Positions 1-64,000 of a stretch of DNA of 64,000 nucleotides are shown here, piece after piece. Positions within the stretch are counted from its first letter, which is position 1. Each line of letters opens with the position of its first letter. The position numbers were made by a program, and so were the translations under genes. The notes under the pieces were generated by a model. It was not told the DNA's origin, made no database searches, and saw only the letters and a list, made by a program, of their open reading frames with translations. This DNA is from Mycobacterium sp. Z3061 (GTDB lineage: Bacteria; Actinomycetota; Actinomycetes; Mycobacteriales; Mycobacteriaceae): contig NZ_CP134062.1 of assembly GCF_031583025.1 (NCBI RefSeq), positions 1,612,001-1,676,000 of the forward strand, read 5' to 3'.

Positions 1-845
1 AAATGGTCCGGGAGCAGATCCTCAGCCAGGGCCAGCATCTCGGGGAAGGTCCGCGGCGGCTTCTCGTGTGCCACCCCGAACGTGGTCAGCACCCATGTGC
101 CGTCCTCGTAGTACAGCATGCCCAGCCCCAGTGACTTGTCGTGCGAGGCGCCGGCGACCACCACCTTTTCGGCGATCAGCCCTTCGGGCATGCGGAATTG
201 GTGTGTGGCGTAGTTGATTCCGATGTCGACGGTCGCCTCCGGGGCACGCTGATAGCCCCACTGGTCCAACCACACCGGCAGCCGGGTACCGCGGCCCGCG
301 GCGTCGACCACCAGGTCGGCGGCGACAAACTCCGGCTCTTCACCCGGCACCGCCGGGTCCAGCAGCACGCCGGTCACCCGCTGCAGGGCCGGTTCGAAAC
401 GCGGCTCGGCGACCGGGCGCCGGACGATCTCCACGTTGTCGATGTCGAGCACGCGGCGCCGGATCTGCCACTCCAGGTGCGGGCGGCTGGGCACGTAGGC
501 GGTGAACTCGTCGCGCAGGGTGTGCCCGGTGCCCAGGACGTGGCCGGCGGCGCCGAGATGAATGCAATCCGGCCGGTTTTCGAGCATCGGCACGCCCGCG
601 GCCACCATGTCTTCCAGCAGACCGGGAAACAGGCTCTCGAACTCGTTGGCCCCGCGCGCCATCAGCATGTGCAGATGACGGTCCTGGGGGACGGTGGCGC
701 GGTTGGCCGGTGTGCCCGGCAGGTCGTCCCGCTCGAATACCGTCACCCGCCCATAGAAGTCGGAAAGCACCCGCGCCGCGGACAGCCCCGCGATGCTCGC
801 TCCGATCACCACCGCATGATTCTTGTTCTCTACGCTCCCCACCAT
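1..845 (-). CDS. FAD-dependent oxidoreductase, 3' end outside window
   Basis: Flavoprotein oxidoreductase of the aromatic-hydroxylase/geranylgeranyl-reductase-like superfamily; its substrate cannot be told from sequence. The first 281 codons are visible. The ATG at 845 gives M-V-G-S-V-E, followed by a dinucleotide-binding fold (VVIGASIAGLSAARVL, about residues 11-26) and an acidic strand end (VFERDD) that would hold the FAD ribose. A later D-A-A-G stretch (LVVDAAGRGTRLP) is the second FAD contact typical of this superfamily. It is divergent from the permease at 906. Position and strand match Rv3254 of M. tuberculosis, which lies next to the alkB cluster. A TACTCT box six bases before the ATG suggests a leaderless transcript. 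Confidence 0.8.
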   Translation of the reverse strand, partial: MVGSVENKNHAVVIGASIAGLSAARVLSDFYGRVTVFERDDLPGTPANRATVPQDRHLHMLMARGANEFESLFPGLLEDMVAAGVPMLENRPDCIHLGAAGHVLGTGHTLRDEFTAYVPSRPHLEWQIRRRVLDIDNVEIVRRPVAEPRFEPALQRVTGVLLDPAVPGEEPEFVAADLVVDAAGRGTRLPVWLDQWGYQRAPEATVDIGINYATHQFRMPEGLIAEKVVVAGASHDKSLGLGMLYYEDGTWVLTTFGVAHEKPPRTFPEMLALAEDLLPDH

Positions 846-851
846 TCCCGC

Positions 852-857
852 AGAGTA
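852..857 (-). promoter_or_regulatory. -10 box of a probable leaderless promoter
   Basis: On the minus strand TACTCT is followed by six bases and then the ATG at 845, the usual TANNNT-N6-start layout of mycobacterial leaderless mRNAs. A 13-bp dyad AGTAC-CCA-GTACT (854-866) overlaps it and also lies upstream of the divergent permease, so a regulator bound there could affect both genes. Confidence 0.45.
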
Positions 858-905
858 CCCAGTACTGTGCGGACACAACTGCAGGTGAGGAGAAGGGGCG
901 GGCAG

Positions 906-2390
906 ATGTCCGGTCGCTGGCGCACGAAATCGGTCGAGCAATCGATCGCCGACACCGACGAGCCGACGACCCGGCTCCGCAAGGACCTGACCTGGCTTGA
1001 CCTGGTGGTCTTCGGCGTCTCGGTGGTGATCGGGGCCGGCATCTTCACCGTCACCGCATCCACCACCGGCGACATCACCGGCCCGGCGATCTGGATCTCG
1101 TTTCTGATCGCGGCAGGCACCTGCGCCCTGGCGGCGTTGTGCTACGCCGAATTCGCCTCCACCCTGCCGGTGGCCGGCAGCGCCTACACCTTCTCCTACG
1201 CCACCTTCGGAGAGTTTCTGGCCTGGATCATCGGCTGGAATCTGGTGCTGGAGTTGGCAATCGGCGCGGCGGTGGTCGCCAAGGGCTGGTCCAGCTACCT
1301 CGGGACGGTATTCGGGTTCGCCGGCGGCACCGTCGCGCTGGGGCCGATCGACTTTGACTGGGGCGCGCTGCTGATCGTCACGCTGGTGGCGATTCTGCTG
1401 GTGCTGGGCACCAAGCTGTCGTCCCGGTTCTCCGCCGTGGTCACTGCGATCAAGGTGTCGGTCGTCATCCTGGTCGTGATCGTCGGCTCCTTCTATATCA
1501 AGGCCGCCAACTTCACGCCGTTCATCCCCAAACCCGAAGCCGAGCATCAGGGCAGGGGCATGGACCAGTCCGTGCTGTCGCTGCTGACCGGCGCCGGTGG
1601 CAGCCACTACGGCTGGTACGGCGTGCTGGCGGGCGCCTCGATCGTCTTCTTCGCGTTCATCGGGTTCGACATCGTGGCGACCATGGCCGAGGAGACCAAG
1701 AACCCGCAGCGCGACGTCCCACGAGGCATCCTGGCCTCACTCGGCGTCGTGACGCTGCTCTACGTGGCGGTGGCGGTCGTGCTGTCCGGAATGGTGTCCT
1801 ACACCCAGCTGCGCACCGTACCCGGGCACGGGCAGGCGAACCTGGCCACCGCGTTCCAGGCCAACGGCATCTACTGGGCCAGCGGAATCATCTCGGTCGG
1901 AGCGCTGGCCGGCCTGACCACGGTGGTGATGGTGCTGATGCTCGGCCAGTGCCGGGTGCTCTTCGCGATGGCGCGCGACGGTCTGTTGCCCCGGAGCCTG
2001 GCCAAGACCGGCTCGCGCGGCACACCGGTGCGGATCACCGTGCTGGTCGCGGTGGTGATCGCGGCGACGGCGTCGGTGTTTCCGATCAACAAGCTCGAAG
2101 AGATGGTCAACGTCGGCACCCTGTTCGCCTTCGTCCTGGTGTCGGCCGGCGTCATCGTGCTGCGCCGGACCCGGCCGGACCTGCCCCGCGGGTTCAGCGC
2201 GCCCTGGGTGCCGGTGCTGCCGATCGCGTCGGTGTGCGCGTGCCTGTGGCTGATGCTCAACCTGACCGCGCTGACCTGGGTGCGGTTCGGCGTCTGGTTG
2301 CTGGTGGGCGTCGCGATCTACCTCGGCTACGGCCGCCGGCATTCAGTGCAGGCAAGACGCGAGAAGGGTGACGCCGACCTGGACATTTAG
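906..2390 (+). CDS. APC-family amino-acid permease
   Basis: Cytoplasmic-membrane amino-acid/cation symporter of the APC superfamily, probably for cationic or neutral amino acids. The product is 494 residues with about 12 hydrophobic segments. The first, after a charged N-terminus (TRLRKDLTWLDLVVFGVS), contains the glycine-rich G-A-G-I-F unwound helix that binds the substrate amino group in this family. The conserved F-I-G-F-D-x-V-A-T-M-A-E-E block of helix 6 is also present. I chose the ATG at 906 because GAGGAGAAGG (887-896) is well spaced before it; the frame is open far upstream, but only as a shadow of the opposite-strand flavoprotein gene. Context equals Rv3253c, next to alkB. Confidence 0.88.
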   Translation: MSGRWRTKSVEQSIADTDEPTTRLRKDLTWLDLVVFGVSVVIGAGIFTVTASTTGDITGPAIWISFLIAAGTCALAALCYAEFASTLPVAGSAYTFSYATFGEFLAWIIGWNLVLELAIGAAVVAKGWSSYLGTVFGFAGGTVALGPIDFDWGALLIVTLVAILLVLGTKLSSRFSAVVTAIKVSVVILVVIVGSFYIKAANFTPFIPKPEAEHQGRGMDQSVLSLLTGAGGSHYGWYGVLAGASIVFFAFIGFDIVATMAEETKNPQRDVPRGILASLGVVTLLYVAVAVVLSGMVSYTQLRTVPGHGQANLATAFQANGIYWASGIISVGALAGLTTVVMVLMLGQCRVLFAMARDGLLPRSLAKTGSRGTPVRITVLVAVVIAATASVFPINKLEEMVNVGTLFAFVLVSAGVIVLRRTRPDLPRGFSAPWVPVLPIASVCACLWLMLNLTALTWVRFGVWLLVGVAIYLGYGRRHSVQARREKGDADLDI

Positions 2391-2421
2391 GTCGATTTTG
2401 GATACTTAGTTTACAAAACAA

Positions 2422-2445
2422 CGTCCCGTGTCTAGACACGAGACG
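2422..2445. promoter_or_regulatory. 24-bp operator-like palindrome before alkB
   Basis: The central 14 bases, CGTGTCTAGACACG (2427-2440), are a perfect palindrome. Flanking CGTC and GACG extend the dyad to 24 bp with one mismatched pair. It lies about 58 bp before the alkB ATG in the only promoter-sized gap of the operon. The operon ends with a TetR regulator, so this is the obvious candidate for its autoregulatory operator. Assignment is by position and symmetry only. Confidence 0.6.
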
Positions 2446-2502
2446 TAAACAGTTGTAATGTCCAACCTCAAGTGGTGAGACTCACACAAGGAGGTTTGGC
2501 GT

Positions 2503-3738
2503 ATGACCACACAAATCGACGGCACTCCGGAGGTGCCGGTGTACGAATGGCGCGACAAGAAGCGCTATCTGTGGCTGATGGGATTGATCGCCCCGACGGC
2601 GCTGTTCGTGATGCTGCCGGTGATCTGGGGGCTGAACCAGCTCGGCTGGCACTCCGCGGCGCAGCTGCCGCTGTGGATCGGGCCGTTCCTGGTCTACATC
2701 CTGTTGCCGCTGCTGGACCTGCGGTTCGGTCCGGACGGGCAGAACCCCCCGGACGAGGTCATGGAGCGGCTGGAGAACGACAAGTACTACCGCTACTGCA
2801 CCTATATCTACATCCCGTTCCAGTACGCCAGCGTGGTCCTGGGCGCCTACCTGTTCACCGCGTCGAACCTGCACTGGCTGGGTTATGAAGGCGGACTGGG
2901 CTGGCTGGGCAAGGTCGGCGTGGCGCTCTCGGTGGGCGTGCTCGGCGGCGTCGGCATCAACACCGCGCACGAGATGGGCCACAAGAAGGACTCGCTGGAG
3001 CGCTGGCTGTCCAAGATCACCCTGGCGCAGACCGCGTACGGCCACTTCTACATCGAGCACAACCGCGGTCACCACGTCCGCGTTTCCACCCCGGAGGACC
3101 CCGCCTCGGCCCGCTTCGGTGAGACGTTCTGGGAATTCCTGCCCCGCAGCGTCATCGGCAGCGCCCGCTCCTCGGTTCACCTGGAGGCGCAGCGCATCCG
3201 CCGGCTCGGCAAGAGCCCCTGGGACCCGCGTACCTACCTGGGCAACGACGTGCTGAACGCCTGGGCGATGACCGTGGTGCTGTTCGGCGCGCTGATCGCG
3301 GCCTTCGGGGTGAGCGTGATCCCGTTCCTGGTCATCCAGGCGATCTTCGGTTTCAGCCTGCTGGAAGCCGTCAACTACCTCGAGCACTACGGACTGTTGC
3401 GGCAGAAGAACGCCAACGGCCGGTACGAGCGCTGCGCCCCGGTGCACAGCTGGAACTCCGACCACATCGTCACCAACCTGTTCCTGTACCACCTGCAGCG
3501 GCACAGCGACCACCACGCCAACCCCACGCGCCGCTACCAGACGCTGCGCAGCATGGAGGGTGCGCCCAACCTGCCCAGCGGGTACGCGTCGATGATCTCG
3601 CTGACCTACTTCCCGCCGCTGTGGCGCAAGGTGATGGACCACCGGGTGCTGGACCACTACGACGGCGACATCACCAAGGTGAACGTGCAGCCCCGGCTGC
3701 GGAAGAAGCTGCTCGCCAAGTACGGAGTGGCAGCATGA
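2503..3738 (+). CDS. alkB: Alkane 1-monooxygenase
   Basis: Integral-membrane non-haem di-iron hydroxylase that converts medium-chain n-alkanes to 1-alkanols, with electrons from rubredoxin. All histidine boxes are present: H-E-M-G-H (156-160), E-H-N-R-G-H-H (185-191), L-Q-R-H-S-D-H-H-A (332-339) and the AlkB-specific N-Y-L-E-H-Y-G (around His295). Hydrophobic stretches alternate between them, and 411 residues is normal for the family. A perfect AAGGAGG (2488-2494) stands eight bases before the ATG. The stop overlaps the first rubredoxin start (ATGA). It heads the alkB-rubA-rubB-alkX operon, as in Rv3252c-Rv3249c. Confidence 0.97.
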   Translation: MTTQIDGTPEVPVYEWRDKKRYLWLMGLIAPTALFVMLPVIWGLNQLGWHSAAQLPLWIGPFLVYILLPLLDLRFGPDGQNPPDEVMERLENDKYYRYCTYIYIPFQYASVVLGAYLFTASNLHWLGYEGGLGWLGKVGVALSVGVLGGVGINTAHEMGHKKDSLERWLSKITLAQTAYGHFYIEHNRGHHVRVSTPEDPASARFGETFWEFLPRSVIGSARSSVHLEAQRIRRLGKSPWDPRTYLGNDVLNAWAMTVVLFGALIAAFGVSVIPFLVIQAIFGFSLLEAVNYLEHYGLLRQKNANGRYERCAPVHSWNSDHIVTNLFLYHLQRHSDHHANPTRRYQTLRSMEGAPNLPSGYASMISLTYFPPLWRKVMDHRVLDHYDGDITKVNVQPRLRKKLLAKYGVAA

Positions 3739-3908
3739 GCGCGGCCTACAAGTGCCCCGTCTGCGACTACCGCTATGACGAGGCCAAAGGCGATGCCCGC
3801 GAAGGTTTCCCGGCCGGCACCGGCTGGGACCAGGTCCCCGATGACTGGACTTGTCCGGACTGCGCCGTCCGCGAGAAGCCCGATTTCGAACTAGTCCAGG
3901 AAGGATGA
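3735..3908 (+). CDS. rubA: Rubredoxin, first copy
   Basis: A 57-residue one-iron electron carrier that passes electrons from rubredoxin reductase to AlkB. The two C-x2-C knuckles that bind the FeS4 iron are C-P-V-C near residue 7 and C-P-D-C near residue 41, with the usual aromatic Y-x-Y-D and D-D-W-T-C-P-D-C surroundings. Translation is probably coupled to alkB through the four-base ATGA overlap. Together with the next gene it makes the usual mycobacterial rubredoxin pair; by position this is the rubA (Rv3251c) equivalent. Confidence 0.95.
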   Translation: MSAAYKCPVCDYRYDEAKGDAREGFPAGTGWDQVPDDWTCPDCAVREKPDFELVQEG

Positions 3909-3914
3909 GATGAC

Positions 3915-4097
3915 ATGAGTGACTACAAGCTCTACCAGTGCGTGCAGTGCGGTTTCGAGTACGACGAGGAGCTGGGCTGGCCGGAAGACGGCATCGCGCC
4001 CGGCACCCGGTGGGACGACATCCCCGAGGACTGGAGCTGCCCGGACTGCGGTGCCGCGAAGTCGGACTTCGTGATGGTGGAGGTCGCCCGGTCATGA
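3915..4097 (+). CDS. rubB: Rubredoxin, second copy
   Basis: A 60-residue rubredoxin with iron ligands in C-V-Q-C near residue 9 and C-P-D-C near residue 43. E-D-W-S-C-P-D-C-G resembles the AlkG-type rubredoxins that work with AlkB. In Pseudomonas only one of the two rubredoxin classes supports alkane hydroxylation, so the two copies here may not be interchangeable. It starts seven bases after rubA ends and its stop overlaps the TetR gene start (ATGA), so all four genes are likely co-translated. Position equals rubB (Rv3250c). Confidence 0.95.
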
Positions 4098-4744
4098 TCG
4101 GCACCAACTTCGCTGCCAAAACAGATATCGTCGCGCCTGTGAAGCGGATTCCCTACGCCGAAGCGTCCCGCGCGTTGTTGCGGGATTCGGTGCTCGACGC
4201 GATGCGGGATCTGCTGCTCACCCGCGACTGGTCCGCCATCACACTGTCCGACGTGGCCCGGGCCGCCGGCATCAGCCGGCAGACCATCTACAACGAGTTC
4301 GGGTCCCGGCAGGGCCTGGCGCAGGGTTACGCCCTGCGCCTGGCCGACCGGCTGGTCGACACCGTCAAGGGCGCGCTGGACGCCAACATCGGCAACATCT
4401 ACGAGTCGTTTTTGCAGGGCTTCCGGGCCTTCTTCGCCGAGTCGGCGGCCGACCCGTTGGTGATCTCGCTGTTGACCGGCGTCGCCAAGCCGGATCTGCT
4501 GCAGCTGATCACCACCGACAGCGCGCCCATCATCAGCCGGGCGTCAGAGCGGCTGGCCACCGCATTCACCCAGACGTGGCTGGCCACCAGCGACGACGAC
4601 GCCGGTGTGCTGTCGCGGGCGATCGTCCGGCTGTGCTTGAGCTACGTGTCGATGCCGCCCGAGGCCGACCACGACGTCGCGGCGGATCTGGCCAGGATGA
4701 TGACCCCGTTCGCGGAGCGTCACGGCGTCATCAACGTGCCCTGA
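4094..4744 (+). CDS. alkX: TetR-family regulator of the alkane operon
   Basis: A 216-residue TetR repressor. The N-terminal helix-turn-helix ([20 protein letters not shown], about residues 49-68) is canonical, and the C-terminal part is a helical ligand-binding domain that probably senses an alkane, alkanol or fatty acid. It is the last gene of the alkB operon and overlaps rubB by four bases, so it would be made with the enzymes and could close a feedback loop at the palindrome 2422-2445. Equivalent to Rv3249c. The symbol alkX is used for actinobacterial regulators in this position; function is inferred from context. Confidence 0.88.
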
Positions 4745-4847
4745 CCAGGACGGCTATTGGCCGGAGGCTAGAGTGAGTCCAGAGAGTTACTGGGCCGACG
4801 CGCCTACTCAGACTCAAAGAAGCCCCCAAAGAAGGATGTAAACCCCT

Positions 4848-6326
<1,479 letters not shown>

Positions 6327-6341
6327 GTCGGGTCTCGGCGC

Positions 6342-6391
6342 GAGTGTGCGGCCAGCCGCACAGCCGACACCGAGTGTGCGGCCTGCCGCAC
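6342..6391 (+). repeat. Two tandem hairpin repeats
   Basis: GAGTGTGCGGC followed by CA or CT and GCCGCAC occurs at 6342-6361 and again at 6372-6391, exactly 30 bp apart. Each copy can form a 6-7 bp GC stem. They follow the sahH stop and precede tmk. They may act as a terminator or be a scattered mycobacterial palindromic repeat. Confidence 0.6.
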
Positions 6392-6408
6392 CACCGTCCG
6401 CGTGCGGG

Positions 6409-6414
6409 TAGCCT
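6409..6414 (+). promoter_or_regulatory. -10 box of tmk, probable leaderless promoter
   Basis: TAGCCT followed by six bases and the GTG at 6421, with no Shine-Dalgarno sequence. This supports the GTG as first codon of both mRNA and protein. Confidence 0.5.
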
Positions 6415-6420
6415 CGCGCC

Positions 6421-7053
6421 GTGCTGATCGCGATCGAAGGCGTCGACGGCTCCGGCAAGCGCACGCTGACCGACGGCCTGCGCGCGCACCTGCACCGCGC
6501 CGGCAAGTCGGTGGCGACGCTGGCGTTCCCGCGCTACGGGCAGTCCATCACCGCTGACCTCGCGGCCGAGGCGCTGCACGGTCAGCACGGTGATCTCGCG
6601 CAATCGGTGTACGGGATGGCGACATTGTTCGCGCTCGACCGGGCCGGGGCCGTCACGGAGATTAACCGGCTGCGGCGCGAGCACGACGTGCTGATCCTGG
6701 ACCGCTACGTCGCCTCCAACGCCGCCTACAGCGCGGCCCGGTTGCATCAGGACGCTACCGGGGACGCGGTGGCGTGGGTCCACGCGCTGGAATACGAGCG
6801 GCTTGCGCTACCGGTGCCGGACTGGCAGATCCTGCTCGCGGTGCCGGCCGAACTGGCCGGGCAGCGGGCCCGCGACCGCGCCGAGAGCGACCCGGGCCGG
6901 GCGCGCGACAGCTACGAACGCGACGACGGACTGCAACGGCGGACCGGCGAGGTGTACGCCGGACTGGCCGCCGCGGGGTGGTCCGGGCGATGGCTCGTGG
7001 TGGACGCGGACGTCGATCCGGCCGCTCTGGCGGCCGAGTTGACGGCCGTTTAG
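6421..7053 (+). CDS. tmk: Thymidylate kinase
   Basis: Phosphorylates dTMP to dTDP with ATP, an essential step of dTTP synthesis. The 210-residue protein opens directly with the P-loop (I-A-I-E-G-V-D-G-S-G-K-R-T, residues 3-15). It has the D-R-Y-V-A-S-N-A-A-Y-S-A-A-R segment with the DRY-like base-binding motif, and F-P-R-Y-G-Q for dTMP phosphate contact. Close likeness to Rv3247c is clear from memory. The GTG start gives the family-typical N-terminus and follows a leaderless-type -10 box. It lies upstream of mtrA in the same direction. Confidence 0.95.
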   Translation: MLIAIEGVDGSGKRTLTDGLRAHLHRAGKSVATLAFPRYGQSITADLAAEALHGQHGDLAQSVYGMATLFALDRAGAVTEINRLRREHDVLILDRYVASNAAYSAARLHQDATGDAVAWVHALEYERLALPVPDWQILLAVPAELAGQRARDRAESDPGRARDSYERDDGLQRRTGEVYAGLAAAGWSGRWLVVDADVDPAALAAELTAV

Positions 7054-7133
7054 CACAAAATCGGCGCTATTTGCCCTTATCAATCAAGAAACACCCGTGT
7101 GGTAGCCGAGTTTTGTCCGGATCTGGTGACACC

Positions 7134-7820
7134 ATGGACTCCATGAGGCAAAGGATTCTGGTCGTCGACGACGACGCTTCGCTGGCCGAGATGCTCACCA
7201 TCGTGTTGCGTGGGGAGGGTTTCGACACCGCGGTCATCGGCGATGGCACTCAGGCCCTGACCGCCGTGCGCGAGTTGCGTCCGGATCTGGTGCTGTTGGA
7301 CTTGATGCTGCCGGGCATGAACGGCATCGACGTCTGCCGGGTGCTGCGCGCCGATTCCGGCGTGCCGATCGTCATGCTGACCGCCAAGACCGACACCGTT
7401 GACGTGGTGCTCGGCCTGGAGTCCGGCGCCGACGACTACATCATGAAGCCGTTCAAGCCCAAGGAATTGGTGGCGCGGGTGCGGGCGCGGTTGCGGCGCA
7501 ACGACGACGAGCCCGCCGAGATGCTGTCCATCGCCGACGTCGACATCGACGTGCCGGCGCACAAGGTCACCCGCAACGGCGAGCAGATCTCCCTCACACC
7601 GCTGGAATTCGACCTGTTGGTCGCGTTGGCGCGTAAACCCCGCCAGGTGTTTACTCGTGATGTGCTGCTCGAACAGGTCTGGGGATACCGGCACCCGGCG
7701 GACACCCGCTTGGTGAACGTGCACGTCCAGCGCCTGCGCGCCAAGGTCGAAAAGGATCCCGAGAACCCGACCGTGGTTCTGACCGTTCGAGGAGTGGGTT
7801 ACAAGGCCGGCCCCCCGTGA
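7134..7820 (+). CDS. mtrA: Response regulator MtrA
   Basis: OmpR/PhoB-type response regulator, essential in M. tuberculosis, that controls cell-wall, division and replication genes. The receiver domain (about 5-120) has the acidic pair Asp12-Asp14, phospho-acceptor Asp56 (L-V-L-L-D-L-M-L-P-G), Thr in M-L-T-A-K and Lys in I-M-K-P-F. A winged-helix domain follows (about 130-228) with the D-T-R-L-V-N-V-H-V-Q-R-L recognition helix. The 228 residues are nearly identical to the M. tuberculosis protein as I recall it. The ATG at 7134 gives the conserved M-D-S-M-R-Q-R start. First gene of mtrA-mtrB-lpqB. Confidence 0.98.
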   Translation: MDSMRQRILVVDDDASLAEMLTIVLRGEGFDTAVIGDGTQALTAVRELRPDLVLLDLMLPGMNGIDVCRVLRADSGVPIVMLTAKTDTVDVVLGLESGADDYIMKPFKPKELVARVRARLRRNDDEPAEMLSIADVDIDVPAHKVTRNGEQISLTPLEFDLLVALARKPRQVFTRDVLLEQVWGYRHPADTRLVNVHVQRLRAKVEKDPENPTVVLTVRGVGYKAGPP

Positions 7821-7847
7821 TCCGGCGGCCGGGAGAGTGCGGTGTAG

Positions 7848-9515
7848 GTGATCTGGCGCTCTCCACGACGTAGTCGAGGTCGCTGGGGCCGTTCGGGGCC
7901 TCTGCCGCGCGGCTTGAGTGCTGTGAGCCGTGCCGTCGCTGTGGTTTGGCGTCGTTCCCTGCAACTGCGTGTCGTTGCGCTGACCCTGGGGTTGTCGCTG
8001 GCGGTGATTCTGGCGCTGGGTTTCGTGCTGACCAGCCAGGTCACCAATCGCGTGCTCGACGTCAAGGTCAAGGCCGCCACCGATCAGATCGAGCGGGCGC
8101 GCAACACCGTCAGCGGAATCGTCAACGGTGAGGAAACCCGCTCACTGGACAGCAGCCTGCAGTTGGCGCGCAACACGCTGACCTCGAAAACCGATCCCGC
8201 CTCCGGCGCCGGCCTGGCCGGTGCCTTCGACGCGGTGCTCATGGTGCCGGGGGACGGCCCGCGGGCCGCTTCGACGGCGGGACCCGTCGACCAGGTGCCC
8301 AACGCGTTGCGGGGCTTCGTCAAAGCAGGGCAGGCCGCTTACCAGTACGCGACGGTGCACACCGACGGGTTCTCCGGGCCGGCGCTGATCGTCGGGACAC
8401 CGACGTCGTCGAGGGTGGCGAACCTCGAGCTGTACCTGATCTTCCCGCTGGCCAACGAGCAGGCCACCATCACGCTGGTGCGCAGCACGATGGCCACCGG
8501 GGGGCTGGTGCTGCTGCTCTTGCTCGCGGGCATCGCCCTGCTGGTGTCGCGCCAGGTGGTGGTGCCGGTGCGGTCCGCCTCGCGGATCGCCGAGCGGTTC
8601 GCCGAGGGGCACCTGTCCGAGCGCATGCCGGTCCGCGGTGAGGACGACATGGCGCGGCTGGCGGTCTCGTTCAACGACATGGCCGAGAGCCTGTCCCGCC
8701 AGATCACCCAGCTCGAAGAGTTCGGCAACCTGCAACGCCGGTTCACCTCCGACGTCAGCCACGAACTGCGCACCCCGCTGACCACGGTGCGGATGGCCGC
8801 CGACCTGATCTACGACCACAGCGCCGACCTGGATCCCGCCCTGCGCCGCTCCACCGAATTGATGGTCAACGAGCTGGACCGCTTCGAGACGCTGCTCAAC
8901 GACCTGCTGGAGATCTCCCGGCACGACGCCGGGGTGGCCGAGTTGTCCGTAGAGGCGGTCGACCTGCGCACCACCGTCAACAAGGCCCTGACCAACGTCG
9001 GCCACCTGGCCGAGGAGGCCGGCATCGAGCTGCTGGTGGACATGCCGACCGAGGAAGTGATCGCGGAGGTCGACGCCCGCCGGGTGGAACGCATTCTGCG
9101 CAACCTGATCGCCAACGCCATCGACCATGCCGAGCACAAGCCGGTGCGGATCCGGATGGCGGCCGACGTGGACACGGTGGCAGTCACCGTCCGCGACTAC
9201 GGCGTCGGCCTGCGGCCCGGCGAGGAGAAGCTGGTGTTCAGCCGGTTCTGGCGCTCCGACCCGTCCCGGGTGCGGCGCTCCGGCGGTACCGGGCTGGGCC
9301 TGGCGATCAGCATCGAGGATGCCCGGCTGCACCAGGGCCGCCTGGAAGCCTGGGGCGAGCCCGGCCAGGGCGCCTGCTTCCGGCTGACGCTGCCGCTGGT
9401 GCGGGGGCACAAGGTGACCACCAGCCCGCTGCCCATGAAGCCGATCCCGGCGCCTGCGCCGGCGGCCAACCCGGCTGCCCTCGCCGATCAGCGCACCCGG
9501 GAGCACGCCGGATGA
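7848..9515 (+). CDS. mtrB: Sensor histidine kinase MtrB
   Basis: Membrane histidine kinase partner of MtrA, linked to septum formation and cell-wall state. It is 555 residues with a short basic N-terminus, a first membrane helix ([18 protein letters not shown]), an extracytoplasmic loop, a second helix near residue 220 and a HAMP segment. The phosphorylation site is His305 in [11 protein letters not shown]. Then come N (N-L-I-A-N-A-I-D-H), G1 (D-Y-G-V-G-L) and G2 (G-G-T-G-L-G-L-A) boxes. The GTG start at 7848 matches the M. tuberculosis N-terminus. Its stop overlaps the lpqB start (ATGA). Confidence 0.97.
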
Positions 9516-11272
9516 GACGCGCGATGGGTGCTCTGCTCATGGCGGTGAGCGTGCTGTCCGGCTGTGCGAGCGTCCCCAGTTCGTCGGCGCCGCAGGCCAT
9601 CGGCACGGTCGAGCGGCCGGCGCCGTCCAACCTGCCCAAACCCACCCCGGGCATGGATCCCGACGTGCTGTTGCGCGAATTCCTCAAGGCCACCGCCGAC
9701 CCGGCGAACCGGCACCTGGCAGCCAGGCAGTTCCTCACCCAGTCGGCCTCCAACTCCTGGGACGACGCCGGTAGCGCGCTGCTGATCGACCATGTGGTGT
9801 TCGTCGAAACCCGTGGCGCCGAACGTGTTTCGGCGACGATGCGGGCCGACATCCTGGGCTCGCTGTCCGACATCGGAGTCTTCGAGACCGCCGAGGGTCA
9901 GCTGCCCGATCCGGGGCAGATCGAGTTGGTCAAGACCTCCGGCGGGTGGCGCATCGACCGGCTGCCCAACGGCGTGTTCCTGGACTGGCAGCAGTTCCAG
10001 TCGACCTACAAGCGGAACACGCTGTACTTCGCCGACCCCACCGGCAAGACCGTGGTGCCCGATCCGCGCTACGTCGCGGTGTCCGACCACGACCAGCTGG
10101 CCACCGAGCTCATCTCGAAGCTGCTGGCCGGCCCCCGCCCCGAGATGGCGCATACGGTGCGCAACCTGCTGGCTCCACCACTGCGGTTGCGTGGGCCGGT
10201 CACCCGGGCCGACGGTGGCAAGAGCGGAGTGGGCAAGGGCTACGGCGGCGCCCGCGTCGAACTGGAGAAGCTGTCCACCACCGACCCGCACAGCAGGGCT
10301 CTGCTTGCTGCGCAGATCATCTGGACGCTGGCGCGGGCCGACATCCGCGGGCCGTACGTCATCAACGCCGACGGCGCCCCACTGGACGACCGGTTCGCCC
10401 AGGGCTGGAACACCTCCGACGTCGCCGCCACCGACCCGGGCGTGGCCGATGGTGCCGGGGCAGGCCTGCATGCGCTGGTGGGCGGATCGCTGGTGGAACT
10501 GGACGGCCAGCACGTCACCACGGTGCCGGGCGCCTTCGGTCACATGGGGGACCAGACCGGCGCCGCACTGTCGCGCAGCGGGCGGCAGGTGGCGTCGGTG
10601 GTGACGCTGCGACGCGGAGCGCCGGACATGGCGGCGTCGTTATGGATCGGGGACCTCGGCGGCGAAGCGGTCCAGTCCGCCGACGGGCACAACCTGTCGC
10701 GGCCGAGTTGGTCGCTGGACGATGCGGTCTGGGTGGTCGTCGACGCCAACAACGTGCTGCGGGCGATCCAGGAACCAGCCACCGGACAGCCCGCCCGCAT
10801 TCCCGTGGACTCCACCGCGGTGTCCAGCCGCTTCCCCGGGCCCATCACCGATCTGCAGTTGTCCCGGGACGGTACGCGCGCGGCAATGGTGATCGGCGGA
10901 CAGGTGATCCTGGCTGGTGTCGAGCAGACGCAGGCCGGCCAGTTCGCCCTGACCTACCCGCGGCGGCTGGGCTTCGGCCTGGGAACGTCGGTGGTGTCGC
11001 TGTATTGGCGAACGGGTGACGACATCGTGGTGACCCGCAACGACGCCACCCACCCGGTGTCCTACGTCAACCTGGACGGCGTCAACTCGGATGCGCCCGC
11101 GCGCGGGCTGCAAATCCCGCTGTTCGCGATCGCGGCAAGTCCGTCCACCGTGTATGTCGCCGGTCCGCAGGGCGTGCTGATGTACTCCGCGTCTGCCGCC
11201 GAGAACCAACAGGGCTGGTCGGAGGTGCCCGGTCTGATGATCGGCGGGGCCGCGCCGGTGCTGCCGGGATAA
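9512..11272 (+). CDS. lpqB: Lipoprotein LpqB
   Basis: Secreted lipoprotein that modulates MtrB, inferred from the conserved mtrAB-lpqB operon of actinobacteria. The 586-residue protein starts with a signal peptide ending in the lipobox L-S-G-C (Cys19 would be lipidated). An N-terminal GerMN/sporulation-germination-like domain covers roughly residues 50-290, and a beta-propeller-like C-terminal half follows with repeated strands such as [11 protein letters not shown] and [10 protein letters not shown]. It overlaps mtrB by four bases. Equivalent to Rv3244c. Confidence 0.95.
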
Positions 11273-11316
11273 CTGCGCCGGCACCGGCTAATCTGCTGGT
11301 GAGGAGGCGCTTGCCG

Positions 11317-12147
11317 ATGTCGCCCAAGGTTCCTTTCCTGCGTTGGGACGACCCGTTCCGCGCCTTGGAGATGCTGGCTTCCCTCTGGTCGTCGACCGGG
11401 ATACCGTCGGTCGGCGCCCACGCGGTGGCAATGCCCTACCGGACCCTGTTCGCGACGTTGCAGCAGCTGCTGGTCGGCAAGGAAGTCACCGTCCGCATCG
11501 GCGATCAGGACGTGACGCTGACCGTCGTCGAGCTGGAATCGGAGCTGGATCCCCAGGGGTTGCCGGTGGGTCAGCTCGGCGAGGTGCGGGTGGCGGCTCG
11601 CGACATCTGCTGGGCGGACAACCGTCTGCAGAGTGCGGTCGCCGTGATGCGCAACGTGCACATCCGTCCCGGGGTACCGCCGCTGGTCATTGCGGCTCCG
11701 ACGGAATTGACTACCGAGCTGCCGAAAGACGTCTTCGACCATGTGCTGGAGCAGGCGGCGCCCCATCTGCGCAGCGAGTCGGGGGAGGACGGGACCGCGC
11801 TGTTGAGCTGGGCACGCCGTCCGGGCCTGGGTGGGCTCGAGGTGGACGCAGACGTGGTGGGCTCGACGCTGTGGCTGCGCCCGCGCGCGGTGGTGGCAGG
11901 GCAGCGGCGGTGGAAGTTGCCGTTGCGCGCACCCGCGTATCAGGTGCCGTTGCCGGAGTTGCCGCACGGCCTGATGATCACCGGAGTCGAGCTGACACCG
12001 GAATCCCTGCACCTGTCCGGGCTGCTGCCCGAATGGCGGATGGAACTGCCGTTGCGGGCGCTCGAAGACCTGATCACGCGGCTGAGTCAGGGGGCGCTGA
12101 GCTTCAGCTGGCCGTCACTGTGGTGGGGCTCCGACTCCGGCGAGTGA
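11317..12147 (+). CDS. Conserved protein of unknown function (Rv3243c-like)
   Basis: A protein of 276 residues that I know only by position: it follows lpqB as Rv3243c does in M. tuberculosis. No catalytic motif, signal peptide or long membrane helix is obvious. The second half alternates beta-strand-like stretches (R-W-K-L-P-L-R-A-P-A-Y, H-G-L-M-I-T-G-V-E-L) that suggest a lipid- or membrane-associated beta-rich fold. I start it at ATG 11317 because GAGGAGG (11301-11307) stands about ten bases ahead; an in-frame GTG at 11299 would swallow that ribosome-binding site. Confidence 0.75.
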   Translation: MSPKVPFLRWDDPFRALEMLASLWSSTGIPSVGAHAVAMPYRTLFATLQQLLVGKEVTVRIGDQDVTLTVVELESELDPQGLPVGQLGEVRVAARDICWADNRLQSAVAVMRNVHIRPGVPPLVIAAPTELTTELPKDVFDHVLEQAAPHLRSESGEDGTALLSWARRPGLGGLEVDADVVGSTLWLRPRAVVAGQRRWKLPLRAPAYQVPLPELPHGLMITGVELTPESLHLSGLLPEWRMELPLRALEDLITRLSQGALSFSWPSLWWGSDSGE

Positions 12148-12451
12148 ATTACATTAATGTAAATTACACCGCTGTAATTTATGGTTCGAATTTGCTGGCC
12201 GGCCATTAATCGGGCGAATTTTGCGGTGTGCCAATTGGCCGTGTTCATGTCACGAATTGGTCGCGTAGCACAGCTTCGGTGCCCAAAACCCCTCGCCGCG
12301 TAACTATTTGGGAAAGACACCGTCACGGCGCGGCTGGGGCTTGGCATCGGTTCGGCAACCATCAACTTTGGGCTCTAGGCAAGAATTCGGCGCGCCGATA
12401 CGGTTCCCCATTGTCATTAATTGCGGGGGCAATTGGGGAGATTGAACGGAG
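12148..12451. promoter_or_regulatory. AT-rich intergenic region with three N4-spaced dyads
   Basis: About 300 bp without a supported gene. Directly after the upstream stop lie two dyads of the form TTACA-N4-TGTAA: 12149-12162 with TTAA in the middle, and 12164-12177 with CCGC. Their centres are 15 bp apart. A third dyad, AATTGC-GGGG-GCAATT (12419-12434), is just before the next gene. The low GC content here contrasts with the neighbours. I see no RNA gene. Confidence 0.5.
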
Positions 12452-12991
12452 TTGGCGTTGCGGATAATCGATCGATTCTGCGTAGCGGTTGCGGCCGGCG
12501 CGGGGTTGTGCGGAGCTGCGCTGGCATTGAGTCCGGGCGCGGTGGCCACTCCGCTGCGGACCGGTGGTGGGAACTGCATTGAGCAACAGATGGGCTTCGC
12601 TGCGGGGCCGGTAGCAGCGGCGCCCGTGGTGCTGCCAGGTCCGGTGCCGATCGCGCCGGCGGTGCCGGTTGTGCCGCCGGTGCCGGTTGTGCCGCCCGTG
12701 CCCGTGGTTCCTCCGGTGGCGCCGGTGGTCCCGGTCGCGGGCGCGGGAGCCGGCGCGGCCGAGGCGGCGCCGGCGGCTGCGCCGATCGCGACGCAGGCGG
12801 GGACGGGCAAGGGTGCGCCGATGACTCCCTCGAGTGGCAAGGCCGCTGACCCGGTCGTGCTGCCCGGGCCGCAGGCGCCGGCGCCGCAGGCCGTTGCCGC
12901 CGAGGTGCCCTCGGCGCCGATTCCAGCCGTCTTGGCCGGCACGACGACAGCGCTTCCGGCGTGTGGGGCGGTGGGCGTACCGGCGCAGTAG
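12452..12991 (+). CDS. Secreted proline/valine-rich protein, unknown function
   Basis: A 179-residue protein with an N-terminal hydrophobic signal-like segment (V-A-V-A-A-G-A-G-L-C-G-A-A-L-A-L) and likely cleavage after A-V-A. The middle is a low-complexity run built on P-V-V-P-P-V repeats, followed by an Ala/Pro-rich tail. Only two Cys remain in the mature part (G-N-C-I-E and P-A-C-G), so they could form a disulfide. The start is uncertain: TTG 12452 has a short GGAG-like sequence before it, and TTG 12458 is also possible. Such proteins are common among mycobacterial exported proteins, but I recognise no family. Confidence 0.6.
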   Translation: MALRIIDRFCVAVAAGAGLCGAALALSPGAVATPLRTGGGNCIEQQMGFAAGPVAAAPVVLPGPVPIAPAVPVVPPVPVVPPVPVVPPVAPVVPVAGAGAGAAEAAPAAAPIATQAGTGKGAPMTPSSGKAADPVVLPGPQAPAPQAVAAEVPSAPIPAVLAGTTTALPACGAVGVPAQ

Positions 12992-13360
12992 TTACGGAAT
13001 CCCGGTGGCGCCGAGAGTGAAGGCGGTGCACAGGATGACGAACTGGCCGAAGCAGCACAACAGCGGCACGGCGAAGTGCAGTCGTTGGCGTTTCCACAAG
13101 TGGGCGTAGGTCCCCATAACGATCTCGAGGATGATCAGGACGGCGGTTCCCACCCCACTGATCAGCACCGCCTCCCGGAGATGGGCTCCTCGATCGCAGT
13201 GCACATGGTGAATGCGGCACTGGTCGTGTGGATCGGCGGTCACGAGCAGGGCCAGATTCAGCAGCACGGTGAAAACCACCAGCACGGCATGCAGCGCGAC
13301 GAGCCCGACCGCCCCGCCGTTTCCCCGTCCCGTTCGGAAGGCTGGATTCTGGGCTGTCAT
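12992..13360 (-). CDS. Small membrane protein, unknown function
   Basis: A 122-residue protein with three clear hydrophobic segments: V-A-L-H-A-V-L-V-V-F-T-V-L-L-N-L, V-G-T-A-V-L-I-I-L-E-I-V-M-G and A-V-P-L-L-C-C-F-G-Q-F-V-I-L. A Cys/His-containing loop, C-R-I-H-H-V-H-C-D-R-G-A-H, lies between helices one and two and could bind a metal. I start at ATG 13360 because everything upstream in frame looks like non-coding GC-rich read-through. It is convergent with the PV-rich gene, whose stop is one base away. Confidence 0.55.
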   Translation of the reverse strand: MTAQNPAFRTGRGNGGAVGLVALHAVLVVFTVLLNLALLVTADPHDQCRIHHVHCDRGAHLREAVLISGVGTAVLIILEIVMGTYAHLWKRQRLHFAVPLLCCFGQFVILCTAFTLGATGIP

Positions 13361-13709
13361 CGCCCGATTGTCGGTTACTTTCCGGCTTCGCGCAGAGCTC
13401 GTCGAAACTTCGGCGCCGGCCACAGCTATCCGGCTGCAACCCTGCAGAGTCTGTATCAACACATCTTCGGTGGCTGCCGATGAATCCATCGATCTTCGTC
13501 TCCACCTCGCAGTCGCGCGGTGGCCCGATGATGCACGACGCGGGGCGGTCTCGACGTTCTGCGCAAGCGTGAAGTCCTCGTCGAACAGACCCGCCCAGCA
13601 CCCGGAGTGCGACACGTGGGCAACGGAGAACCCCACGGCCCACGGCAAGGCCGATGAAATGTCACTGATGTCCTGAGGCACCACACCGCGTCGGCGGCAT
13701 CGGGTATAC
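13361..13709. other. Region without supported gene
   Basis: About 350 bp between the small membrane protein and the SOS box of the HNH gene. Open frames exist on both strands, but their residue composition is that of GC-rich shadow translation and I recognise no family. It may hold the 5' control region of the small membrane protein or decayed coding DNA. Confidence 0.4.
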
Positions 13710-13725
13710 TCGAACATATGTTCGA
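13705..13725 (+). promoter_or_regulatory. -10 box and LexA (SOS) box over the start codon
   Basis: TATACT (13705-13710) sits seven bases before the ATG at 13718. The perfect dyad TCGAAC-ATAT-GTTCGA (13710-13725), which is the mycobacterial/Gram-positive LexA consensus, runs from the end of the -10 box through the start codon. LexA bound here would cover the transcription start, so the gene should be DNA-damage inducible and leaderless. Confidence 0.85.
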
Positions 13726-15223
13726 TAGATTGCCGTGCCTTCCGTGTGGGTTGGCGGAATATGACGGCTACCTGGCGGAGGTGGTGGCTCACCGGCGGGC
13801 GCTGCTGGAACAGACCGAGGAGTCGGTGGGCTGGGTGGCGCGCATTGGTGGGGCGGCGCGGGTGGTCAATCAGGGTGCGGCGGCGGAGTTGGTGGCGGTG
13901 GGGGCGTTGTTCGCCCACCGTTTGGTGGGCGGTGGGGAGCGGGGGCAGTGGGCGATCGACACGGTCAAGGCGGTGGCGGGGGAGGTGGCTGCGGGGTTGC
14001 GGATCAGTCAGGGCCGCGCGGAGACCAAGGTGCGTTATGCCCGGGCGATGCGGGAGCGGCTGCCGCAGGTGGCGGCGGTGTTCTGCGCCGGGGACATTGA
14101 CTATGAGGCATTCACGACGATCGTGTACCGCACGGATCTGATCGAGGACCCCCAGGTGCTGGCGGCGGTGGATGCCACGGTCGCGGCGCGGGTGACGCGC
14201 TGGCCGTCGCTGAGCCGGGGGCGGCTCTCGGCGAAGGTGGATGCGATCGTGGCCCGCGCCGATGCCGATGCGCTGCGCCGCCGCACAGAGGTGGTTCAGG
14301 CCGAGCGGGAGGTGTGGATCAGCCCGCCCCAGGACGGGCTGGCGCAGATCGAGGGACGCCTGCGCGCCACCGATGCCCAGGCGATCGATGCGCGGCTGTC
14401 AGCGTTGGCGGCCACGGTCTGCGGCAACGATCCGCGCACCCTGGCGCAGCGCCGCGCCGATGCCCTGGGGGCCTTGGCCGCCGGTGGCACCCGGCTGGGT
14501 TGTGAGTGCGCGCGCCCGGACTGCACCGCCGCCGGGCGCAAGCCGGCCAGCCCGGTGGTGATTCATGTGATCGCCGAGCAGGCCACCCTCAATGGCCGCA
14601 GCGACCAGCCGGGGTGCCTGATGGGCGGTGAGGACCTGATCACCCCCGAGCTGCTGGCCGAGTTGGCGTTGACGGCCAAGCAGGTGCCGTTGATCCACCC
14701 CGGCTACGCCGCACCCGAACCCCACTACCACCCTTCGCAGGCGTTGGCCGATTTCGTGCGGGCCCGGGATTTGACGTGCCGCTGGCCGGGTTGCGAGGTG
14801 CCGGCCATCCACTGCGATCTCGACCACACCATCCCCTGGGCCCAGGGCGGGCCCACCCATGCGGGCAACATGAAGTGTTACTGCCGCACCCATCATTTGA
14901 TGAAAACGTTCTGGGGCTGGACTGAGAAACAACTCGCCGACGGCACCCTGATCCTGACCAGCCCCGGCGGGGACACCCACGTCACCACCCCCGGGTCTGC
15001 GTTGTTGTTTCCCAGCCTGTGTCACGCCGTGGGCGGCATGCCCGCCCCTGAAGCCCAGACTCCACCCACCGATTACTGCGCCGAGCGCACCGCGATGATG
15101 CCCACCCGCCGCCGCACCCGCACCCAGGCCCGCGCCGCGCGCGTGGCCGCCGAACGCCGCGCCAACCACCACGCCCGCACCACCGCCACCGGCCCACCCG
15201 ACGACGAACCCCCACCCTTCTAG
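13718..15223 (+). CDS. HNH endonuclease-domain protein of the 13E12 repeat family (DUF222)
   Basis: A 501-residue protein with an N-terminal DUF222 domain (about 10-300) and a C-terminal HNH nuclease domain: C-R-W-P-G-C, then I-H-C-D-L-D-H-T-I-P-W, N-M-K-C-Y-C-R-T-H-H. The Cys pairs and His residues form the zinc-stabilised beta-beta-alpha-metal site. The tail is Arg-rich and could bind nucleic acid. Members are abundant in mycobacteria, often in repeat elements (REP13E12), and several are LexA-controlled. The biological role is unknown. The start is fixed by the SOS/-10 region. It is convergent with the L,D-transpeptidase gene, overlapping by four bases. Confidence 0.9.
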   Translation: MFDRLPCLPCGLAEYDGYLAEVVAHRRALLEQTEESVGWVARIGGAARVVNQGAAAELVAVGALFAHRLVGGGERGQWAIDTVKAVAGEVAAGLRISQGRAETKVRYARAMRERLPQVAAVFCAGDIDYEAFTTIVYRTDLIEDPQVLAAVDATVAARVTRWPSLSRGRLSAKVDAIVARADADALRRRTEVVQAEREVWISPPQDGLAQIEGRLRATDAQAIDARLSALAATVCGNDPRTLAQRRADALGALAAGGTRLGCECARPDCTAAGRKPASPVVIHVIAEQATLNGRSDQPGCLMGGEDLITPELLAELALTAKQVPLIHPGYAAPEPHYHPSQALADFVRARDLTCRWPGCEVPAIHCDLDHTIPWAQGGPTHAGNMKCYCRTHHLMKTFWGWTEKQLADGTLILTSPGGDTHVTTPGSALLFPSLCHAVGGMPAPEAQTPPTDYCAERTAMMPTRRRTRTQARAARVAAERRANHHARTTATGPPDDEPPPF

Positions 15224-16116
15224 CTGGGCGGCCGATCGGGGTTGAGGGTCGACGGTTGCGGCGGCTTGACGTCGGCTTCCTTGCCGCTGTCGACAGCCGG
15301 GACACCCTCTTTGACGATCACCGGGTCACCAACGTGGACGGTGTTGAAGTACCACTCCGCGTCGGTGGGGCTCAGGCTGATGCAGCCGTGACTGACGTTG
15401 TCGACGCCCATCGCGTTGACCGCCCACGGCGCCGAATGGACGTACAGACCGTGGTTGGTGATGCGGACGGCATAGTCGACCTGCAGCCGGTAACCGTCGG
15501 GGTTGTCGACGGGAATGCCGACGCTGCTCGAATCCATCATCACCGAGCGGTCTTTGGCCAGCACGCTGTAGGTTCCCACCGGCGTCGCGTACTCCGGCCT
15601 GCCCATCGACGCCGGCAACACTCCCGCTTCACCGAAGTGCGACCGGTGATGCGGCGCCGGGAGGGCCGGCGGCGCCGTATCGGCTTCCACCCCGTCGATG
15701 CTGACGGTGAAGGTGTGGTTGGTGACATCCGCGACGCCGACCACGGCCGGACCCGTCTTGAACTCCGTGCGCAGACCGCCCACCGAGAGCGCCACGGTGC
15801 TGTGTGCCGGCCAGAACCGGTCGGGCACCCATTGCACGACGTTGCTGTCCACCCACTCGAATTTGCCGCTCATCGCGGGCGCCGATGTCACTTCGATGGC
15901 GCGCTCCACGGCCTCACGATCCGCGACCGGACTGCCGAAAGTCACCACGACCGGGTGGGCGACACCCACGACGGAGCCGCGTACGGGCAGCATCGCGACG
16001 ATGCCGGAATAGCCGCTCGAGGTGCTTGCCGCCATCAGCGTTACACCGGCGTGCCCCGCGATCACCGTCGAAGTGATACACAGGAACGCCAGCAGAGACC
16101 GGATCGCCGCCCGCAT
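15220..16116 (-). CDS. L,D-transpeptidase (YkuD domain), exported
   Basis: Periplasmic enzyme that forms 3-3 cross-links in peptidoglycan or attaches proteins to it. It is 298 residues with an N-terminal hydrophobic signal or anchor (I-R-S-L-L-A-F-L-C-I-T-S-T-V-I-A), an Ig-like domain (about 45-125, H-P-V-V-V-T-F) and the YkuD catalytic domain (about 130-275). The motif is H-G-L-Y-V-H-S with S-H-G-C-I-S-L-S, where Cys is the nucleophile. The usual Asn after H-G-C-x is replaced by Ser. The C-terminal tail is Pro/Lys-rich. It lies in the block inserted between the Rv3243c-like and Rv3242c-like genes. Confidence 0.9.
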   Translation of the reverse strand: MRAAIRSLLAFLCITSTVIAGHAGVTLMAASTSSGYSGIVAMLPVRGSVVGVAHPVVVTFGSPVADREAVERAIEVTSAPAMSGKFEWVDSNVVQWVPDRFWPAHSTVALSVGGLRTEFKTGPAVVGVADVTNHTFTVSIDGVEADTAPPALPAPHHRSHFGEAGVLPASMGRPEYATPVGTYSVLAKDRSVMMDSSSVGIPVDNPDGYRLQVDYAVRITNHGLYVHSAPWAVNAMGVDNVSHGCISLSPTDAEWYFNTVHVGDPVIVKEGVPAVDSGKEADVKPPQPSTLNPDRPPS

Positions 16117-16285
16117 GGCTTTTTCTCCAGGGTCAATTTGTCGGATGGGTAATAAGACGTCGCTGCTCGAATGGTAGGGCCGCCACCAGCGCGTAAACGT
16201 AAGCGCGCGTGCGCAAGTCGGTCAGTGTTTGGTTACAAGTCGGTCTCCATCCGGCCTTGTCACCCCCTACGGCGACACTGTGCTC

Positions 16286-16927
16286 ATGCTCGACTTGCTC
16301 GACCTGGTTGCGCCGCTGCAATGCGGCGGCTGCGGAGTTCCGGCAACCCGATGGTGTCCGGCGTGCGCCGCCGCACTCGCCGTCGAGCCGGGCGAGCCGC
16401 TGGTGATCAGTCCCCGCATCGACCCGGAAGTCCCCGTGTTCGCGCTCGGTCGCTATACCGGCGTCCGCCGCCAGGCCGTCCTGGCGCTCAAGGAGCGCGG
16501 CCGCTCAGACCTGGTGACACCCCTGGCGCACGCCCTGGCCGTCGGCCTCCACCGGCTCTGTAGCTGGGGCATGGTGGAAACCCCGCTGACGATCGTGCCC
16601 GCGCCCACCCGGCGATCCGCTGCCCGCCGGCGCGGCGGGGATCCGATCGCCCGGATCGCGCATGCCGCCGTGGCCGCCAATCCCGACGTCACGGTCACCG
16701 CCGCGTTGCGCATGCGGGGCCTGGCCCGCGACTCGGTGGGCCTGGACAGCTCAGCCCGCGAACGCAACATCGCCGGCCGGGTTCGGCTGCGCGGTCCACT
16801 GCCCGACACCGAGGTGTTGGTCGTCGACGACGTCGTAACCACCGGGGCCACGGCCCGGGAATCCGTTCGGGTGCTGCGGACCGCCGGCGTGCGGGTAGCC
16901 GCGGTTCTCGCCATCGCCGCCGCGTGA
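16286..16927 (+). CDS. ComF/phosphoribosyltransferase-family protein
   Basis: A 213-residue protein with an N-terminal zinc-finger-like pair (C-G-G-C-G, then C-P-A-C-A) and a type I phosphoribosyltransferase domain with the PRPP loop V-V-D-D-V-V-T-T-G-A-T near residues 180-190. ComF relatives support DNA uptake in other bacteria; in mycobacteria the role is unknown. ATG 16286 gives the same length and N-terminus that I recall for Rv3242c; GTG codons at 16280 and 16229 are also in frame. It is followed by hpf and secA1 as in M. tuberculosis. Confidence 0.82.
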   Translation: MLDLLDLVAPLQCGGCGVPATRWCPACAAALAVEPGEPLVISPRIDPEVPVFALGRYTGVRRQAVLALKERGRSDLVTPLAHALAVGLHRLCSWGMVETPLTIVPAPTRRSAARRRGGDPIARIAHAAVAANPDVTVTAALRMRGLARDSVGLDSSARERNIAGRVRLRGPLPDTEVLVVDDVVTTGATARESVRVLRTAGVRVAAVLAIAAA

Positions 16928-17147
16928 AGAACTCGCAACAGGTCTGCGAATGGGGTGGCACGGTGAGGCGAACAAGGGCTAACGTCGACAACACCAGCAG
17001 CACCCGCGGTAGGAGGTGAGAATACGATCTCTTGCTCCGGCGGGCAGCCTGCGGCGGTGGCTCTTTCGTACCGCTCTAACCCCGTCGGCGCGTATCTGAA
17101 TCAGTGCCGGGCACGCAGGTCGCGTGTGACGTGAAAAGAGAAACGAG

Positions 17148-17858
17148 TTGTCACGAATGCCAAGGCTTACCGCGGATTCCGAGCAGGTTCTCGATGCAGC
17201 CGGAACCGAAGACCAGGCCGAACCGACGGCCAACGCCGAGATCGTGTTCAAAGGGCGCAACGTCGAGATACCCGATCATTTCCGTGTCTACGTTTCACAG
17301 AAGCTCGCCCGCTGCGAGCGGTTCGACAAGACCATCTACCTTTTCGACGTCGAGCTTGACCATGAGCGCAACCGCCGCCAACGCAAGGCCTGTCAGCGCA
17401 TAGAGATCACCGCCCGCGGTCGCGGCCCGGTCGTGCGCGGCGAGGCTTGCGCCGACAGTTTCTATGCGGCGCTGGAATCAGCCGTCGCCAAGCTGGAGAA
17501 CCGGCTGCGCCGTGGCAAAGATCGCCGCAAGGTGCATTACGGCGACAAGACGCCGGTGTCGTTGGCCGAGGCCACCGCGGTGCTGCCGCCGCCGGAGAAG
17601 GCGTTCAACGCCGAACCGGCCGATGCGCACGATCACCTGGGCGCCGAGCCGGACCGCAAGGACCATAAAGACCACCAGCCGGGCAAGGTGGTGCGCACCA
17701 AGGAGCACCCGGCCAAGCCGATGTCGGTCGACGACGCGCTCTACGAGATGGAGCTCGTCGGGCACGACTTCTTCCTGTTCTTCGACAAGGAGACCGAGCG
17801 GCCGTCGGTGGTTTATCGCAGGCACGCCTACGACTACGGCCTGATCAGATTGGCCTGA
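17148..17858 (+). CDS. hpf: Long-form ribosome hibernation promoting factor
   Basis: A 236-residue protein. Residues about 30-125 are the HPF/RaiA domain that binds the 30S decoding region in resting cells (V-F-K-G-R-N-V-E-I-P-D-H-F-R-V-Y-V). A charged linker with D-H-K-D-H-Q follows, then a C-terminal dimerisation domain (about 178-236: A-L-Y-E-M-E-L-V-G-H-D-F-F-L-F) as in other long HPFs. In mycobacteria the orthologue (Rv3241c, also called MPY) stabilises hibernating ribosomes under zinc starvation. TTG 17148 follows AAAGAG by seven bases; ATG 17157 in the same frame is the alternative. Confidence 0.9.
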   Translation: MSRMPRLTADSEQVLDAAGTEDQAEPTANAEIVFKGRNVEIPDHFRVYVSQKLARCERFDKTIYLFDVELDHERNRRQRKACQRIEITARGRGPVVRGEACADSFYAALESAVAKLENRLRRGKDRRKVHYGDKTPVSLAEATAVLPPPEKAFNAEPADAHDHLGAEPDRKDHKDHQPGKVVRTKEHPAKPMSVDDALYEMELVGHDFFLFFDKETERPSVVYRRHAYDYGLIRLA

Positions 17859-17920
17859 TCACCCCGTCACCTAGGATGGGGGTCGCCTGAAAGACTCCTA
17901 CCCAACAGGGGAACAAAGCT

Positions 17921-20767
<2,847 letters not shown>

Positions 20768-20792
20768 CTAGATCAGCGCCCGACGCCGAGGA

Positions 20793-21554
20793 TCACGCCC
20801 CTAGCGCGAACGCTTCGACCGGCAGAGCGTAGCCGCGCAGGTTCAGCAGGCGTCGCTGCGACATCGCCATGCGGTCGTCGGCCACGCCGGCGGCAACGAG
20901 CAACTCCCCGCCCGCAGCGTGCTGTTGCATCCGCGCGGCGACATTGACCGGATCGCCCAGGGCGGTGAAGTCGACGACGGCGTCACCGACGTTGCCCACG
21001 TACGCGATGCCGGCGTTGACCGCCACACCCAACTCCAGCCACGGCCCCTCGGCGCTGCCGTAACCGACCGCTTGCAGCAGGTCCAATCCGGCCGCGACGG
21101 CATGGCCCCGGTACTGCGGACCGCTGATGCCGCGGACGAAAAACGCCATCACCTCGTCGCCGATCAGTTTGTCGATCACCGCGTCGTGCCGCAGCAGCGT
21201 CTGCGTCGCGGCCCCGTAGAACCGGTTCAGCAGGGCCGCGAAGTCTTTGGCCGCGCCGCGCTGACCCAGCGCGGTGGACCCCCGGACGTCGGCGAACAGC
21301 ACCGCGACGTCCACCTCGGCGCCGCCCGCCGGCAGCGCGTCGCAGCAACGACTGCACAGGTTCGGGTTCTTGCGCGAGGGACTGAACCCGGCGACGGCGA
21401 GAACCCGGCCGGCGGGGCCGCCGAACGGGTTGTTGCACAGCTTGCATCGCGGCGCCGATGGCAGGTAGCGGAACACCCGCCGTGCCTTGACCAGCGATGC
21501 GTGACCGTCGGTGAGGACGCTGTCCCAGGGGTTGTGTTCGATCGCCGTGACCAT
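20793..21554 (-). CDS. Class III adenylyl cyclase with N-terminal zinc ribbon
   Basis: A 253-residue soluble protein. The N-terminal part has C-K-L-C (about 37-40) and C-S-R-C-C (about 67-71), a probable zinc ribbon. The cyclase homology domain spans about 80-250 and holds every canonical residue: metal Asp in F-A-D-V-R-G-S-T, Lys and second Asp in D-K-L-I-G-D-E-V, substrate Asp in V-D-F-T-A-L-G-D, and transition-state Asn and Arg in V-N-V-A-A-R. The Lys/Asp pair predicts ATP rather than GTP as substrate. It is divergent from the HD-GYP/LuxR gene over the shared dyad at 21590 and convergent with secA1. Confidence 0.88.
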   Translation of the reverse strand: MVTAIEHNPWDSVLTDGHASLVKARRVFRYLPSAPRCKLCNNPFGGPAGRVLAVAGFSPSRKNPNLCSRCCDALPAGGAEVDVAVLFADVRGSTALGQRGAAKDFAALLNRFYGAATQTLLRHDAVIDKLIGDEVMAFFVRGISGPQYRGHAVAAGLDLLQAVGYGSAEGPWLELGVAVNAGIAYVGNVGDAVVDFTALGDPVNVAARMQQHAAGGELLVAAGVADDRMAMSQRRLLNLRGYALPVEAFALGA

Positions 21555-21589
21555 GGGCCCAGGCTAGGGCCACGCAACGGGGCGTCACA

Positions 21590-21605
21590 TGGGGCAGTTG
21601 CCCCA
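21590..21605. promoter_or_regulatory. Operator-like dyad TGGGGCA-GT-TGCCCCA
   Basis: A perfect 7+7 dyad in the divergent gap between the cyclase and HD-GYP/LuxR genes. A weaker copy keeping GCA-N3-GCCCCA is at 21612-21623. The same element recurs at 23164-23179 and 26487-26502. The regulator is likely the adjacent LuxR-type protein, but this is inference. Confidence 0.6.
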
Positions 21606-21642
21606 GTAAGTGCAGAAGCCCCATAGAGTGCAGAATGAGGGC

Positions 21643-23166
21643 GTGCGCAAAGCCGAGTTGCTGGCGGCTATATCGCTGGCTATCGACCTCGGTCTGGGTC
21701 AACCGATGGAACACATGCTTCGGTCCACCCTGATCGCAACCCGCGTCGCCGACCGGATGGGTCTGGACGCGGGCCAGCGCGCGACGGTGTACTACGCCAA
21801 TCTGGTGGGCTGGATCGGTTGTCACGCCGATTCCCATGAACTTTCGGCGCTGTTCGGTGACGACATAGCGTTCCGGGCCGACACCTACGGGGTGGATATG
21901 GCCGGCCTGCCGTTCCTGCGTCTGATGGTCAGCCACGTCGGGCGCGGACTGCCCGCGTGGGAACGCGGACTGCGCTCGGCGGCCTTCCTGCTCACCGCCC
22001 GCAACCAGGTGGCCAGCCTGATCAGTTCGCACTGCAGTTCGGCCGGGGTGCTCTCCGATCGGATCGGCCTGGACAGCGAGGTGGGGGCGGCGCTGGCCTA
22101 CATCTTCGAGCGCTGGGACGGCCGGGGAATGCCGAACGGCGCTCGCGGAGAAGACATTCCACTTGAGATCCACATCGTCCACCTGGCCGATGTCATCGAG
22201 GTCCATCTGCGCACGGGCGGCCTGGATCACGCGGTCGAGACCGCCCGGTCCCGCCGTGGCACGCAGTTCAGCCCTGCGGTGGCCGATGTGTTCACCCGCG
22301 ATGCGGCCGCGATCGTCGACGGCCTACTCGAAATAGACGTGTGGACCGCGGCTCTGGCGCAGGCACCCGATCGCGACCGCATCATCGGCGCCGACGAGAT
22401 CAACGAATTACTCAGGGCGATGGCGGATTTCGTCGATCTGAAATGTCCATGCTCACCGGGCTACTCGCGCGGCGTCGCCGATCTCGCGGCCGCGGCGGCC
22501 CGGCACTGCCGCATGCCGCCCGCCGATATCACCCGTCTGTACCGCGCGGGCCTGGTCCAGGGTCTGGGCAGACTGGGTGTGTCCAACCAGATCTGGGAGA
22601 AGAAGGGCCCGCTGAGTACGGCCGAATGGGAGCGGGTACGGATGTACCCCTACCTGACCGGCCGGATCCTGAGCCGGATCGACGGCCTGGAGTCGGTGGT
22701 GTCGGTGGCCACCAAGCACGAGGAACGTATCGACGGATCGGGCTTTCCCCGTAGCCTTTCCGGCAACGAATTGACCCCTCAGGACCGGCTTCTCGCCGCC
22801 GTGGTGGCCTACCGGCAACTGCTCGAACCACGCCCGCAACGGGCCGCCCTCGATCCGGACGCCGCCGCGGCCGAACTGCGCCGGGAGGCGCGCGGCGGAC
22901 GCCTGGACGCCGACTCGGTGGAAGCCGTGCTGGCCGCGGCCGGGCATCGGGCAACCCGGCGCACCTCATGGTCTTCCGGGCTCACCGCCCGGGAGGTGGA
23001 AGTCCTGCGGCTTGTCGCGCAGGGCCGGTCGAACCGTGAAATCGCCAGCCAGTTGTTCATCGCCGAGAAGACCGCGCGCAATCACGTCGAGCGGATCTAC
23101 ACCAAGTTGGGCGTCAACAACCGCACGCAGGCAAGCCTTGCGGCGATCGACCGCGGGATGATTTGA
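21643..23166 (+). CDS. Tandem degenerate HD-GYP regulator with LuxR DNA-binding domain
   Basis: A 507-residue protein with two HD-GYP-like modules and a C-terminal LuxR/GerE helix-turn-helix ([16 protein letters not shown], about residues 447-507). Module one ends in [10 protein letters not shown]. Module two has [10 protein letters not shown] where active enzymes have L-H-D-I-G-K, and [12 protein letters not shown] for the GYP motif. Because the metal-binding HD pair is lost in both, it probably binds a ligand rather than cleaving cyclic di-GMP. I take GTG 21643, 13 bases after a TAGAGT box; in-frame GTGs at 21610 and 21628 are alternatives. Confidence 0.82.
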
Positions 23167-23179
23167 GGCAAGCGCCCCA
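23164..23179. promoter_or_regulatory. Operator-like dyad TGAGGCA-AG-CGCCCCA
   Basis: Second clear copy of the shared element, overlapping the stop codon of the HD-GYP/LuxR gene and lying 36 bp before the ABC transporter start. With flanks it matches the 26486 copy at 17 of 19 positions (TTGAGGCA-N2-CGCCCCATG). Confidence 0.6.
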
Positions 23180-23215
23180 TGTAACCGGTCCCGCCGCCGG
23201 CCGATGATCCTCAGC

Positions 23216-24829
23216 ATGACCGCACTAGTACATGCCATCGATGTGAGCCGACGGGTCGGCACACGACAAATCCTGCAGAAACTGTCGCTCCGCATAGAAC
23301 CGGGGGAGCTGGTCGCCATCGCCGGTGGCAGCGGAGCGGGAAAGACCACTCTGCTGAAAATCCTTGCGGGACTGCAGCCGCCGACCGGCGGGGCGGTCTC
23401 GCACAACGTGGCAGGAGAAGGCGCCGGGCGAAAAGCAGGTGTCGGCTACGTGCCCCAGGACGACATCATCCACCTCGAAATGCCGCTCCGCCGCACGCTG
23501 CGCTACGCGGCGCGGCTCCGACTGCCGGCGGGCACCACGGCCGGCGAGGCGGACCGTGCGGTCGAGCAGGTCATGAAGGATCTCGACCTGACCGACCGGG
23601 CCGAGGTGCCGGTGCGTTCGCTGTCCGGCGGCCAGCGCAAGCGCGCCAGCATCGCCGTCGAACTGCTGACCCGCCCGCGCCTGTTCTTCCTCGACGAACC
23701 GACCTCCGGGCTCGACCCCTCGACGGCGGCCGACGTGATGCGGCTGCTGCGCGGCCTGAGTCGGCGCGGGGTGACGGTCGTGCTCACCACGCATGAGCCG
23801 GCCGGCATCGATCAGTGTGACCGGGTGATCTTTCTGGCCCGCGACGGCCGTCTCGCATTCAACGGCAGCCCGGCGAACGCACGCCGGCATTTCGGGGTGC
23901 ACAACCTGGCCGACGTATATGACCGACTGGTCGGTGACTACATCCCGATGGTCGAGCCGATCGCACACCGGACGGGTGCGACGACGCCCGCCGGCCCGGA
24001 AATCAAGCGCCCGAACGCCTTTCGGCAGTGGTGGCTGCTGACGCGCCGCAATGCCGACGTGCTGGTCCGCAACCGGCTGACCCTGGCGGTGCTGCTCGGT
24101 TCACCGGTACTGGTCACGGCCATGATGGCGACGCTGTTCCGGCGCGGGGCGTTCGACCCCGGTGGCGCCGGCGATGTCGGCCCGGCCCAGATCGTCTTCT
24201 GGATCGCGTTCGACGGCTTCTTCTTCGGCCTCACCTACGGTTTGCTGCAAATCGTCGGGGAGATCGCCGTGTTCCGGCGGGAACGCCTTGCCGGGCTCAG
24301 CGTGGCGGCCTACGTGGCGTCCAAGGTCACCGCCTTGCTGCCGGTGCTGGCCGCGGTGAGCGCGGTGCTGCTGCTCGTGCTGCGGGGTCTGGGCCGGTTG
24401 CCGGCCGCCGGATGGCATGTCTACGCCCTGCTGTTCGCGACGATGGTGATCGAAGCGACCTCCGCGCTGGCCCTCGGCCTGCTCGCCTCCGCCGCGGTGC
24501 ACAACGCCGCTCAGGCGGCGCTCGCGCTGCCCATGCTGTGCTTCCCACAGGTGTTGTTCGGCGGCGCCATCGTCCCCGTCGACAAGATGGCCCTGCCGGG
24601 GCGGTTGATGAGCCTCGGCCTGTCCAACCGCCATGCGTTCGAAGCGCTAGGGCGCGATCTGAACCTGGACCGGTTCACCACCACGATGCCGGCCATGTCC
24701 GGCTACCGGGAGACGTTCAGCGGAGGCACCGGTGGAAGCCTGCTGGCGCTGGGCTGCTTCGCGGTCGCACTCACGCTGGCCACGGTGTGGGTACTGGACC
24801 GCAGGTCCGGCGTCAGGTCGGCCGGCTGA
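23216..24829 (+). CDS. ABCG-like transporter, fused ATPase and ABC-2 permease
   Basis: Half-transporter of 537 residues that probably exports a lipid or hydrophobic compound. The N-terminal ATPase (about 1-235) has Walker A G-G-S-G-A-G-K-T-T, signature L-S-G-G-Q-R-K-R and Walker B F-F-L-D-E-P-T-S-G-L-D. The ATPase-before-membrane order with about six C-terminal helices is that of the ABCG/White family; the FHA domains of the related Rv1747 are missing. ATG 23216 gives M-T-A-L-V-H-A; ATG 23204 is also in frame. Its 3' end overlaps the convergent phosphatase gene by 17 bases. Confidence 0.88.
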   Translation: MTALVHAIDVSRRVGTRQILQKLSLRIEPGELVAIAGGSGAGKTTLLKILAGLQPPTGGAVSHNVAGEGAGRKAGVGYVPQDDIIHLEMPLRRTLRYAARLRLPAGTTAGEADRAVEQVMKDLDLTDRAEVPVRSLSGGQRKRASIAVELLTRPRLFFLDEPTSGLDPSTAADVMRLLRGLSRRGVTVVLTTHEPAGIDQCDRVIFLARDGRLAFNGSPANARRHFGVHNLADVYDRLVGDYIPMVEPIAHRTGATTPAGPEIKRPNAFRQWWLLTRRNADVLVRNRLTLAVLLGSPVLVTAMMATLFRRGAFDPGGAGDVGPAQIVFWIAFDGFFFGLTYGLLQIVGEIAVFRRERLAGLSVAAYVASKVTALLPVLAAVSAVLLLVLRGLGRLPAAGWHVYALLFATMVIEATSALALGLLASAAVHNAAQAALALPMLCFPQVLFGGAIVPVDKMALPGRLMSLGLSNRHAFEALGRDLNLDRFTTTMPAMSGYRETFSGGTGGSLLALGCFAVALTLATVWVLDRRSGVRSAG

Positions 24830-26453
24830 GCCGCACCCTACCCACTTCGTCCAGCGCGTCGGCGCCGCGGGGCTGCTCGAACAGCACCTCGGCGCCGCGG
24901 CCGTCCACCAGCAGGGTGGCGATGGTGTTGCCGAACAGGGGACCGCAGGTGTTCACCCAGGACAGCGGAGGCGCCGGAACGTGGCGCAGGCGTGCCCACC
25001 AGCGCGCCAGCTTGGCAGCGGGACGCGTCCAAGCCAGGGTGAACACCGGCTTGACGAACAGCGGCACGTAGTTGTTCACCGGTGAGCACACCAGTTGGTG
25101 CACCGCGGCCTGCTCACCCGACTCACCGGCCCACTCGGCGCGCGCGGCGTAGCTGTGGTGCACGTCGCCGGACAGTACGTTGACGGTGGCCGGCCCCGTG
25201 GAATGACCGGCCACCGATCTAATCAGCTCGGCCAGCCGTTCGAACGATTTGTGGAACGCCGGCCAGTGTTCGAAATCCACTGCCTGGCGCGTCTTTTCGG
25301 CAAGCCTGCCGGGCAGCCCGGGCCGGTCGGCGTTGCGTTCGTTGACCGCTTCCAAGTCTCCGAGGGCGGGCGGCATCAGCCAGGGCACCGACGTGGCCAG
25401 CATCAGGTGGTCCAATTCGTCGAGGCCGTCGCAGACCTGTGACTGCACCCAGTCGAACTCGTGCTCGCCGATCATCATGCGTTGGCCCGAGTCCAGGATC
25501 CGGCCGTTGCGTGAGTCGATCATGATGAGCCGGCTACGGCCGAAATCCCATCGGTAGCTGAACCTAACGCCCTTGTTGCCGTCCACCTCTGCGTCGGCGC
25601 GGTCGGCCAGCTCGACCAGGTGTGGCCAGCAGTCACCGTCGGTCGCCAGCAGGCGCCGGTAGTCCTCGTCCGCGGCCAGCTCAGCCGGGCTCAGGTTGCC
25701 CAGGTGCTGATACACCCAGTAAGAGGCCAGCCCGGCTCTGATCCGGTCGCGCCACCACGGTTTCTCCTGCATGTCGGCCCGCCAGGAAGACGACGTGTTC
25801 CAGTCGTCCCTGATGTCGTGGTCGTCGAAGATCATCGCGGTGGGAACCGTGGACATCAGCCACCTGATCTCGGGGTCGCTCCACGAATGACGGTACAGCC
25901 GTTCATATTCGGTGAAACTCACCACCTCGTCCGGGGGACGCTTGGCCCGCTTGGCCCGGCCGCGGCGGCCGGCCAGCCGTCGCCGCGCCTCTGGTGTCAG
26001 CTCATCCGCGTACAACTGGTCGCCGAGCAGGATGAGCGCCTCGGGCCAGTCTTCGGTCGGCTGGGTGGCCATCCGGGCGGCGTACACGTCCAGCGCGTCG
26101 AACCCGAGTTTCGACTCGATGCTCGAGTCGTCGGTCTTGGGGTACCGGCACGATCCGAAGATCGCCCGCAGCCGATGGGTGGATTCCGGCCCCCGGGTCC
26201 GGATGACGCTCGGCGGGAACGTTGAATCCGGCAGCGGCCAAACCACTTCGCCGTTGCACCTGACGTCGTATTCGGTGACCGTGTCCGGAGTCAGCCCGGT
26301 CACCGTCACCAGCGCGTAGTGGTGATCCTGCACGGCGAACGTCCGGGCCGATCCGCCCAGTACCTGCACCGTTGCCGCACTGTCGGTTTGGACCCACACC
26401 AGCGCGGTCGTATCGGACACGTGCCGCAACGCCGGGCCGAGCAAGAGTGCCAT
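24813..26453 (-). CDS. PhoD-like alkaline phosphatase/phosphodiesterase
   Basis: Metallophosphatase of the PhoD-like family, 546 residues. An N-terminal fibronectin-like beta domain (about 1-90) is followed by the catalytic domain with G-S-C-R-Y, L-G-D-Q-L-Y-A-D-E, F-D-D-H-D-I-R-D-D-W-N and L-S-G-D-V-H-H-S-Y, which supply Asp, Asn and His ligands for the metal centre. No Tat signal or other export signal is visible, so it may act in the cytoplasm, unlike classical Bacillus PhoD. It is divergent from the mddA-like gene over the dyad at 26487, which ties it to the neighbouring signalling block. Confidence 0.88.
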   Translation of the reverse strand: MALLLGPALRHVSDTTALVWVQTDSAATVQVLGGSARTFAVQDHHYALVTVTGLTPDTVTEYDVRCNGEVVWPLPDSTFPPSVIRTRGPESTHRLRAIFGSCRYPKTDDSSIESKLGFDALDVYAARMATQPTEDWPEALILLGDQLYADELTPEARRRLAGRRGRAKRAKRPPDEVVSFTEYERLYRHSWSDPEIRWLMSTVPTAMIFDDHDIRDDWNTSSSWRADMQEKPWWRDRIRAGLASYWVYQHLGNLSPAELAADEDYRRLLATDGDCWPHLVELADRADAEVDGNKGVRFSYRWDFGRSRLIMIDSRNGRILDSGQRMMIGEHEFDWVQSQVCDGLDELDHLMLATSVPWLMPPALGDLEAVNERNADRPGLPGRLAEKTRQAVDFEHWPAFHKSFERLAELIRSVAGHSTGPATVNVLSGDVHHSYAARAEWAGESGEQAAVHQLVCSPVNNYVPLFVKPVFTLAWTRPAAKLARWWARLRHVPAPPLSWVNTCGPLFGNTIATLLVDGRGAEVLFEQPRGADALDEVGRVRLSRPT

Positions 26454-26486
26454 TCAACCACCCTACGGGCGGGCGGCGGTCCAAGT

Positions 26487-26502
26487 TGAGGCATCCGCCC
26501 CA
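26487..26502. promoter_or_regulatory. Operator-like dyad TGAGGCA-TC-CGCCCCA
   Basis: Third clear copy of the shared element, in the 84-bp divergent gap between the PhoD-like and MddA-like genes. It lies 34 bp from the phosphatase start and 36 bp from the methyltransferase start, so one bound regulator could control both. Confidence 0.6.
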
Positions 26503-26537
26503 TGCCCACACGCATGGTCTCGCCGAACAATCAGCCC

Positions 26538-27308
26538 ATGAAACGCTATCTGACAATCTGTTACGGCACCCTGAGCTACCTGGTGTTCCTGGTCGCCTTC
26601 CTGTACGCCGTCGGCTTCGTCGGCGCAATCCTGGTGCCGCGCAACGTAAACACCGGAATCAGCGCACCCTTGTGGCAGGCGCTGCTGATCAATTCGGCGC
26701 TGCTCGGCCTGTTCGGCGTGCAGCACAGTGTGATGGCCCGTCCGGCGTTCAAACGCTGGTGGACTCGATGGGTGCCGACGACGATCGAGCGCAGCACCTA
26801 TGTGTTGCTGGCCAGTTCGGTGCTGCTGGTGCTCTACTGGCAGTGGCGCAGCATGCCGGTGCATGTCTGGGAGGTGCGGCAACCGGCCGGGCGCTGGGTG
26901 ATTTGGGTGTTGTTCTGGGTCGGATGGGCGACGGTGTTGGCCTCGACCTTCATGATCAATCATTTCGACCTGTTCGGGTTGCGGCAGGTCTATCTCGCCT
27001 GGCGAGGGAATCCATACAACGACTTGGGTTTTCGCACTCATCTGCTCTACCGGTTGGTGCGTCACCCGATCATGCTCGGCTTTCTGGTGGCGTTCTGGGC
27101 GGCGCCGACGATGACAGCGGGGCACCTGCTGTTCGCCATCGGTACCACGGCCTACATCCTGATCGCCCTGCAGCTGGAAGAGCGCGACCTGACGGCGCAG
27201 CTCGGCGAGCAGTACCGCGACTACCGTCGCCGGGTTCCGATGCTGGTTCCCCGCGTCCGGCGATCAGCCGATGTGCAGGGCTACCACCAGCCATCGGCCG
27301 GGAGGTAG
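26538..27308 (+). CDS. mddA: Membrane S-methyltransferase, MddA type (NnrU/ICMT-like)
   Basis: A 256-residue polytopic membrane protein with about six hydrophobic segments, of the isoprenylcysteine-methyltransferase-like/NnrU group. The C-terminal catalytic signature is visible: L-V-R-H-P-I-M-L-G-F and L-E-E-R-D-L-x-x-x-x-G-E-Q-Y-R-D-Y. The M. tuberculosis homologue in this neighbourhood, Rv3238c as I recall, is the methanethiol S-methyltransferase that makes dimethyl sulfide. ATG 26538 gives M-K-R-Y-L and a membrane-protein N-terminus; the earlier in-frame ATG 26502 would begin inside the operator. The substrate is an inference from homology. Confidence 0.75.
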   Translation: MKRYLTICYGTLSYLVFLVAFLYAVGFVGAILVPRNVNTGISAPLWQALLINSALLGLFGVQHSVMARPAFKRWWTRWVPTTIERSTYVLLASSVLLVLYWQWRSMPVHVWEVRQPAGRWVIWVLFWVGWATVLASTFMINHFDLFGLRQVYLAWRGNPYNDLGFRTHLLYRLVRHPIMLGFLVAFWAAPTMTAGHLLFAIGTTAYILIALQLEERDLTAQLGEQYRDYRRRVPMLVPRVRRSADVQGYHQPSAGR

Positions 27309-27788
27309 CTGCTCCACCCGGCAGGCGATCGCGTGGACCCGCTCGCCGCGACTGTACGAGCCGAATACCTCGGCGGCGTCGTCACCGAGGGCAGGCTGGA
27401 CCCGCATCCGGCGCAACACCGCGGCGCCGGGCGTCCCGGCCGTGGCCCGGCCGACCGCCAGCACCGCGTCGACCAGTGACGGCGCCAGCACCGTGCCGAG
27501 TTGGGCGGCCGGGCGGCGCCGGTCGATGACCTCCAGCACGCGGCGCAGCGCGGCGTCGGCGAAGGCGGCCGCCTGGCGCATCCGTGGCGACAGCGGCGTC
27601 TTCGGCGCCGGGCGAGGACGCGGGCGCGGGACCGACGCCGGCGATGAGGGCCGGCAGCGCGGCGCGTCAGGGCCGGGCGGGTGCGCCGGCGGTTCGTAGT
27701 CGATCACCGGCGTTACGGCGGTGTCGGAAACGGGCACCCGTGGAGAGTGGCAGACGATCGCCGGTCTGCGGTATTCACCCGCCGGCAT
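27264..27788 (-). CDS. Rv3235-family conserved protein
   Basis: Protein of unknown function, 174 residues from ATG 27788; ATG 27863 would give 199 and GTG 27737 would give 157. The N-terminal half is disordered and Pro/Arg-rich. The C-terminal half (from about A-A-A-F-A-D-A-A-L-R-R-V-L) is folded and conserved in the actinobacterial Rv3235 family, ending in a beta strand W-L-V-V-A-L-H-I-G. It is divergent from the WS/DGAT gene, as Rv3235 is from Rv3234c, and runs 45 bases into the convergent mddA-like gene. Confidence 0.7.
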   Translation of the reverse strand: MPAGEYRRPAIVCHSPRVPVSDTAVTPVIDYEPPAHPPGPDAPRCRPSSPASVPRPRPRPAPKTPLSPRMRQAAAFADAALRRVLEVIDRRRPAAQLGTVLAPSLVDAVLAVGRATAGTPGAAVLRRMRVQPALGDDAAEVFGSYSRGERVHAIACRVEQLPPGRWLVVALHIG

Positions 27789-27908
27789 TGATCCACAAGC
27801 GCCGTGGGCGCCAGCCCCGACCTTCGCGGACCCGCGAATGCGGTTACCGTGGGGCGACTGCATGATCCCGAAAACGAAAGGCGACGACTTGAGGAGGACC
27901 GAGCCGCG

Positions 27909-29318
27909 ATGGTGACTCGCTTGTCCACTGCGGACGCGTCCTTCTACCGGCTGGAAAACACGGCGACCCCGATGTACGTCGGTTCGCTGTCGATCCTGCG
28001 GCGCCCGCGATCCGGATTGAGCTATGAGACGCTGCTGGCCACCGTCGAACAGCGGTTACCGCAGATCCCGCGGTACCGCCAGAAGGTGCGCGAGGTCAAG
28101 TTCGGCATGGCGCGGCCGGTGTGGATCGACGACCGCGACTTCGACATCACCTATCACGTGCGGCGGTCGGCGCTGCCGTCCCCGGGCAGCGACGAGCAAC
28201 TGCACGAACTGATCGCGCGGCTGGCTGCGCGGCCGTTGGACAAGTCGCGGCCGTTGTGGGAGATGTACCTCGTCGAAGGCCTGGCCAAGAACCGCATCGC
28301 GCTGTACACCAAATCGCATCAGGCGCTGATCAACGGGATGGGCGCGCTCGAGATCAACCATGTGATCGCCGACCGGACGCGGCGCTCGCCGTCGTTTCCA
28401 GAGGACATCTGGGTCCCCGAGCGCGACCCCGGCAGCACCCGGTTGATGATCGGCGCGATCGGCGACTGGATCGCGGGCCCGGGCACGCAGATGCGCGCCG
28501 TGGGGTCCTCGCTGGCGGGGCTGGTGACCAGCTCGACCCAGCTCATGGAGGCCGGCCGCCGGGTGTTCGACATCGCGCGCACGGTCGCGCGCGGTACCGC
28601 GCCCAGCAGCCCGCTCAACGCTCCCGTGTCGCGCAATCGGCGCTTCACGGTCGCGCGCGGCAAGCTCGACGATTACCGCGCGGTGCGGGCGCGCTACGAC
28701 TGCGACATCAACGACGTGGTGCTCGCCGTGGTGACCGGGGCGCTGGGCAACTGGCTGATGTCGCGCGGGGAGGCGGTTTCGTCGACGGCGACGGTGCGCG
28801 CGCTCGCGCCGCTGTCGGTGTACGCCGACGAACAACTCGACTCGACCGGCCCGGGCCAGGCGATGAGCGAAGTGACACCGTTCCTCGTCGACCTGCCGGT
28901 GGGGGAAGGCAACGCGGTGGTGCGGCTGTCGCAGATCGCCCATGCCACCGAGTCCAACCCAGCAGCATCCAGCAGGGTGGACGCGAGGACCATCGTCACG
29001 TTGTCCGGGTTCGCCCCGCCGACTTTGCACGCGATGGGAATCCGGGTGGCGACCAGCTTTGCGGCCCGCTCCTACAACCTGCTCATCACCAACGCGCCGG
29101 GCGCGCAGTCGCAGATGTACATCGCCGGCACCAAGTTGCTGGAAACCTATGCGGTGCCGCCGTTGCTGCACAATCAGGCACTGGCGATCAGTGTCACCTC
29201 CTACAACGGGATGCTGTATTTCGGGATCAACGCCGACCGCGACGCCATGAGCGACGTCGACCTGCTGCCGGGTCTGCTGAACCAGGCACTGGACGAGCTG
29301 CTGGAAGCTTCCCGGTAG
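27909..29318 (+). CDS. WS/DGAT acyltransferase homologue with degenerate active site
   Basis: A 469-residue member of the wax ester synthase/diacylglycerol acyltransferase family, equal in length to M. tuberculosis Rv3234c (tgs3) plus Rv3233c, so it looks like the unbroken form. The expected H-H-x3-D-G motif reads S-H-Q-A-L-I-N-G (His137, Gln138, Asn142, Gly143): the catalytic second His and the Asp are replaced. The conserved C-terminal N-A-P-G and an S-x-x-x-Y-N-G-M-L-like stretch remain. GAGGAGG (27892-27898) stands ten bases before the ATG. It may be inactive or use another mechanism. ppk2 follows. Confidence 0.85.
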   Translation: MVTRLSTADASFYRLENTATPMYVGSLSILRRPRSGLSYETLLATVEQRLPQIPRYRQKVREVKFGMARPVWIDDRDFDITYHVRRSALPSPGSDEQLHELIARLAARPLDKSRPLWEMYLVEGLAKNRIALYTKSHQALINGMGALEINHVIADRTRRSPSFPEDIWVPERDPGSTRLMIGAIGDWIAGPGTQMRAVGSSLAGLVTSSTQLMEAGRRVFDIARTVARGTAPSSPLNAPVSRNRRFTVARGKLDDYRAVRARYDCDINDVVLAVVTGALGNWLMSRGEAVSSTATVRALAPLSVYADEQLDSTGPGQAMSEVTPFLVDLPVGEGNAVVRLSQIAHATESNPAASSRVDARTIVTLSGFAPPTLHAMGIRVATSFAARSYNLLITNAPGAQSQMYIAGTKLLETYAVPPLLHNQALAISVTSYNGMLYFGINADRDAMSDVDLLPGLLNQALDELLEASR

Positions 29319-29335
29319 TTCGGCGCGGGTACCGA

Positions 29336-29341
29336 TAACAT
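29336..29341 (+). promoter_or_regulatory. -10 box of ppk2
   Basis: TAACAT lies eight bases before the GTG at 29350, close enough for a leaderless or near-leaderless transcript. There is no Shine-Dalgarno sequence. Confidence 0.4.
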
Positions 29342-29349
29342 CCATTGAT

Positions 29350-30186
29350 GTGAGCACCCCGAAGAAGAAGAAATCCGCGGCAGCGCCGAAGATCTCCAAT
29401 GATCTCTATGAGGCCGAATTATTCAGGCTGCAAACGGAATTCGTGAAACTTCAGGAGTGGGTGCGGCACTCCCAGTCCCGCGTCGTGGTCATCTTCGAGG
29501 GACGCGACGGGGCCGGCAAGGGCGGCGCCATCAAGCGGATCACCGAATACCTCAACCCGCGGCTCGCCACCATCGCGGCGCTGCCCGCGCCGACCGACCG
29601 GGAACGCGGTCAGTGGTACTACCAGCGCTACATCGCCCATCTGCCGGCCAGCGGAGAAATCGTCCTCTTCGACCGCTCCTGGTACAACCGCGCCGGTGTG
29701 GAAAAGGTCATGGGATTCTGCACCCCACAGGAGTACGTGCTGTTTCTGCGGCAGACGCCGATTTTCGAGCAGATGCTGATCGACGACGGGATCCTGCTGC
29801 GCAAATACTGGTTCTCGGTATCCGAGACCGAACAGCTGCGGCGATTCAAAGCCCGCCGCAACGACCCGGTCCGGCAATGGAAACTCAGCCCGATGGACAT
29901 GGAGTCCATCTATCGCTGGGAGGAATACTCGCGCGCCAAAGACGAGATGATGGTGCACACCGATACCCCGGTCAGCCCCTGGTACATCGTGGAATCGGAC
30001 ATCAAGAAGCACGCGCGACTCAACATGATGCACCACTTGCTCTCCACGATCGAATACGAAGAAGTGAAGAGGCCCAAGGTCACCATTCCCGAAAGGCCGG
30101 TCGTGAGTGGCGATTACAAGCGGCCGCCGCGTGAATTGTCGACCTACGTCGACGACTACGCGGCCACGTTGATCAAGCCGGCATGA
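29350..30186 (+). CDS. ppk2: Polyphosphate kinase 2
   Basis: Cytosolic kinase that uses polyphosphate to phosphorylate nucleotides, mainly GDP to GTP in mycobacteria. It is 278 residues with a Lys-rich N-terminus. Walker A is F-E-G-R-D-G-A-G-K-G-G (about 49-59) and Walker B is V-L-F-D-R-S-W-Y-N-R (about 103-112). The lid region carries R-R-N-D-P-V-R-Q-W-K-L-S-P-M-D. One PPK2 domain corresponds to the NDP-phosphorylating class I. GTG 29350 is the only reasonable start. Orthologous by position to Rv3232c. It overlaps the next gene by four bases. Confidence 0.94.
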   Translation: MSTPKKKKSAAAPKISNDLYEAELFRLQTEFVKLQEWVRHSQSRVVVIFEGRDGAGKGGAIKRITEYLNPRLATIAALPAPTDRERGQWYYQRYIAHLPASGEIVLFDRSWYNRAGVEKVMGFCTPQEYVLFLRQTPIFEQMLIDDGILLRKYWFSVSETEQLRRFKARRNDPVRQWKLSPMDMESIYRWEEYSRAKDEMMVHTDTPVSPWYIVESDIKKHARLNMMHHLLSTIEYEEVKRPKVTIPERPVVSGDYKRPPRELSTYVDDYAATLIKPA

Positions 30187-30683
30187 CCCAGGTCTACATC
30201 CCGGCCACCCTGGCGATGCTGCAACAACTCGTCGCCGACGGGTCGCTGCAACCGGTCAGCGGCACGGCCTTCGCAGTGACGCCGACGTTGCGGGAGTCCT
30301 ATGCCGAGGGCGACGACGATGAACTCGCCGAGGTGGCACTGCGGGAGGCCGCGCTGGCGTCCTTGCGGTTGCTTGCGGTGGAGCACGGAGACGGGCTGCC
30401 GCCGCGGCGGGCGGTGCTGGCCGCCGACGTCGATGACATCGTTTTCCGCCCCGATCTCGATGACGCGGTGGTCAGGCTGTCCGGCCCGGTGCCGATTGAC
30501 CGGGTGATCGCCGCTTATGTGGACAACGCCGGCGCCGAGCAGGCGGTGCTGGCGGCCATCGAGGCGATCGATGAGGCCGACCTGGGCGACGAGGATGCCG
30601 ACCTGATGGTCGGCGATGCCCAGGATCACGACCTGGCCTGGTACGCCACGCAGGAACTGCCTTTCCTGCTCGAGCTGCTCTGA
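30183..30683 (+). CDS. Conserved protein of unknown function (Rv3231c-like)
   Basis: A 166-residue acidic protein, probably cytosolic. It begins M-T-Q-V-Y-I-P-A-T-L-A-M-L-Q-Q-L and has two similar alpha/beta stretches ending in E-A-I-D-E-A-D and D-L-A-W-Y-A-T-Q-E-L. I recognise it only as the conserved actinobacterial partner of ppk2 (Rv3231c). The four-base overlap with ppk2 argues for translational coupling and a related task. No catalytic motif is visible. Confidence 0.8.
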   Translation: MTQVYIPATLAMLQQLVADGSLQPVSGTAFAVTPTLRESYAEGDDDELAEVALREAALASLRLLAVEHGDGLPPRRAVLAADVDDIVFRPDLDDAVVRLSGPVPIDRVIAAYVDNAGAEQAVLAAIEAIDEADLGDEDADLMVGDAQDHDLAWYATQELPFLLELL

Positions 30684-30700
30684 ACTAGCTACGCAACCGT

Positions 30701-30720
30701 AAGTTACGGTACCGTAGCTT
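30701..30720. promoter_or_regulatory. 20-bp operator before the desaturase reductase
   Basis: AAGTTACGGTACCGTAGCTT is a near-perfect dyad (9 of 10 pairs) five bases before the reductase ATG. A matching dyad precedes the desaturase at 31874-31893; the two share the TACG-N4-CGTA core with AA and TT ends. TACCGT (30710-30715) inside it could be the -10 box, so a bound repressor would block the promoter. Confidence 0.65.
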
Positions 30721-30725
30721 CCGAT

Positions 30726-31859
30726 ATGGGCATCAAGAACGCGGTACTGTCCGCCAACGTCGTGAACACCAGGCGCCCGGTCGTCGCCGGTGCCGACCGG
30801 CATCCCGGCTGGCACGCGCTGCGCAAACTCGCCGCGCGAATCACCACCCCGTTGCTGCCCGACGACTACCTGCGCCTGGCCAATCCGCTGTGGTCGGCCC
30901 GCGAACTGCGGGGCCGCATTGTGGAGGTCCGGCGCGAGACCGAGGACTCCGCGACGCTGGTGATCAAACCCGGCTGGGGATTCAGCTTCGACTACCAGCC
31001 CGGTCAGTACATCGGTATCGGCCTCTTCATCGACGGGCGCTGGCGCTGGCGGTCGTATTCGCTCACGTCGACCCCGGTCAGCGCGGGCACGATCACGATC
31101 ACGGTCAAGGCGATGCCCGAGGGTTTCCTGTCCACGCACCTGGTGGCCGGTGTCGAACCGGGGACCATCGTGCGACTGGCCGCGCCCCAGGGGAATTTCG
31201 TGCTGCCGGACCCGGCGCCGCCCTCGATCCTGTTCCTCACTGCCGGCTCGGGGATCACGCCGGTGATGTCAATGTTGCGAACCCTGTTGCGCCGCAACCA
31301 GATCGGCGATATCACGCATCTGCATTCGGCGCCTACCGAATCGGACGTCATGTTCGCCGCCGAACTGTCCGCACTGGCCGACGCGCACCCCGGCTATCGC
31401 CTCTCGGTGCGCCCGACCCGGGTCGAGGGTCGCCTCGATCTGTCCCGGCTCGATGAGCAGGTGCCCGACTGGCGGGATCGCCAGACCTGGGCGTGCGGAC
31501 CGGAGGGCATGCTCGACCAGGCCACCAGGGTATGGAGCGCCGCGGGCCTCGGCGATCGGTTGCATCTCGAGCGTTTTGCGGTGGCCAAAGCGGCGCCGGC
31601 GGGGGCGGGGGGAACGGTGACGTTCGCCCGCAGCGGCAAGACTGTGGCCGCCGACGCGGCGACGTCGGTGATGGATGCCGGCGAAGGAGTCGGTGTGCAG
31701 ATGCCGTTCGGTTGCCGGATGGGTATTTGTCAGTCGTGCGTCGTCGACTTGGTGGAGGGTCATGTTCGTGACCTGCGGACCGGAGAGCAGCACGATCCTG
31801 GATCCCGCGTGCAGACGTGCGTGTCGGCCGCATCGGGCGACTGTGCGGTCGACATCTAG
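30726..31859 (+). CDS. Ferredoxin-NADP reductase-like electron donor of the desaturase
   Basis: A 377-residue three-part flavoprotein. FAD domain (about 60-160): [12 protein letters not shown](P)H domain (about 165-290): [12 protein letters not shown] and A-C-G-P-E-G-M-L. C-terminal plant-type [2Fe-2S] domain: C-R-M-G-I-C-Q-S-C, and the distal Cys in Q-T-C-V-S. In M. tuberculosis the orthologue Rv3230c passes electrons from NADPH to the stearoyl-CoA desaturase DesA3, which lies next here too. Its own operator is at 30701. Confidence 0.92.
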
Positions 31860-31873
31860 AGTTACTGACAGGT

Positions 31874-31893
31874 AACCTACGGGTACGTAGGTT
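31874..31893. promoter_or_regulatory. 20-bp operator before desA3
   Basis: AACCTACGGGTACGTAGGTT forms a dyad of 8 paired positions out of 10. The perfect outer arms TAACCTACG and CGTAGGTTA are spaced by four bases. It matches the 30701 site in centre, length and core. It lies 22 bp before the desA3 ATG, so the desaturase can be controlled separately from the reductase by the same factor. Confidence 0.65.
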
Positions 31894-31915
31894 ATTTCAG
31901 ACCCCCGAGGAGACC

Positions 31916-33196
31916 ATGGCGATCACGGACGTCGAAGTATTTGCGCACCTGACGGATGCCGACATTGAAAATCTGGGCATCGAACTGGATGCGATCCGCC
32001 GCGACATCGAAGACTCGCGCGGCGAACGAGACGCCCGCTACATCCACCGCACCATTGCCGCGCAGCGCGCCCTGGAGTTATCCGGCCGGGTGATCCTGGC
32101 CGCCAGCTCCCGGCGCAAGGCCTGGTGGGCCGGCACCGCAACGCTGGGCGTGGCCAAGATCATCGAGAACATGGAGATCGGCCACAACGTCATGCACGGC
32201 CAGTGGGACTGGATGAATGACCCCGAGATCCACTCCTCCACCTGGGAGTGGGACATGAGCGGGTCGTCCAAGCACTGGCGGTATACCCACAACTTCGTGC
32301 ACCACAAGTACACGAACATCCTCGGCATCGACGACGACGTGGGCTACGGCCTGCTGCGGGTCACGCGCGACCAGCCCTGGAAGCGCTTCAACATCTTCAA
32401 TCTGGTGTGGAACACCCTGCTCCTGCTGCTGTTCGAGTGGGGCGTCGGCATGCAGCACGTCGAGATCGGCAAGATCGTCAAGAAGCGGATGGACCACGCG
32501 GAGGCCCGCGAGCGGATCGACGAGTTCCTCCTGAAGGCCGGTCGCCAGGTGTTCAAGGACTATGTGGCGTTTCCGGCGCTCACCTCCCTGTCGCCCGGCG
32601 CCACCTACGGCTCGACGCTGAAGGCCAACGCACTGGCCAATGTGATCCGCAACGTCTGGGCCAACGCCGTCATCTTCTGCGGCCACTTCCCGGATGGGGC
32701 AGAGAAATTCACCAAGACGGACATGGTTGGTGAGACGCAGGGCCAGTGGTATCTGCGCCAGATGCTGGGAAGTGCCAACTTCGAGGGCGGCTGGCTGCTG
32801 CGGTTCATGAGCGGCAACCTGTGCCACCAGATCGAGCACCACCTCTACCCGGATCTGCCCAGCAACCGGTTGCACGAGATCTCGGTGCGCGTCCGGGAAG
32901 TCTGCGACAAGTACGACTTGCCCTACACCACAGGCTCTTTCCTGATGCAGTACGGAAAGACCTGGCGCACGCTGGCCAAGTTGTCGCTGCCGGACAAGTA
33001 CCTGCGCGACGACGCCGACAATGCGCCCGAGACCCGCAGCGAACGGATGTTCGTCGAGCTGGGACCGGATTTCGCCGGGACCGACCCGACGACCGGACGC
33101 CGTCGCGGTCTCAAGACGGCGATCGCCACCGTGCGTGGCTGGCGGCGCAACCGGCGTGCAGTGGTCGCGCCCACCGATGACGACCTGGCGGCCTAA
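31916..33196 (+). CDS. desA3: Membrane stearoyl-CoA delta-9 desaturase
   Basis: Integral-membrane di-iron acyl-CoA desaturase of 426 residues that makes oleoyl-CoA. The three histidine boxes are present: H-N-V-M-H-G, H-N-F-V-H-H-K-Y-T-N and the C-terminal H-Q-I-E-H-H-L-Y-P-D-L-P. The N-terminal and C-terminal tails are soluble, and hydrophobic stretches (N-T-L-L-L-L-L-F-E-W-G-V-G) lie between. The start ATG follows CGAGGAG. Orthologue of Rv3229c; the companion reductase is immediately upstream. Confidence 0.94.
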   Translation: MAITDVEVFAHLTDADIENLGIELDAIRRDIEDSRGERDARYIHRTIAAQRALELSGRVILAASSRRKAWWAGTATLGVAKIIENMEIGHNVMHGQWDWMNDPEIHSSTWEWDMSGSSKHWRYTHNFVHHKYTNILGIDDDVGYGLLRVTRDQPWKRFNIFNLVWNTLLLLLFEWGVGMQHVEIGKIVKKRMDHAEARERIDEFLLKAGRQVFKDYVAFPALTSLSPGATYGSTLKANALANVIRNVWANAVIFCGHFPDGAEKFTKTDMVGETQGQWYLRQMLGSANFEGGWLLRFMSGNLCHQIEHHLYPDLPSNRLHEISVRVREVCDKYDLPYTTGSFLMQYGKTWRTLAKLSLPDKYLRDDADNAPETRSERMFVELGPDFAGTDPTTGRRRGLKTAIATVRGWRRNRRAVVAPTDDDLAA

Positions 33197-33199
33197 CCT
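33194..33199 (+). promoter_or_regulatory. -10 box of the AraC regulator gene
   Basis: TAACCT overlaps the desA3 stop codon and is followed by exactly six bases and GTG 33206, a leaderless arrangement. Confidence 0.5.
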
Positions 33200-33205
33200 G
33201 GTCTA

Positions 33206-34288
33206 GTGCAGGTGTTCGTCGGCTCCCAGGTGTCGCACTGGGATTTCCCGCGGACCACCGCCAGCGTCGCCCTGATGGCTGAATTTGGTTGTCAGAACGG
33301 ACTTTCCGTGTCGGACGTGCTCACGGATTCCGGGCTGTCCGAGGCCGACCTGCACGACCACGAGCGGATGATTCTGGGCCGCCAGGAACTGGCGGTCGCA
33401 ACGAATCTGGTCAATCTGCTGGGCGACCCGGCCAACCTCGGTGTCCGGGTCGGCCGCAGTTATTACGTCGGATCGTTCGGCATCTTCGGGTTCGCCTGCC
33501 TGACCAGCTCGACACTGGGCGACGCCGTCCGGTTCGCGGCCCGGTACTACGACCTCAGCTACGGCTTCTGCCTGCCGACCGTCACCGTCGAGGGGCCGGT
33601 GGTGGCGTTGCGGCTCGACCTGCCCGACCTGACCGGGCCGGTGGCCGAATTCCTGATGCGGCGTGACCTCGCGGCGATCGCCCGGGTGATGTCGGAGTTG
33701 CTGGGCAGCCCGATCCCGTTCACCTCCATCGACTTCGCCGGCCCTGCCCCCGCATCGGGAGACGCCGCGGCGCGCGAGGCGTTCGGCGTCACGCCCGGAT
33801 ATGACTCACCGGCCACCGTGGCGCGCTGGCCGGTGGGGCTGCTGGACAACCGGCTACCGCAGGCCAGCGAGCTGAGCATGGTCATGTGCGAGCAGCAGTG
33901 CCAGGCGCTGCTGGAGCGGCGCCGACAGCGCACGGGCGTTGCCCGGCGGGTCCGCGACCGGCTGGCCTCGATCGACGGCGAACCCCACACGATCGCGGCC
34001 GTAGCCCGCCAGCTCGCGATGAGCGAGCGGACCCTGCGGCGGCGGTTGGCCGAGGAGAACACCACCTTCCGGGAACTGGTCGAGGAGGTACACCGGGTGC
34101 TGGCCGAGGAGCTGCTGGCCACCGGCGCGCTTTCGGTGGAGGACGTCGCGTTGCGGCTGGGCTACGCCGAGGCCACCAGCTTCATCGCCGCCTTCAAGCG
34201 GTGGACAGGGACGACGCCGGCCCGCTATCAGCGGTCGGCGACCTCACGTTTGGCCGGAATCATGGATTCGCCGTCCGCAATCGGCTGA
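33206..34288 (+). CDS. AraC-family transcriptional regulator
   Basis: A 360-residue regulator. An N-terminal arabinose-operon-regulator-like ligand domain (about 20-210) precedes a C-terminal AraC helix-turn-helix pair (about 255-345): I-A-A-V-A-R-Q-L-A-M-S-E-R-T-L-R-R-R-L and V-A-L-R-L-G-Y-A-E-A-T-S-F-I-A-A-F-K-R-W-T-G. This subtype often governs lipid or aromatic catabolism in actinobacteria. It stands 34 bases before the BVMO operon in the same direction, so it probably controls that operon. The leaderless GTG start is supported by TAACCT at 33194. Confidence 0.88.
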   Translation: MQVFVGSQVSHWDFPRTTASVALMAEFGCQNGLSVSDVLTDSGLSEADLHDHERMILGRQELAVATNLVNLLGDPANLGVRVGRSYYVGSFGIFGFACLTSSTLGDAVRFAARYYDLSYGFCLPTVTVEGPVVALRLDLPDLTGPVAEFLMRRDLAAIARVMSELLGSPIPFTSIDFAGPAPASGDAAAREAFGVTPGYDSPATVARWPVGLLDNRLPQASELSMVMCEQQCQALLERRRQRTGVARRVRDRLASIDGEPHTIAAVARQLAMSERTLRRRLAEENTTFRELVEEVHRVLAEELLATGALSVEDVALRLGYAEATSFIAAFKRWTGTTPARYQRSATSRLAGIMDSPSAIG

Positions 34289-34322
34289 CGCCGAGGGCTT
34301 CCCCGCCCCTAACGTCGGAGAC

Positions 34323-35804
34323 ATGAAATCAAAACCTCGCGTTCTGGTGATCGGGGCCGGCTTCGGTGGTCTCGCCGCCGCCTACGAACTGTCCAAAGAC
34401 GGGCTCGCCGACGTCACGGTTCTAGAGAAGGCCGACGACATCGGCGGCGTCTGGCGGGAGAACACCTACCCCGGGGCCGCGTGCGACGTCCCGTCGAACC
34501 TGTACTCGTACTCGTTCGCCCGCAAGACCGACTGGGGGCGGCGATACGCCGAGCAGCCGGACATCCTGGGCTACATTCACGACACCGCCGACCGGTTCGG
34601 TCTGCGCCGCCTGGTGCGGACGGGCGTCGAAGTCACCTCCGCCTCCTATGACGACAGCACCGCCAGTTGGCGGGTGGCGACCTCGTCCGGCGACGTGCTG
34701 GAGGCCGACGTGCTGATACCCGCGGTCGGGCAGCTGTCGCGGCCGGCGTTGCCGAACATCCCCGGACTCGACACGTTTGCGGGCCCGTCGTTCCATTCGG
34801 CTCAGTGGCGCCACGACGTCGACCTGACCGGCAAGCGGGTGGCCGTGCTGGGCACCGGCGCGTCGGCGATCCAGTTCGTCCCCCGTATCCGGCAGAACGC
34901 GGCCCAGGTCACCGTCTTTCAGCGGTCGGCGCCCTATGTGGTGCCGAAGCTCGACCGCGCTTACACCGATAAGCACCACGCGGCCTTCGCGAACGTCCCG
35001 GGATTCGCCGCGGCCATGCGCGGCACCATTTGGGAGACCACCGAACTTCTGGGTTTCGCGCTGACCAGGGCGGCGCCGCTGGCGCGCGTGCTGAAGACGC
35101 TCGCGTCGTCAAACCTCAAGCGTCACATCAAGGATCCGGTGTTGCGGGCGAAGCTCACCCCCGACTACGCGATCGGCTGCAAGCGTGTGCTGTTCAGCAG
35201 TGAGTGGTATCAGGCGCTGGCGTGTGACAACGTCTCTGTGGAGACCGGCGCCATCGCGGAGGTGACGCCGACCGGCGTACGGACGTCCGACGGACAGGTG
35301 CACGAAGTGGACGTGATCATCTACGGCACCGGCTTCAAGGCCACCGAATTCCTGGCCCCGATGACGATCACCGGCCGCCAGGGACGCGACCTGCACACCG
35401 AATGGGCCGAGGGTGCCCGCGCGCACCTCGGCATGGCTGTCCCGGGGTTTCCGAACATGTTCCTGATCTACGGCCCCAACACCAATCTCGGTAGTAGCTC
35501 GATCATTTTGATGATGGAGCAGCAGTCCCGCTACATCCGGCAGATCGTGCAGGAACTGGCCCGCGGTCCACGGGCCCGCGCGTTCGAGGTCCGGCGTGAT
35601 GTCGAGCAGTCCTACGACGCGGGTGTGCAGTCGCGACTCGAGCGCGGCGTCTGGACGACCTGCGACTCCTGGTACCGCACCGGCTCGGGCCGGGTCACCA
35701 CGAACTGGCCGGGGTTGGTGCACGAATATCAGCGCCGCACCAAGATCGCGGATCTCGAGGACTACCACGAAGTTCTTCCCGTGCCGGCGGAGGTGAACGC
35801 GTGA
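34323..35804 (+). CDS. Flavin-containing (Baeyer-Villiger type) monooxygenase
   Basis: A 493-residue FAD/NADPH enzyme that inserts one oxygen next to a ketone or on a heteroatom. The FAD Rossmann motif is I-G-A-G-F-G-G-L-A-A-A (about 11-21). The Baeyer-Villiger fingerprint F-x-G-x3-H-x3-W appears as F-A-G-P-S-F-H-S-A-Q-W. The NADPH motif is V-L-G-T-G-A-S-A-I-Q. It resembles mycobacterial EthA-like and Rv0892-like enzymes, but the substrate is open. Its stop overlaps the next start (GTGA). It is the first gene of a four-gene operon under the AraC regulator. Confidence 0.9.
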   Translation: MKSKPRVLVIGAGFGGLAAAYELSKDGLADVTVLEKADDIGGVWRENTYPGAACDVPSNLYSYSFARKTDWGRRYAEQPDILGYIHDTADRFGLRRLVRTGVEVTSASYDDSTASWRVATSSGDVLEADVLIPAVGQLSRPALPNIPGLDTFAGPSFHSAQWRHDVDLTGKRVAVLGTGASAIQFVPRIRQNAAQVTVFQRSAPYVVPKLDRAYTDKHHAAFANVPGFAAAMRGTIWETTELLGFALTRAAPLARVLKTLASSNLKRHIKDPVLRAKLTPDYAIGCKRVLFSSEWYQALACDNVSVETGAIAEVTPTGVRTSDGQVHEVDVIIYGTGFKATEFLAPMTITGRQGRDLHTEWAEGARAHLGMAVPGFPNMFLIYGPNTNLGSSSIILMMEQQSRYIRQIVQELARGPRARAFEVRRDVEQSYDAGVQSRLERGVWTTCDSWYRTGSGRVTTNWPGLVHEYQRRTKIADLEDYHEVLPVPAEVNA

Positions 35805-37522
35805 CCGGATACGACTATGACGTGCTGGTGATCGGGTCCGGCTTCGGCGGCAGCGTCACCGCACTGCGGCTCAGCGAGAAGGGTTACCGCGTAGGCGTTC
35901 TGGAGGCGGGACGGCGGTTCCGCGACGAGGACTTCGCGAAGAACAGTTGGCACGTGCGGGATTACCTGTTCAAGCCGTCGGTCGGTTGCTACGGCATCCA
36001 GCGGATCGACGTGCTGTCGGACGCCGTGGTGCTCAGCGGTGCCGGGGTGGGCGGGGGCTCGCTGGTTTATGCGAACACCCTCTACGAGCCCGGTGACCCC
36101 TTCTACGCCGACCCGCGCTGGAGCGGCATCACCGATTGGAAGGACGAGCTCGCCCCCTGGTACGACCAGGCCACCCGGATGCTGGGCGTCGAAACCTACC
36201 CGCGCACAACACCTTCGGACAAGGTGATGCTGCAGATAGCCACCGACCTCGGCGTCGCCGACTCTTTCCATGCCACCCGCGTCGGGGTGTGTTTCAGCGG
36301 CGCCGACGGGCTGGCCGCCCCGGGCGCACCGGTGGGTGACCCCTATTTCGGTGGTGCCGGCCCGGACCGCAACGCCTGCCTGCACTGCGGCGAATGCATG
36401 ACGGGCTGCCGGCACAACGCCAAGAACACCCTGGTGAAGAACTACCTGCACCTGGCCGAAAAGCTCGGTGCGGCAATCCATCCGCTGACCACGGTGGTCG
36501 ACGTGCGACCGCGCCGCGACGGCGGGTACGACGTGATCACCCGTCGCACCGGGAGCAAGATCCGCCGGCGGCGCCGGACGTTCACCGCCGAGCAGGTGGT
36601 GTTCTCCGCGGCGGCACTGGGTACCCAGAGGCTGTTGCACCGGTTGCGCGACGGCGGCAGTCTGCCGTACGTCTCGCCGCGCCTGGGGGAGTTGTCGCGG
36701 ACCAACTCCGAGGCGATCCTGGCGGTGCGGGCGCGCCGCGATGACGTGGATTACTCCGAGGGCGTGGCCATCACCTCATCCATCCACCCCGACGAGCACA
36801 CCCACGTCGAGCCGTGCCGCTACGGCCACGATTCCAACCTGATGGGGTTGATGGGAACTGTTCTGGTCGACGGGTTGGACGGGGTCGGCAAGGGGCGCGG
36901 CCGGTGGCGGACCGGCATGAAAGAGCTTGTGCGGCAACGCCGGGACCTGCGGCGGCTGCTCAATCCCAGGCGCTGGTCGCAGCAGACCATCCCGCTGCTG
37001 GTGATGCAGACCCACGATAATTCGCTCACCACGTTCACCCGGCCCGGGCTGTTCGGCCGCCGCATGGTGACCCGGCAGGGGGTGGGCGAGCCGAACCCGA
37101 CCTGGATCCCGGTCGGCCACGAGGTGGCCCGGCGGGCGGCCGAGCACACCGACGGGATCGCCGGCGGCGCCTGGGCAGATCTTGCGGACATCCCGATGAC
37201 GGGACACTTCATCGGGGGCTGTGTGATCGGCGAGACCGCGGCGGACGGCGTGGTGGACCCGTATCACCGCATGCACGGGCACCCCGGGTTACACGTGATC
37301 GACGGGTCCACGATCACCGCGAACCTGGGCGTGAATCCGTCGCTCACCATCACCGCGCTGGCCGAGCGCGCCACGTCGCTGTGGCCGAACAAGGGCGAGC
37401 CGGACCCACGCCCGCCCGTCGGCTCCGGTTATGTTCGTGTCTCGCCGGTGGTGCCGGTTAATCCCGCCGTTCCGGCGAGTGCGCCTGGCGCTTTGCGCCC
37501 GGACCGGGACTACGCTCGGTAG
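35801..37522 (+). CDS. GMC oxidoreductase, ChoD-like
   Basis: A 573-residue FAD oxidase or dehydrogenase that turns an alcohol, possibly a sterol, into a ketone or aldehyde. The FAD motif is V-I-G-S-G-F-G-G-S-V-T-A-L-R-L near the start. The C-L-H-C-G-E-C-M-T-G-C-R-H-N-A-K-N-T segment and the C-terminal N-L-G-V-N-P-S-L-T-I-T-A-L-A-E-R block are shared with mycobacterial ChoD (Rv3409c). ChoD itself lies elsewhere in M. tuberculosis next to guaB genes, so this is probably a paralogue. It overlaps the BVMO gene by four bases. Confidence 0.85.
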   Translation: MTGYDYDVLVIGSGFGGSVTALRLSEKGYRVGVLEAGRRFRDEDFAKNSWHVRDYLFKPSVGCYGIQRIDVLSDAVVLSGAGVGGGSLVYANTLYEPGDPFYADPRWSGITDWKDELAPWYDQATRMLGVETYPRTTPSDKVMLQIATDLGVADSFHATRVGVCFSGADGLAAPGAPVGDPYFGGAGPDRNACLHCGECMTGCRHNAKNTLVKNYLHLAEKLGAAIHPLTTVVDVRPRRDGGYDVITRRTGSKIRRRRRTFTAEQVVFSAAALGTQRLLHRLRDGGSLPYVSPRLGELSRTNSEAILAVRARRDDVDYSEGVAITSSIHPDEHTHVEPCRYGHDSNLMGLMGTVLVDGLDGVGKGRGRWRTGMKELVRQRRDLRRLLNPRRWSQQTIPLLVMQTHDNSLTTFTRPGLFGRRMVTRQGVGEPNPTWIPVGHEVARRAAEHTDGIAGGAWADLADIPMTGHFIGGCVIGETAADGVVDPYHRMHGHPGLHVIDGSTITANLGVNPSLTITALAERATSLWPNKGEPDPRPPVGSGYVRVSPVVPVNPAVPASAPGALRPDRDYAR

Positions 37523-38059
37523 ATGCTCGCAGCGTTCGGATTCGAAACTCTGGGCGTGGTCGTCGGAGACATGTACTTCGTCGACCCGTCCCCGATGACA
37601 GGTCAGGAAACCCCGGAACGAGGGGTCCGGCTGGAACTCCGGCTGGTCGACCGGGCCGATCCGCAGGGGTCGATTTACGCCGGCATACCGATCACCTTCA
37701 CCCGGCCGGTATGGCGGGTCGACCTTTTCGGCTCGACCGAGAGCCCGCCGGGAACGCTGGACCGCGCCCATCACCACCCCCGGTTCGATGGGTGGGAACC
37801 GGGACGCCGGCACTTCGTCCCGGAGCTGTCCGCTGACCCGGTGTCCTGGCTGGCGGGTCAGCTGGCCGACCCGGCCGCGGTGCTGGAGCGGGCCGGCATC
37901 GACGTGTCGGAGGTGACTGCGGCGGATCTCACAGGCCTGGCGGCGTCGGCGCCGGAGATCGTCGCCACCGTCAAGCGGATGCTCGACGGAGTGCGCGACG
38001 GCCAGTTGGCGCCGTCACCCGCCGAGCCGGTTGCCGCGGCCCGCACCGGCTGGCTCTGA
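37523..38059 (+). CDS. Conserved protein of unknown function
   Basis: A 178-residue soluble protein whose ATG follows the GMC stop without any gap. A beta-rich first part (G-V-R-L-E-L-R-L-V-D-R, W-R-V-D-L-F) contains a histidine cluster A-H-H-H-P. An alpha-helical tail follows. I do not recognise the family. Tight packing in the BVMO-GMC-BKACE operon suggests a role in the same pathway. Confidence 0.75.
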   Translation: MLAAFGFETLGVVVGDMYFVDPSPMTGQETPERGVRLELRLVDRADPQGSIYAGIPITFTRPVWRVDLFGSTESPPGTLDRAHHHPRFDGWEPGRRHFVPELSADPVSWLAGQLADPAAVLERAGIDVSEVTAADLTGLAASAPEIVATVKRMLDGVRDGQLAPSPAEPVAAARTGWL

Positions 38060-38063
38060 GTTC

Positions 38064-38930
38064 GTGGGACCCGTCATCATCGAGTGCGCCATCAACGGCG
38101 CCACCTCGAAGGCGACGAATCCTCATGTGCCCGTGGAACCTTCGGAGATCACCGCGGACGCTTTGGCCTGCATCGAGGCGGGTGCGGCGATCATCCACAA
38201 CCACATCGACCGTTACGGCATTACCGTCGAGCAGGCCGCCGAGCGATATCTCGAAGCATGGCGACCTGTGCTCGCGGCCCGGCCTGATGCCCTGCTCTAC
38301 CCGACGATCCACTTCGGCGAGGGTTTCTCCATCTCTTACGAACACCTCATCCCGCTCGCCGCGGCCGGTTTGCGCGTCGGGCTCGCCGACCCCGGGTCGG
38401 TCAACCTCGGGGGTACCGACGCCGCGGGCATACCTACCGGGAATCTGGTTTACAGCAACTCTTTTGACACGATCGCCAGGGCCTTCAAGATATGCCATCA
38501 AGCCGGGCTGGGCCCCAGCCTGGCCATCTATGAACCCGGCTTCCTGCGGACCACGCTGGCCTGGTGGCGCGCGGGCCGGTTGCCGCGGGGCGCGATGATC
38601 AAGCTCTACTTCTCCACCGAACTCGGTTATCTCGGAGCGCCCTTCGGGCTACCCCCGACCGAGCGGGCGCTGGAGGCCTACCTGGAATTGCTTGACGGAT
38701 GCGACATTCCGTGGGCGGTCTCGGTCGTCGGCGGTGACCTCTGCGCCAGTCCGGTGGCCAAGCTCGCGCTGGAACGAGGCGGGCACCTGCACCTGGGACT
38801 TGAGTTCTACCGCGGCGACCGCACCCCGACCAACGTCGAGTTGGTGGAAGAGGCCGTGGACCTGTGTGGTCGCTTCGGCCGGCCCGTTGCTTCGCCGGAT
38901 GAGGCCGTGCAGATTCTCGGTCTCAAGTAA
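38064..38930 (+). CDS. Beta-keto acid cleavage enzyme (BKACE, DUF849)
   Basis: A 288-residue TIM-barrel zinc enzyme. The family condenses a beta-keto acid with acetyl-CoA and cleaves it to acetoacetate and a new acyl-CoA (3-keto-5-aminohexanoate cleavage enzyme group). Zinc ligands are in A-I-I-H-N-H and the distal G-L-E-F-Y-R-G. The catalytic neighbourhood V-V-G-G-D-L-C is present. GTG 38064, four bases after the previous stop, gives the family-typical M-G-P-V-I-I-E-C-A-I-N-G start. Downstream of a BVMO and an alcohol oxidase it would end a ketone-degrading pathway. Confidence 0.85.
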   Translation: MGPVIIECAINGATSKATNPHVPVEPSEITADALACIEAGAAIIHNHIDRYGITVEQAAERYLEAWRPVLAARPDALLYPTIHFGEGFSISYEHLIPLAAAGLRVGLADPGSVNLGGTDAAGIPTGNLVYSNSFDTIARAFKICHQAGLGPSLAIYEPGFLRTTLAWWRAGRLPRGAMIKLYFSTELGYLGAPFGLPPTERALEAYLELLDGCDIPWAVSVVGGDLCASPVAKLALERGGHLHLGLEFYRGDRTPTNVELVEEAVDLCGRFGRPVASPDEAVQILGLK

Positions 38931-39049
38931 GCCCGATCACGATCCGAATTCTGGAATTCACCCAAAAGGCCTGGTTAACGGGTTGCCACCTACTGTAGGT
39001 TGAGTGACCGTCGTGCTCATCAGGTTGTCGGGGGCCTGGGAGGTTTCGG

Positions 39050-40825
39050 ATGTCGTTGGTAGTTGTTGTGCCGGACGTGGTGGCAGCTTCGGCGTTGCGG
39101 TTGTCAGGTGTCAGTGCCGGGCTGGTTGACGCGAATGCCGTTTCGGCAGTAGCGACTACGGATGTGCTCGCCGCCGGCGTCGACGAGGTGTCGGCCGCGA
39201 TCGCGGCGCTGTTCTCGTCGCACGGCCGGCAGTATCAGCTGCTCAACGCGCAGGCGGATGCGTGGCATGCCCGCTTCATGCAGACGCTGTGCGCCGCAAG
39301 CGGCAGCTATGCGGCGGCTGAGGCCAGTGGCGCGGCGACGCTGCAGACGCTTGAGCAGGATGTGCTGGCGCTGATCAACGCACCGACCAACGCCTTGTTG
39401 GGGCGTCCGCTGATCGGCCCCGGCGCGGACGGCACCACCAACGCGCAGGGGATCGGAACTCCCGGTGGTGCCGGCGGAATCCTGATCGGCAGCGGCGGTA
39501 ACGGGGGTAACAGCACGGCGGCGGGCGCAGCCGGCGGTGCGGGCGGCGCAGCCGGCCTGATCGGCACCGGCGGCAATGGCGGGTCCGGCGGCTGGGGCGC
39601 GCTCGGCGGGGCCGGTGGCACCGGCGGCCTGCTGTACGGCAATGGTGGGTGGGGCGGTGCCGGCGGGCCAGTCGGCATCGGGGGCGCCGGCGGCAACGCC
39701 ATCCTGTGGGGCACTGGTGGCGGCGGCGGGACCGGCGGCGAACTGGCGGCAGGCGGCGTCGGCGGCAATGGCGGCTTCCTGATCGGAACCGGCGGGGGCG
39801 GCGGGACCGGCGGAGTCCTCGGCGCCGGCGGTCTCGGCGGGAAAGCCGGCCTGCTTGGTACCGCGGGTGCTCAGGGCGCCGCGGGCGGCCAGCCCACCGT
39901 CGCGCTGACCTACACCAGCACCAACAACTACTCGACCATCAACCTCTCCGTGGGTGGCGCGCCGCCAATCGTCACGGAGGTGGACACCGGATCCGGCGGC
40001 CTCGTCATCCCGATCACCGAACTCGATGCGCAGACCATAGCCAACCTGGGCCCGTCGGTCGGCACCGGTTCGGTGGACTACGGCGGATTCCAGATCAATC
40101 ACTACACCATCTACAAGGCGCCGGTGGACTTCGGCAACGGCATGCTCACCCAGCCGACCACCATCGGCGTCATCGACAAGGTGGAGGAATATCAGAACGG
40201 AAGTTGGGTGCCAGTGCCGCAATCCGACTGGTCGAACCCGAAGTACGCCATCAGCGCCAACATGGGCGTGGGTGTCGGGGGTGCGGTTGACCAGGGCCTG
40301 ACCAGCCCCCTGCATCAACTGCCGGGCGTGCTCAACCAGGGTTTCCTGATGAACGAACCCGCGGGTCAACTCCAGTTCGGGCCCAACCCGTTCACCCCCG
40401 TTACCTCCGTGTCCGGCGGCTGGTACTCCACCGCCCTGGGAGTCCAAATCACCTACAACGGAGTGAGTTCGGCTATCACACCGATCGTCTATCAGGGCGA
40501 CGGGTACGCGGTGATCGATTCCGGTGGCCTGGGCGGCAACTTCCCGCACTACACGCTTCCAACGTCCCTCTCTCAGTTGACGGTCGGCGACAATCTGCCT
40601 GTGGGAACGACGGTTTCGGTGTATGCCACCGGTACCCAGACGTTGCTGTACACCGAGACGGTGACGGACACCATGAAGGCGCTGGGCAATCAGCCGTATG
40701 TCTCGTCCGCGTCGGACGGGGCGAATACCGGGTATTACCCCTTCCTGCAGGGGCCGATCTATTTCTCCTACAGTCCCGCCGATCTTGGGACCGCGATCTG
40801 GAATTACCCGCCAAACAGCCCGTGA
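39050..40825 (+). CDS. PE_PGRS protein with C-terminal aspartic protease domain (PecA-like)
   Basis: A 591-residue type VII (ESX-5) substrate. The N-terminal PE domain (about 1-100) ends in the Y-A-A-A-E secretion motif (YxxxD/E). The linker G-R-P-L-I-G follows, then a Gly-rich PGRS stretch (about 135-285, G-G-A-G-G-type repeats). The C-terminal domain is a pepsin-like fold with D-T-G-S-G (Asp312) and D-S-G-G (Asp490), the two catalytic aspartates of the PecA/PE_PGRS35/PE_PGRS16 proteases. GGGAGG (39038-39043) precedes the ATG. It overlaps the esterase start (GTGA). Confidence 0.92.
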   Translation: MSLVVVVPDVVAASALRLSGVSAGLVDANAVSAVATTDVLAAGVDEVSAAIAALFSSHGRQYQLLNAQADAWHARFMQTLCAASGSYAAAEASGAATLQTLEQDVLALINAPTNALLGRPLIGPGADGTTNAQGIGTPGGAGGILIGSGGNGGNSTAAGAAGGAGGAAGLIGTGGNGGSGGWGALGGAGGTGGLLYGNGGWGGAGGPVGIGGAGGNAILWGTGGGGGTGGELAAGGVGGNGGFLIGTGGGGGTGGVLGAGGLGGKAGLLGTAGAQGAAGGQPTVALTYTSTNNYSTINLSVGGAPPIVTEVDTGSGGLVIPITELDAQTIANLGPSVGTGSVDYGGFQINHYTIYKAPVDFGNGMLTQPTTIGVIDKVEEYQNGSWVPVPQSDWSNPKYAISANMGVGVGGAVDQGLTSPLHQLPGVLNQGFLMNEPAGQLQFGPNPFTPVTSVSGGWYSTALGVQITYNGVSSAITPIVYQGDGYAVIDSGGLGGNFPHYTLPTSLSQLTVGDNLPVGTTVSVYATGTQTLLYTETVTDTMKALGNQPYVSSASDGANTGYYPFLQGPIYFSYSPADLGTAIWNYPPNSP

Positions 40826-42123
40826 GACTCCTCGAAGTGGGTTGCGGTCCAATGCTTGTCGACGACGACGGCACTGTCCTGAATGCCCACGGCATTCCCT
40901 ATGCGACTGCCGAACGGTTCGCCGCGCCCATTCCCGCCCCGAGGCACTGCGAGCCGCGCGACGCGACCAGGCGCGGTGCGGCGTGCCCGCAGGCAACGTC
41001 GCGGCTCGACTTCGTCAATGGCCCGATCGCCGACAGCCTCGCCAAAAGTGAACAGTGCCAGGTACTCAGCGTCACGGCACCGCACGACGCGCAGGGATTG
41101 CCGGTGATGTTGTGGTTCCACGGCGGGGCGAACATGTCGGGCAGCGGAGAGGCACCCAAATATGACCCGGACGCGCTAGCCAGGGAAGGGCGCGTCGTGG
41201 TCGTCACCGTCAGCTACCGGCTCGGCATCTTCGGATACCTCAACCCCGACGCGGACGGGGAAGCAAACCTGGGTTTGCGGGATCAGATTCTGGCGTTGCG
41301 GTGGACGCGGCGCTACATCACGTCGTTCGGCGGCGACCCAGCGCGCGTGACGGTCTTCGGTCAGTCCGCGGGCGGAGATGCGGTGCTGTCATTGATGCTC
41401 GGCAGCCAGACCGCGGGTCTGTTCCACCGCGCGATCCTGCAAAGCGCCCCGCTCGGTCTGCGAAAGGGTAGAGAGGCGATGACGGCCGCGATGCGGGACG
41501 CGGTGACCGCGGCGCTCGCGGATGTCGCCGCTGGCGAGGCCACAGTGGAACAGCTGCTCGACGCCCAGACTGCCGCTGTGACAACGGCACAACGATTCGG
41601 CTTGGTCGGCGGATTTCCGTTCGCACCCATCGCAGGCGTGGACCCGATGCCTGCCGCGGGCGACGAAAGCCGCGTACTCGCGGACGTGGCCGGCCGGGTC
41701 GAGATACTCGTCGGATACACCCGCAACGACGCTGACGCGTTCGTCGCCATGGACCCACGGGGGCAACGACTTGCACGTCTGGGTTTACCGGGCCGAGTCA
41801 TGGCGCGGTTGCTCGGTGACGTACTGACAAGGCGGATATTCGGCGGGCCCGCGCGTGGCCTGGCCAAGTTCTGGACGTCGAGTGGCGGCGCCGCCGCGAC
41901 CTTCCGGGTGGACTGGTCACCTCCCGGCGCGCCCTTTCGCGCGTGTCACTGCATCGAACTGCCGCTGCTGTTCGGCACGCCGGAGACCTGGGCCGACGCG
42001 CCGATGCTCGGTCCGGGACCCGACTCGATCGACACCGAGCTGGCTCGCAGGACGCGAGGTTACTGGGCCGCCTTCGCCCACCACGGCGTCGCCGGCTTAG
42101 CCAGGTCCTCGCTCCGAATCTGA
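40822..42123 (+). CDS. Type-B carboxylesterase
   Basis: A 433-residue alpha/beta hydrolase of the carboxylesterase/cholinesterase family. The nucleophile elbow is G-Q-S-A-G-G (Ser182) and the oxyanion H-G-G-A-N motif precedes it. The order fits the family, although the protein is shorter than the usual 500 residues. No signal peptide is seen. The GTG start overlaps the PE_PGRS stop by four bases, so the pair is translationally coupled; whether the esterase shares substrates or location with the secreted protease is unknown. Confidence 0.85.
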   Translation: MRLLEVGCGPMLVDDDGTVLNAHGIPYATAERFAAPIPAPRHCEPRDATRRGAACPQATSRLDFVNGPIADSLAKSEQCQVLSVTAPHDAQGLPVMLWFHGGANMSGSGEAPKYDPDALAREGRVVVVTVSYRLGIFGYLNPDADGEANLGLRDQILALRWTRRYITSFGGDPARVTVFGQSAGGDAVLSLMLGSQTAGLFHRAILQSAPLGLRKGREAMTAAMRDAVTAALADVAAGEATVEQLLDAQTAAVTTAQRFGLVGGFPFAPIAGVDPMPAAGDESRVLADVAGRVEILVGYTRNDADAFVAMDPRGQRLARLGLPGRVMARLLGDVLTRRIFGGPARGLAKFWTSSGGAAATFRVDWSPPGAPFRACHCIELPLLFGTPETWADAPMLGPGPDSIDTELARRTRGYWAAFAHHGVAGLARSSLRI

Positions 42124-42612
42124 GCGGGTCACCTTGTCGGCCAACGCTGCCAGCTTGGCGTCGAGTTGCTCTGCGGCGCTCAGCAATTCAGGATTTGGTT
42201 CGACGACCATCAGCGACGACGGCTTGACGTAGGTGAGGCTGCTGCCGTTCGGTTCGTCAAGGACGAGCAACTCCACCGGGGCGAACAGGCCCGCGGTCAC
42301 GTCGTGACGCAGCATGGTGATCGCGATCAGGGGATTGCCGAGGATGACGCGCAGCGCCCTGCGGTCGATGCCGGCATTGGGCAGCCAGGACCCATGGTCG
42401 ATCAGCGCGAAAAGCATGAATCCACTTGGGCCGACGTGTGGTTCGACCCCGGCCTGATAGCTTCGCCAGCTGTCTGACGGCTTGGTGACTTCGGCAAGGG
42501 GTACCGGTTGATCGCCGATGTCGGCGAGCAAGGCTGTCACCAGTTCGTCATAGCTCTTGGCGCTGTCGTATCGCACACGTACGCCCTGGAAGGGGGTCTC
42601 AGACGCTGACAT
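42097..42612 (-). CDS. DUF302 family protein
   Basis: A 171-residue protein with the DUF302 fold: an N-terminal heat-stable segment (S-Y-D-E-L-V-T-A-L-L-A-D-I-G) and a core of F-M-L-F-A-L-I-D-H-G, V-I-L-G-N-P and V-E-L-L-V-L-D-E-P. The role is unknown; some members bind hydrophobic or haem-like ligands. Its ATG lies within the last 14 bases of the nitrilase gene, so it is the third cistron of the thiolase-nitrilase operon. Its 3' end overlaps the convergent esterase gene by 27 bases. Confidence 0.82.
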   Translation of the reverse strand: MSASETPFQGVRVRYDSAKSYDELVTALLADIGDQPVPLAEVTKPSDSWRSYQAGVEPHVGPSGFMLFALIDHGSWLPNAGIDRRALRVILGNPLIAITMLRHDVTAGLFAPVELLVLDEPNGSSLTYVKPSSLMVVEPNPELLSAAEQLDAKLAALADKVTRSDSERGPG

Positions 42613-43558
42613 GTTCGACCGCCTCAGGGTGAATGGTCTCGTGCACGTGTGGGGTGGGAGTGCGATCGACCCGCAAGCTCAGGAGTTCGGGTCGGCTGTA
42701 GTGCCCGCTGGCATCCATCAGGATCTTGCGGGTGTCGATCAGCGAGAAGTCCAGGTCGGCCACGACCTCGCCTTCACCGGAGCGCAGCGGCTCGCCGAGG
42801 TACTCGCCCTGGGGCGAGATAATCGCGGTGAAGAAACCGCCCGAGATCGGCGCGGTGGGGCTGTCCGTGTCCGCCGCGATCTGTGCCTGCTGATCGGCGT
42901 CGAGCCAAGCGGTGGCATTGACGACGAACGCACCCGACTCCAGCGCATGATTGCGCACGCTGATCTCTGTCTGTTCGGCGAACAGGTCACCCCCGAACGA
43001 TCCCGGGAACATGGCCGAGTGGATCTGCTCGCCATCGGCGATCAGCGCGTACCGAGCCAGTGGGTTGTAGTGCTCCCAGCAGGCCAACTGACCGATGCGC
43101 CCGACAGCGCTCTCCACCGCGCGCAACCCGCTTCCGTCGCCCTGTCCCCAGACCATCCGCTCGTGGTAGGTGGGAGTTGTCTTGCGGCGCCGCTGAATCA
43201 GCGTGCCGTCGGCGTCGAACAGCAACTGTGTGTTGTACAGCGACCCTCCGTCGCGTTCGGTGACTCCGACCGACACCACCATGTGGGCGGTCCGGGCAGC
43301 CGCCCCGATCGCCTCGACGGACGACGACGGTACCGTCACCGCCTGCTCCATCAATCTCAGGTGTTGCGAACGCATTTGGAACGGTCGCTGGACGAAGGAA
43401 AAGTATGGGTAGTAGGGGATGACCGTCTCGGGAAAGGTCGCGAACTGGACGCCGCGGGCGCCCAGGTCCGCGATCTTGGCGACCACCTTGTCGACAGTGC
43501 CCTCCCGGCTGTACAGCACCGGACTGAGTTGCACTGCGGCAGCGCGGATTACGGTCAT
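42599..43558 (-). CDS. Nitrilase
   Basis: A 319-residue C-N hydrolase that turns nitriles into carboxylic acids and ammonia. The catalytic triad is visible: Glu44 (F-P-E-T-V-I-P-Y-Y), Lys126 ([11 protein letters not shown]) and Cys160 (L-A-C-W-E-H-Y-N-P). The C-W-E-H and P-Y-Y-P-Y motifs assign it to true nitrilases rather than amidases. It starts 27 bases after the thiolase stop, so it belongs to that operon; substrate unknown. Confidence 0.92.
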
Positions 43559-43585
43559 CTCCCTACTCCCCTTTCTCAGGCCCTC

Positions 43586-44758
43586 CTAGAGCCGCTCGAT
43601 GATGGTGGCGTTGGCCATGCCGCCGCCCTCGCACATCGTCTGCAGCGCGTAGCGTCCGCCGCGCTGCTCGAGCGCGTTGACCATGGTGGTCATGATGCGG
43701 GCACCACTGGCGCCCAGCGGGTGACCGATCGCAATAGCGCCGCCGTTGACGTTGGTCTTGGCCAGGTCCGCGCCAGTGTCCTGTGCCCAGGCCAGGACCA
43801 CGGGCGCGAACGCCTCGTTGACCTCGAACAGGTCGATGTCGGCGAGCGTCAAGCCGGCACGCTGCAGCACCCGTTCGGTGGCAGGTATGACGCCGGTCAG
43901 CATGTAGAGCGGGTCGGATCCCACCGCGGTGGCCGTATGGATGCGGGCCAGCGGCTTCAGGCCCAGCTTCGCCGCCACCTCGCTGCTGGTGATCATCACC
44001 GCCGCGCTGCCGTCGGACAGCGGGGAGGAGTTGCCCGGCGTGATCTGCCAGTTGATCTGCGGGAACCGCGCCGCCATCGCCTCACTGTAGAACGCCGGCT
44101 TGAGCCCGGCCAGGGTGTCGACGGTGGTGCCGGGCCGGATGATCTCGTCGCTGGACAGCCCCGCGATCGGGATGAGTTCGTTGTCGAACAACCCCTCCTT
44201 GGTGGCGCGGGCGGCCTTCTCGTGGCTGGCCGCGGAGAACTCGTCGAGTTGGGCGCGTGAGAAGCCCCACTTCGCGGCGATCAGCTCCGCGCTGATGCCC
44301 TGCGGCACCAGCCCGTCGGGGTAGCGCCGCGCCATGTCCTCACCGAACGGGTTGCTGCCCGGCAATACCGACGTGCCCATCGGCACCCGGCTCATCGACT
44401 CCACACCGCCGGCGATGACGATGTCGTAGGCGCCGGCGATCACGCCCTGGGCGGCGAAGCTGATCGCCTGCTGGCTGCTGCCGCACTGGCGGTCGACTGT
44501 GGTGCCGGGCACCGACTCCGGAAATCCGGCCCCCAGCAACGCATTACGGGCGATGTTGACGGCCTGGTCGCCGACCTGGGTGACGGCGCCGGCGATGACG
44601 TCGTCGACCTGCGCGGGATCCACGCCCGAACGGGCCACCACCTCGCGCAGGCTGTGGGCCAGCAGATCGGCCGGCAGCACGCCGTGCAGCGCTCCGTTGG
44701 CTTTGCCCTTGCCGACAGGGGTTCGAACTGCGCCGACGATCACGGCATCACGGGTCAT
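43586..44758 (-). CDS. Acetyl-CoA acetyltransferase (thiolase)
   Basis: A 390-residue thiolase that cleaves 3-ketoacyl-CoA or condenses two acetyl-CoA. The nucleophile Cys92 is in D-R-Q-C-G-S-S. The acid/base residues are in [14 protein letters not shown] and T-M-C-E-G-G-G-M. It is close to the FadA family of mycobacteria; the exact paralogue is not assignable. AAGGAGG stands five bases before the ATG. It is the first gene of the operon and divergent from the HxlR regulator. Confidence 0.92.
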
Positions 44759-44797
44759 GGCTCCTCCTTGAGTCCTTAACAGCTGAGTATTGCTGTC

Positions 44798-44824
44798 TAT
44801 ACCCAGCTATAACACCTGGGTATA
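44798..44824. promoter_or_regulatory. 27-bp operator-like dyad between thiolase and HxlR genes
   Basis: TATACCCAG at 44798-44806 and its exact reverse complement CTGGGTATA at 44816-44824 flank a 9-bp spacer. The dyad lies 40 bp from the thiolase ATG and 32 bp from the regulator start, as expected for an HxlR dimer controlling both directions. Confidence 0.65.
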
Positions 44825-44855
44825 CTGAAAGCAACCCAGTCTGGAGGTGACGTGC

Positions 44856-45329
44856 GTGACAATGCTGCAGGGGCCGCTTGCTGATCGGGAGTCGTGGTCG
44901 GCGGTCGGGGAATGCGCGATCGAGAAGACGATGGCCGTGGTCGGCACCAAGTCCGCCATGCTGATCATGCGCGAGGCCTATTACGGCACCACCCGGTTCG
45001 ACGACTTCGCCCGCCGGGTCGGCATCACCAAGGCCGCGACGTCGGCCCGGTTGGGCGAGCTCGTCGACCTCGGACTGCTGCAACGCCGCCCCTATCGCGA
45101 GCCCGGGCAGCGCAGGCGCGACGAGTATGTGCTCACCGAGTCGGGCATCGAGTTCATGCCGGTGGTGTGGTCGCTGTTCCAGTGGGGTCAGCGGCATCTG
45201 CCGGGCAAACACCGGCTCAGGCTGGAACACGTGGGTTGTGGCGCCGCCGCAGAAGTCCAAATCCGCTGTGCCGAGGGGCATCTCGTTCCCGCGGAGGAGC
45301 TGGGTATGCGGGTGGTCAAGTCTCCCTGA
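44856..45329 (+). CDS. HxlR-family transcriptional regulator
   Basis: A 157-residue winged-helix regulator of the HxlR type: E-C-A-I-E-K-T-M-A-V-V-G at the first helix, F-D-D-F-A-R-R-V-G-I-T-K-A-A-T-S-A-R-L for recognition, and the closing W-S-L-F-Q-W-G. A C-terminal extension with two Cys (H-V-G-C-G-A-A-A-E-V-Q-I-R-C) may sense redox or bind metal. GGAGG (44843-44847) is best spaced for GTG 44856; ATG 44862 is possible. It probably governs the divergent thiolase-nitrilase-DUF302 operon. Confidence 0.85.
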   Translation: MTMLQGPLADRESWSAVGECAIEKTMAVVGTKSAMLIMREAYYGTTRFDDFARRVGITKAATSARLGELVDLGLLQRRPYREPGQRRRDEYVLTESGIEFMPVVWSLFQWGQRHLPGKHRLRLEHVGCGAAAEVQIRCAEGHLVPAEELGMRVVKSP

Positions 45330-46317
45330 GGGTGGCCAGCAGCCGGCGTGCCGCCGCGACGCGACGCGGCGCCGTCCCGCTGAGCGCGTCCAGCGCGCAT
45401 TCGGGGTCGGCCGGCGGCCCCATGTGCCCGCAGCCGCGCGGACAGTCTTCGATGGCTTCGGAAAGATCGGAGAATGCCTTCATCACGTCGTCGGGCTGAA
45501 TGTGGGCCAGCCCGAACGAGCGGATGCCGGGGGTGTCGATCACCCAACCGCCATTGGACAGCGGAAGCGCAACCGACTGCGTGGAGGTATGCCGGCCACG
45601 GCCGATATCCGTCACCTGCCCGACCGCTCGATCCGCCTCGGGCACAAGGCGATTCACCAGCGTTGACTTGCCCACCCCGGAGTGCCCGAGCAGCACTGTG
45701 ATCTTGTCGTCGAGCAGGTCGGCAACCGCCAGCAGCGGATCGTCGACGCCCGCGGCAACGATCGTCAGGTCCAGATCCACGAACTGCTCGGCGAACGGTT
45801 CGGGCGGCGCGAGGTCGGTCTTGGTCAGGCACAGGATCGGCCGCAGCCCGCCGGCGTACGCGGCGATCAGCGCGCGGTCCACCAGGCCACTGCGGGGCGG
45901 CGGATCGGCCAGGGCCACCACCATCAACAGCTGGTCGGCGTTGGCCACCACCACCCGTTCGGTGGGGTCGGTGTCATCGGCGGTGCGCCGCAACACCGTT
46001 CGCCTCGGGCCGCGCCGCACGATGCGGGCCAGGGTGTCGGTCCGTCCGGACAGGTCACCGACGATGTCGACGTCGTCACCGACGACGATCGGGGTGCGGC
46101 CGAGCTCGCGGGCCCGCATGGCGACCACGCGGCGCTCGGGGTCCCCGCCCAGCACGCACCCCCAGCGGCCGCGGTCGACACTGACCACCATGGCGGACTC
46201 GGCGTCGGCGTGTTGGGGGCGAGTCTTCGTCCGGGGCCGCGATCCCTTGCCGGACCGGACCTTGACGTCGGACTCGTCGTAGTCGCCAGGCCTCAATCGC
46301 CCACCATTTCGCGCCAC
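45316..46317 (-). CDS. rsgA: Ribosome small-subunit GTPase RsgA
   Basis: A 333-residue circularly permuted GTPase that checks 30S assembly. The GTPase motifs come in the permuted order G4 (L-T-K-T-D), G1 (G-H-S-G-V-G-K-S-T), G3 (D-T-P-G), after an N-terminal OB-fold region. A C-terminal zinc site is C-P-R-G-C-G-H with the distal E-C-A-L. The GTG start lies 25 bases inside the end of aroA. Orthologous to Rv3228. Its 3' end overlaps the convergent HxlR gene by 14 bases. Confidence 0.95.
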
Positions 46318-47570
46318 AGCTGCGGGAACTCGGGCAGCGTCTTGGTGGTGGCGGCGATGTCGTCGACTTCGACGCCGGGAACCCGCAGCCCGACGATGGC
46401 ACCCGCCATCGCCATCCGGTGGTCGGCGTAGGCGTGCCAGAGGCCGGGCCGCAGCGGCGTCGCGGTGATCACCAGGCCGTCGTCGGTTTCCCGGCAGTCG
46501 CCGCCCAGACGGTTGATCTCGGTACTCAGCGCGGCCAGCCGGTCGGTCTCGTGTCCACGCAGGTGTGCGATCCCGGTCAGCCGCGACACCGATCCCGGTC
46601 GGGCCAGCGCGGCCAGCGCGGCCACCGTCGGCGTCAGCTCGCCGACATCGCGCAGGTCGGCGTCAAAACCTTCGTAACCTGCCGTGCCCTGTACCTCCAG
46701 GGCCGAATCGCTCTGTGTCACAACCGCACCCGTCTTCTTCAGCAGGTCCAGGATGTGCTCTGCGGGCTGCACGCTGGTCTGCGGCCAGCCGGTGATGCGG
46801 ATGGTGCCACCGGTCACCACCGCGGCCGCGAGGAACGCGACCGCGTTGGTCAGGTCCGGTTCGACCTCCCAGTGCCGCGCCTTGACCCGCCCCGGTAGCA
46901 CCTGCCAGCGGTTGGCGACCGAATCGTCGACTTCCACGCCGGCCTGCCGCAGCATCGCCACCGTCATCGCGATGTGCGGCGCCGACGGCAGCGACGCGCC
47001 GGTGTGCTGCACGGCCAGTCCCTCGGTGAACGACGCGCCGGACAGCAGCAGGCCCGAGACGAATTGCGAAGAAGCGGAGGCGTCGATGGCCACGGTGCCG
47101 CCGGCTACCGCGCCGCTGCCCTGCACCCGGAACGGCAGCCCCGAACCGTCGACCGGGACACCCAGTCCGCGCAGCGCATCGAGCAGCGGGGCGATCGGCC
47201 GGGCGCGGGCCTGCTCGTCGCCGTCGAAGACGACCGGGGTCGCGGTCAAGGCGGCCAGCGGCGGCACGAAACGCAGGACGGTACCGGCCAGGCCGCAGTC
47301 CACCCGGGCGCCAGGAGCGGGGCCGATGCCGCCGCTGACCGTCAGGTCGGGTCCGGGGCCCTCGACGCGCAGGCCCAGTATCTGTAGCGCGCCGATCATC
47401 AGGTCGGTGTCGCGGCTGCGTAGTGCGCCGGTGATGGTGGAGGTGCCTTGGCCCTGCGCGGCCGCCAGCGCGGCCAGTATCAGGGTGCGGTTGGTCTGGG
47501 ATTTCGAGCCCGGAACGGTCACGGTCGCGTGCACCGGTGTCGGTGTGGACGGGGCCTGCCATGCGTTCAC
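46293..47570 (-). CDS. aroA: 3-phosphoshikimate 1-carboxyvinyltransferase (EPSP synthase)
   Basis: Sixth step of the shikimate pathway: joins PEP and shikimate-3-phosphate. About 425 residues. Hallmarks are P-G-S-K-S-Q-T-N-R near the N-terminus, L-A-G-T-V-L-R-F (glyphosate/PEP region, usually G-T-x-x-R), and the C-terminal R-G-H-E-T-D-R-L and [10 protein letters not shown] 47570 (M-N-A-W) matches the start of known mycobacterial AroA; ATG 47597 would add nine residues. Equivalent to Rv3227. It is divergent from the SRAP gene. Confidence 0.94.
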
Positions 47571-47614
47571 CGGTCCATCATCTCTTGTCGGGGTCATCTG
47601 CCACCATTGGAGAT

Positions 47615-48379
47615 ATGTGCGGACGGTTCGCAGTCACCACGGATCCGGCCCTGCTGGCCGAGAAGATCAAGGCAATCGACGAGGCCACGGGCTCCGATGA
47701 ACGGGCCTCCGAGCCCAACTACAACGTGGCCCCCACCACGACAATCGCCACCGTGGTGACCCGCCACGACGAGCCCGACGACCAACCCACCCGCCGGGTG
47801 CGACTGATGCGGTGGGGTCTGTTGCCGCCGTGGGTCAAGGCCGACGCTGACGGTAAGCCGGAAACCAAGGGTCCGCTGCTGATCAACGCGCGCGCCGACA
47901 AGGTCGCCACCTCGCCGGCCTTCCGGGGCTCCGCCAAGGGCAAGCGCTGCCTGGTTCCGATGGACGGCTACTACGAATGGCGCGCCAATCCCGACGGTGG
48001 GACCGCGAAAAAGGCAGGTAAGACACCGTTTTTCATGCACCGGCGGGACGGTGAACCGCTGTTCGCGGCCGGTTTGTGGTCGGTCTGGAAATCCGACAAA
48101 GAGGCGAAGCCGTTGCTCAGTTGCACAATCATCACCACCGACGCGGTGGGCGAGCTGGCCGAGGTCCACGACCGCATGCCGCTGATGTTGGGTGAGGGCG
48201 ACTGGGATGCCTGGTTGAACCCGGACGCGCCGCTGGATCCCGAACTGCTGGCGCGGCCGCCGGACGTGCGCGACATCGAGATGCGCGAGGTGTCCAAACT
48301 GGTCAACAACATCCGCAACAACGGGCCGGAGTTGCTGGAGCCGGCCGAGCCGGAGCCCGGGCAGATGACGCTGCTCTAG
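47615..48379 (+). CDS. SOS response-associated peptidase (SRAP/YedK, HMCES-like)
   Basis: A 254-residue SRAP-domain protein. In the family, Cys2, exposed after removal of Met1, forms a thiazolidine cross-link with abasic sites in single-stranded DNA. The start M-C-G-R-F is exact, so ATG 47615 is certain even though the frame is open further upstream. The conserved N-Y-N-V-A-P, W-G-L-L-P-P-W, N-A-R-A-D-K and D-G-Y-Y-E-W motifs and the H-D-R-M-P segment are present. Position equals Rv3226c. I see no LexA box in front. Confidence 0.94.
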
Positions 48380-48395
48380 GCGCTAGCGTGCGACC

Positions 48396-48401
48396 TAGCA
48401 T
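48396..48401 (+). promoter_or_regulatory. -10 box of the hydroxyacyl-CoA dehydrogenase gene
   Basis: TAGCAT followed by six bases and GTG 48408; leaderless layout with no ribosome-binding site. Confidence 0.5.
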
Positions 48402-48407
48402 GCGTAT

Positions 48408-49286
48408 GTGACCGGCAAATACACCCACACGTTCGAAGAAATCCAGGACCGCCCCGTCGCCGTGATCGGTGCGGGCACCCTGGGCCGTCGCATCGCGCTG
48501 ATGATGGCGAGTCGCGGGGGACCGGTGCGGATCTACGCCCGGCGCGCCGAGCAGCGGGACGAGGCGGTCGGGTACGTCACCGAATCTCTGCCGAAACTGT
48601 TGACTGACAGAGGCTTTGGTGAGTTGGGTACTGCCGTCGGCGCCGCGACTCTGCCGGAGGCGCTCGACGGCGCCTGGCTGGCCGTCGAGTCGGTGCCCGA
48701 GCGGCTGGACATCAAGATCCCGTTATGGGGCGAGATCGACCAGGCCGCACCGCCGGGCACCATCTTCGCCACCAACTCGTCGTCCTTTCCGTCGCGGCTG
48801 ATGGCCGAAAATGTGCGCGACAAGACGCGCCTGTGCAACATGCACTTCAATATGCCGCCTGAGTTCAACGCTCTGGAACTGATGTCGGACGGCCAGACCG
48901 ACCGTGGTCTGCTCGACACTCTGCTGGCCGTGCTGCCCGAATTCGGGGTGCATCCTTTCGAAGCCCGCAAGGAGTGCACCGGGTTCATCTTCAACCGGGT
49001 CTGGGCGGCCATCAAGCGCGAGTGCGTCGCCGTCGTCGCCGAGGGGGTAGCCCGCCCGGAAGATGTCGACGGCATTTGGAAGGTCAATTTCGGCTTCCCG
49101 GTGGGGCCGTTCCAGATGATGGACATGGTCGGCCTGGACGTGGTGCTCGACATCGAGAACAACTACGCGCAGGAATTTCCGCACCTGCCGCAGAGCGTGC
49201 GGGATCTACTGCAGTCTTACGTCGACGCGGGCAAGCTGGGCATCAAGACGGGCGAGGGTTTCTACGACTGGAGAAAAACTCAATAG
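48408..49286 (+). CDS. 3-hydroxyacyl-CoA dehydrogenase family protein
   Basis: A 292-residue NAD-dependent dehydrogenase, two-domain form without the hydratase part. The NAD motif is V-I-G-A-G-T-L-G-R-R-I-A (about 19-30). N-S-S-S-F is followed by H-F-N-M-P-P-E, the family's His-containing catalytic region, and the C-terminal dimerisation domain ends in G-I-K-T-G-E-G-F-Y-D-W. Substrate unknown. Its TAG stop overlaps the GTG of the uppP remnant by one base. Confidence 0.88.
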   Translation: MTGKYTHTFEEIQDRPVAVIGAGTLGRRIALMMASRGGPVRIYARRAEQRDEAVGYVTESLPKLLTDRGFGELGTAVGAATLPEALDGAWLAVESVPERLDIKIPLWGEIDQAAPPGTIFATNSSSFPSRLMAENVRDKTRLCNMHFNMPPEFNALELMSDGQTDRGLLDTLLAVLPEFGVHPFEARKECTGFIFNRVWAAIKRECVAVVAEGVARPEDVDGIWKVNFGFPVGPFQMMDMVGLDVVLDIENNYAQEFPHLPQSVRDLLQSYVDAGKLGIKTGEGFYDWRKTQ

Positions 49287-49449
49287 TGGGCGCGCACTTG
49301 AGCTTTGCCGAGGCCATCGTCGTCGGCGCCTTCCAGGGAGTCGCCGAATCGTTTCCGGTGTCCAGCCTCGGACATGCGAAGACCTGAACGTGACGGCGCG
49401 CCAGTCGCCCTATCTGGCGTTCATCGTCGGAGTTCACGTCAGCCGCTGA
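49286..49449 (+). pseudogene. uppP (undecaprenyl-diphosphatase) N-terminal remnant
   Basis: From GTG 49286 the frame reads L-S-F-A-E-A-I-V-V-G-A-F-Q-G-V-A-E-S-F-P and then V-S-S-L-G-H, the signature first segment of UppP/BacA, before a TGA at 49385. In another frame (49396-49446) follows S-P-Y-L-A-F-I-V-G-V-H-V, the next UppP segment. The rest of the gene is missing, and the regulator on the other strand ends inside the fragment. A frameshift plus a large deletion fits. A functional uppP must lie elsewhere. Confidence 0.75.
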
Positions 49450-50624
49450 TCTACTTCGAACGCGAGACAGAGTTCTGCGACGTCTTTGGGACGGGTGAGC
49501 ATCCTGCCGGTCAACTCCTCGATGCGACGCAGCCGGTGCCGCACCGTGTTCGGGTGGCAATAGATCTGTGCCGCAGTGTCATTGGCTGAGCCGCCGGCAG
49601 CCAGCCAGGCACGGAAGGTGTCGACCAGGATGGCCCGTTCCTCGGCCGGCATGCCGTCCAGCCGACCCAGTACCGAGGATCGGATGCGCGTCATGACCTC
49701 GGGTGCACTGACCGCCGCGAGGGCAAGCGGCGTGTCATCGAAGACGGTCACCAGTTCGGGGGAGTTACCGGCGACCGCCAGCCGGGCATAGCGCAACGCG
49801 TCTGCGGTCTCGGGCAGTTCGTGGAAAGGCGGACTGATTCCGACCCGGGCCGCGGCGGCCTGCCCCAGCACCTCCACCAGGGTGTTGAGGGTGTGCGCCG
49901 CTTCCCGAAGATGGACGATGCCGACCTGAAGTTCGGGCAGCAGTCGCCAGGCGGACCGAATGTCGCGGGCGGACAGCCTGTTCTCGATGGCCGGCAAACC
50001 GAGCTTGCCGATCGCCGGCAGTTCCGCCGCCACCACGACGTACGGCCCCGAGGTGGGCAGCCGTAACAGGTCCGCAGCCTCCCACAGGCTCTGCCGGTCG
50101 GTCATCCGGCGCGACAGCAGCGCTTCCACCAGCGCCGAGCGTTCCTCCTCCCGCTCCAGGATCTGCACCGTCAGTTGTTCCCGGTAGGCGTCGCTCATCG
50201 CCTGGGTGAACCTCTCCTGGGCAAAGAAGACCCGAGAGGTCGCATTCAGAATGGAGTCGGTGGGTATCGCTGCAGCGCGTGCGACGGCGAGGGTCTGCTC
50301 CCACATGAAGCGAAAGCCGATCCGGTACGCGGTCATCACCGCCGGCAGCGGCACCCCGCTGATCGCCCGCGCGGTGCCGGTGCGCTCGGCGGGCGTCACG
50401 TCCGCGCCGCCGTCGGAATCACTGGCGAGCGAGTCGAAGATGAATGTCAGGTTGGCGACGCAGCTTTCGCGTACCTCGTCCTTCGATACGACGGTCCCGT
50501 CGCTGTAGGCGTCGATCTCGCGGCACAACTGTTCGGCCATGGCTTCACCCAGACTCGGAGCGCGGGCCAACATCAGCCTGCCGAGTTCGATGACGTGTGG
50601 GTCCACCGTCGTGCCGACGCCCAT
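49434..50624 (-). CDS. PucR/CdaR-type transcriptional regulator
   Basis: A 396-residue regulator with an N-terminal sensor-like domain (about 1-160), a GGDEF-like middle region typical of PucR proteins and a C-terminal PucR helix-turn-helix (Y-C-H-P-N-T-V-R-H-R-L-R-R-I-E-E-L). ATG 50624 follows AAGG by seven bases; TTG 50630 is an alternative. It is divergent from the acyl-CoA ligase of the PHA locus and is its likely regulator. Confidence 0.85.
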   Translation of the reverse strand: MGVGTTVDPHVIELGRLMLARAPSLGEAMAEQLCREIDAYSDGTVVSKDEVRESCVANLTFIFDSLASDSDGGADVTPAERTGTARAISGVPLPAVMTAYRIGFRFMWEQTLAVARAAAIPTDSILNATSRVFFAQERFTQAMSDAYREQLTVQILEREEERSALVEALLSRRMTDRQSLWEAADLLRLPTSGPYVVVAAELPAIGKLGLPAIENRLSARDIRSAWRLLPELQVGIVHLREAAHTLNTLVEVLGQAAAARVGISPPFHELPETADALRYARLAVAGNSPELVTVFDDTPLALAAVSAPEVMTRIRSSVLGRLDGMPAEERAILVDTFRAWLAAGGSANDTAAQIYCHPNTVRHRLRRIEELTGRMLTRPKDVAELCLAFEVDQRLT

Positions 50625-50757
50625 GGTCAAACCTTAAGCCCGTTGTGCACGGGAACACCGAACCGGGTTTCACGTTGTTTGCGGGGACATTGTCGTTCGA
50701 GGCCGCCGGCACGACGCTGGAGTCAAGCCCAGACAAGCACTTCCCGGAGGCAGACCC

Positions 50758-52263
50758 ATGACCGCGCTGAGCACCAATCTCGTTGTGTCGAAAGACCTTT
50801 ACCCCGACCGCGTGGCCCTGCGCTGCGACGACCTGCAGTTCACCTTCGCCGAGTTCGACGCCGCGGCGTCGCGGGTCGCGACACTGCTCGAGCGGGCCGG
50901 CATCCAGCCCGGCGACCGGGTCGGCCTGATGCTGCCCAACACCCCCGCCTACGCCATCGCATTCTTCGGGATCATGTACCGGGGCGCCGTCGCCGTGCCG
51001 ATGAACCCGCTGCTCAAGTCCCGCGAGGTCTCCTACTACCTGTCCAACAGCGGTGCCACCGCGTTGTTCGCCACGCCCGCCTTCGCGGCGGAGGCCACCG
51101 CCGGGGCCGACGAGGTCGGAGCCCGGTGCTGGCTCGTCGACGACGCCGTACTGGCCGAGCTGATCGCCGACCTGCCCGCTCAAACCGGTCCGGTGCAGCG
51201 GGCCGCCGACGATGTAGCAGTCATCGTGCACACCTCCGGCACCACTGGAAAACCCAAGGGCGCCATGCTTACTCACGGCAACATCGGTCACAACGCAGAC
51301 GTCACCGTGCGCACCCTGGTGAAGATCGGGCCCGACGATGTGGTGATGGGTTGCCTGCCGCTGTTTCACGTCTTCGGGTTGACGGGAGCGCTCAACAGCG
51401 CGGTGCGCGCGGGTGCGACGTTGACGCTGATACCCCGGTTCGACCCACGCAAGGCCCTCGAGGTGATCGAGCGCGACGGCGTGACGGTCTTCGAAGGCGT
51501 GCCGACCATGTACTCCGCGCTGCTCGGTGCCGCGGAGGCGGCGGCGGGGACGCGGACTCTGCGGACCTGCGTGTCCGGCGGCGCCGCGCTGCCCGTGCAG
51601 GTTCTCGTCGATTTCGAAACAACGTTCGGCTGCACCGTTCTCGAGGGCTACGGGCTCTCCGAAAGCTCCTCGGCGGCCGCCTTCAATCATCCTGACCGAC
51701 CGCGCAAGCCCGGTTCCATCGGCACGCCCATCGACGGGGTGGAAATGCGGGTCGTCGACCTGACCGGGGCCGAGGTTGCGCAAGGGGAGACCGGCGAGAT
51801 CCAGATCCGCGGCCACAACGTGATGAAGGGCTACTGGAACCTGCCCGAAGCCACCCGGGCCACCATCACCGAGGACGGCTGGCTGCACACCGGCGACGTC
51901 GGACGCGTCGACGAAGACGGCTTCTACTACATCGTCGACCGCATCAAGGACCTGATCATCCGCGGCGGTTACAACGTCTATCCCCGGGAGATCGAGGAAG
52001 TGCTCTACGAGCACCCGGCGGTGGCCGAAGCCGCCGTCGTCGGCATCCCGCACGACTCGCTCGGCGAGGAAGTCGGCGCCGCGGTCGCCCTGAAGAAGGA
52101 CAGGGCGGTGACCGCCGAGGAACTGCGCGACCACGTCAAGAGCCGGGTCGCCGCCTATAAATACCCGCGCCTGGTCTGGCTCGTCGACGAGCTGCCCAAG
52201 GGCCCCACCGGCAAGGTCCAAAAGCGCGACATCACCATCCCTACCACCGAAAGCACGCGATAA
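50758..52263 (+). CDS. Acyl-CoA ligase (FadD-type)
   Basis: A 501-residue AMP-forming ligase that activates fatty or hydroxy-fatty acids to acyl-CoA. The P-loop is T-S-G-T-T-G-K-P-K-G (about 160-169). G-Y-G-L-S-E-S, the hinge D-R-I-K-D-L-I-I-R-G-G-Y-N-V-Y-P-R-E-I-E-E, and the adenylation Lys in P-T-G-K-V-Q-K are all seen. GGAGG (50746-50750) precedes the ATG. The PHA synthase starts three bases after the stop, so this enzyme may supply its CoA substrates. Confidence 0.92.
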   Translation: MTALSTNLVVSKDLYPDRVALRCDDLQFTFAEFDAAASRVATLLERAGIQPGDRVGLMLPNTPAYAIAFFGIMYRGAVAVPMNPLLKSREVSYYLSNSGATALFATPAFAAEATAGADEVGARCWLVDDAVLAELIADLPAQTGPVQRAADDVAVIVHTSGTTGKPKGAMLTHGNIGHNADVTVRTLVKIGPDDVVMGCLPLFHVFGLTGALNSAVRAGATLTLIPRFDPRKALEVIERDGVTVFEGVPTMYSALLGAAEAAAGTRTLRTCVSGGAALPVQVLVDFETTFGCTVLEGYGLSESSSAAAFNHPDRPRKPGSIGTPIDGVEMRVVDLTGAEVAQGETGEIQIRGHNVMKGYWNLPEATRATITEDGWLHTGDVGRVDEDGFYYIVDRIKDLIIRGGYNVYPREIEEVLYEHPAVAEAAVVGIPHDSLGEEVGAAVALKKDRAVTAEELRDHVKSRVAAYKYPRLVWLVDELPKGPTGKVQKRDITIPTTESTR

Positions 52264-52265
52264 CC

Positions 52266-53954
52266 ATGGCCACTCAACACAAACCAGACGAACTGGCCGC
52301 CCCGCTGGACCTGTTGCTCACCAGCGCCACCCGGCCCTTCGCCAGTCGGATGATGCCCGACGCAACTTGGGCGCGGGTCGCCGGAAGCCTCGCGCAACAG
52401 CCGGGCGCCGTCGCGGACCGGGCCGGCACGCTGACCCGCGAACTCGGCAGAATCGCCGCAGGCAAGTCGCAACGCGCCCCGGCGCGGGCCGACAAACGGT
52501 TCAGCGACCCTGCGTGGCAGGAGAATCCGCTGCTGCACCGAATCATGCAGGCCTACCTGGCCGCGGCCGAGACCGCCGGCGAACTGCTGGACGACGCCGC
52601 ACTCGACTGGCGCGACAAGGAAAGGATGCAGTTCGTCCTCGACAACGTGGTCGAGGGCCTGGCCCCGAGCAACAATCCGCTGATCAGTCCGCTCGGCTGG
52701 AAGGCACTGATCGACACCGGTGGGCTGAGCGCCGTGCGCGGCCTCAAAGCCTTTGCCCGGGACATGCTTTCGAAGCCGCGCGTGCCGGCGATGGTTGAGC
52801 CTGACGCCTATGTGGTGGGCGAGACGGTGGCCGTCACCAAGGGTGCCGTGGTGCTGCAAACCTCAATGTTCGAACTCATCCAGTACGCCCCGCAGACCAC
52901 GAAGGTACGGGCGATCCCGCTGCTCATGGTGCCGCCGGTGATCAACAAGTACTACGTCATGGACATCGCGCCAGGCCGCAGCATGATCGAATACTTCGTC
53001 AGCCAAGGCCAACAGGTGTTCGTCATCTCATGGCGCAATCCACAGGCCAGGCACCGGGATTGGGGATTCGACGCCTACGGCGCGGCTATCATCGAGGCGA
53101 TGGACGCCGTGCAGAAGATCGCCGGGACCGACAACACCCATCTGCTGGCCACCTGCTCGGGCGGCATCCTCGCCGCCATGACGGCTGCCCACCTGGCCGA
53201 CATCGGTGAGGGCGACCGGGTCGCGGGCCTGACGCTGGCCGTCACCGTCCTCGACGAGACCCGGGCCGGCGTTGCCGCGGCGGCGATGAGCGAACGGGCG
53301 GCGCAGGCCGCGATTCGGGTGTCGGCCAAGAAGGGATTCCTCGACGGCCGCGACATGGCGGAGATGTTCGCCTGGCTACGCCCCACCGATCTGGTGTGGC
53401 GATACGTGGTGAACAACTATGTGCAAGGCCGTAAGCCCGCGGCGTTCGACGTGTTGTTCTGGAACGCCGACACCACCCGGATGGCCGCCGCGCTCCACCG
53501 CGACATGGTGTTGATGGGGCTGCGGAACGCGCTGCTGACCCCCGGCGCGGTGAGCATGCTGGGTAGTCCGGTCGACCTGGGCAAGGTCACCTCGGACGCC
53601 TACGTGATCGGCGGCGTCGCCGACCACATCTCACCGTGGCAGGCCACCTATCGCAGTGCGCGCCTGCTGGGCAGCAAGGACAACAGTTACGTGTTGTCCA
53701 CCAGCGGTCACATCGCGGCCCTGGTCAATCCGCCGGGCAATCCGAAGGCGTCCTACCGGGTCGGTCCGGTGGGCGAGGAGGATCCACAACAGTGGCTCGA
53801 CACCGCCGAGAAATTCGCCGACTCCTGGTGGCCGCATTACGTGGCCTGGCTGGCCGATCGCAGCGGGCCGGAGATCGACGCTCCGAAAGCCCTGGGTGGG
53901 GAGGGCCTTCCGCCGTTGGGACCGGCGCCTGGCAGTTATGTGATGGAAAAGTGA
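52266..53954 (+). CDS. phaC: Polyhydroxyalkanoate synthase (PhaC family)
   Basis: A 562-residue alpha/beta-hydrolase-fold polymerase that builds polyhydroxyalkanoate from hydroxyacyl-CoA. The N-terminal PhaC domain (about 70-240, W-x-E-N-P-L-L-like) precedes the catalytic core. The triad is Cys297 in T-C-S-G-G (the lipase box with Cys for Ser), Asp453 in G-G-V-A-D-H-I-S-P-W and His482 in S-G-H-I-A-A-L. Length fits class I/II. The ATG follows the ligase stop closely, and its stop overlaps the next gene (GTGA). Confidence 0.93.
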   Translation: MATQHKPDELAAPLDLLLTSATRPFASRMMPDATWARVAGSLAQQPGAVADRAGTLTRELGRIAAGKSQRAPARADKRFSDPAWQENPLLHRIMQAYLAAAETAGELLDDAALDWRDKERMQFVLDNVVEGLAPSNNPLISPLGWKALIDTGGLSAVRGLKAFARDMLSKPRVPAMVEPDAYVVGETVAVTKGAVVLQTSMFELIQYAPQTTKVRAIPLLMVPPVINKYYVMDIAPGRSMIEYFVSQGQQVFVISWRNPQARHRDWGFDAYGAAIIEAMDAVQKIAGTDNTHLLATCSGGILAAMTAAHLADIGEGDRVAGLTLAVTVLDETRAGVAAAAMSERAAQAAIRVSAKKGFLDGRDMAEMFAWLRPTDLVWRYVVNNYVQGRKPAAFDVLFWNADTTRMAAALHRDMVLMGLRNALLTPGAVSMLGSPVDLGKVTSDAYVIGGVADHISPWQATYRSARLLGSKDNSYVLSTSGHIAALVNPPGNPKASYRVGPVGEEDPQQWLDTAEKFADSWWPHYVAWLADRSGPEIDAPKALGGEGLPPLGPAPGSYVMEK

Positions 53955-54751
53955 GCCACTACGTCACGGCGGGCGGCCAGCGGATCCGGGTCGAGGTTCG
54001 GCCCGGAACCGGGGTGCCGCTGGTGCTGTGCAACGGTATCGGCGCCAGTCTCGAGGTACTGGACCCTCTGGTCGAGCAATTCGGTTGTCCGGTAATCAGA
54101 TTCGACGTCCCTGGCACCGGGGGATCGCCGACTTCGCCGCTGCCCTACGGCTTTCCCTACCTCGCCTGGGTGTTGGGTCGGGTGCTGACGAAGCTGGGTT
54201 TCGGCGTGGTTGACATCCTCGGCCTGTCCTGGGGTGGCGCGCTGGCGCAGCAGTTCGCGTTTCAGAATCCGCGGCGGTGCCGGCGGCTGGTCCTGGTGGC
54301 GACCGGAACCGGAGCGCTGATGGTGCCTGCCCACCCGCGCGTGCTGGCGAAAATGGTTACCCCGCGCCGCTTCTCGGATCCCGATTACGCGGCCTACATC
54401 GCCGGTGAGCTCTACGGCGGCACCGTCCGCGCTCATGGTGAGGACGTGGCGCGGCTGTTCGTCAAGCAGTTGCATGCCGGTTCCAAGGTCGGCTACCTGC
54501 ATCAGCTGCTCGCGGGCTCGGTGTGGACCAGCCTGTTCGCGTTGCGGGCGGTGCGGCAGCAGACGTTGATCGTGGCGGGCACCGACGACCCGATCATCCC
54601 GGTGATCAACGCGCACATCATGCACCGGTTGCTTCCCCATTCCCGTCTGCACCTGCACGCGGGCGGGCATATCGACGTGGTGCACAACGCCGCCGAGCTG
54701 GCGCCCGTCATCGAGGGTTTCCTGACCGCTAAGCCTGGATCGGGGCGGTGA
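53951..54751 (+). CDS. Alpha/beta hydrolase, PHA depolymerase-like
   Basis: A 266-residue hydrolase with nucleophile Ser93 in G-L-S-W-G-G, an acid in V-A-G-T-D-D-P-I-I-P and His in H-A-G-G-H-I-D-V-V. The C-N-G-I-G-A-S oxyanion region and the motif set match intracellular medium-chain PHA depolymerases (PhaZ) of Pseudomonas pha clusters. GTG 53951 overlaps the phaC stop, so the open frame further upstream is not used. This would allow stored PHA to be mobilised. Exact substrate is an inference from context. Confidence 0.85.
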   Translation: MSHYVTAGGQRIRVEVRPGTGVPLVLCNGIGASLEVLDPLVEQFGCPVIRFDVPGTGGSPTSPLPYGFPYLAWVLGRVLTKLGFGVVDILGLSWGGALAQQFAFQNPRRCRRLVLVATGTGALMVPAHPRVLAKMVTPRRFSDPDYAAYIAGELYGGTVRAHGEDVARLFVKQLHAGSKVGYLHQLLAGSVWTSLFALRAVRQQTLIVAGTDDPIIPVINAHIMHRLLPHSRLHLHAGGHIDVVHNAAELAPVIEGFLTAKPGSGR

Positions 54752-55217
54752 CGGCGCCGGTCAACCGGATCAGATCCTGCGGCGCCACCGCCACGTCCCA
54801 ACCGCGGCGGCCCGCGCTGCAGTACATCGTCTCCCAGGCCAGCGCCCCGGCATCCAGCACGGTCGGCAGCCGCTTGCGCTGCCCGAACGGGGACACCGCA
54901 CCCAGCACGTAGCCGGTGGTCCGCTCGGCGACAGCGGGTTCGGCCATGGCGGCCTTCCCGACGCCCAGCGCCCCGGCGGCTGCCTTCAGCGATAACTTCG
55001 ACGACGCCGGCAGGATGGCCACCGCCAGGCCGCCGGGCACCGCGATAATCAGCGTCTTGTAAATCTGTTCTGCCGCAATGCTTCCCGACTCAGTCAGCGC
55101 ACTGACCGCTTCGGCGCCGAACGAGCGTTCGCGGGAATCGTGGTCGTACTTCACCACCTGGTGCGGCACACCGGCTTTCGTCAGTGCCGCCAAAGCCGGT
55201 GTCGCGGCGGCCGCCAC
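54729..55217 (-). CDS. ybaK: Cys-tRNA(Pro)/Cys-tRNA(Cys) deacylase, YbaK/EbsC family
   Basis: A 162-residue editing enzyme that removes mischarged Cys from tRNA-Pro. K-T-L-I-I-A-V, with its catalytic Lys, is followed by the conserved S-K-L-S-L-K-A and G-A-V-S-P-F-G loops. GTG 55217 starts just after the SDR stop. In M. tuberculosis the corresponding genes (Rv3224A/B) are, as I recall, split; here the frame is whole. It overlaps the convergent hydrolase gene by 23 bases. Confidence 0.85.
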   Translation of the reverse strand: MAAAATPALAALTKAGVPHQVVKYDHDSRERSFGAEAVSALTESGSIAAEQIYKTLIIAVPGGLAVAILPASSKLSLKAAAGALGVGKAAMAEPAVAERTTGYVLGAVSPFGQRKRLPTVLDAGALAWETMYCSAGRRGWDVAVAPQDLIRLTGAVTAPIQA

Positions 55218-55218
55218 G

Positions 55219-56067
55219 TCAGGGCTGGGTGTACCCCGGCGGGTTGACGCCGTCCACCCAGAAGTCGACGCCGAGCTTCCCGCCCGGCACGCAGTCGTAG
55301 ACCGACAGGTCGCTGACGCCGGACTCGAGCAGCACGTCCTCGCACAGCGCCATGTTGCCGGTGTACTCCCGCGAGGGCTTGTTGAGGATGACGTAGGCGG
55401 CGTCGGAGTACACCTCGGGCTTGCGGGCACGCGCCATGGCCTCGTCGCCGCCGAGCAGGTTCTGCACCGCTGCGGTGGCCACCAAGGTGCGCGGCCACAA
55501 GGTGTTGGAAGCGATGCCCTCTTCGCGCATCTCCTCCGCGATTCCCAAGGCGCACAACGTCATACCGAACTTGGCCATCATGTACGCCGTCGGCTTCAGC
55601 CACTCCTTGCCCAGCAGGACCGGGGGCGACAGCGTCAGGATGTGTGGGTTCTCCCGGCCCTTCAGGTGCGGGAGACAGGCCTGCGACACGGCGTAGGTGC
55701 CGCGCACCTGGATTCCGTTCATCAGGTCGAAGCGCTTCATCGGCACCTCGAGGATCGACCCCAGGTTGATGGCCGAGGCGTTGTTGACGCAGATGTCGAT
55801 GCCACCGAACTGCTCGACGGTCTTGGCGACGGCGGACTCCACCGAGTCCGGGTCGCGGACGTCGCCGACGATCGGCAGGGCCTGTCCGCCGGCTTCCTCC
55901 AGTTCCTTGGCGGCGGTGTACACCGTGCCGGGAAGCTTCGGGTGCGGCTCGGCCGTCTTTGCGATCAGGGCGATGTTGGCGCCGTCTTGGGCGGCGCGCT
56001 TGGCGATCGCCAGGCCGATACCGCGGCTGGCGCCGGAGATGAACATGGTTTTGCCGTTGAGAGACAT
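55219..56067 (-). CDS. Short-chain dehydrogenase/reductase
   Basis: A 282-residue SDR, the length I recall for Rv3224. The cofactor motif is S-G-A-S-R-G-I-G-L-A near the N-terminus. N-N-A-S-A-I and catalytic Y-M-M-A-K are present, and the rest resembles hydroxysteroid-dehydrogenase-like (HSDL2 type) enzymes. ATG 56067 follows a TAATGT box by seven bases; in-frame ATGs at 56094 and 56115 would make the N-terminus longer. The substrate is unknown. It forms an operon with the YbaK gene and is divergent from sigH. Confidence 0.86.
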   Translation of the reverse strand: MSLNGKTMFISGASRGIGLAIAKRAAQDGANIALIAKTAEPHPKLPGTVYTAAKELEEAGGQALPIVGDVRDPDSVESAVAKTVEQFGGIDICVNNASAINLGSILEVPMKRFDLMNGIQVRGTYAVSQACLPHLKGRENPHILTLSPPVLLGKEWLKPTAYMMAKFGMTLCALGIAEEMREEGIASNTLWPRTLVATAAVQNLLGGDEAMARARKPEVYSDAAYVILNKPSREYTGNMALCEDVLLESGVSDLSVYDCVPGGKLGVDFWVDGVNPPGYTQP

Positions 56068-56074
56068 GGCCGTC

Positions 56075-56080
56075 ACATTA
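56075..56080 (-). promoter_or_regulatory. -10 box of the SDR gene
   Basis: On the minus strand TAATGT, seven bases, ATG 56067: a leaderless or near-leaderless promoter. Confidence 0.4.
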
Positions 56081-56120
56081 ACGCCACCTGCCATTGAGCC
56101 CGTGCGCGGGATCACACGCC

Positions 56121-56147
56121 GGAAATAGCGCGCCGGAAATTGCCGTT
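56121..56147 (+). promoter_or_regulatory. Probable SigH-type autoregulatory promoter
   Basis: GGAAATA (56121-56127), 16 bases, CGTT (56144-56147). This matches the mycobacterial SigH/SigE consensus gGGAAyA-N16-cGTT except at the pyrimidine position. It lies 59 bp before the GTG of the long sigH frame, so it would feed the long isoform. Confidence 0.55.
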
Positions 56148-56191
56148 ATGTGAGGCGGTGACTGCACGGTTCGGTGGCGGCCTTTAGATTG

Positions 56192-56198
56192 AAGGAGG
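56192..56198 (+). promoter_or_regulatory. Perfect ribosome-binding site for the upstream sigH start
   Basis: AAGGAGG seven bases before GTG 56206. The shorter conventional start at 56323 has no comparable sequence, so this site supports use of the upstream codon. Confidence 0.7.
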
Positions 56199-56205
56199 GA
56201 GTTCG

Positions 56206-56979
56206 GTGTCAACTGCGACGAGCCTCTTGGGTGCGGAGCGGTTGGATCGCTTCCTTGCGAGTCCGGCGGCGTGGTTTGCGCGCCCCGGCGACACCGCAAC
56301 CGAAGGGACCGTATTAATAAAGATGGCCGACATCGATGGCGAGACCGGGCTAGACGGTGCCACGAACGGGCCGCCCAAGCCTGACGAGACCGACGCCGAG
56401 CTGACGGCGCGCTTCGAACGCGACGCGATTCCGCTGCTCGACCAGCTCTACGGCGGTGCGCTGCGCATGACGCGCAATCCGGCCGACGCCGAGGACCTGC
56501 TGCAGGAGACGATGGTGAAGGCGTACGCCGGATTCCGTTCGTTCCGCGAGGGCACCAATCTCAAGGCGTGGCTGTACCGGATTCTGACCAACACCTACAT
56601 CAACAGCTACCGCAAGAAACAGCGGCAGCCGTCGGAGTATCCGACCGAGGAGATCACCGACTGGCAGCTTGCTGCCAACGCGGAGCACACCTCGACCGGA
56701 CTGCGCTCGGCGGAGGTCGAGGCACTCGAGTCGCTGCCGGACACCGAGATCAAAGAGGCGCTGCAAGCGCTGCCGGAAGAGTTCCGGATGGCGGTTTACT
56801 ACGCGGACGTCGAAGGTTTTCCGTATAAAGAGATCGCCGAGATCATGGGAACGCCGATCGGTACCGTGATGTCCCGGCTGCACAGGGGCCGCCGTCAGCT
56901 GCGCGAGTTGCTGGCTGACGTGGCCAAGGATCGTGGTTTCACCCGCGGTGAGCAGGCACACGAGGAGGTGTCGTCATGA
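56206..56979 (+). CDS. sigH: RNA polymerase sigma factor SigH (long frame, internal start at 56323)
   Basis: Extracytoplasmic-function sigma factor for thiol-oxidative and heat stress. The long frame gives 257 residues. The familiar 218-residue form begins at ATG 56323 (M-A-D-I-D-G), the start I recall for M. tuberculosis. Region 2 ([18 protein letters not shown]) and region 4 ([21 protein letters not shown]) are intact. The upstream GTG has a perfect AAGGAGG. In Streptomyces the orthologous SigR has such a long, unstable, stress-induced isoform, so both products are likely. It overlaps rshA (ATGA). Confidence 0.93.
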
Positions 56980-57275
56980 GTGAGTCCTGCGGCCGACCCA
57001 GCGAGCACGATGACCACGGTGCCTTCGGCTGTGCCGAGGTGATCGCCGAGGTATGGACGCTGCTCGACGGCGAGTGCACCCCTGAGAAGAAGGAAAGCCT
57101 GCGCCGGCACCTCGAGGCATGCCCCGGATGCTTTCAGCATTACGGCATTGAGGAGCGGCTCAAAGCGCTGATCGCGACAAAATGCAGTGGTGAGAAGGCG
57201 CCCGACACGCTGCGCGAGCGCCTACGGCTGGAAATCCGCCGGACCACGATCGTCCGGGGAGAGTTTCAGGCCTGA
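56976..57275 (+). CDS. rshA: Anti-sigma factor RshA (zinc-associated)
   Basis: A 99-residue cytosolic redox-sensing anti-sigma factor. It holds zinc through H-L-E-A-C-P-G-C (H-x3-C-x2-C, the ZAS motif) together with an upstream Cys (G-E-C). Disulfide formation releases SigH. The ATGA overlap with sigH couples their synthesis, as for Rv3221A. Two further Cys (S-C-G-R, F-G-C-A) lie in the N-terminal part. Confidence 0.94.
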
Positions 57276-57278
57276 GAT

Positions 57279-57353
57279 TTAGGCGTTGGGGCGCTTGCCG
57301 TGGTTGGCCTTGCTGTGCTTGCGGTCACGCTTCTTGCGGCCACGCTTGGCCAT
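57279..57353 (-). CDS. Ribosomal protein bL37 (24 residues)
   Basis: A 24-codon frame from ATG 57353 to TAA encoding a highly basic peptide: M-A-K-R-G-R-K-K-R-D-R-K followed by H-S-K-A-N-H-G-K and ending R-P-N-A. As I recall, this is the small actinobacterial 50S protein bL37 found in the M. smegmatis ribosome structure. It is too short for most gene finders. It is convergent with rshA, whose stop ends four bases away. Nearly every residue is Lys, Arg, His or Asn, which fits binding in rRNA grooves. Confidence 0.9.
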   Translation of the reverse strand: MAKRGRKKRDRKHSKANHGKRPNA

Positions 57354-57520
57354 GATGGAACCTCGTTTCGTCTGAATGAGCTGGGCGGCACACCGGCCGC
57401 CGGGTTGCCCTCCAGTGTCTCATGAGACCGGCGACGCGCCCTCATTAGCCCGCGCGGCGCCACCCTGACCCGCCTTATGGTTCGATATACGCAGAATCGG
57501 CCGATACGAGTGGGGTGATG

Positions 57521-57736
57521 ATGTCCGAGGAGGTCCGCGCCGAGATCGTGGCCAGCGTGCTCGAAGTCGTGGTCAACGAAGGCGACCAAATCGGCCAGGG
57601 TGACGTCGTGGTGCTGCTGGAATCCATGAAGATGGAGATCCCGGTCCTGGCCGAGGTCGCAGGAACCATCAGCAGGGTGAGCGTTGCCGTCGGTGATGTG
57701 ATCCAGGCCGGCGACCTCATAGCCGTGATCAGCTAG
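57521..57736 (+). CDS. Biotinylated/lipoyl-like single-domain carrier protein (TB7.3)
   Basis: A 71-residue biotinyl domain standing alone, with the biotin acceptor Lys in E-S-M-K-M-E and the conserved V-x-V-G-D-V-I-x-x-G-D-L second half. The length equals that of M. tuberculosis TB7.3 (Rv3221c). It may serve as a free carrier for an acyl-CoA carboxylase or another biotin-dependent reaction; the partner is unknown. ATG 57521 gives the 71-residue form; an earlier ATG at 57515 adds two residues. Confidence 0.92.
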   Translation: MSEEVRAEIVASVLEVVVNEGDQIGQGDVVVLLESMKMEIPVLAEVAGTISRVSVAVGDVIQAGDLIAVIS

Positions 57737-57757
57737 CCGTCAGGCGTCACTTACTGC

Positions 57758-59260
57758 ATGTCCACTCTCGGTAATCTGCTCGCCGAGCACACTGTCCTGC
57801 CCGGCAACGCCGTCGATCACCTGCATGCCGTGGTGGGGGAGTGGCAGCTGCTGGCCGACCTGTCCTTTGCCGATTACCTGATGTGGGTCCACCGGGACGA
57901 CGGCATGCTGGTGTGCGTGGCGCAGTGCCGGCCCAACACCTCGCCTACGGTGCTGCAGACCGACGCGGTCGGCAGCGTCGTCTCGGCCGACCGGCTGCCG
58001 CTGGTCGCCGAAACGTTCAGCTCCGGGGTCACTATTCAGGAAAGCGAAGCGGCAGAAAACCATTCGTGGCAACTGCCAGGCCCCAACATCGTGGCGTCCC
58101 CGGTCCGCTACGGCGGCCAGGTGGTGGCGGTACTCACCCAGCACCAGACTGAACTGGCCGCGCAGCGCATGTCGGGCCACCTGGAAACCGCGTACCGGGA
58201 GTGCGCCGTCGACCTGCTGCACATGATCGCCGAGGGCACCTTCCCCGACGTCGGCGACGTCGCCATGTCCCGTTCGACCCCGAGGGCGGGTGACGGCTTC
58301 ATCCGGCTCGATGTGGAGGGCATCGTCGCCTACGCCAGTCCCAACGCGCTGTCGGCCTACCACCGCATGGGCCTGACGAGTGAGCTCGAAGGCCACAACC
58401 TCATCAAGGTCACCCGTCCGCTGATCTCGGACCCGTTCGAGGCTCAGGAGGTGGCCGAACACGTGCTCAACCTGCTGGCCGGCGGGTCCAGCATGCGGAT
58501 GGAGGTGGATGCCGGCGGCGCCACCGTGCTGCTGCGGACGCTGCCGCTGGTGGTCCACGGTGAGAACGTGGGCGCGGCGATCCTGATCCGCGACGTCACC
58601 GAGGTGAAGCGGCGCGACCGCGCGCTGATATCCAAGGACGCCACCATCCGTGAGATTCACCACCGGGTGAAGAACAACCTGCAGACCGTGGCCGCGCTGC
58701 TGCGGCTGCAGGCGCGCCGCACCGTCAATGCCGAGGGCCGGGAGGCCCTGATCGAGTCGGTGCGCCGGGTTTCGTCCATCGCACTGGTGCACGACGCGCT
58801 GTCCATGTCGGTGGACGAGCAGGTGAATCTGGACGAGGTCATAGACCGGATCCTGCCGATCATGAACGACGTGGCCTCGGTGGACCGGCCGATCCGGATC
58901 AACCGGGTGGGCGACCTGGGGGTGCTGGACTCCGACCGGGCGACGGCGCTGATCATGGTGATCACCGAACTGGTGCAGAACGCGATCGAGCACGCGTTCG
59001 ATCCGTCGGCCACCGGGGGATCGGTGACGATTCGCGCCGAACGCTCGGCGCGGTGGCTGGACGTCGTGGTGCACGACGACGGGCGCGGCCTGCCGGACGG
59101 GTTCAGCCTGGAGAAGTCAGACAGCCTGGGGCTGCAGATTGTGCGGACGCTGGTGTCCGCGGAGCTGGACGGCTCCCTGGGGATGCGAGAAGGCCCCGAC
59201 CGCGGCACCGACGTGGTGCTGCGGGTTCCGATCGGCCGGATGGGCCGGTTGCTGGTTTAG
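57758..59260 (+). CDS. pdtaS: Sensor histidine kinase PdtaS
   Basis: A 500-residue soluble kinase of the HWE/HisKA_2 group that phosphorylates the antitermination regulator PdtaR. It has an N-terminal GAF domain (about 5-140), a PAS domain (about 170-290) and a kinase core with the phospho-acceptor in I-R-E-I-H-H-R-V-K-N-N-L-Q-T. N box: E-L-V-Q-N-A-I-E-H. G boxes: D-D-G-R-G-L and S-L-G-L-Q-I-V. Orthologue of Rv3220c, 22 bases after the biotinylated-protein gene. In M. tuberculosis it helps sense copper and nitric oxide. Confidence 0.95.
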   Translation: MSTLGNLLAEHTVLPGNAVDHLHAVVGEWQLLADLSFADYLMWVHRDDGMLVCVAQCRPNTSPTVLQTDAVGSVVSADRLPLVAETFSSGVTIQESEAAENHSWQLPGPNIVASPVRYGGQVVAVLTQHQTELAAQRMSGHLETAYRECAVDLLHMIAEGTFPDVGDVAMSRSTPRAGDGFIRLDVEGIVAYASPNALSAYHRMGLTSELEGHNLIKVTRPLISDPFEAQEVAEHVLNLLAGGSSMRMEVDAGGATVLLRTLPLVVHGENVGAAILIRDVTEVKRRDRALISKDATIREIHHRVKNNLQTVAALLRLQARRTVNAEGREALIESVRRVSSIALVHDALSMSVDEQVNLDEVIDRILPIMNDVASVDRPIRINRVGDLGVLDSDRATALIMVITELVQNAIEHAFDPSATGGSVTIRAERSARWLDVVVHDDGRGLPDGFSLEKSDSLGLQIVRTLVSAELDGSLGMREGPDRGTDVVLRVPIGRMGRLLV

Positions 59261-59271
59261 GCGCGCAGCAA

Positions 59272-59298
59272 TACGGCCCCGATGAAATCGGGGCCGTA
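59272..59298. terminator. Bidirectional terminator between pdtaS and whiB1
   Basis: A perfect 12-bp stem, TACGGCCCCGAT / ATCGGGGCCGTA, around a GAA loop. It lies 11 bases after the pdtaS stop and 19 bases beyond the convergent whiB1 stop. There is no long T-run, as is usual for mycobacterial terminators. It is the strongest hairpin of the window. Confidence 0.85.
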
Positions 59299-59317
59299 AA
59301 GCTGCTTAGCTGAGTTT

Positions 59318-59572
59318 TCAGACTCCGCTGCGGGCCTTCGTCCGGGCGTTGCGACGCTTGAGTGCGCGCCGCTCGTCTTCGCTCATCCCACCCCAGACGC
59401 CCGAGTCCTGACCAGTATTCAGAGCCCATCCGAGACACTCTGTGGTCACCGGACACCGATTACAGACCAGTTTCGCGTCAGCGATCTGCGCGAGTGCCGG
59501 GCCGCTGTTCCCAACCGGGAAGAACAGCTCCGGATCCTCGTCACGGCAGACCGCCCTGTGGCGCCAATCCAT
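59318..59572 (-). CDS. whiB1: Transcriptional regulator WhiB1
   Basis: An 84-residue iron-sulfur regulator, essential in M. tuberculosis, that binds SigA and reacts with nitric oxide. The [4Fe-4S] ligands are Cys9, Cys37, Cys40 and Cys46 (A-V-C-R, L-V-C-N-R-C, T-E-C-L). The turn G-V-W-G-G and basic tail R-R-A-L-K-R-R-N follow. Length equals Rv3219. GAGGAG lies about ten bases before the ATG. CRP-like and dyad sequences lie upstream. Confidence 0.96.
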   Translation of the reverse strand: MDWRHRAVCRDEDPELFFPVGNSGPALAQIADAKLVCNRCPVTTECLGWALNTGQDSGVWGGMSEDERRALKRRNARTKARSGV

Positions 59573-59862
59573 TAGTTGCTACTCCTCACTAAGTGCGCAG
59601 CACTGCGCACGGGCATTTTTCTTCTTGGCTGTTGAGCGTGCTCAAGAAAGGTTTCCGTACCTCTGCATATTTCTGCATGCAACCTTTTGATCGTTTCACA
59701 GGCTCAACAGATGTCAATAGTGTTACGCGGGCCCGTGGGGTATCTCACTTCATCGAACTCTTACACAAGCCCTTACTCCGTTGTACTACACTACTCGGGA
59801 AATTTCGCCCCACATTTTTGTCGCGGGCTTGTCACATCTTCGATTTCCGCAGGTCAGCGACC
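59573..59862. promoter_or_regulatory. whiB1 control region with CRP-like site and dyads
   Basis: About 290 bp without genes between whiB1 and the lipid-kinase stop. Reading towards whiB1, AGTGAGATACCCCACG (59734-59749, minus strand) resembles the cAMP receptor protein site I recall for the M. tuberculosis whiB1 promoter. In the leader are two dyads: GTGCGCAG-CA-CTGCGCAC (59593-59610) and TTGAGC-GT-GCTCAA (59632-59645). The AT content is raised between them. Confidence 0.6.
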
Positions 59863-60819
59863 TTATTTTGGCGGAGGCGCGACGACCGCCAAGGCGGCCG
59901 GTACGGCCCGGAAGGTCATGGTTTCGCGCAGCCCGAGGTATTCTCCGTCGTACTGGCAGGCGGCCGGCCCCGCCATCGTGCTGACGCGGATGTGGCTGAT
60001 GTCATCGTCCCGGATGAGCTGTTCGGCTTCCAGCTTCGGTCGCTTGGCGAGCAGCTGGCGCAGCAGTCGCAGGGTAGGTATCAGCTTCATGCTGGTGAGC
60101 GCGAACAGCCCCAGGCCGGTCTCGAAGCTGCAACCTGGGTTGGTGACCATCGGCCGGTCGTCGCTGTAGGTCCACGGGCTGGTGTTGGACACCCAGACGA
60201 AGTGGACGCCGGAGACGGGCTCGTGGTCGGGCCGCTCCAGGATCAGGTTGGGCTCGCGGCGGCTGAACCTCACCGAGACCGGGGTGGCCACCCGCCAGTA
60301 GCGCAGCGGGGTGATCTTGTGACCCTTCTTCCGCTCTTCTTCGACCGCCTGGACCACTTCCGCGTCTACGCCCATGCCGGCGTTGACCAGCGCGTATATC
60401 TCGCCGCAGTCGATCAGGCTGATGCGGCGCCACTCGTGGTGGCGCTCGTAGGCGTTCAGCAGGGCGATGAGCTGGTCGGTCGCGCCGGAGGCGTCTCGCG
60501 GGATGCCCAACGCCCTGGCCAGTACGTTCGCCGAGCCGCCGGGGATGATGCCCAGCGCCGGAACCGGTCCTGCCGGGGCGGAGCCGGGCCGGCCGAGCAT
60601 GCCGTTGACCACCTGGTTGACCGTTCCGTCGCCGCCGTGGACGACGACCAGATCGAACTCGTCGGCGACGGCCTTGCGTCCGAGCTCCTCGGCGTGACCG
60701 GAGTAGTTGGTGAGCTCGATGGTGAGGTCGAGGCGATTGCCCAGGGCGTGTCCCACCAGTTGGCGGGCGCTCGGCGTGATGGTGGTGGCAATCGGATTGA
60801 CGATCAACATGGCACGCAT
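59863..60819 (-). CDS. Diacylglycerol-kinase-like lipid kinase
   Basis: A 318-residue member of the DAGK/sphingosine kinase fold, close in length to Rv3218. The nucleotide site is V-V-V-H-G-G-D-G-T-V-N-Q-V, followed by the I-I-P-G-G-S-A-N-V-L-A-R-A-L-G strand that contacts the lipid. ATG 60819 is used because upstream in-frame residues derive from the 57-bp tandem repeats and look non-coding; ATG 60810 is the alternative. It may phosphorylate a mycobacterial diacylglycerol or related lipid. Confidence 0.88.
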   Translation of the reverse strand: MRAMLIVNPIATTITPSARQLVGHALGNRLDLTIELTNYSGHAEELGRKAVADEFDLVVVHGGDGTVNQVVNGMLGRPGSAPAGPVPALGIIPGGSANVLARALGIPRDASGATDQLIALLNAYERHHEWRRISLIDCGEIYALVNAGMGVDAEVVQAVEEERKKGHKITPLRYWRVATPVSVRFSRREPNLILERPDHEPVSGVHFVWVSNTSPWTYSDDRPMVTNPGCSFETGLGLFALTSMKLIPTLRLLRQLLAKRPKLEAEQLIRDDDISHIRVSTMAGPAACQYDGEYLGLRETMTFRAVPAALAVVAPPPK

Positions 60820-61169
60820 GACGTTTGAGCTTAGGCGCGACGACGATGCGGGCCGGGACGGGCCGCTGAGGAGAAGCGCGATTGTGATGGGGCGCGACGA
60901 CGATGCGGGCCGGGACGGGCCGCTGAGGAGAAGCGCGATTGTGATGGGGCGCGACGACGATGCGGGCCGGGACGGGCCGCTGAGGAGAAGCGCGACGGGC
61001 CGCTGAGCTTCATTCGACTCGTTCGGCGCCAGAATCTGCGTTCCCGCGCGATACTCACCCAGAGGACCGCGGCCAACGCCCACCGGCCGCGCTGCCTGTT
61101 GGTCCCGACGCCGCCGGAGGGAGTGCATGGAGTTGCGAGTTCCGGTTACCCCAACCAGCCACCGGCGCA
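60820..61169. other. 350-bp intergenic region with tandem repeat
   Basis: Separates the divergent lipid-kinase and GGDEF genes. It is dominated by the 57-bp repeat array at 60834-60995. The rest (61010-61169) shows no gene, and I see no convincing promoter box for the GGDEF gene. Confidence 0.5.
60834..60995. repeat. 57-bp tandem repeat (VNTR-like), nearly three copies
   Basis: Copies at 60834-60890, 60891-60947 and 60948-60995 (48 of 57 bp) are identical over their length; the end of the last continues into a part-copy CGGGCCGCTGAG. Since 57 is a multiple of three, both strands carry periodic open frames that are almost certainly not proteins. The size is like mycobacterial MIRU-type minisatellites, and copy number may vary between isolates. 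Confidence 0.9.
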
Positions 61170-62453
61170 ATGGCTCTCGCGTTGTCTAACCCCGACGGCG
61201 CGCGAGGGGTAGATGACCGTCCTCGCCCGATGGTGGGCTCCTTCGTGGATGCCTATGTTGGTCTGGATTCGGACGGTCGCGTGCTGGAGTGGAATGGCGC
61301 CGCGACCGCGATGTTGGGCTGGGCCGCGGAGGAAGCGGTCGGGCAGCCGCTGACGGAGCTCATGGGAGTCTCTGCCGGCGAGCAGAGCGACTTGGCGTTG
61401 CCGGCCCTGGTGGACTACTTGCGCACCGGCCGGTCACCGGTTGTCGGCAACGTCGTTGCGCAGGTGATTCGCGCCAAAGACGGCACCGAACTACCAGTCG
61501 AAGTGGTCGTCCTCGCGGTCCGTTCTGCGCCGAGTGTGACGTTGCATGCACTCGTTCGCGACATGACCGGGGTGTCGGGGGACCCAGCTGTTCAGTGCAG
61601 TACCCAGACCATGTTCAAGGCCGTGTTCGATAGCGCGCCGATCGGTATTGCCGTTGTCGGGCTGGACGGCAGCTTCCAGTGGGTCAACCAGGCGCTGTGT
61701 CGCATCACCGGATACCACGAGCAGGAACTGACCCGATTGACGTTCCAAGACATCACCTTCCCCGACGATCTCGACTCTGACCTCCATGAGGCCACCCGGC
61801 TGCTGCACGGTGAGATCACCAGCTATCAGATGGATAAGCGCTACTACGCCAAGGACGGACACCTGATCTGGGTCCATCTCTCGGGTTCGATGGTGCGCGA
61901 CGCCGACGGTCAGCCCCTGCACTTCATCGCTCACATTGAGGACATCTCCGCCCGCAAACGCGACGAAGAACTGCTCCGGCACCAGGCGACTCGAGACCCC
62001 TTGACGGGAGTGCTCAACCGCGCGCAGTTCGCCGAGGAACTCGCCCAGTACGGAGCGCTGCTCAGCCGTCATGGCTACCAGGAGGAGGCGGCGGTGTTGA
62101 TGATCGACCTCGACGGCCTCAAGCGGATCAACGATCAGTACGGCCACGCGGCCGGGGACGGCTACATCAAGAGCGTGGCCCAGATCATCAGCCGCCAGCT
62201 ACGCCTGTCAGACGTCTTCGCCCGCATCGGCGGCGATGAATTCGCCGCCCTGCTGCCCCACACCTCCGCCGACAAGGCTCACCAACTGGCCTGCACGCTG
62301 GTTGAGCGGGTACGAACCCACTCGCCCGGGAGCGTCACGATCGGCGTCAGCATGATCACCCCCGGGCAACTGGGCAGTGATGCCCTGCATCAGGCGGACC
62401 AAGCCATGTACCAGGCAAAACAACGCGGCGGCGGATGCACTTTCGGGCCCTGA
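61170..62453 (+). CDS. PAS-PAS-GGDEF diguanylate cyclase
   Basis: A 427-residue soluble protein. Two PAS domains (about 20-130 and 145-265; the second has G-Y-H-E-Q-E-L and W-V-H-L-S-G-S) precede a GGDEF domain (about 270-427) with the intact motif R-I-G-G-D-E-F-A-A-L-L and the D-x-L-T-G-V-L-N-R start. No EAL domain is attached. It would make cyclic di-GMP in response to a PAS-sensed signal. ATG 61170 lacks a clear ribosome-binding site; ATG 61230 is an in-frame alternative. Confidence 0.88.
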   Translation: MALALSNPDGARGVDDRPRPMVGSFVDAYVGLDSDGRVLEWNGAATAMLGWAAEEAVGQPLTELMGVSAGEQSDLALPALVDYLRTGRSPVVGNVVAQVIRAKDGTELPVEVVVLAVRSAPSVTLHALVRDMTGVSGDPAVQCSTQTMFKAVFDSAPIGIAVVGLDGSFQWVNQALCRITGYHEQELTRLTFQDITFPDDLDSDLHEATRLLHGEITSYQMDKRYYAKDGHLIWVHLSGSMVRDADGQPLHFIAHIEDISARKRDEELLRHQATRDPLTGVLNRAQFAEELAQYGALLSRHGYQEEAAVLMIDLDGLKRINDQYGHAAGDGYIKSVAQIISRQLRLSDVFARIGGDEFAALLPHTSADKAHQLACTLVERVRTHSPGSVTIGVSMITPGQLGSDALHQADQAMYQAKQRGGGCTFGP

Positions 62454-62495
62454 CGCCAACCCTGGGCAATCTCGGCCCGCGCGGCGCAGCCTGAC

Positions 62496-62501
62496 TACGC
62501 T
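62496..62501 (+). promoter_or_regulatory. -10 box of the Rv3217c-like gene
   Basis: TACGCT followed by six bases and GTG 62508: leaderless layout. Confidence 0.5.
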
Positions 62502-62507
62502 GGCGCT

Positions 62508-62939
62508 GTGACCGTTCCCGCCCCGTCCGTCGTCCGTCGTGCCGGCTTCATCGTCGCGGCCCAGGGTGTCGCTGGGCTCGTAGTGGCCGCGATCCTCGTG
62601 GTACGCGGCCTCGCCGGAGCCGATCAGCATGTCGTCAATGGACTGGGCACGGCGGCGTGGTTCGCGGTGATCGGGGGCGGGGTGCTGGCGGCCGGGGTGG
62701 CCCTGGTGAGGGGCAAGCGCTGGGGCCGGGGACTGGCCGTGTTCACACAGTTACTGCTGCTGCCGGTGGCCTGGTACCTGGCGGTCGGTTCGCACCGGCC
62801 GGTGTTCGGCACTCCGGTGGCGCTGGTGGCGCTGGTGACCCTGGCGCTGCTGTTCAGTGGGCCGGCGGTGCGGTGGGCCGCCGGGCGGGATCAGCCCGGT
62901 CCGGCCAGCGCGGCCAGTTCGGGACCCGACACCCGGTAG
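62508..62939 (+). CDS. Conserved membrane protein (Rv3217c-like)
   Basis: A 143-residue protein with four hydrophobic segments (A-G-F-I-V-A-A-Q-G-V-A-G-L-V; A-W-F-A-V-I-G-G-G-V-L; L-L-L-L-P-V-A-W-Y-L-A-V; A-L-V-A-L-V-T-L-A-L-L-F) and a Ser/Pro tail. The length equals that I recall for Rv3217c. No function known. It runs 49 bases into the convergent acetyltransferase gene. Confidence 0.82.
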   Translation: MTVPAPSVVRRAGFIVAAQGVAGLVVAAILVVRGLAGADQHVVNGLGTAAWFAVIGGGVLAAGVALVRGKRWGRGLAVFTQLLLLPVAWYLAVGSHRPVFGTPVALVALVTLALLFSGPAVRWAAGRDQPGPASAASSGPDTR

Positions 62940-63373
62940 GTGGTCCACTCGGTCTGCGGCTGCCCGCCGACGCCGTCGTACAGCGCGATCGCGTCGGTGT
63001 TCCAATTGAGCACCGCCCACGACAGCCTGCTGTAGCCGTTGCGCACGCATTCGGAGGCCAGGGCCGCGAGCAGCCCGCGGGCCAAGCCGCGTCTACGAAA
63101 GCGCGGTCGCACGTAGAGGTCCTCGAGGTAAACGCCCGCCACCCCGTCCCAGGTGGAGAAGTTCAGAAACCACAGGGCCATCGCGGCGATCTGGCCGTCG
63201 CACTCGGCCACGTGTCCGTGCACCGTGGGCGCATCTCCGAAAAGTGCTGCAGTGATCTGCTTTTCGGTCACGGTACACTCGTCGGCGGCGTGCTCGAACT
63301 CGGCGAGCTGGTGGATCATGGCCGTGATGTCGGCAACGTCGTCCGGTGTGGCCCGGCGGATCTGCTCGGTCAC
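62891..63373 (-). CDS. GNAT-family acetyltransferase
   Basis: A 160-residue GCN5-related N-acetyltransferase of the spermidine/diamine-acetyltransferase-like branch. The acetyl-CoA pyrophosphate loop R-F-R-R-R-G-L-A-R-G-L (Q/R-x-x-G-x-A type) is clear, preceded by Y-L-E-D-L-Y-V. N-W-N-T-D-A-I-A-L-Y-D follows. GTG 63373 overlaps the entC stop (GTGA). Equivalent to Rv3216; substrate unknown. Confidence 0.88.
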   Translation of the reverse strand: MTEQIRRATPDDVADITAMIHQLAEFEHAADECTVTEKQITAALFGDAPTVHGHVAECDGQIAAMALWFLNFSTWDGVAGVYLEDLYVRPRFRRRGLARGLLAALASECVRNGYSRLSWAVLNWNTDAIALYDGVGGQPQTEWTTYRVSGPELAALAGPG

Positions 63374-64000
63374 TGCTGCACTCCCAGTGCTCTCAATATC
63401 GTCGCGAATTTCGTTGTGGTTTCCGCTACTTCGTCGTCGGGGTCGGATTCGGCGACGATGCCACCGCCCGCCCGGGCCAGTGCGGTACGGCGGTCGGCCG
63501 ACAACTCGGCGCACCGGATCGACACCACCCAGTAACCGTCGCCGCGCGCATCACACCACCCCACCGCTCCGGCGTAGAATCCGCGGTCGCCCTCCAAGGC
63601 GTCGATCAACTCGACCGCCTGTCGGGTCGGTACCCCGCCGACCGCCGGGGTGGGGTGTAGCGCCAGTGCCAGATCGATTGCACTGGTTGAGGTATCGCGA
63701 AGGTGGCCGACAATCGGGGTGCACAGGTGCCAGACGGCCGCGGTGCGGCTCAGTTGCGGTTCGGCGGCGATGGTCAGGTCATCACACAGCGGCTCGAGTG
63801 CCGCGCGCATGGTGTCGATGACCAACTGGTGTTCGTGGCGATTCTTGTCGGATCCGGCCAGCGCGGCGCCATTGGCCGCGTCGGTGTCGGGGTCGTCCGA
63901 GCGGGGCGCTGAACCGGCGAACGGCCGGCACACCACCTGTTCACCGGATCTGGCGACCAACAGTTCCGGGCTGGCGCCGACCAGGGCCGCCCCGGTGTAG
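63370..64000 (-). CDS. entC: Isochorismate synthase, C-terminal part (5' end outside window)
   Basis: The C-terminal 209 codons of a chorismate-utilising enzyme; the start lies outside. Conserved blocks are L-V-G-A-S-P-E-L-L-V, R-P-F-A-G-S-A-P-R, S-D-K-N-R-H-E-H-Q-L-V, H-P-T-P-A-V-G-G and G-F-Y-A-G-A-V-G-W. The H-E-H helix and G-x-x-A-G motif bind magnesium and chorismate. The neighbourhood and family fit entC (Rv3215), which feeds menaquinone synthesis; salicylate synthase is less likely because of the position. Confidence 0.9.
   Translation of the reverse strand, partial: YTGAALVGASPELLVARSGEQVVCRPFAGSAPRSDDPDTDAANGAALAGSDKNRHEHQLVIDTMRAALEPLCDDLTIAAEPQLSRTAAVWHLCTPIVGHLRDTSTSAIDLALALHPTPAVGGVPTRQAVELIDALEGDRGFYAGAVGWCDARGDGYWVVSIRCAELSADRRTALARAGGGIVAESDPDDEVAETTTKFATILRALGVQQ

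Follow-up and report, generated by a model that had tools for sequence, protein, structure and literature searches.

A 16-bp dyad recurs three times in the window, i.e., the whole 64,000-nucleotide stretch of DNA analysed here. It is a genuine regulatory element, well conserved and occurring far above chance, and it is probably the operator of HD-LuxR, a regulator encoded in the same block of genes. Most likely, an HD-LuxR dimer binds the dyad and activates leaderless promoters of a nucleotide cyclase, an ABC transporter and mddA as part of a response to thiols or sulfide. The computations establish the motif and its rarity, the association with HD-LuxR, the promoter geometry and the domain kinship of the regulator. 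The features of the block, with gene identities from Pfam and NCBIfam profiles, are the following:

20793..21554, minus strand: class III nucleotide cyclase, 253 aa (PF00211, E 1.8e-12); probable target
21561..21566, minus strand: putative -10-like TAGCCT of the cyclase promoter, at operator +39, 6 nt before the ATG
21590..21605, no strand: candidate operator 1, TGGGGCAGTTGCCCCA, a perfect palindrome in the region from which the cyclase and HD-LuxR genes diverge
21612..21623, plus strand: weaker copy, GCAGAAGCCCCA, inside an insertion of ~18 bp
21643..23166, plus strand: HD-LuxR regulator, tandem HD/HD-GYP (degenerate) plus LuxR/GerE helix-turn-helix (HD_5 and GerE)
23164..23179, plus strand: candidate operator 2, TGAGGCAAGCGCCCCA; the HD-LuxR stop codon falls within it
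23203..23208, plus strand: putative -10-like GATGAT of the ABC promoter, at operator +39
23216..24829, plus strand: ABC transporter, ATPase fused to an ABC-2 membrane domain (PF00005, PF01061); probable target
24813..26453, minus strand: PhoD-like phosphatase (PF09423), in the operator 3 region; doubtful target
26487..26502, plus strand: candidate operator 3, TGAGGCATCCGCCCCA, between the divergent phoD and mddA genes
26526..26531, plus strand: putative -10-like AACAAT of the mddA promoter, at operator +39, 6 nt before the ATG
26538..27308, plus strand: mddA, methanethiol S-methyltransferase (NF045656); strongest target

Dyad sites and genes of the block

The three 16-mers lie where the first-pass annotation had put them (21590, 23164 and 26487), and the sites at 23163 and 26486 agree at 17 of 19 bases, as it had claimed. 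In the genome of the window, a single contig of 6.79 Mb, the core TGRGGC-N4-GCCYCA is found at four places, three of them in the block, versus 10 for a reversed control pattern. Within the window, the three observed cores compare with a mean of 0.053 and a maximum of 1 in 300 Markov simulations, which places the exact core far above chance. The fourth genomic place (G000:C1:4429015) lies in a decayed stretch that, read by eye, matches the mddA start; its neighbour is presumably a 13E12/DUF222-like gene. Only near-exact copies are informative, since the motif as first described remains at chance level when two mismatches are allowed (7 matches vs 3.7 expected, with 11 of 100 shuffles reaching 7). 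Positions 7 and 10, which were free in the search, are mostly purine and pyrimidine, respectively, among 78 distinct sites.

The position of operator 1 is occupied likewise in seven relatives (L017, L018, L019, L021, L022, L024 and L036). The window shares the weaker copy at 21612, also pointed out earlier, with its 99%-identical sister L017, but the copy is not conserved: in L018, L019 and L021 it is absent and ~18 bp are missing. It would thus appear to stem from a recent insertion or duplication, which of the relatives compared L017 alone has in common with the window, and it was dropped as a fourth site, probably being without function as such.

Two gene assignments could be sharpened. In an alignment of the cyclase with two adenylate cyclases of solved structure (3r5g, 1wc0), one of them CyaB, FADVRGST, DKLIGDEV and DFTALGDPVNVAAR are kept; with the metal, substrate and transition-state roles that we take these residues to have, the class III catalytic domain appears intact. 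The gene labelled "methyltransferase" in the first-pass annotation does encode one, more precisely MddA, as its product scores 377.4 bits with the MddA equivalog model NF045656, for which the curated cut-off is 270.

Promoter geometry and proposed mode of action

Promoters were aligned on the operator, and 103 of 131 sequences, 48 of them from ADC-like genes, were retained after removal of near-copies; ABC promoters (19 non-redundant of 39) were kept apart, and most gene offsets were taken from protein alignments. The operator is directly followed by TG[CT]G (T in 92 and G in 90 of the 103 promoters), a weak -10-like hexamer is located at operator +39 to +44 (final-base T in 67/103), and the A of the start codon is found at operator +51 in 57/103. 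The TG recurs in the 19 ABC promoters, whose sequence at +39 is GATGAT-like. In the window, the distance from operator start to ATG is 51 nt for the cyclase, 52 nt for the ABC gene and 51 nt for mddA, with the hexamer at +39 in all three. The mddA distance is 50-51 nt in many mycobacteria (21 of 35 operator-mddA pairs), and ABC genes of Mycobacterium, Nocardia and Rhodococcus are preceded by operators as well. Such comparisons suggest ATG 23216 (from the promoters) and ATG 26538 as the starts of the ABC gene and mddA, while GTG 21643, 53 nt from operator 1, is the suggested start of HD-LuxR. Mycobacterial leaderless mRNAs start at the start codon, and LuxR-type proteins that activate typically have their site centred near -43.5. 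If transcripts indeed start at the start codon, the operator would be centred near -43.5, which suggests leaderless promoters that are activated from about this position.

The earlier proposal that the dyads serve every gene between 20793 and 27308 holds in part: the cyclase, ABC and mddA genes fit the geometry, but phoD and the HD-LuxR gene itself are doubtful. For phoD, a -10-like TAGGGT is spaced 21 nt from the operator in the window, 33 nt in L017, 14 nt in L018 and 19 nt in L019, and because this spacing varies between relatives, phoD was dropped as a firm target. The geometry of the HD-LuxR gene's own promoter is not conserved either. A -10-like CAGAAT begins 7 nt after the operator in L018, L019 and L021; in the window and L017, with their ~18-bp insertion, this distance grows to 25 nt, which puts the hexamer at +41 and the GTG at +53. 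With the insertion, the layout of this promoter comes close to that of an activator site.

An unlikely alternative is that HD-LuxR acts on the same operator as a repressor that is released by its ligand. In L018, L019 and L021, an operator 7 nt before the CAGAAT of the HD-LuxR gene would indeed block RNA polymerase. At mddA, the cyclase, the ABC gene and others, however, the operator closely precedes the -35 position at a common spacing, and no TTGACA/TATAAT-type promoter was found in the block, both of which fit an activator. Activation of targets and autorepression could also go together.

For activation by HD-LuxR, the following steps are envisaged, in which we infer the binding, the activation (not repression), the transcript starts, the ligand and the physiological role. 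The LuxR-type helix-turn-helix of HD-LuxR would bind as a dimer to TGRGGCR-N2-YGCCYCA (7-2-7 half-sites), with the site centred ~43 bp upstream of leaderless promoters and adjoining the -35-like TG[CT]G, and would recruit RNA polymerase for transcription of mddA and of the cyclase and ABC transporter genes. The tandem HD/HD-GYP part would serve as the sensor, and MddA would turn H2S or methanethiol into dimethyl sulfide in response to toxic thiols or sulfide.

Co-occurrence of the candidate operator and HD-LuxR

HD-LuxR loci were collected from a genome-contig scan (78 loci, from the best 80 of 93 stretches) and from 118 genomes of the genus (56 loci); some of these 134 loci are duplicates (e.g., L018/L095 and L025/L096) or fragments. 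An exact core lies within 3.5 kb of HD-LuxR in 114 of the 134 loci, a proximity count for loci that were chosen through HD-LuxR. Among the 118 mycobacterial genomes, at least one core match is present in 58/58 with HD-LuxR versus 40/60 without (Fisher 3e-7, shared ancestry being ignored), with means of 3.2 and 1.2 sites per genome, respectively. Conservation in related blocks, also named earlier as a check on the motif, is borne out: 54 of the 56 fetched mycobacterial loci hold the core, with 84 sites in 645 kb, versus 1 for the control pattern and about 0.16 expected in those 56 loci at the rate of genomes lacking HD-LuxR (taken as 5 Mb each). The two loci without a core are L119 (G114; none in 12 kb) and L150, a 4.6-kb fragment. 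A strict pattern, searched in 17 of the 58 HD-LuxR-containing genomes, yielded 48 matches there, the control pattern 12.

Across the order, a stricter pattern was found in 14 of 22 genomes with HD-LuxR versus 27 of 128 without (150 genomes). Support for the pairing is thinner outside the genus Mycobacterium, where 12 genomes with HD-LuxR comprise three with an exact site nearby, three with one mismatch, two with a symmetric variant and four with none. The symmetric variants are TGGGGT-N4-ACCCCA and TCGGGC-N4-GCCCGA, the second of which also occurs in Solirubrobacter; their half-sites change together, as expected of a dimer site. The palindrome scan outside the genus also gave seven unrelated palindromes. 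Taken together, presence/absence, proximity, operators unlinked to the regulator gene and the symmetric variants lend good support to the initial idea of one regulon under the LuxR-type protein.

The operators of mddA were considered separately. Within 160 nt of 36 mddA genes linked to HD-LuxR, 30 have an exact site, 31 a site within one mismatch, four a site with two mismatches and one none, versus a single exact site and two mismatches as next best (in a 210-nt stretch) for 24 mddA genes of genomes without HD-LuxR. A fragment of mddA in G089 and a second match in G064 (L187, without HD-LuxR or site) stand outside the 24. Fifteen unlinked mddA genes of genomes with HD-LuxR, kept apart, comprise one exact, one one-mismatch and 13 without a site. 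In five genomes that lack HD-LuxR and have mddA beside secA, the site at -51 is intact (G048), degenerate (G038, G051 and G029) or gone (G059). A clean decay of the operator after loss of the regulator is weakened as an explanation by the intact site of G048 and by the form in G038, which resembles the two-mismatch variant at mddA in four genomes with HD-LuxR (G070, G057, G001 and G080); decay is, for this reason, only suggestive.

It is highly improbable that the dyad is bound by another transcription factor of the same genomes, with HD-LuxR as a co-inherited neighbour. Such a factor would explain why 40 of 60 mycobacterial genomes without HD-LuxR have at least one core match and why G048, without a full HD-LuxR, keeps a perfect mddA site, but it is at odds with the lower mean of sites in genomes without the regulator (1.2 vs 3.2), and with sites that adjoin HD-LuxR in several families between which the rest of the neighbourhood varies. 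Reading the dyads as terminators of transcription, as RNA hairpins or as GC-rich palindromes that arose by chance can practically be dismissed: operator 2 overlaps the HD-LuxR stop codon and the 7-bp inverted repeats are able to form hairpins, but operators 1 and 3 are each flanked by divergent genes, the dyads do not show the stem followed by a T-run of an intrinsic terminator, a scan of 20600-27900 lists one terminator-like site, at 24536, and none at the dyads, the spacing to start codons is common to the sites, and chance would give 0.053 cores per window instead of three and about 0.16 sites in the HD-LuxR loci instead of 84.

Targets, sensor and related systems

Mycobacteria frequently show the order operator - ADC-like gene - HD-LuxR - operator - mddA, which in many loci is located directly 3' of secA, as in the window. 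The block is probably not merely an insertion after secA1, as had been thought from M. tuberculosis, since the slot from secA1 to DUF6459/tgs3 holds HD-LuxR and mddA in many of the 56 loci. In other lineages, the operator is accompanied by DsrE, OsmC or ABC genes. In 20 further regions that were fetched, with 24 sites nearly all remote from HD-LuxR, 13 sites front a recognised gene and 11 front none that was recognised, at least three of the latter being within called genes (L219, L223 and L228). The recognised genes encode OsmC proteins (two sites) and a cyclase-like protein in G057, ADC-like proteins in G060, G039 and G066, an ABC protein in G113, MddA in G037, and DsrE in G034, where the site adjoins HD-LuxR. 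A fusion of cNMP-binding and thioredoxin-reductase parts is found at sites in G039, G041 (75% identity) and G076 (short N-terminal match only), and is a candidate target in these relatives. In G102, an Rv2258c-like methyltransferase gene is 51 nt from the site, and no MddA match was found in that genome. The ADC-like protein has no Pfam or PDB sequence match; its model suggests a possible acetoacetate-decarboxylase-like fold. Judged from gene names, sulfur and redox chemistry would be the common thread, and the targets in relatives suggest a response to thiol/sulfide stress.

Mdd enzymes are described to S-methylate H2S and MeSH, yielding DMS, with a proposed role in detoxification (PMC12904073), Mycobacterium-like mddA genes are among the most abundant in grassland soil (PMC5607357), and an M. 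abscessus operon with mddA is among those most strongly induced by two antibiotics (PMC4974804). A literature search found no regulator of actinobacterial mddA and no description of HD-LuxR or its operator. This study offers a candidate controller for mddA, a dimethyl sulfide gene common in soil bacteria, and an unstudied regulator family gains a sharply defined candidate operator and a target list, so that its function is directly testable. If the HD-GYP-type sensor does bind a cyclic dinucleotide, second-messenger signalling would be tied to actinobacterial sulfur-gas chemistry.

HD-LuxR is 99% identical to its counterpart in Mycobacterium gordonae CTRI 14-8773. Its structure and alignments were made with 21646-23163, the first residue being omitted. 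The earlier label HD-GYP-LuxR is right as to architecture, namely a tandem HD/HD-GYP part plus a helix-turn-helix, but five of the six metal ligands are lost here: the positions that are H, D, H, H, H, D in HD-GYP proteins, as read from the 5z7c alignment, are Q, G, Y, H, E, V. All six are intact in 6/6 Amycolatopsis/Kutzneria and 2/2 Georgenia/Intrasporangium rows, and the last Asp is replaced in 50/50 type B mycobacterial rows. As most of these ligands are gone in this species, HD-LuxR probably binds its ligand without cleaving it. The tie to cAMP that had been considered would fit the intact-looking cyclase and the cNMP-binding thioredoxin reductase among the candidate targets in relatives, but a cyclic dinucleotide, our guess for the ligand in view of the kinship with V-cGAP3, is just as good a candidate. 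Thiol sensing via the conserved Cys59/Cys130 was dropped, since the same cysteines occur in V-cGAP3 and are thus family features.

More tentatively, and with the odds against it, HD-LuxR proteins may be a family of one-component activators with a V-cGAP3-type sensor, which in Amycolatopsis-like lineages could, as a trigger enzyme, have kept the ability to cleave its own signal and in mycobacteria would be a pure receptor. Disposal of toxic sulfur gases by methylation to dimethyl sulfide would then be coupled to a cGAMP-like messenger, perhaps acting jointly with cAMP made by the co-regulated cyclase.

Among known systems, V-cGAP3 (PDB 5z7c), a 3'3'-cGAMP phosphodiesterase of Vibrio cholerae, has in common with HD-LuxR the N-terminal HD-like and C-terminal HD-GYP domains in tandem; HD-LuxR differs by its additional LuxR DNA-binding domain and the replaced metal-ligand residues. 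The C-terminal GerE helix-turn-helix places HD-LuxR with the LuxR/GerE (NarL-FixJ) regulators, but regulators of the NarL/VraR/LiaR/DosR type have a receiver domain where HD-LuxR has HD domains. The half-site TGRGGCR is a candidate site for a helix-turn-helix of this type, and the DosR box is presumably unlike it. The LuxR domain of VpsT matched HD-LuxR, and VpsT, which we take to be c-di-GMP-responsive, embodies the same ligand idea. In BldD, a cyclic dinucleotide reportedly controls DNA binding, which is likewise what is proposed for HD-LuxR. Unlike in BldD and VpsT, the candidate ligand domain of HD-LuxR would be an HD-GYP phosphodiesterase fold.

Changes at the HD-LuxR gene

In Z3061, an 18-bp insertion in the HD-LuxR promoter (window 21606-21642) produced the weak operator copy that the first-pass annotation had placed at 21612, and shifted the -10-like element of this HD-GYP/LuxR-type regulator gene to +41, near the activator layout (-10-like hexamer at +39). 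The insertion may thereby have altered HD-LuxR autoregulation in the Z3061 strain group. Genome G029 lacks HD-LuxR apart from a C-terminal remnant that carries a stop and lies between secA and mddA (C1:477671-477898).

Operators at mddA and elsewhere

A recurrent operator variant, TGAGGCAAAYGACCTA, is located at about -51 from mddA, the methanethiol S-methyltransferase gene, in four HD-LuxR-containing genomes (loci L111, L114, L121, and L143), and a form close to it is found upstream of mddA in G038, which lacks HD-LuxR. The variant may represent drift of one half-site to a second stable form. The fourth operator of the Z3061 genome lies within a copy of the mddA 5' region that has decayed (L012:4957-5045, i.e., G000:C1:4428956-4429044); its neighbours appear to be two genes, one 13E12/DUF222-like and the other PE_PGRS-like. 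A second mddA-like match (G000:C1:4412046-4412768; 59% identity, one internal TGA) has no operator in the upstream stretch inspected (L186). Distant from HD-LuxR, genome G060 carries four exact operators within 4 kb (L214, C1:2440222-2444155), where ORF calling recognised no target genes.

The cyclase and the ADC-like partner

Near its N-terminus the cyclase has two CxxC motifs (window 21345-21446, minus strand), one formed by Cys 37 and Cys 40 and the other by Cys 67 and Cys 70, which could bind zinc. In many type B loci, e.g., L098, L110, and L220, an ADC-like gene is located upstream of HD-LuxR; its products gave no Pfam match among the members scanned and are predicted to adopt an acetoacetate-decarboxylase-like fold.
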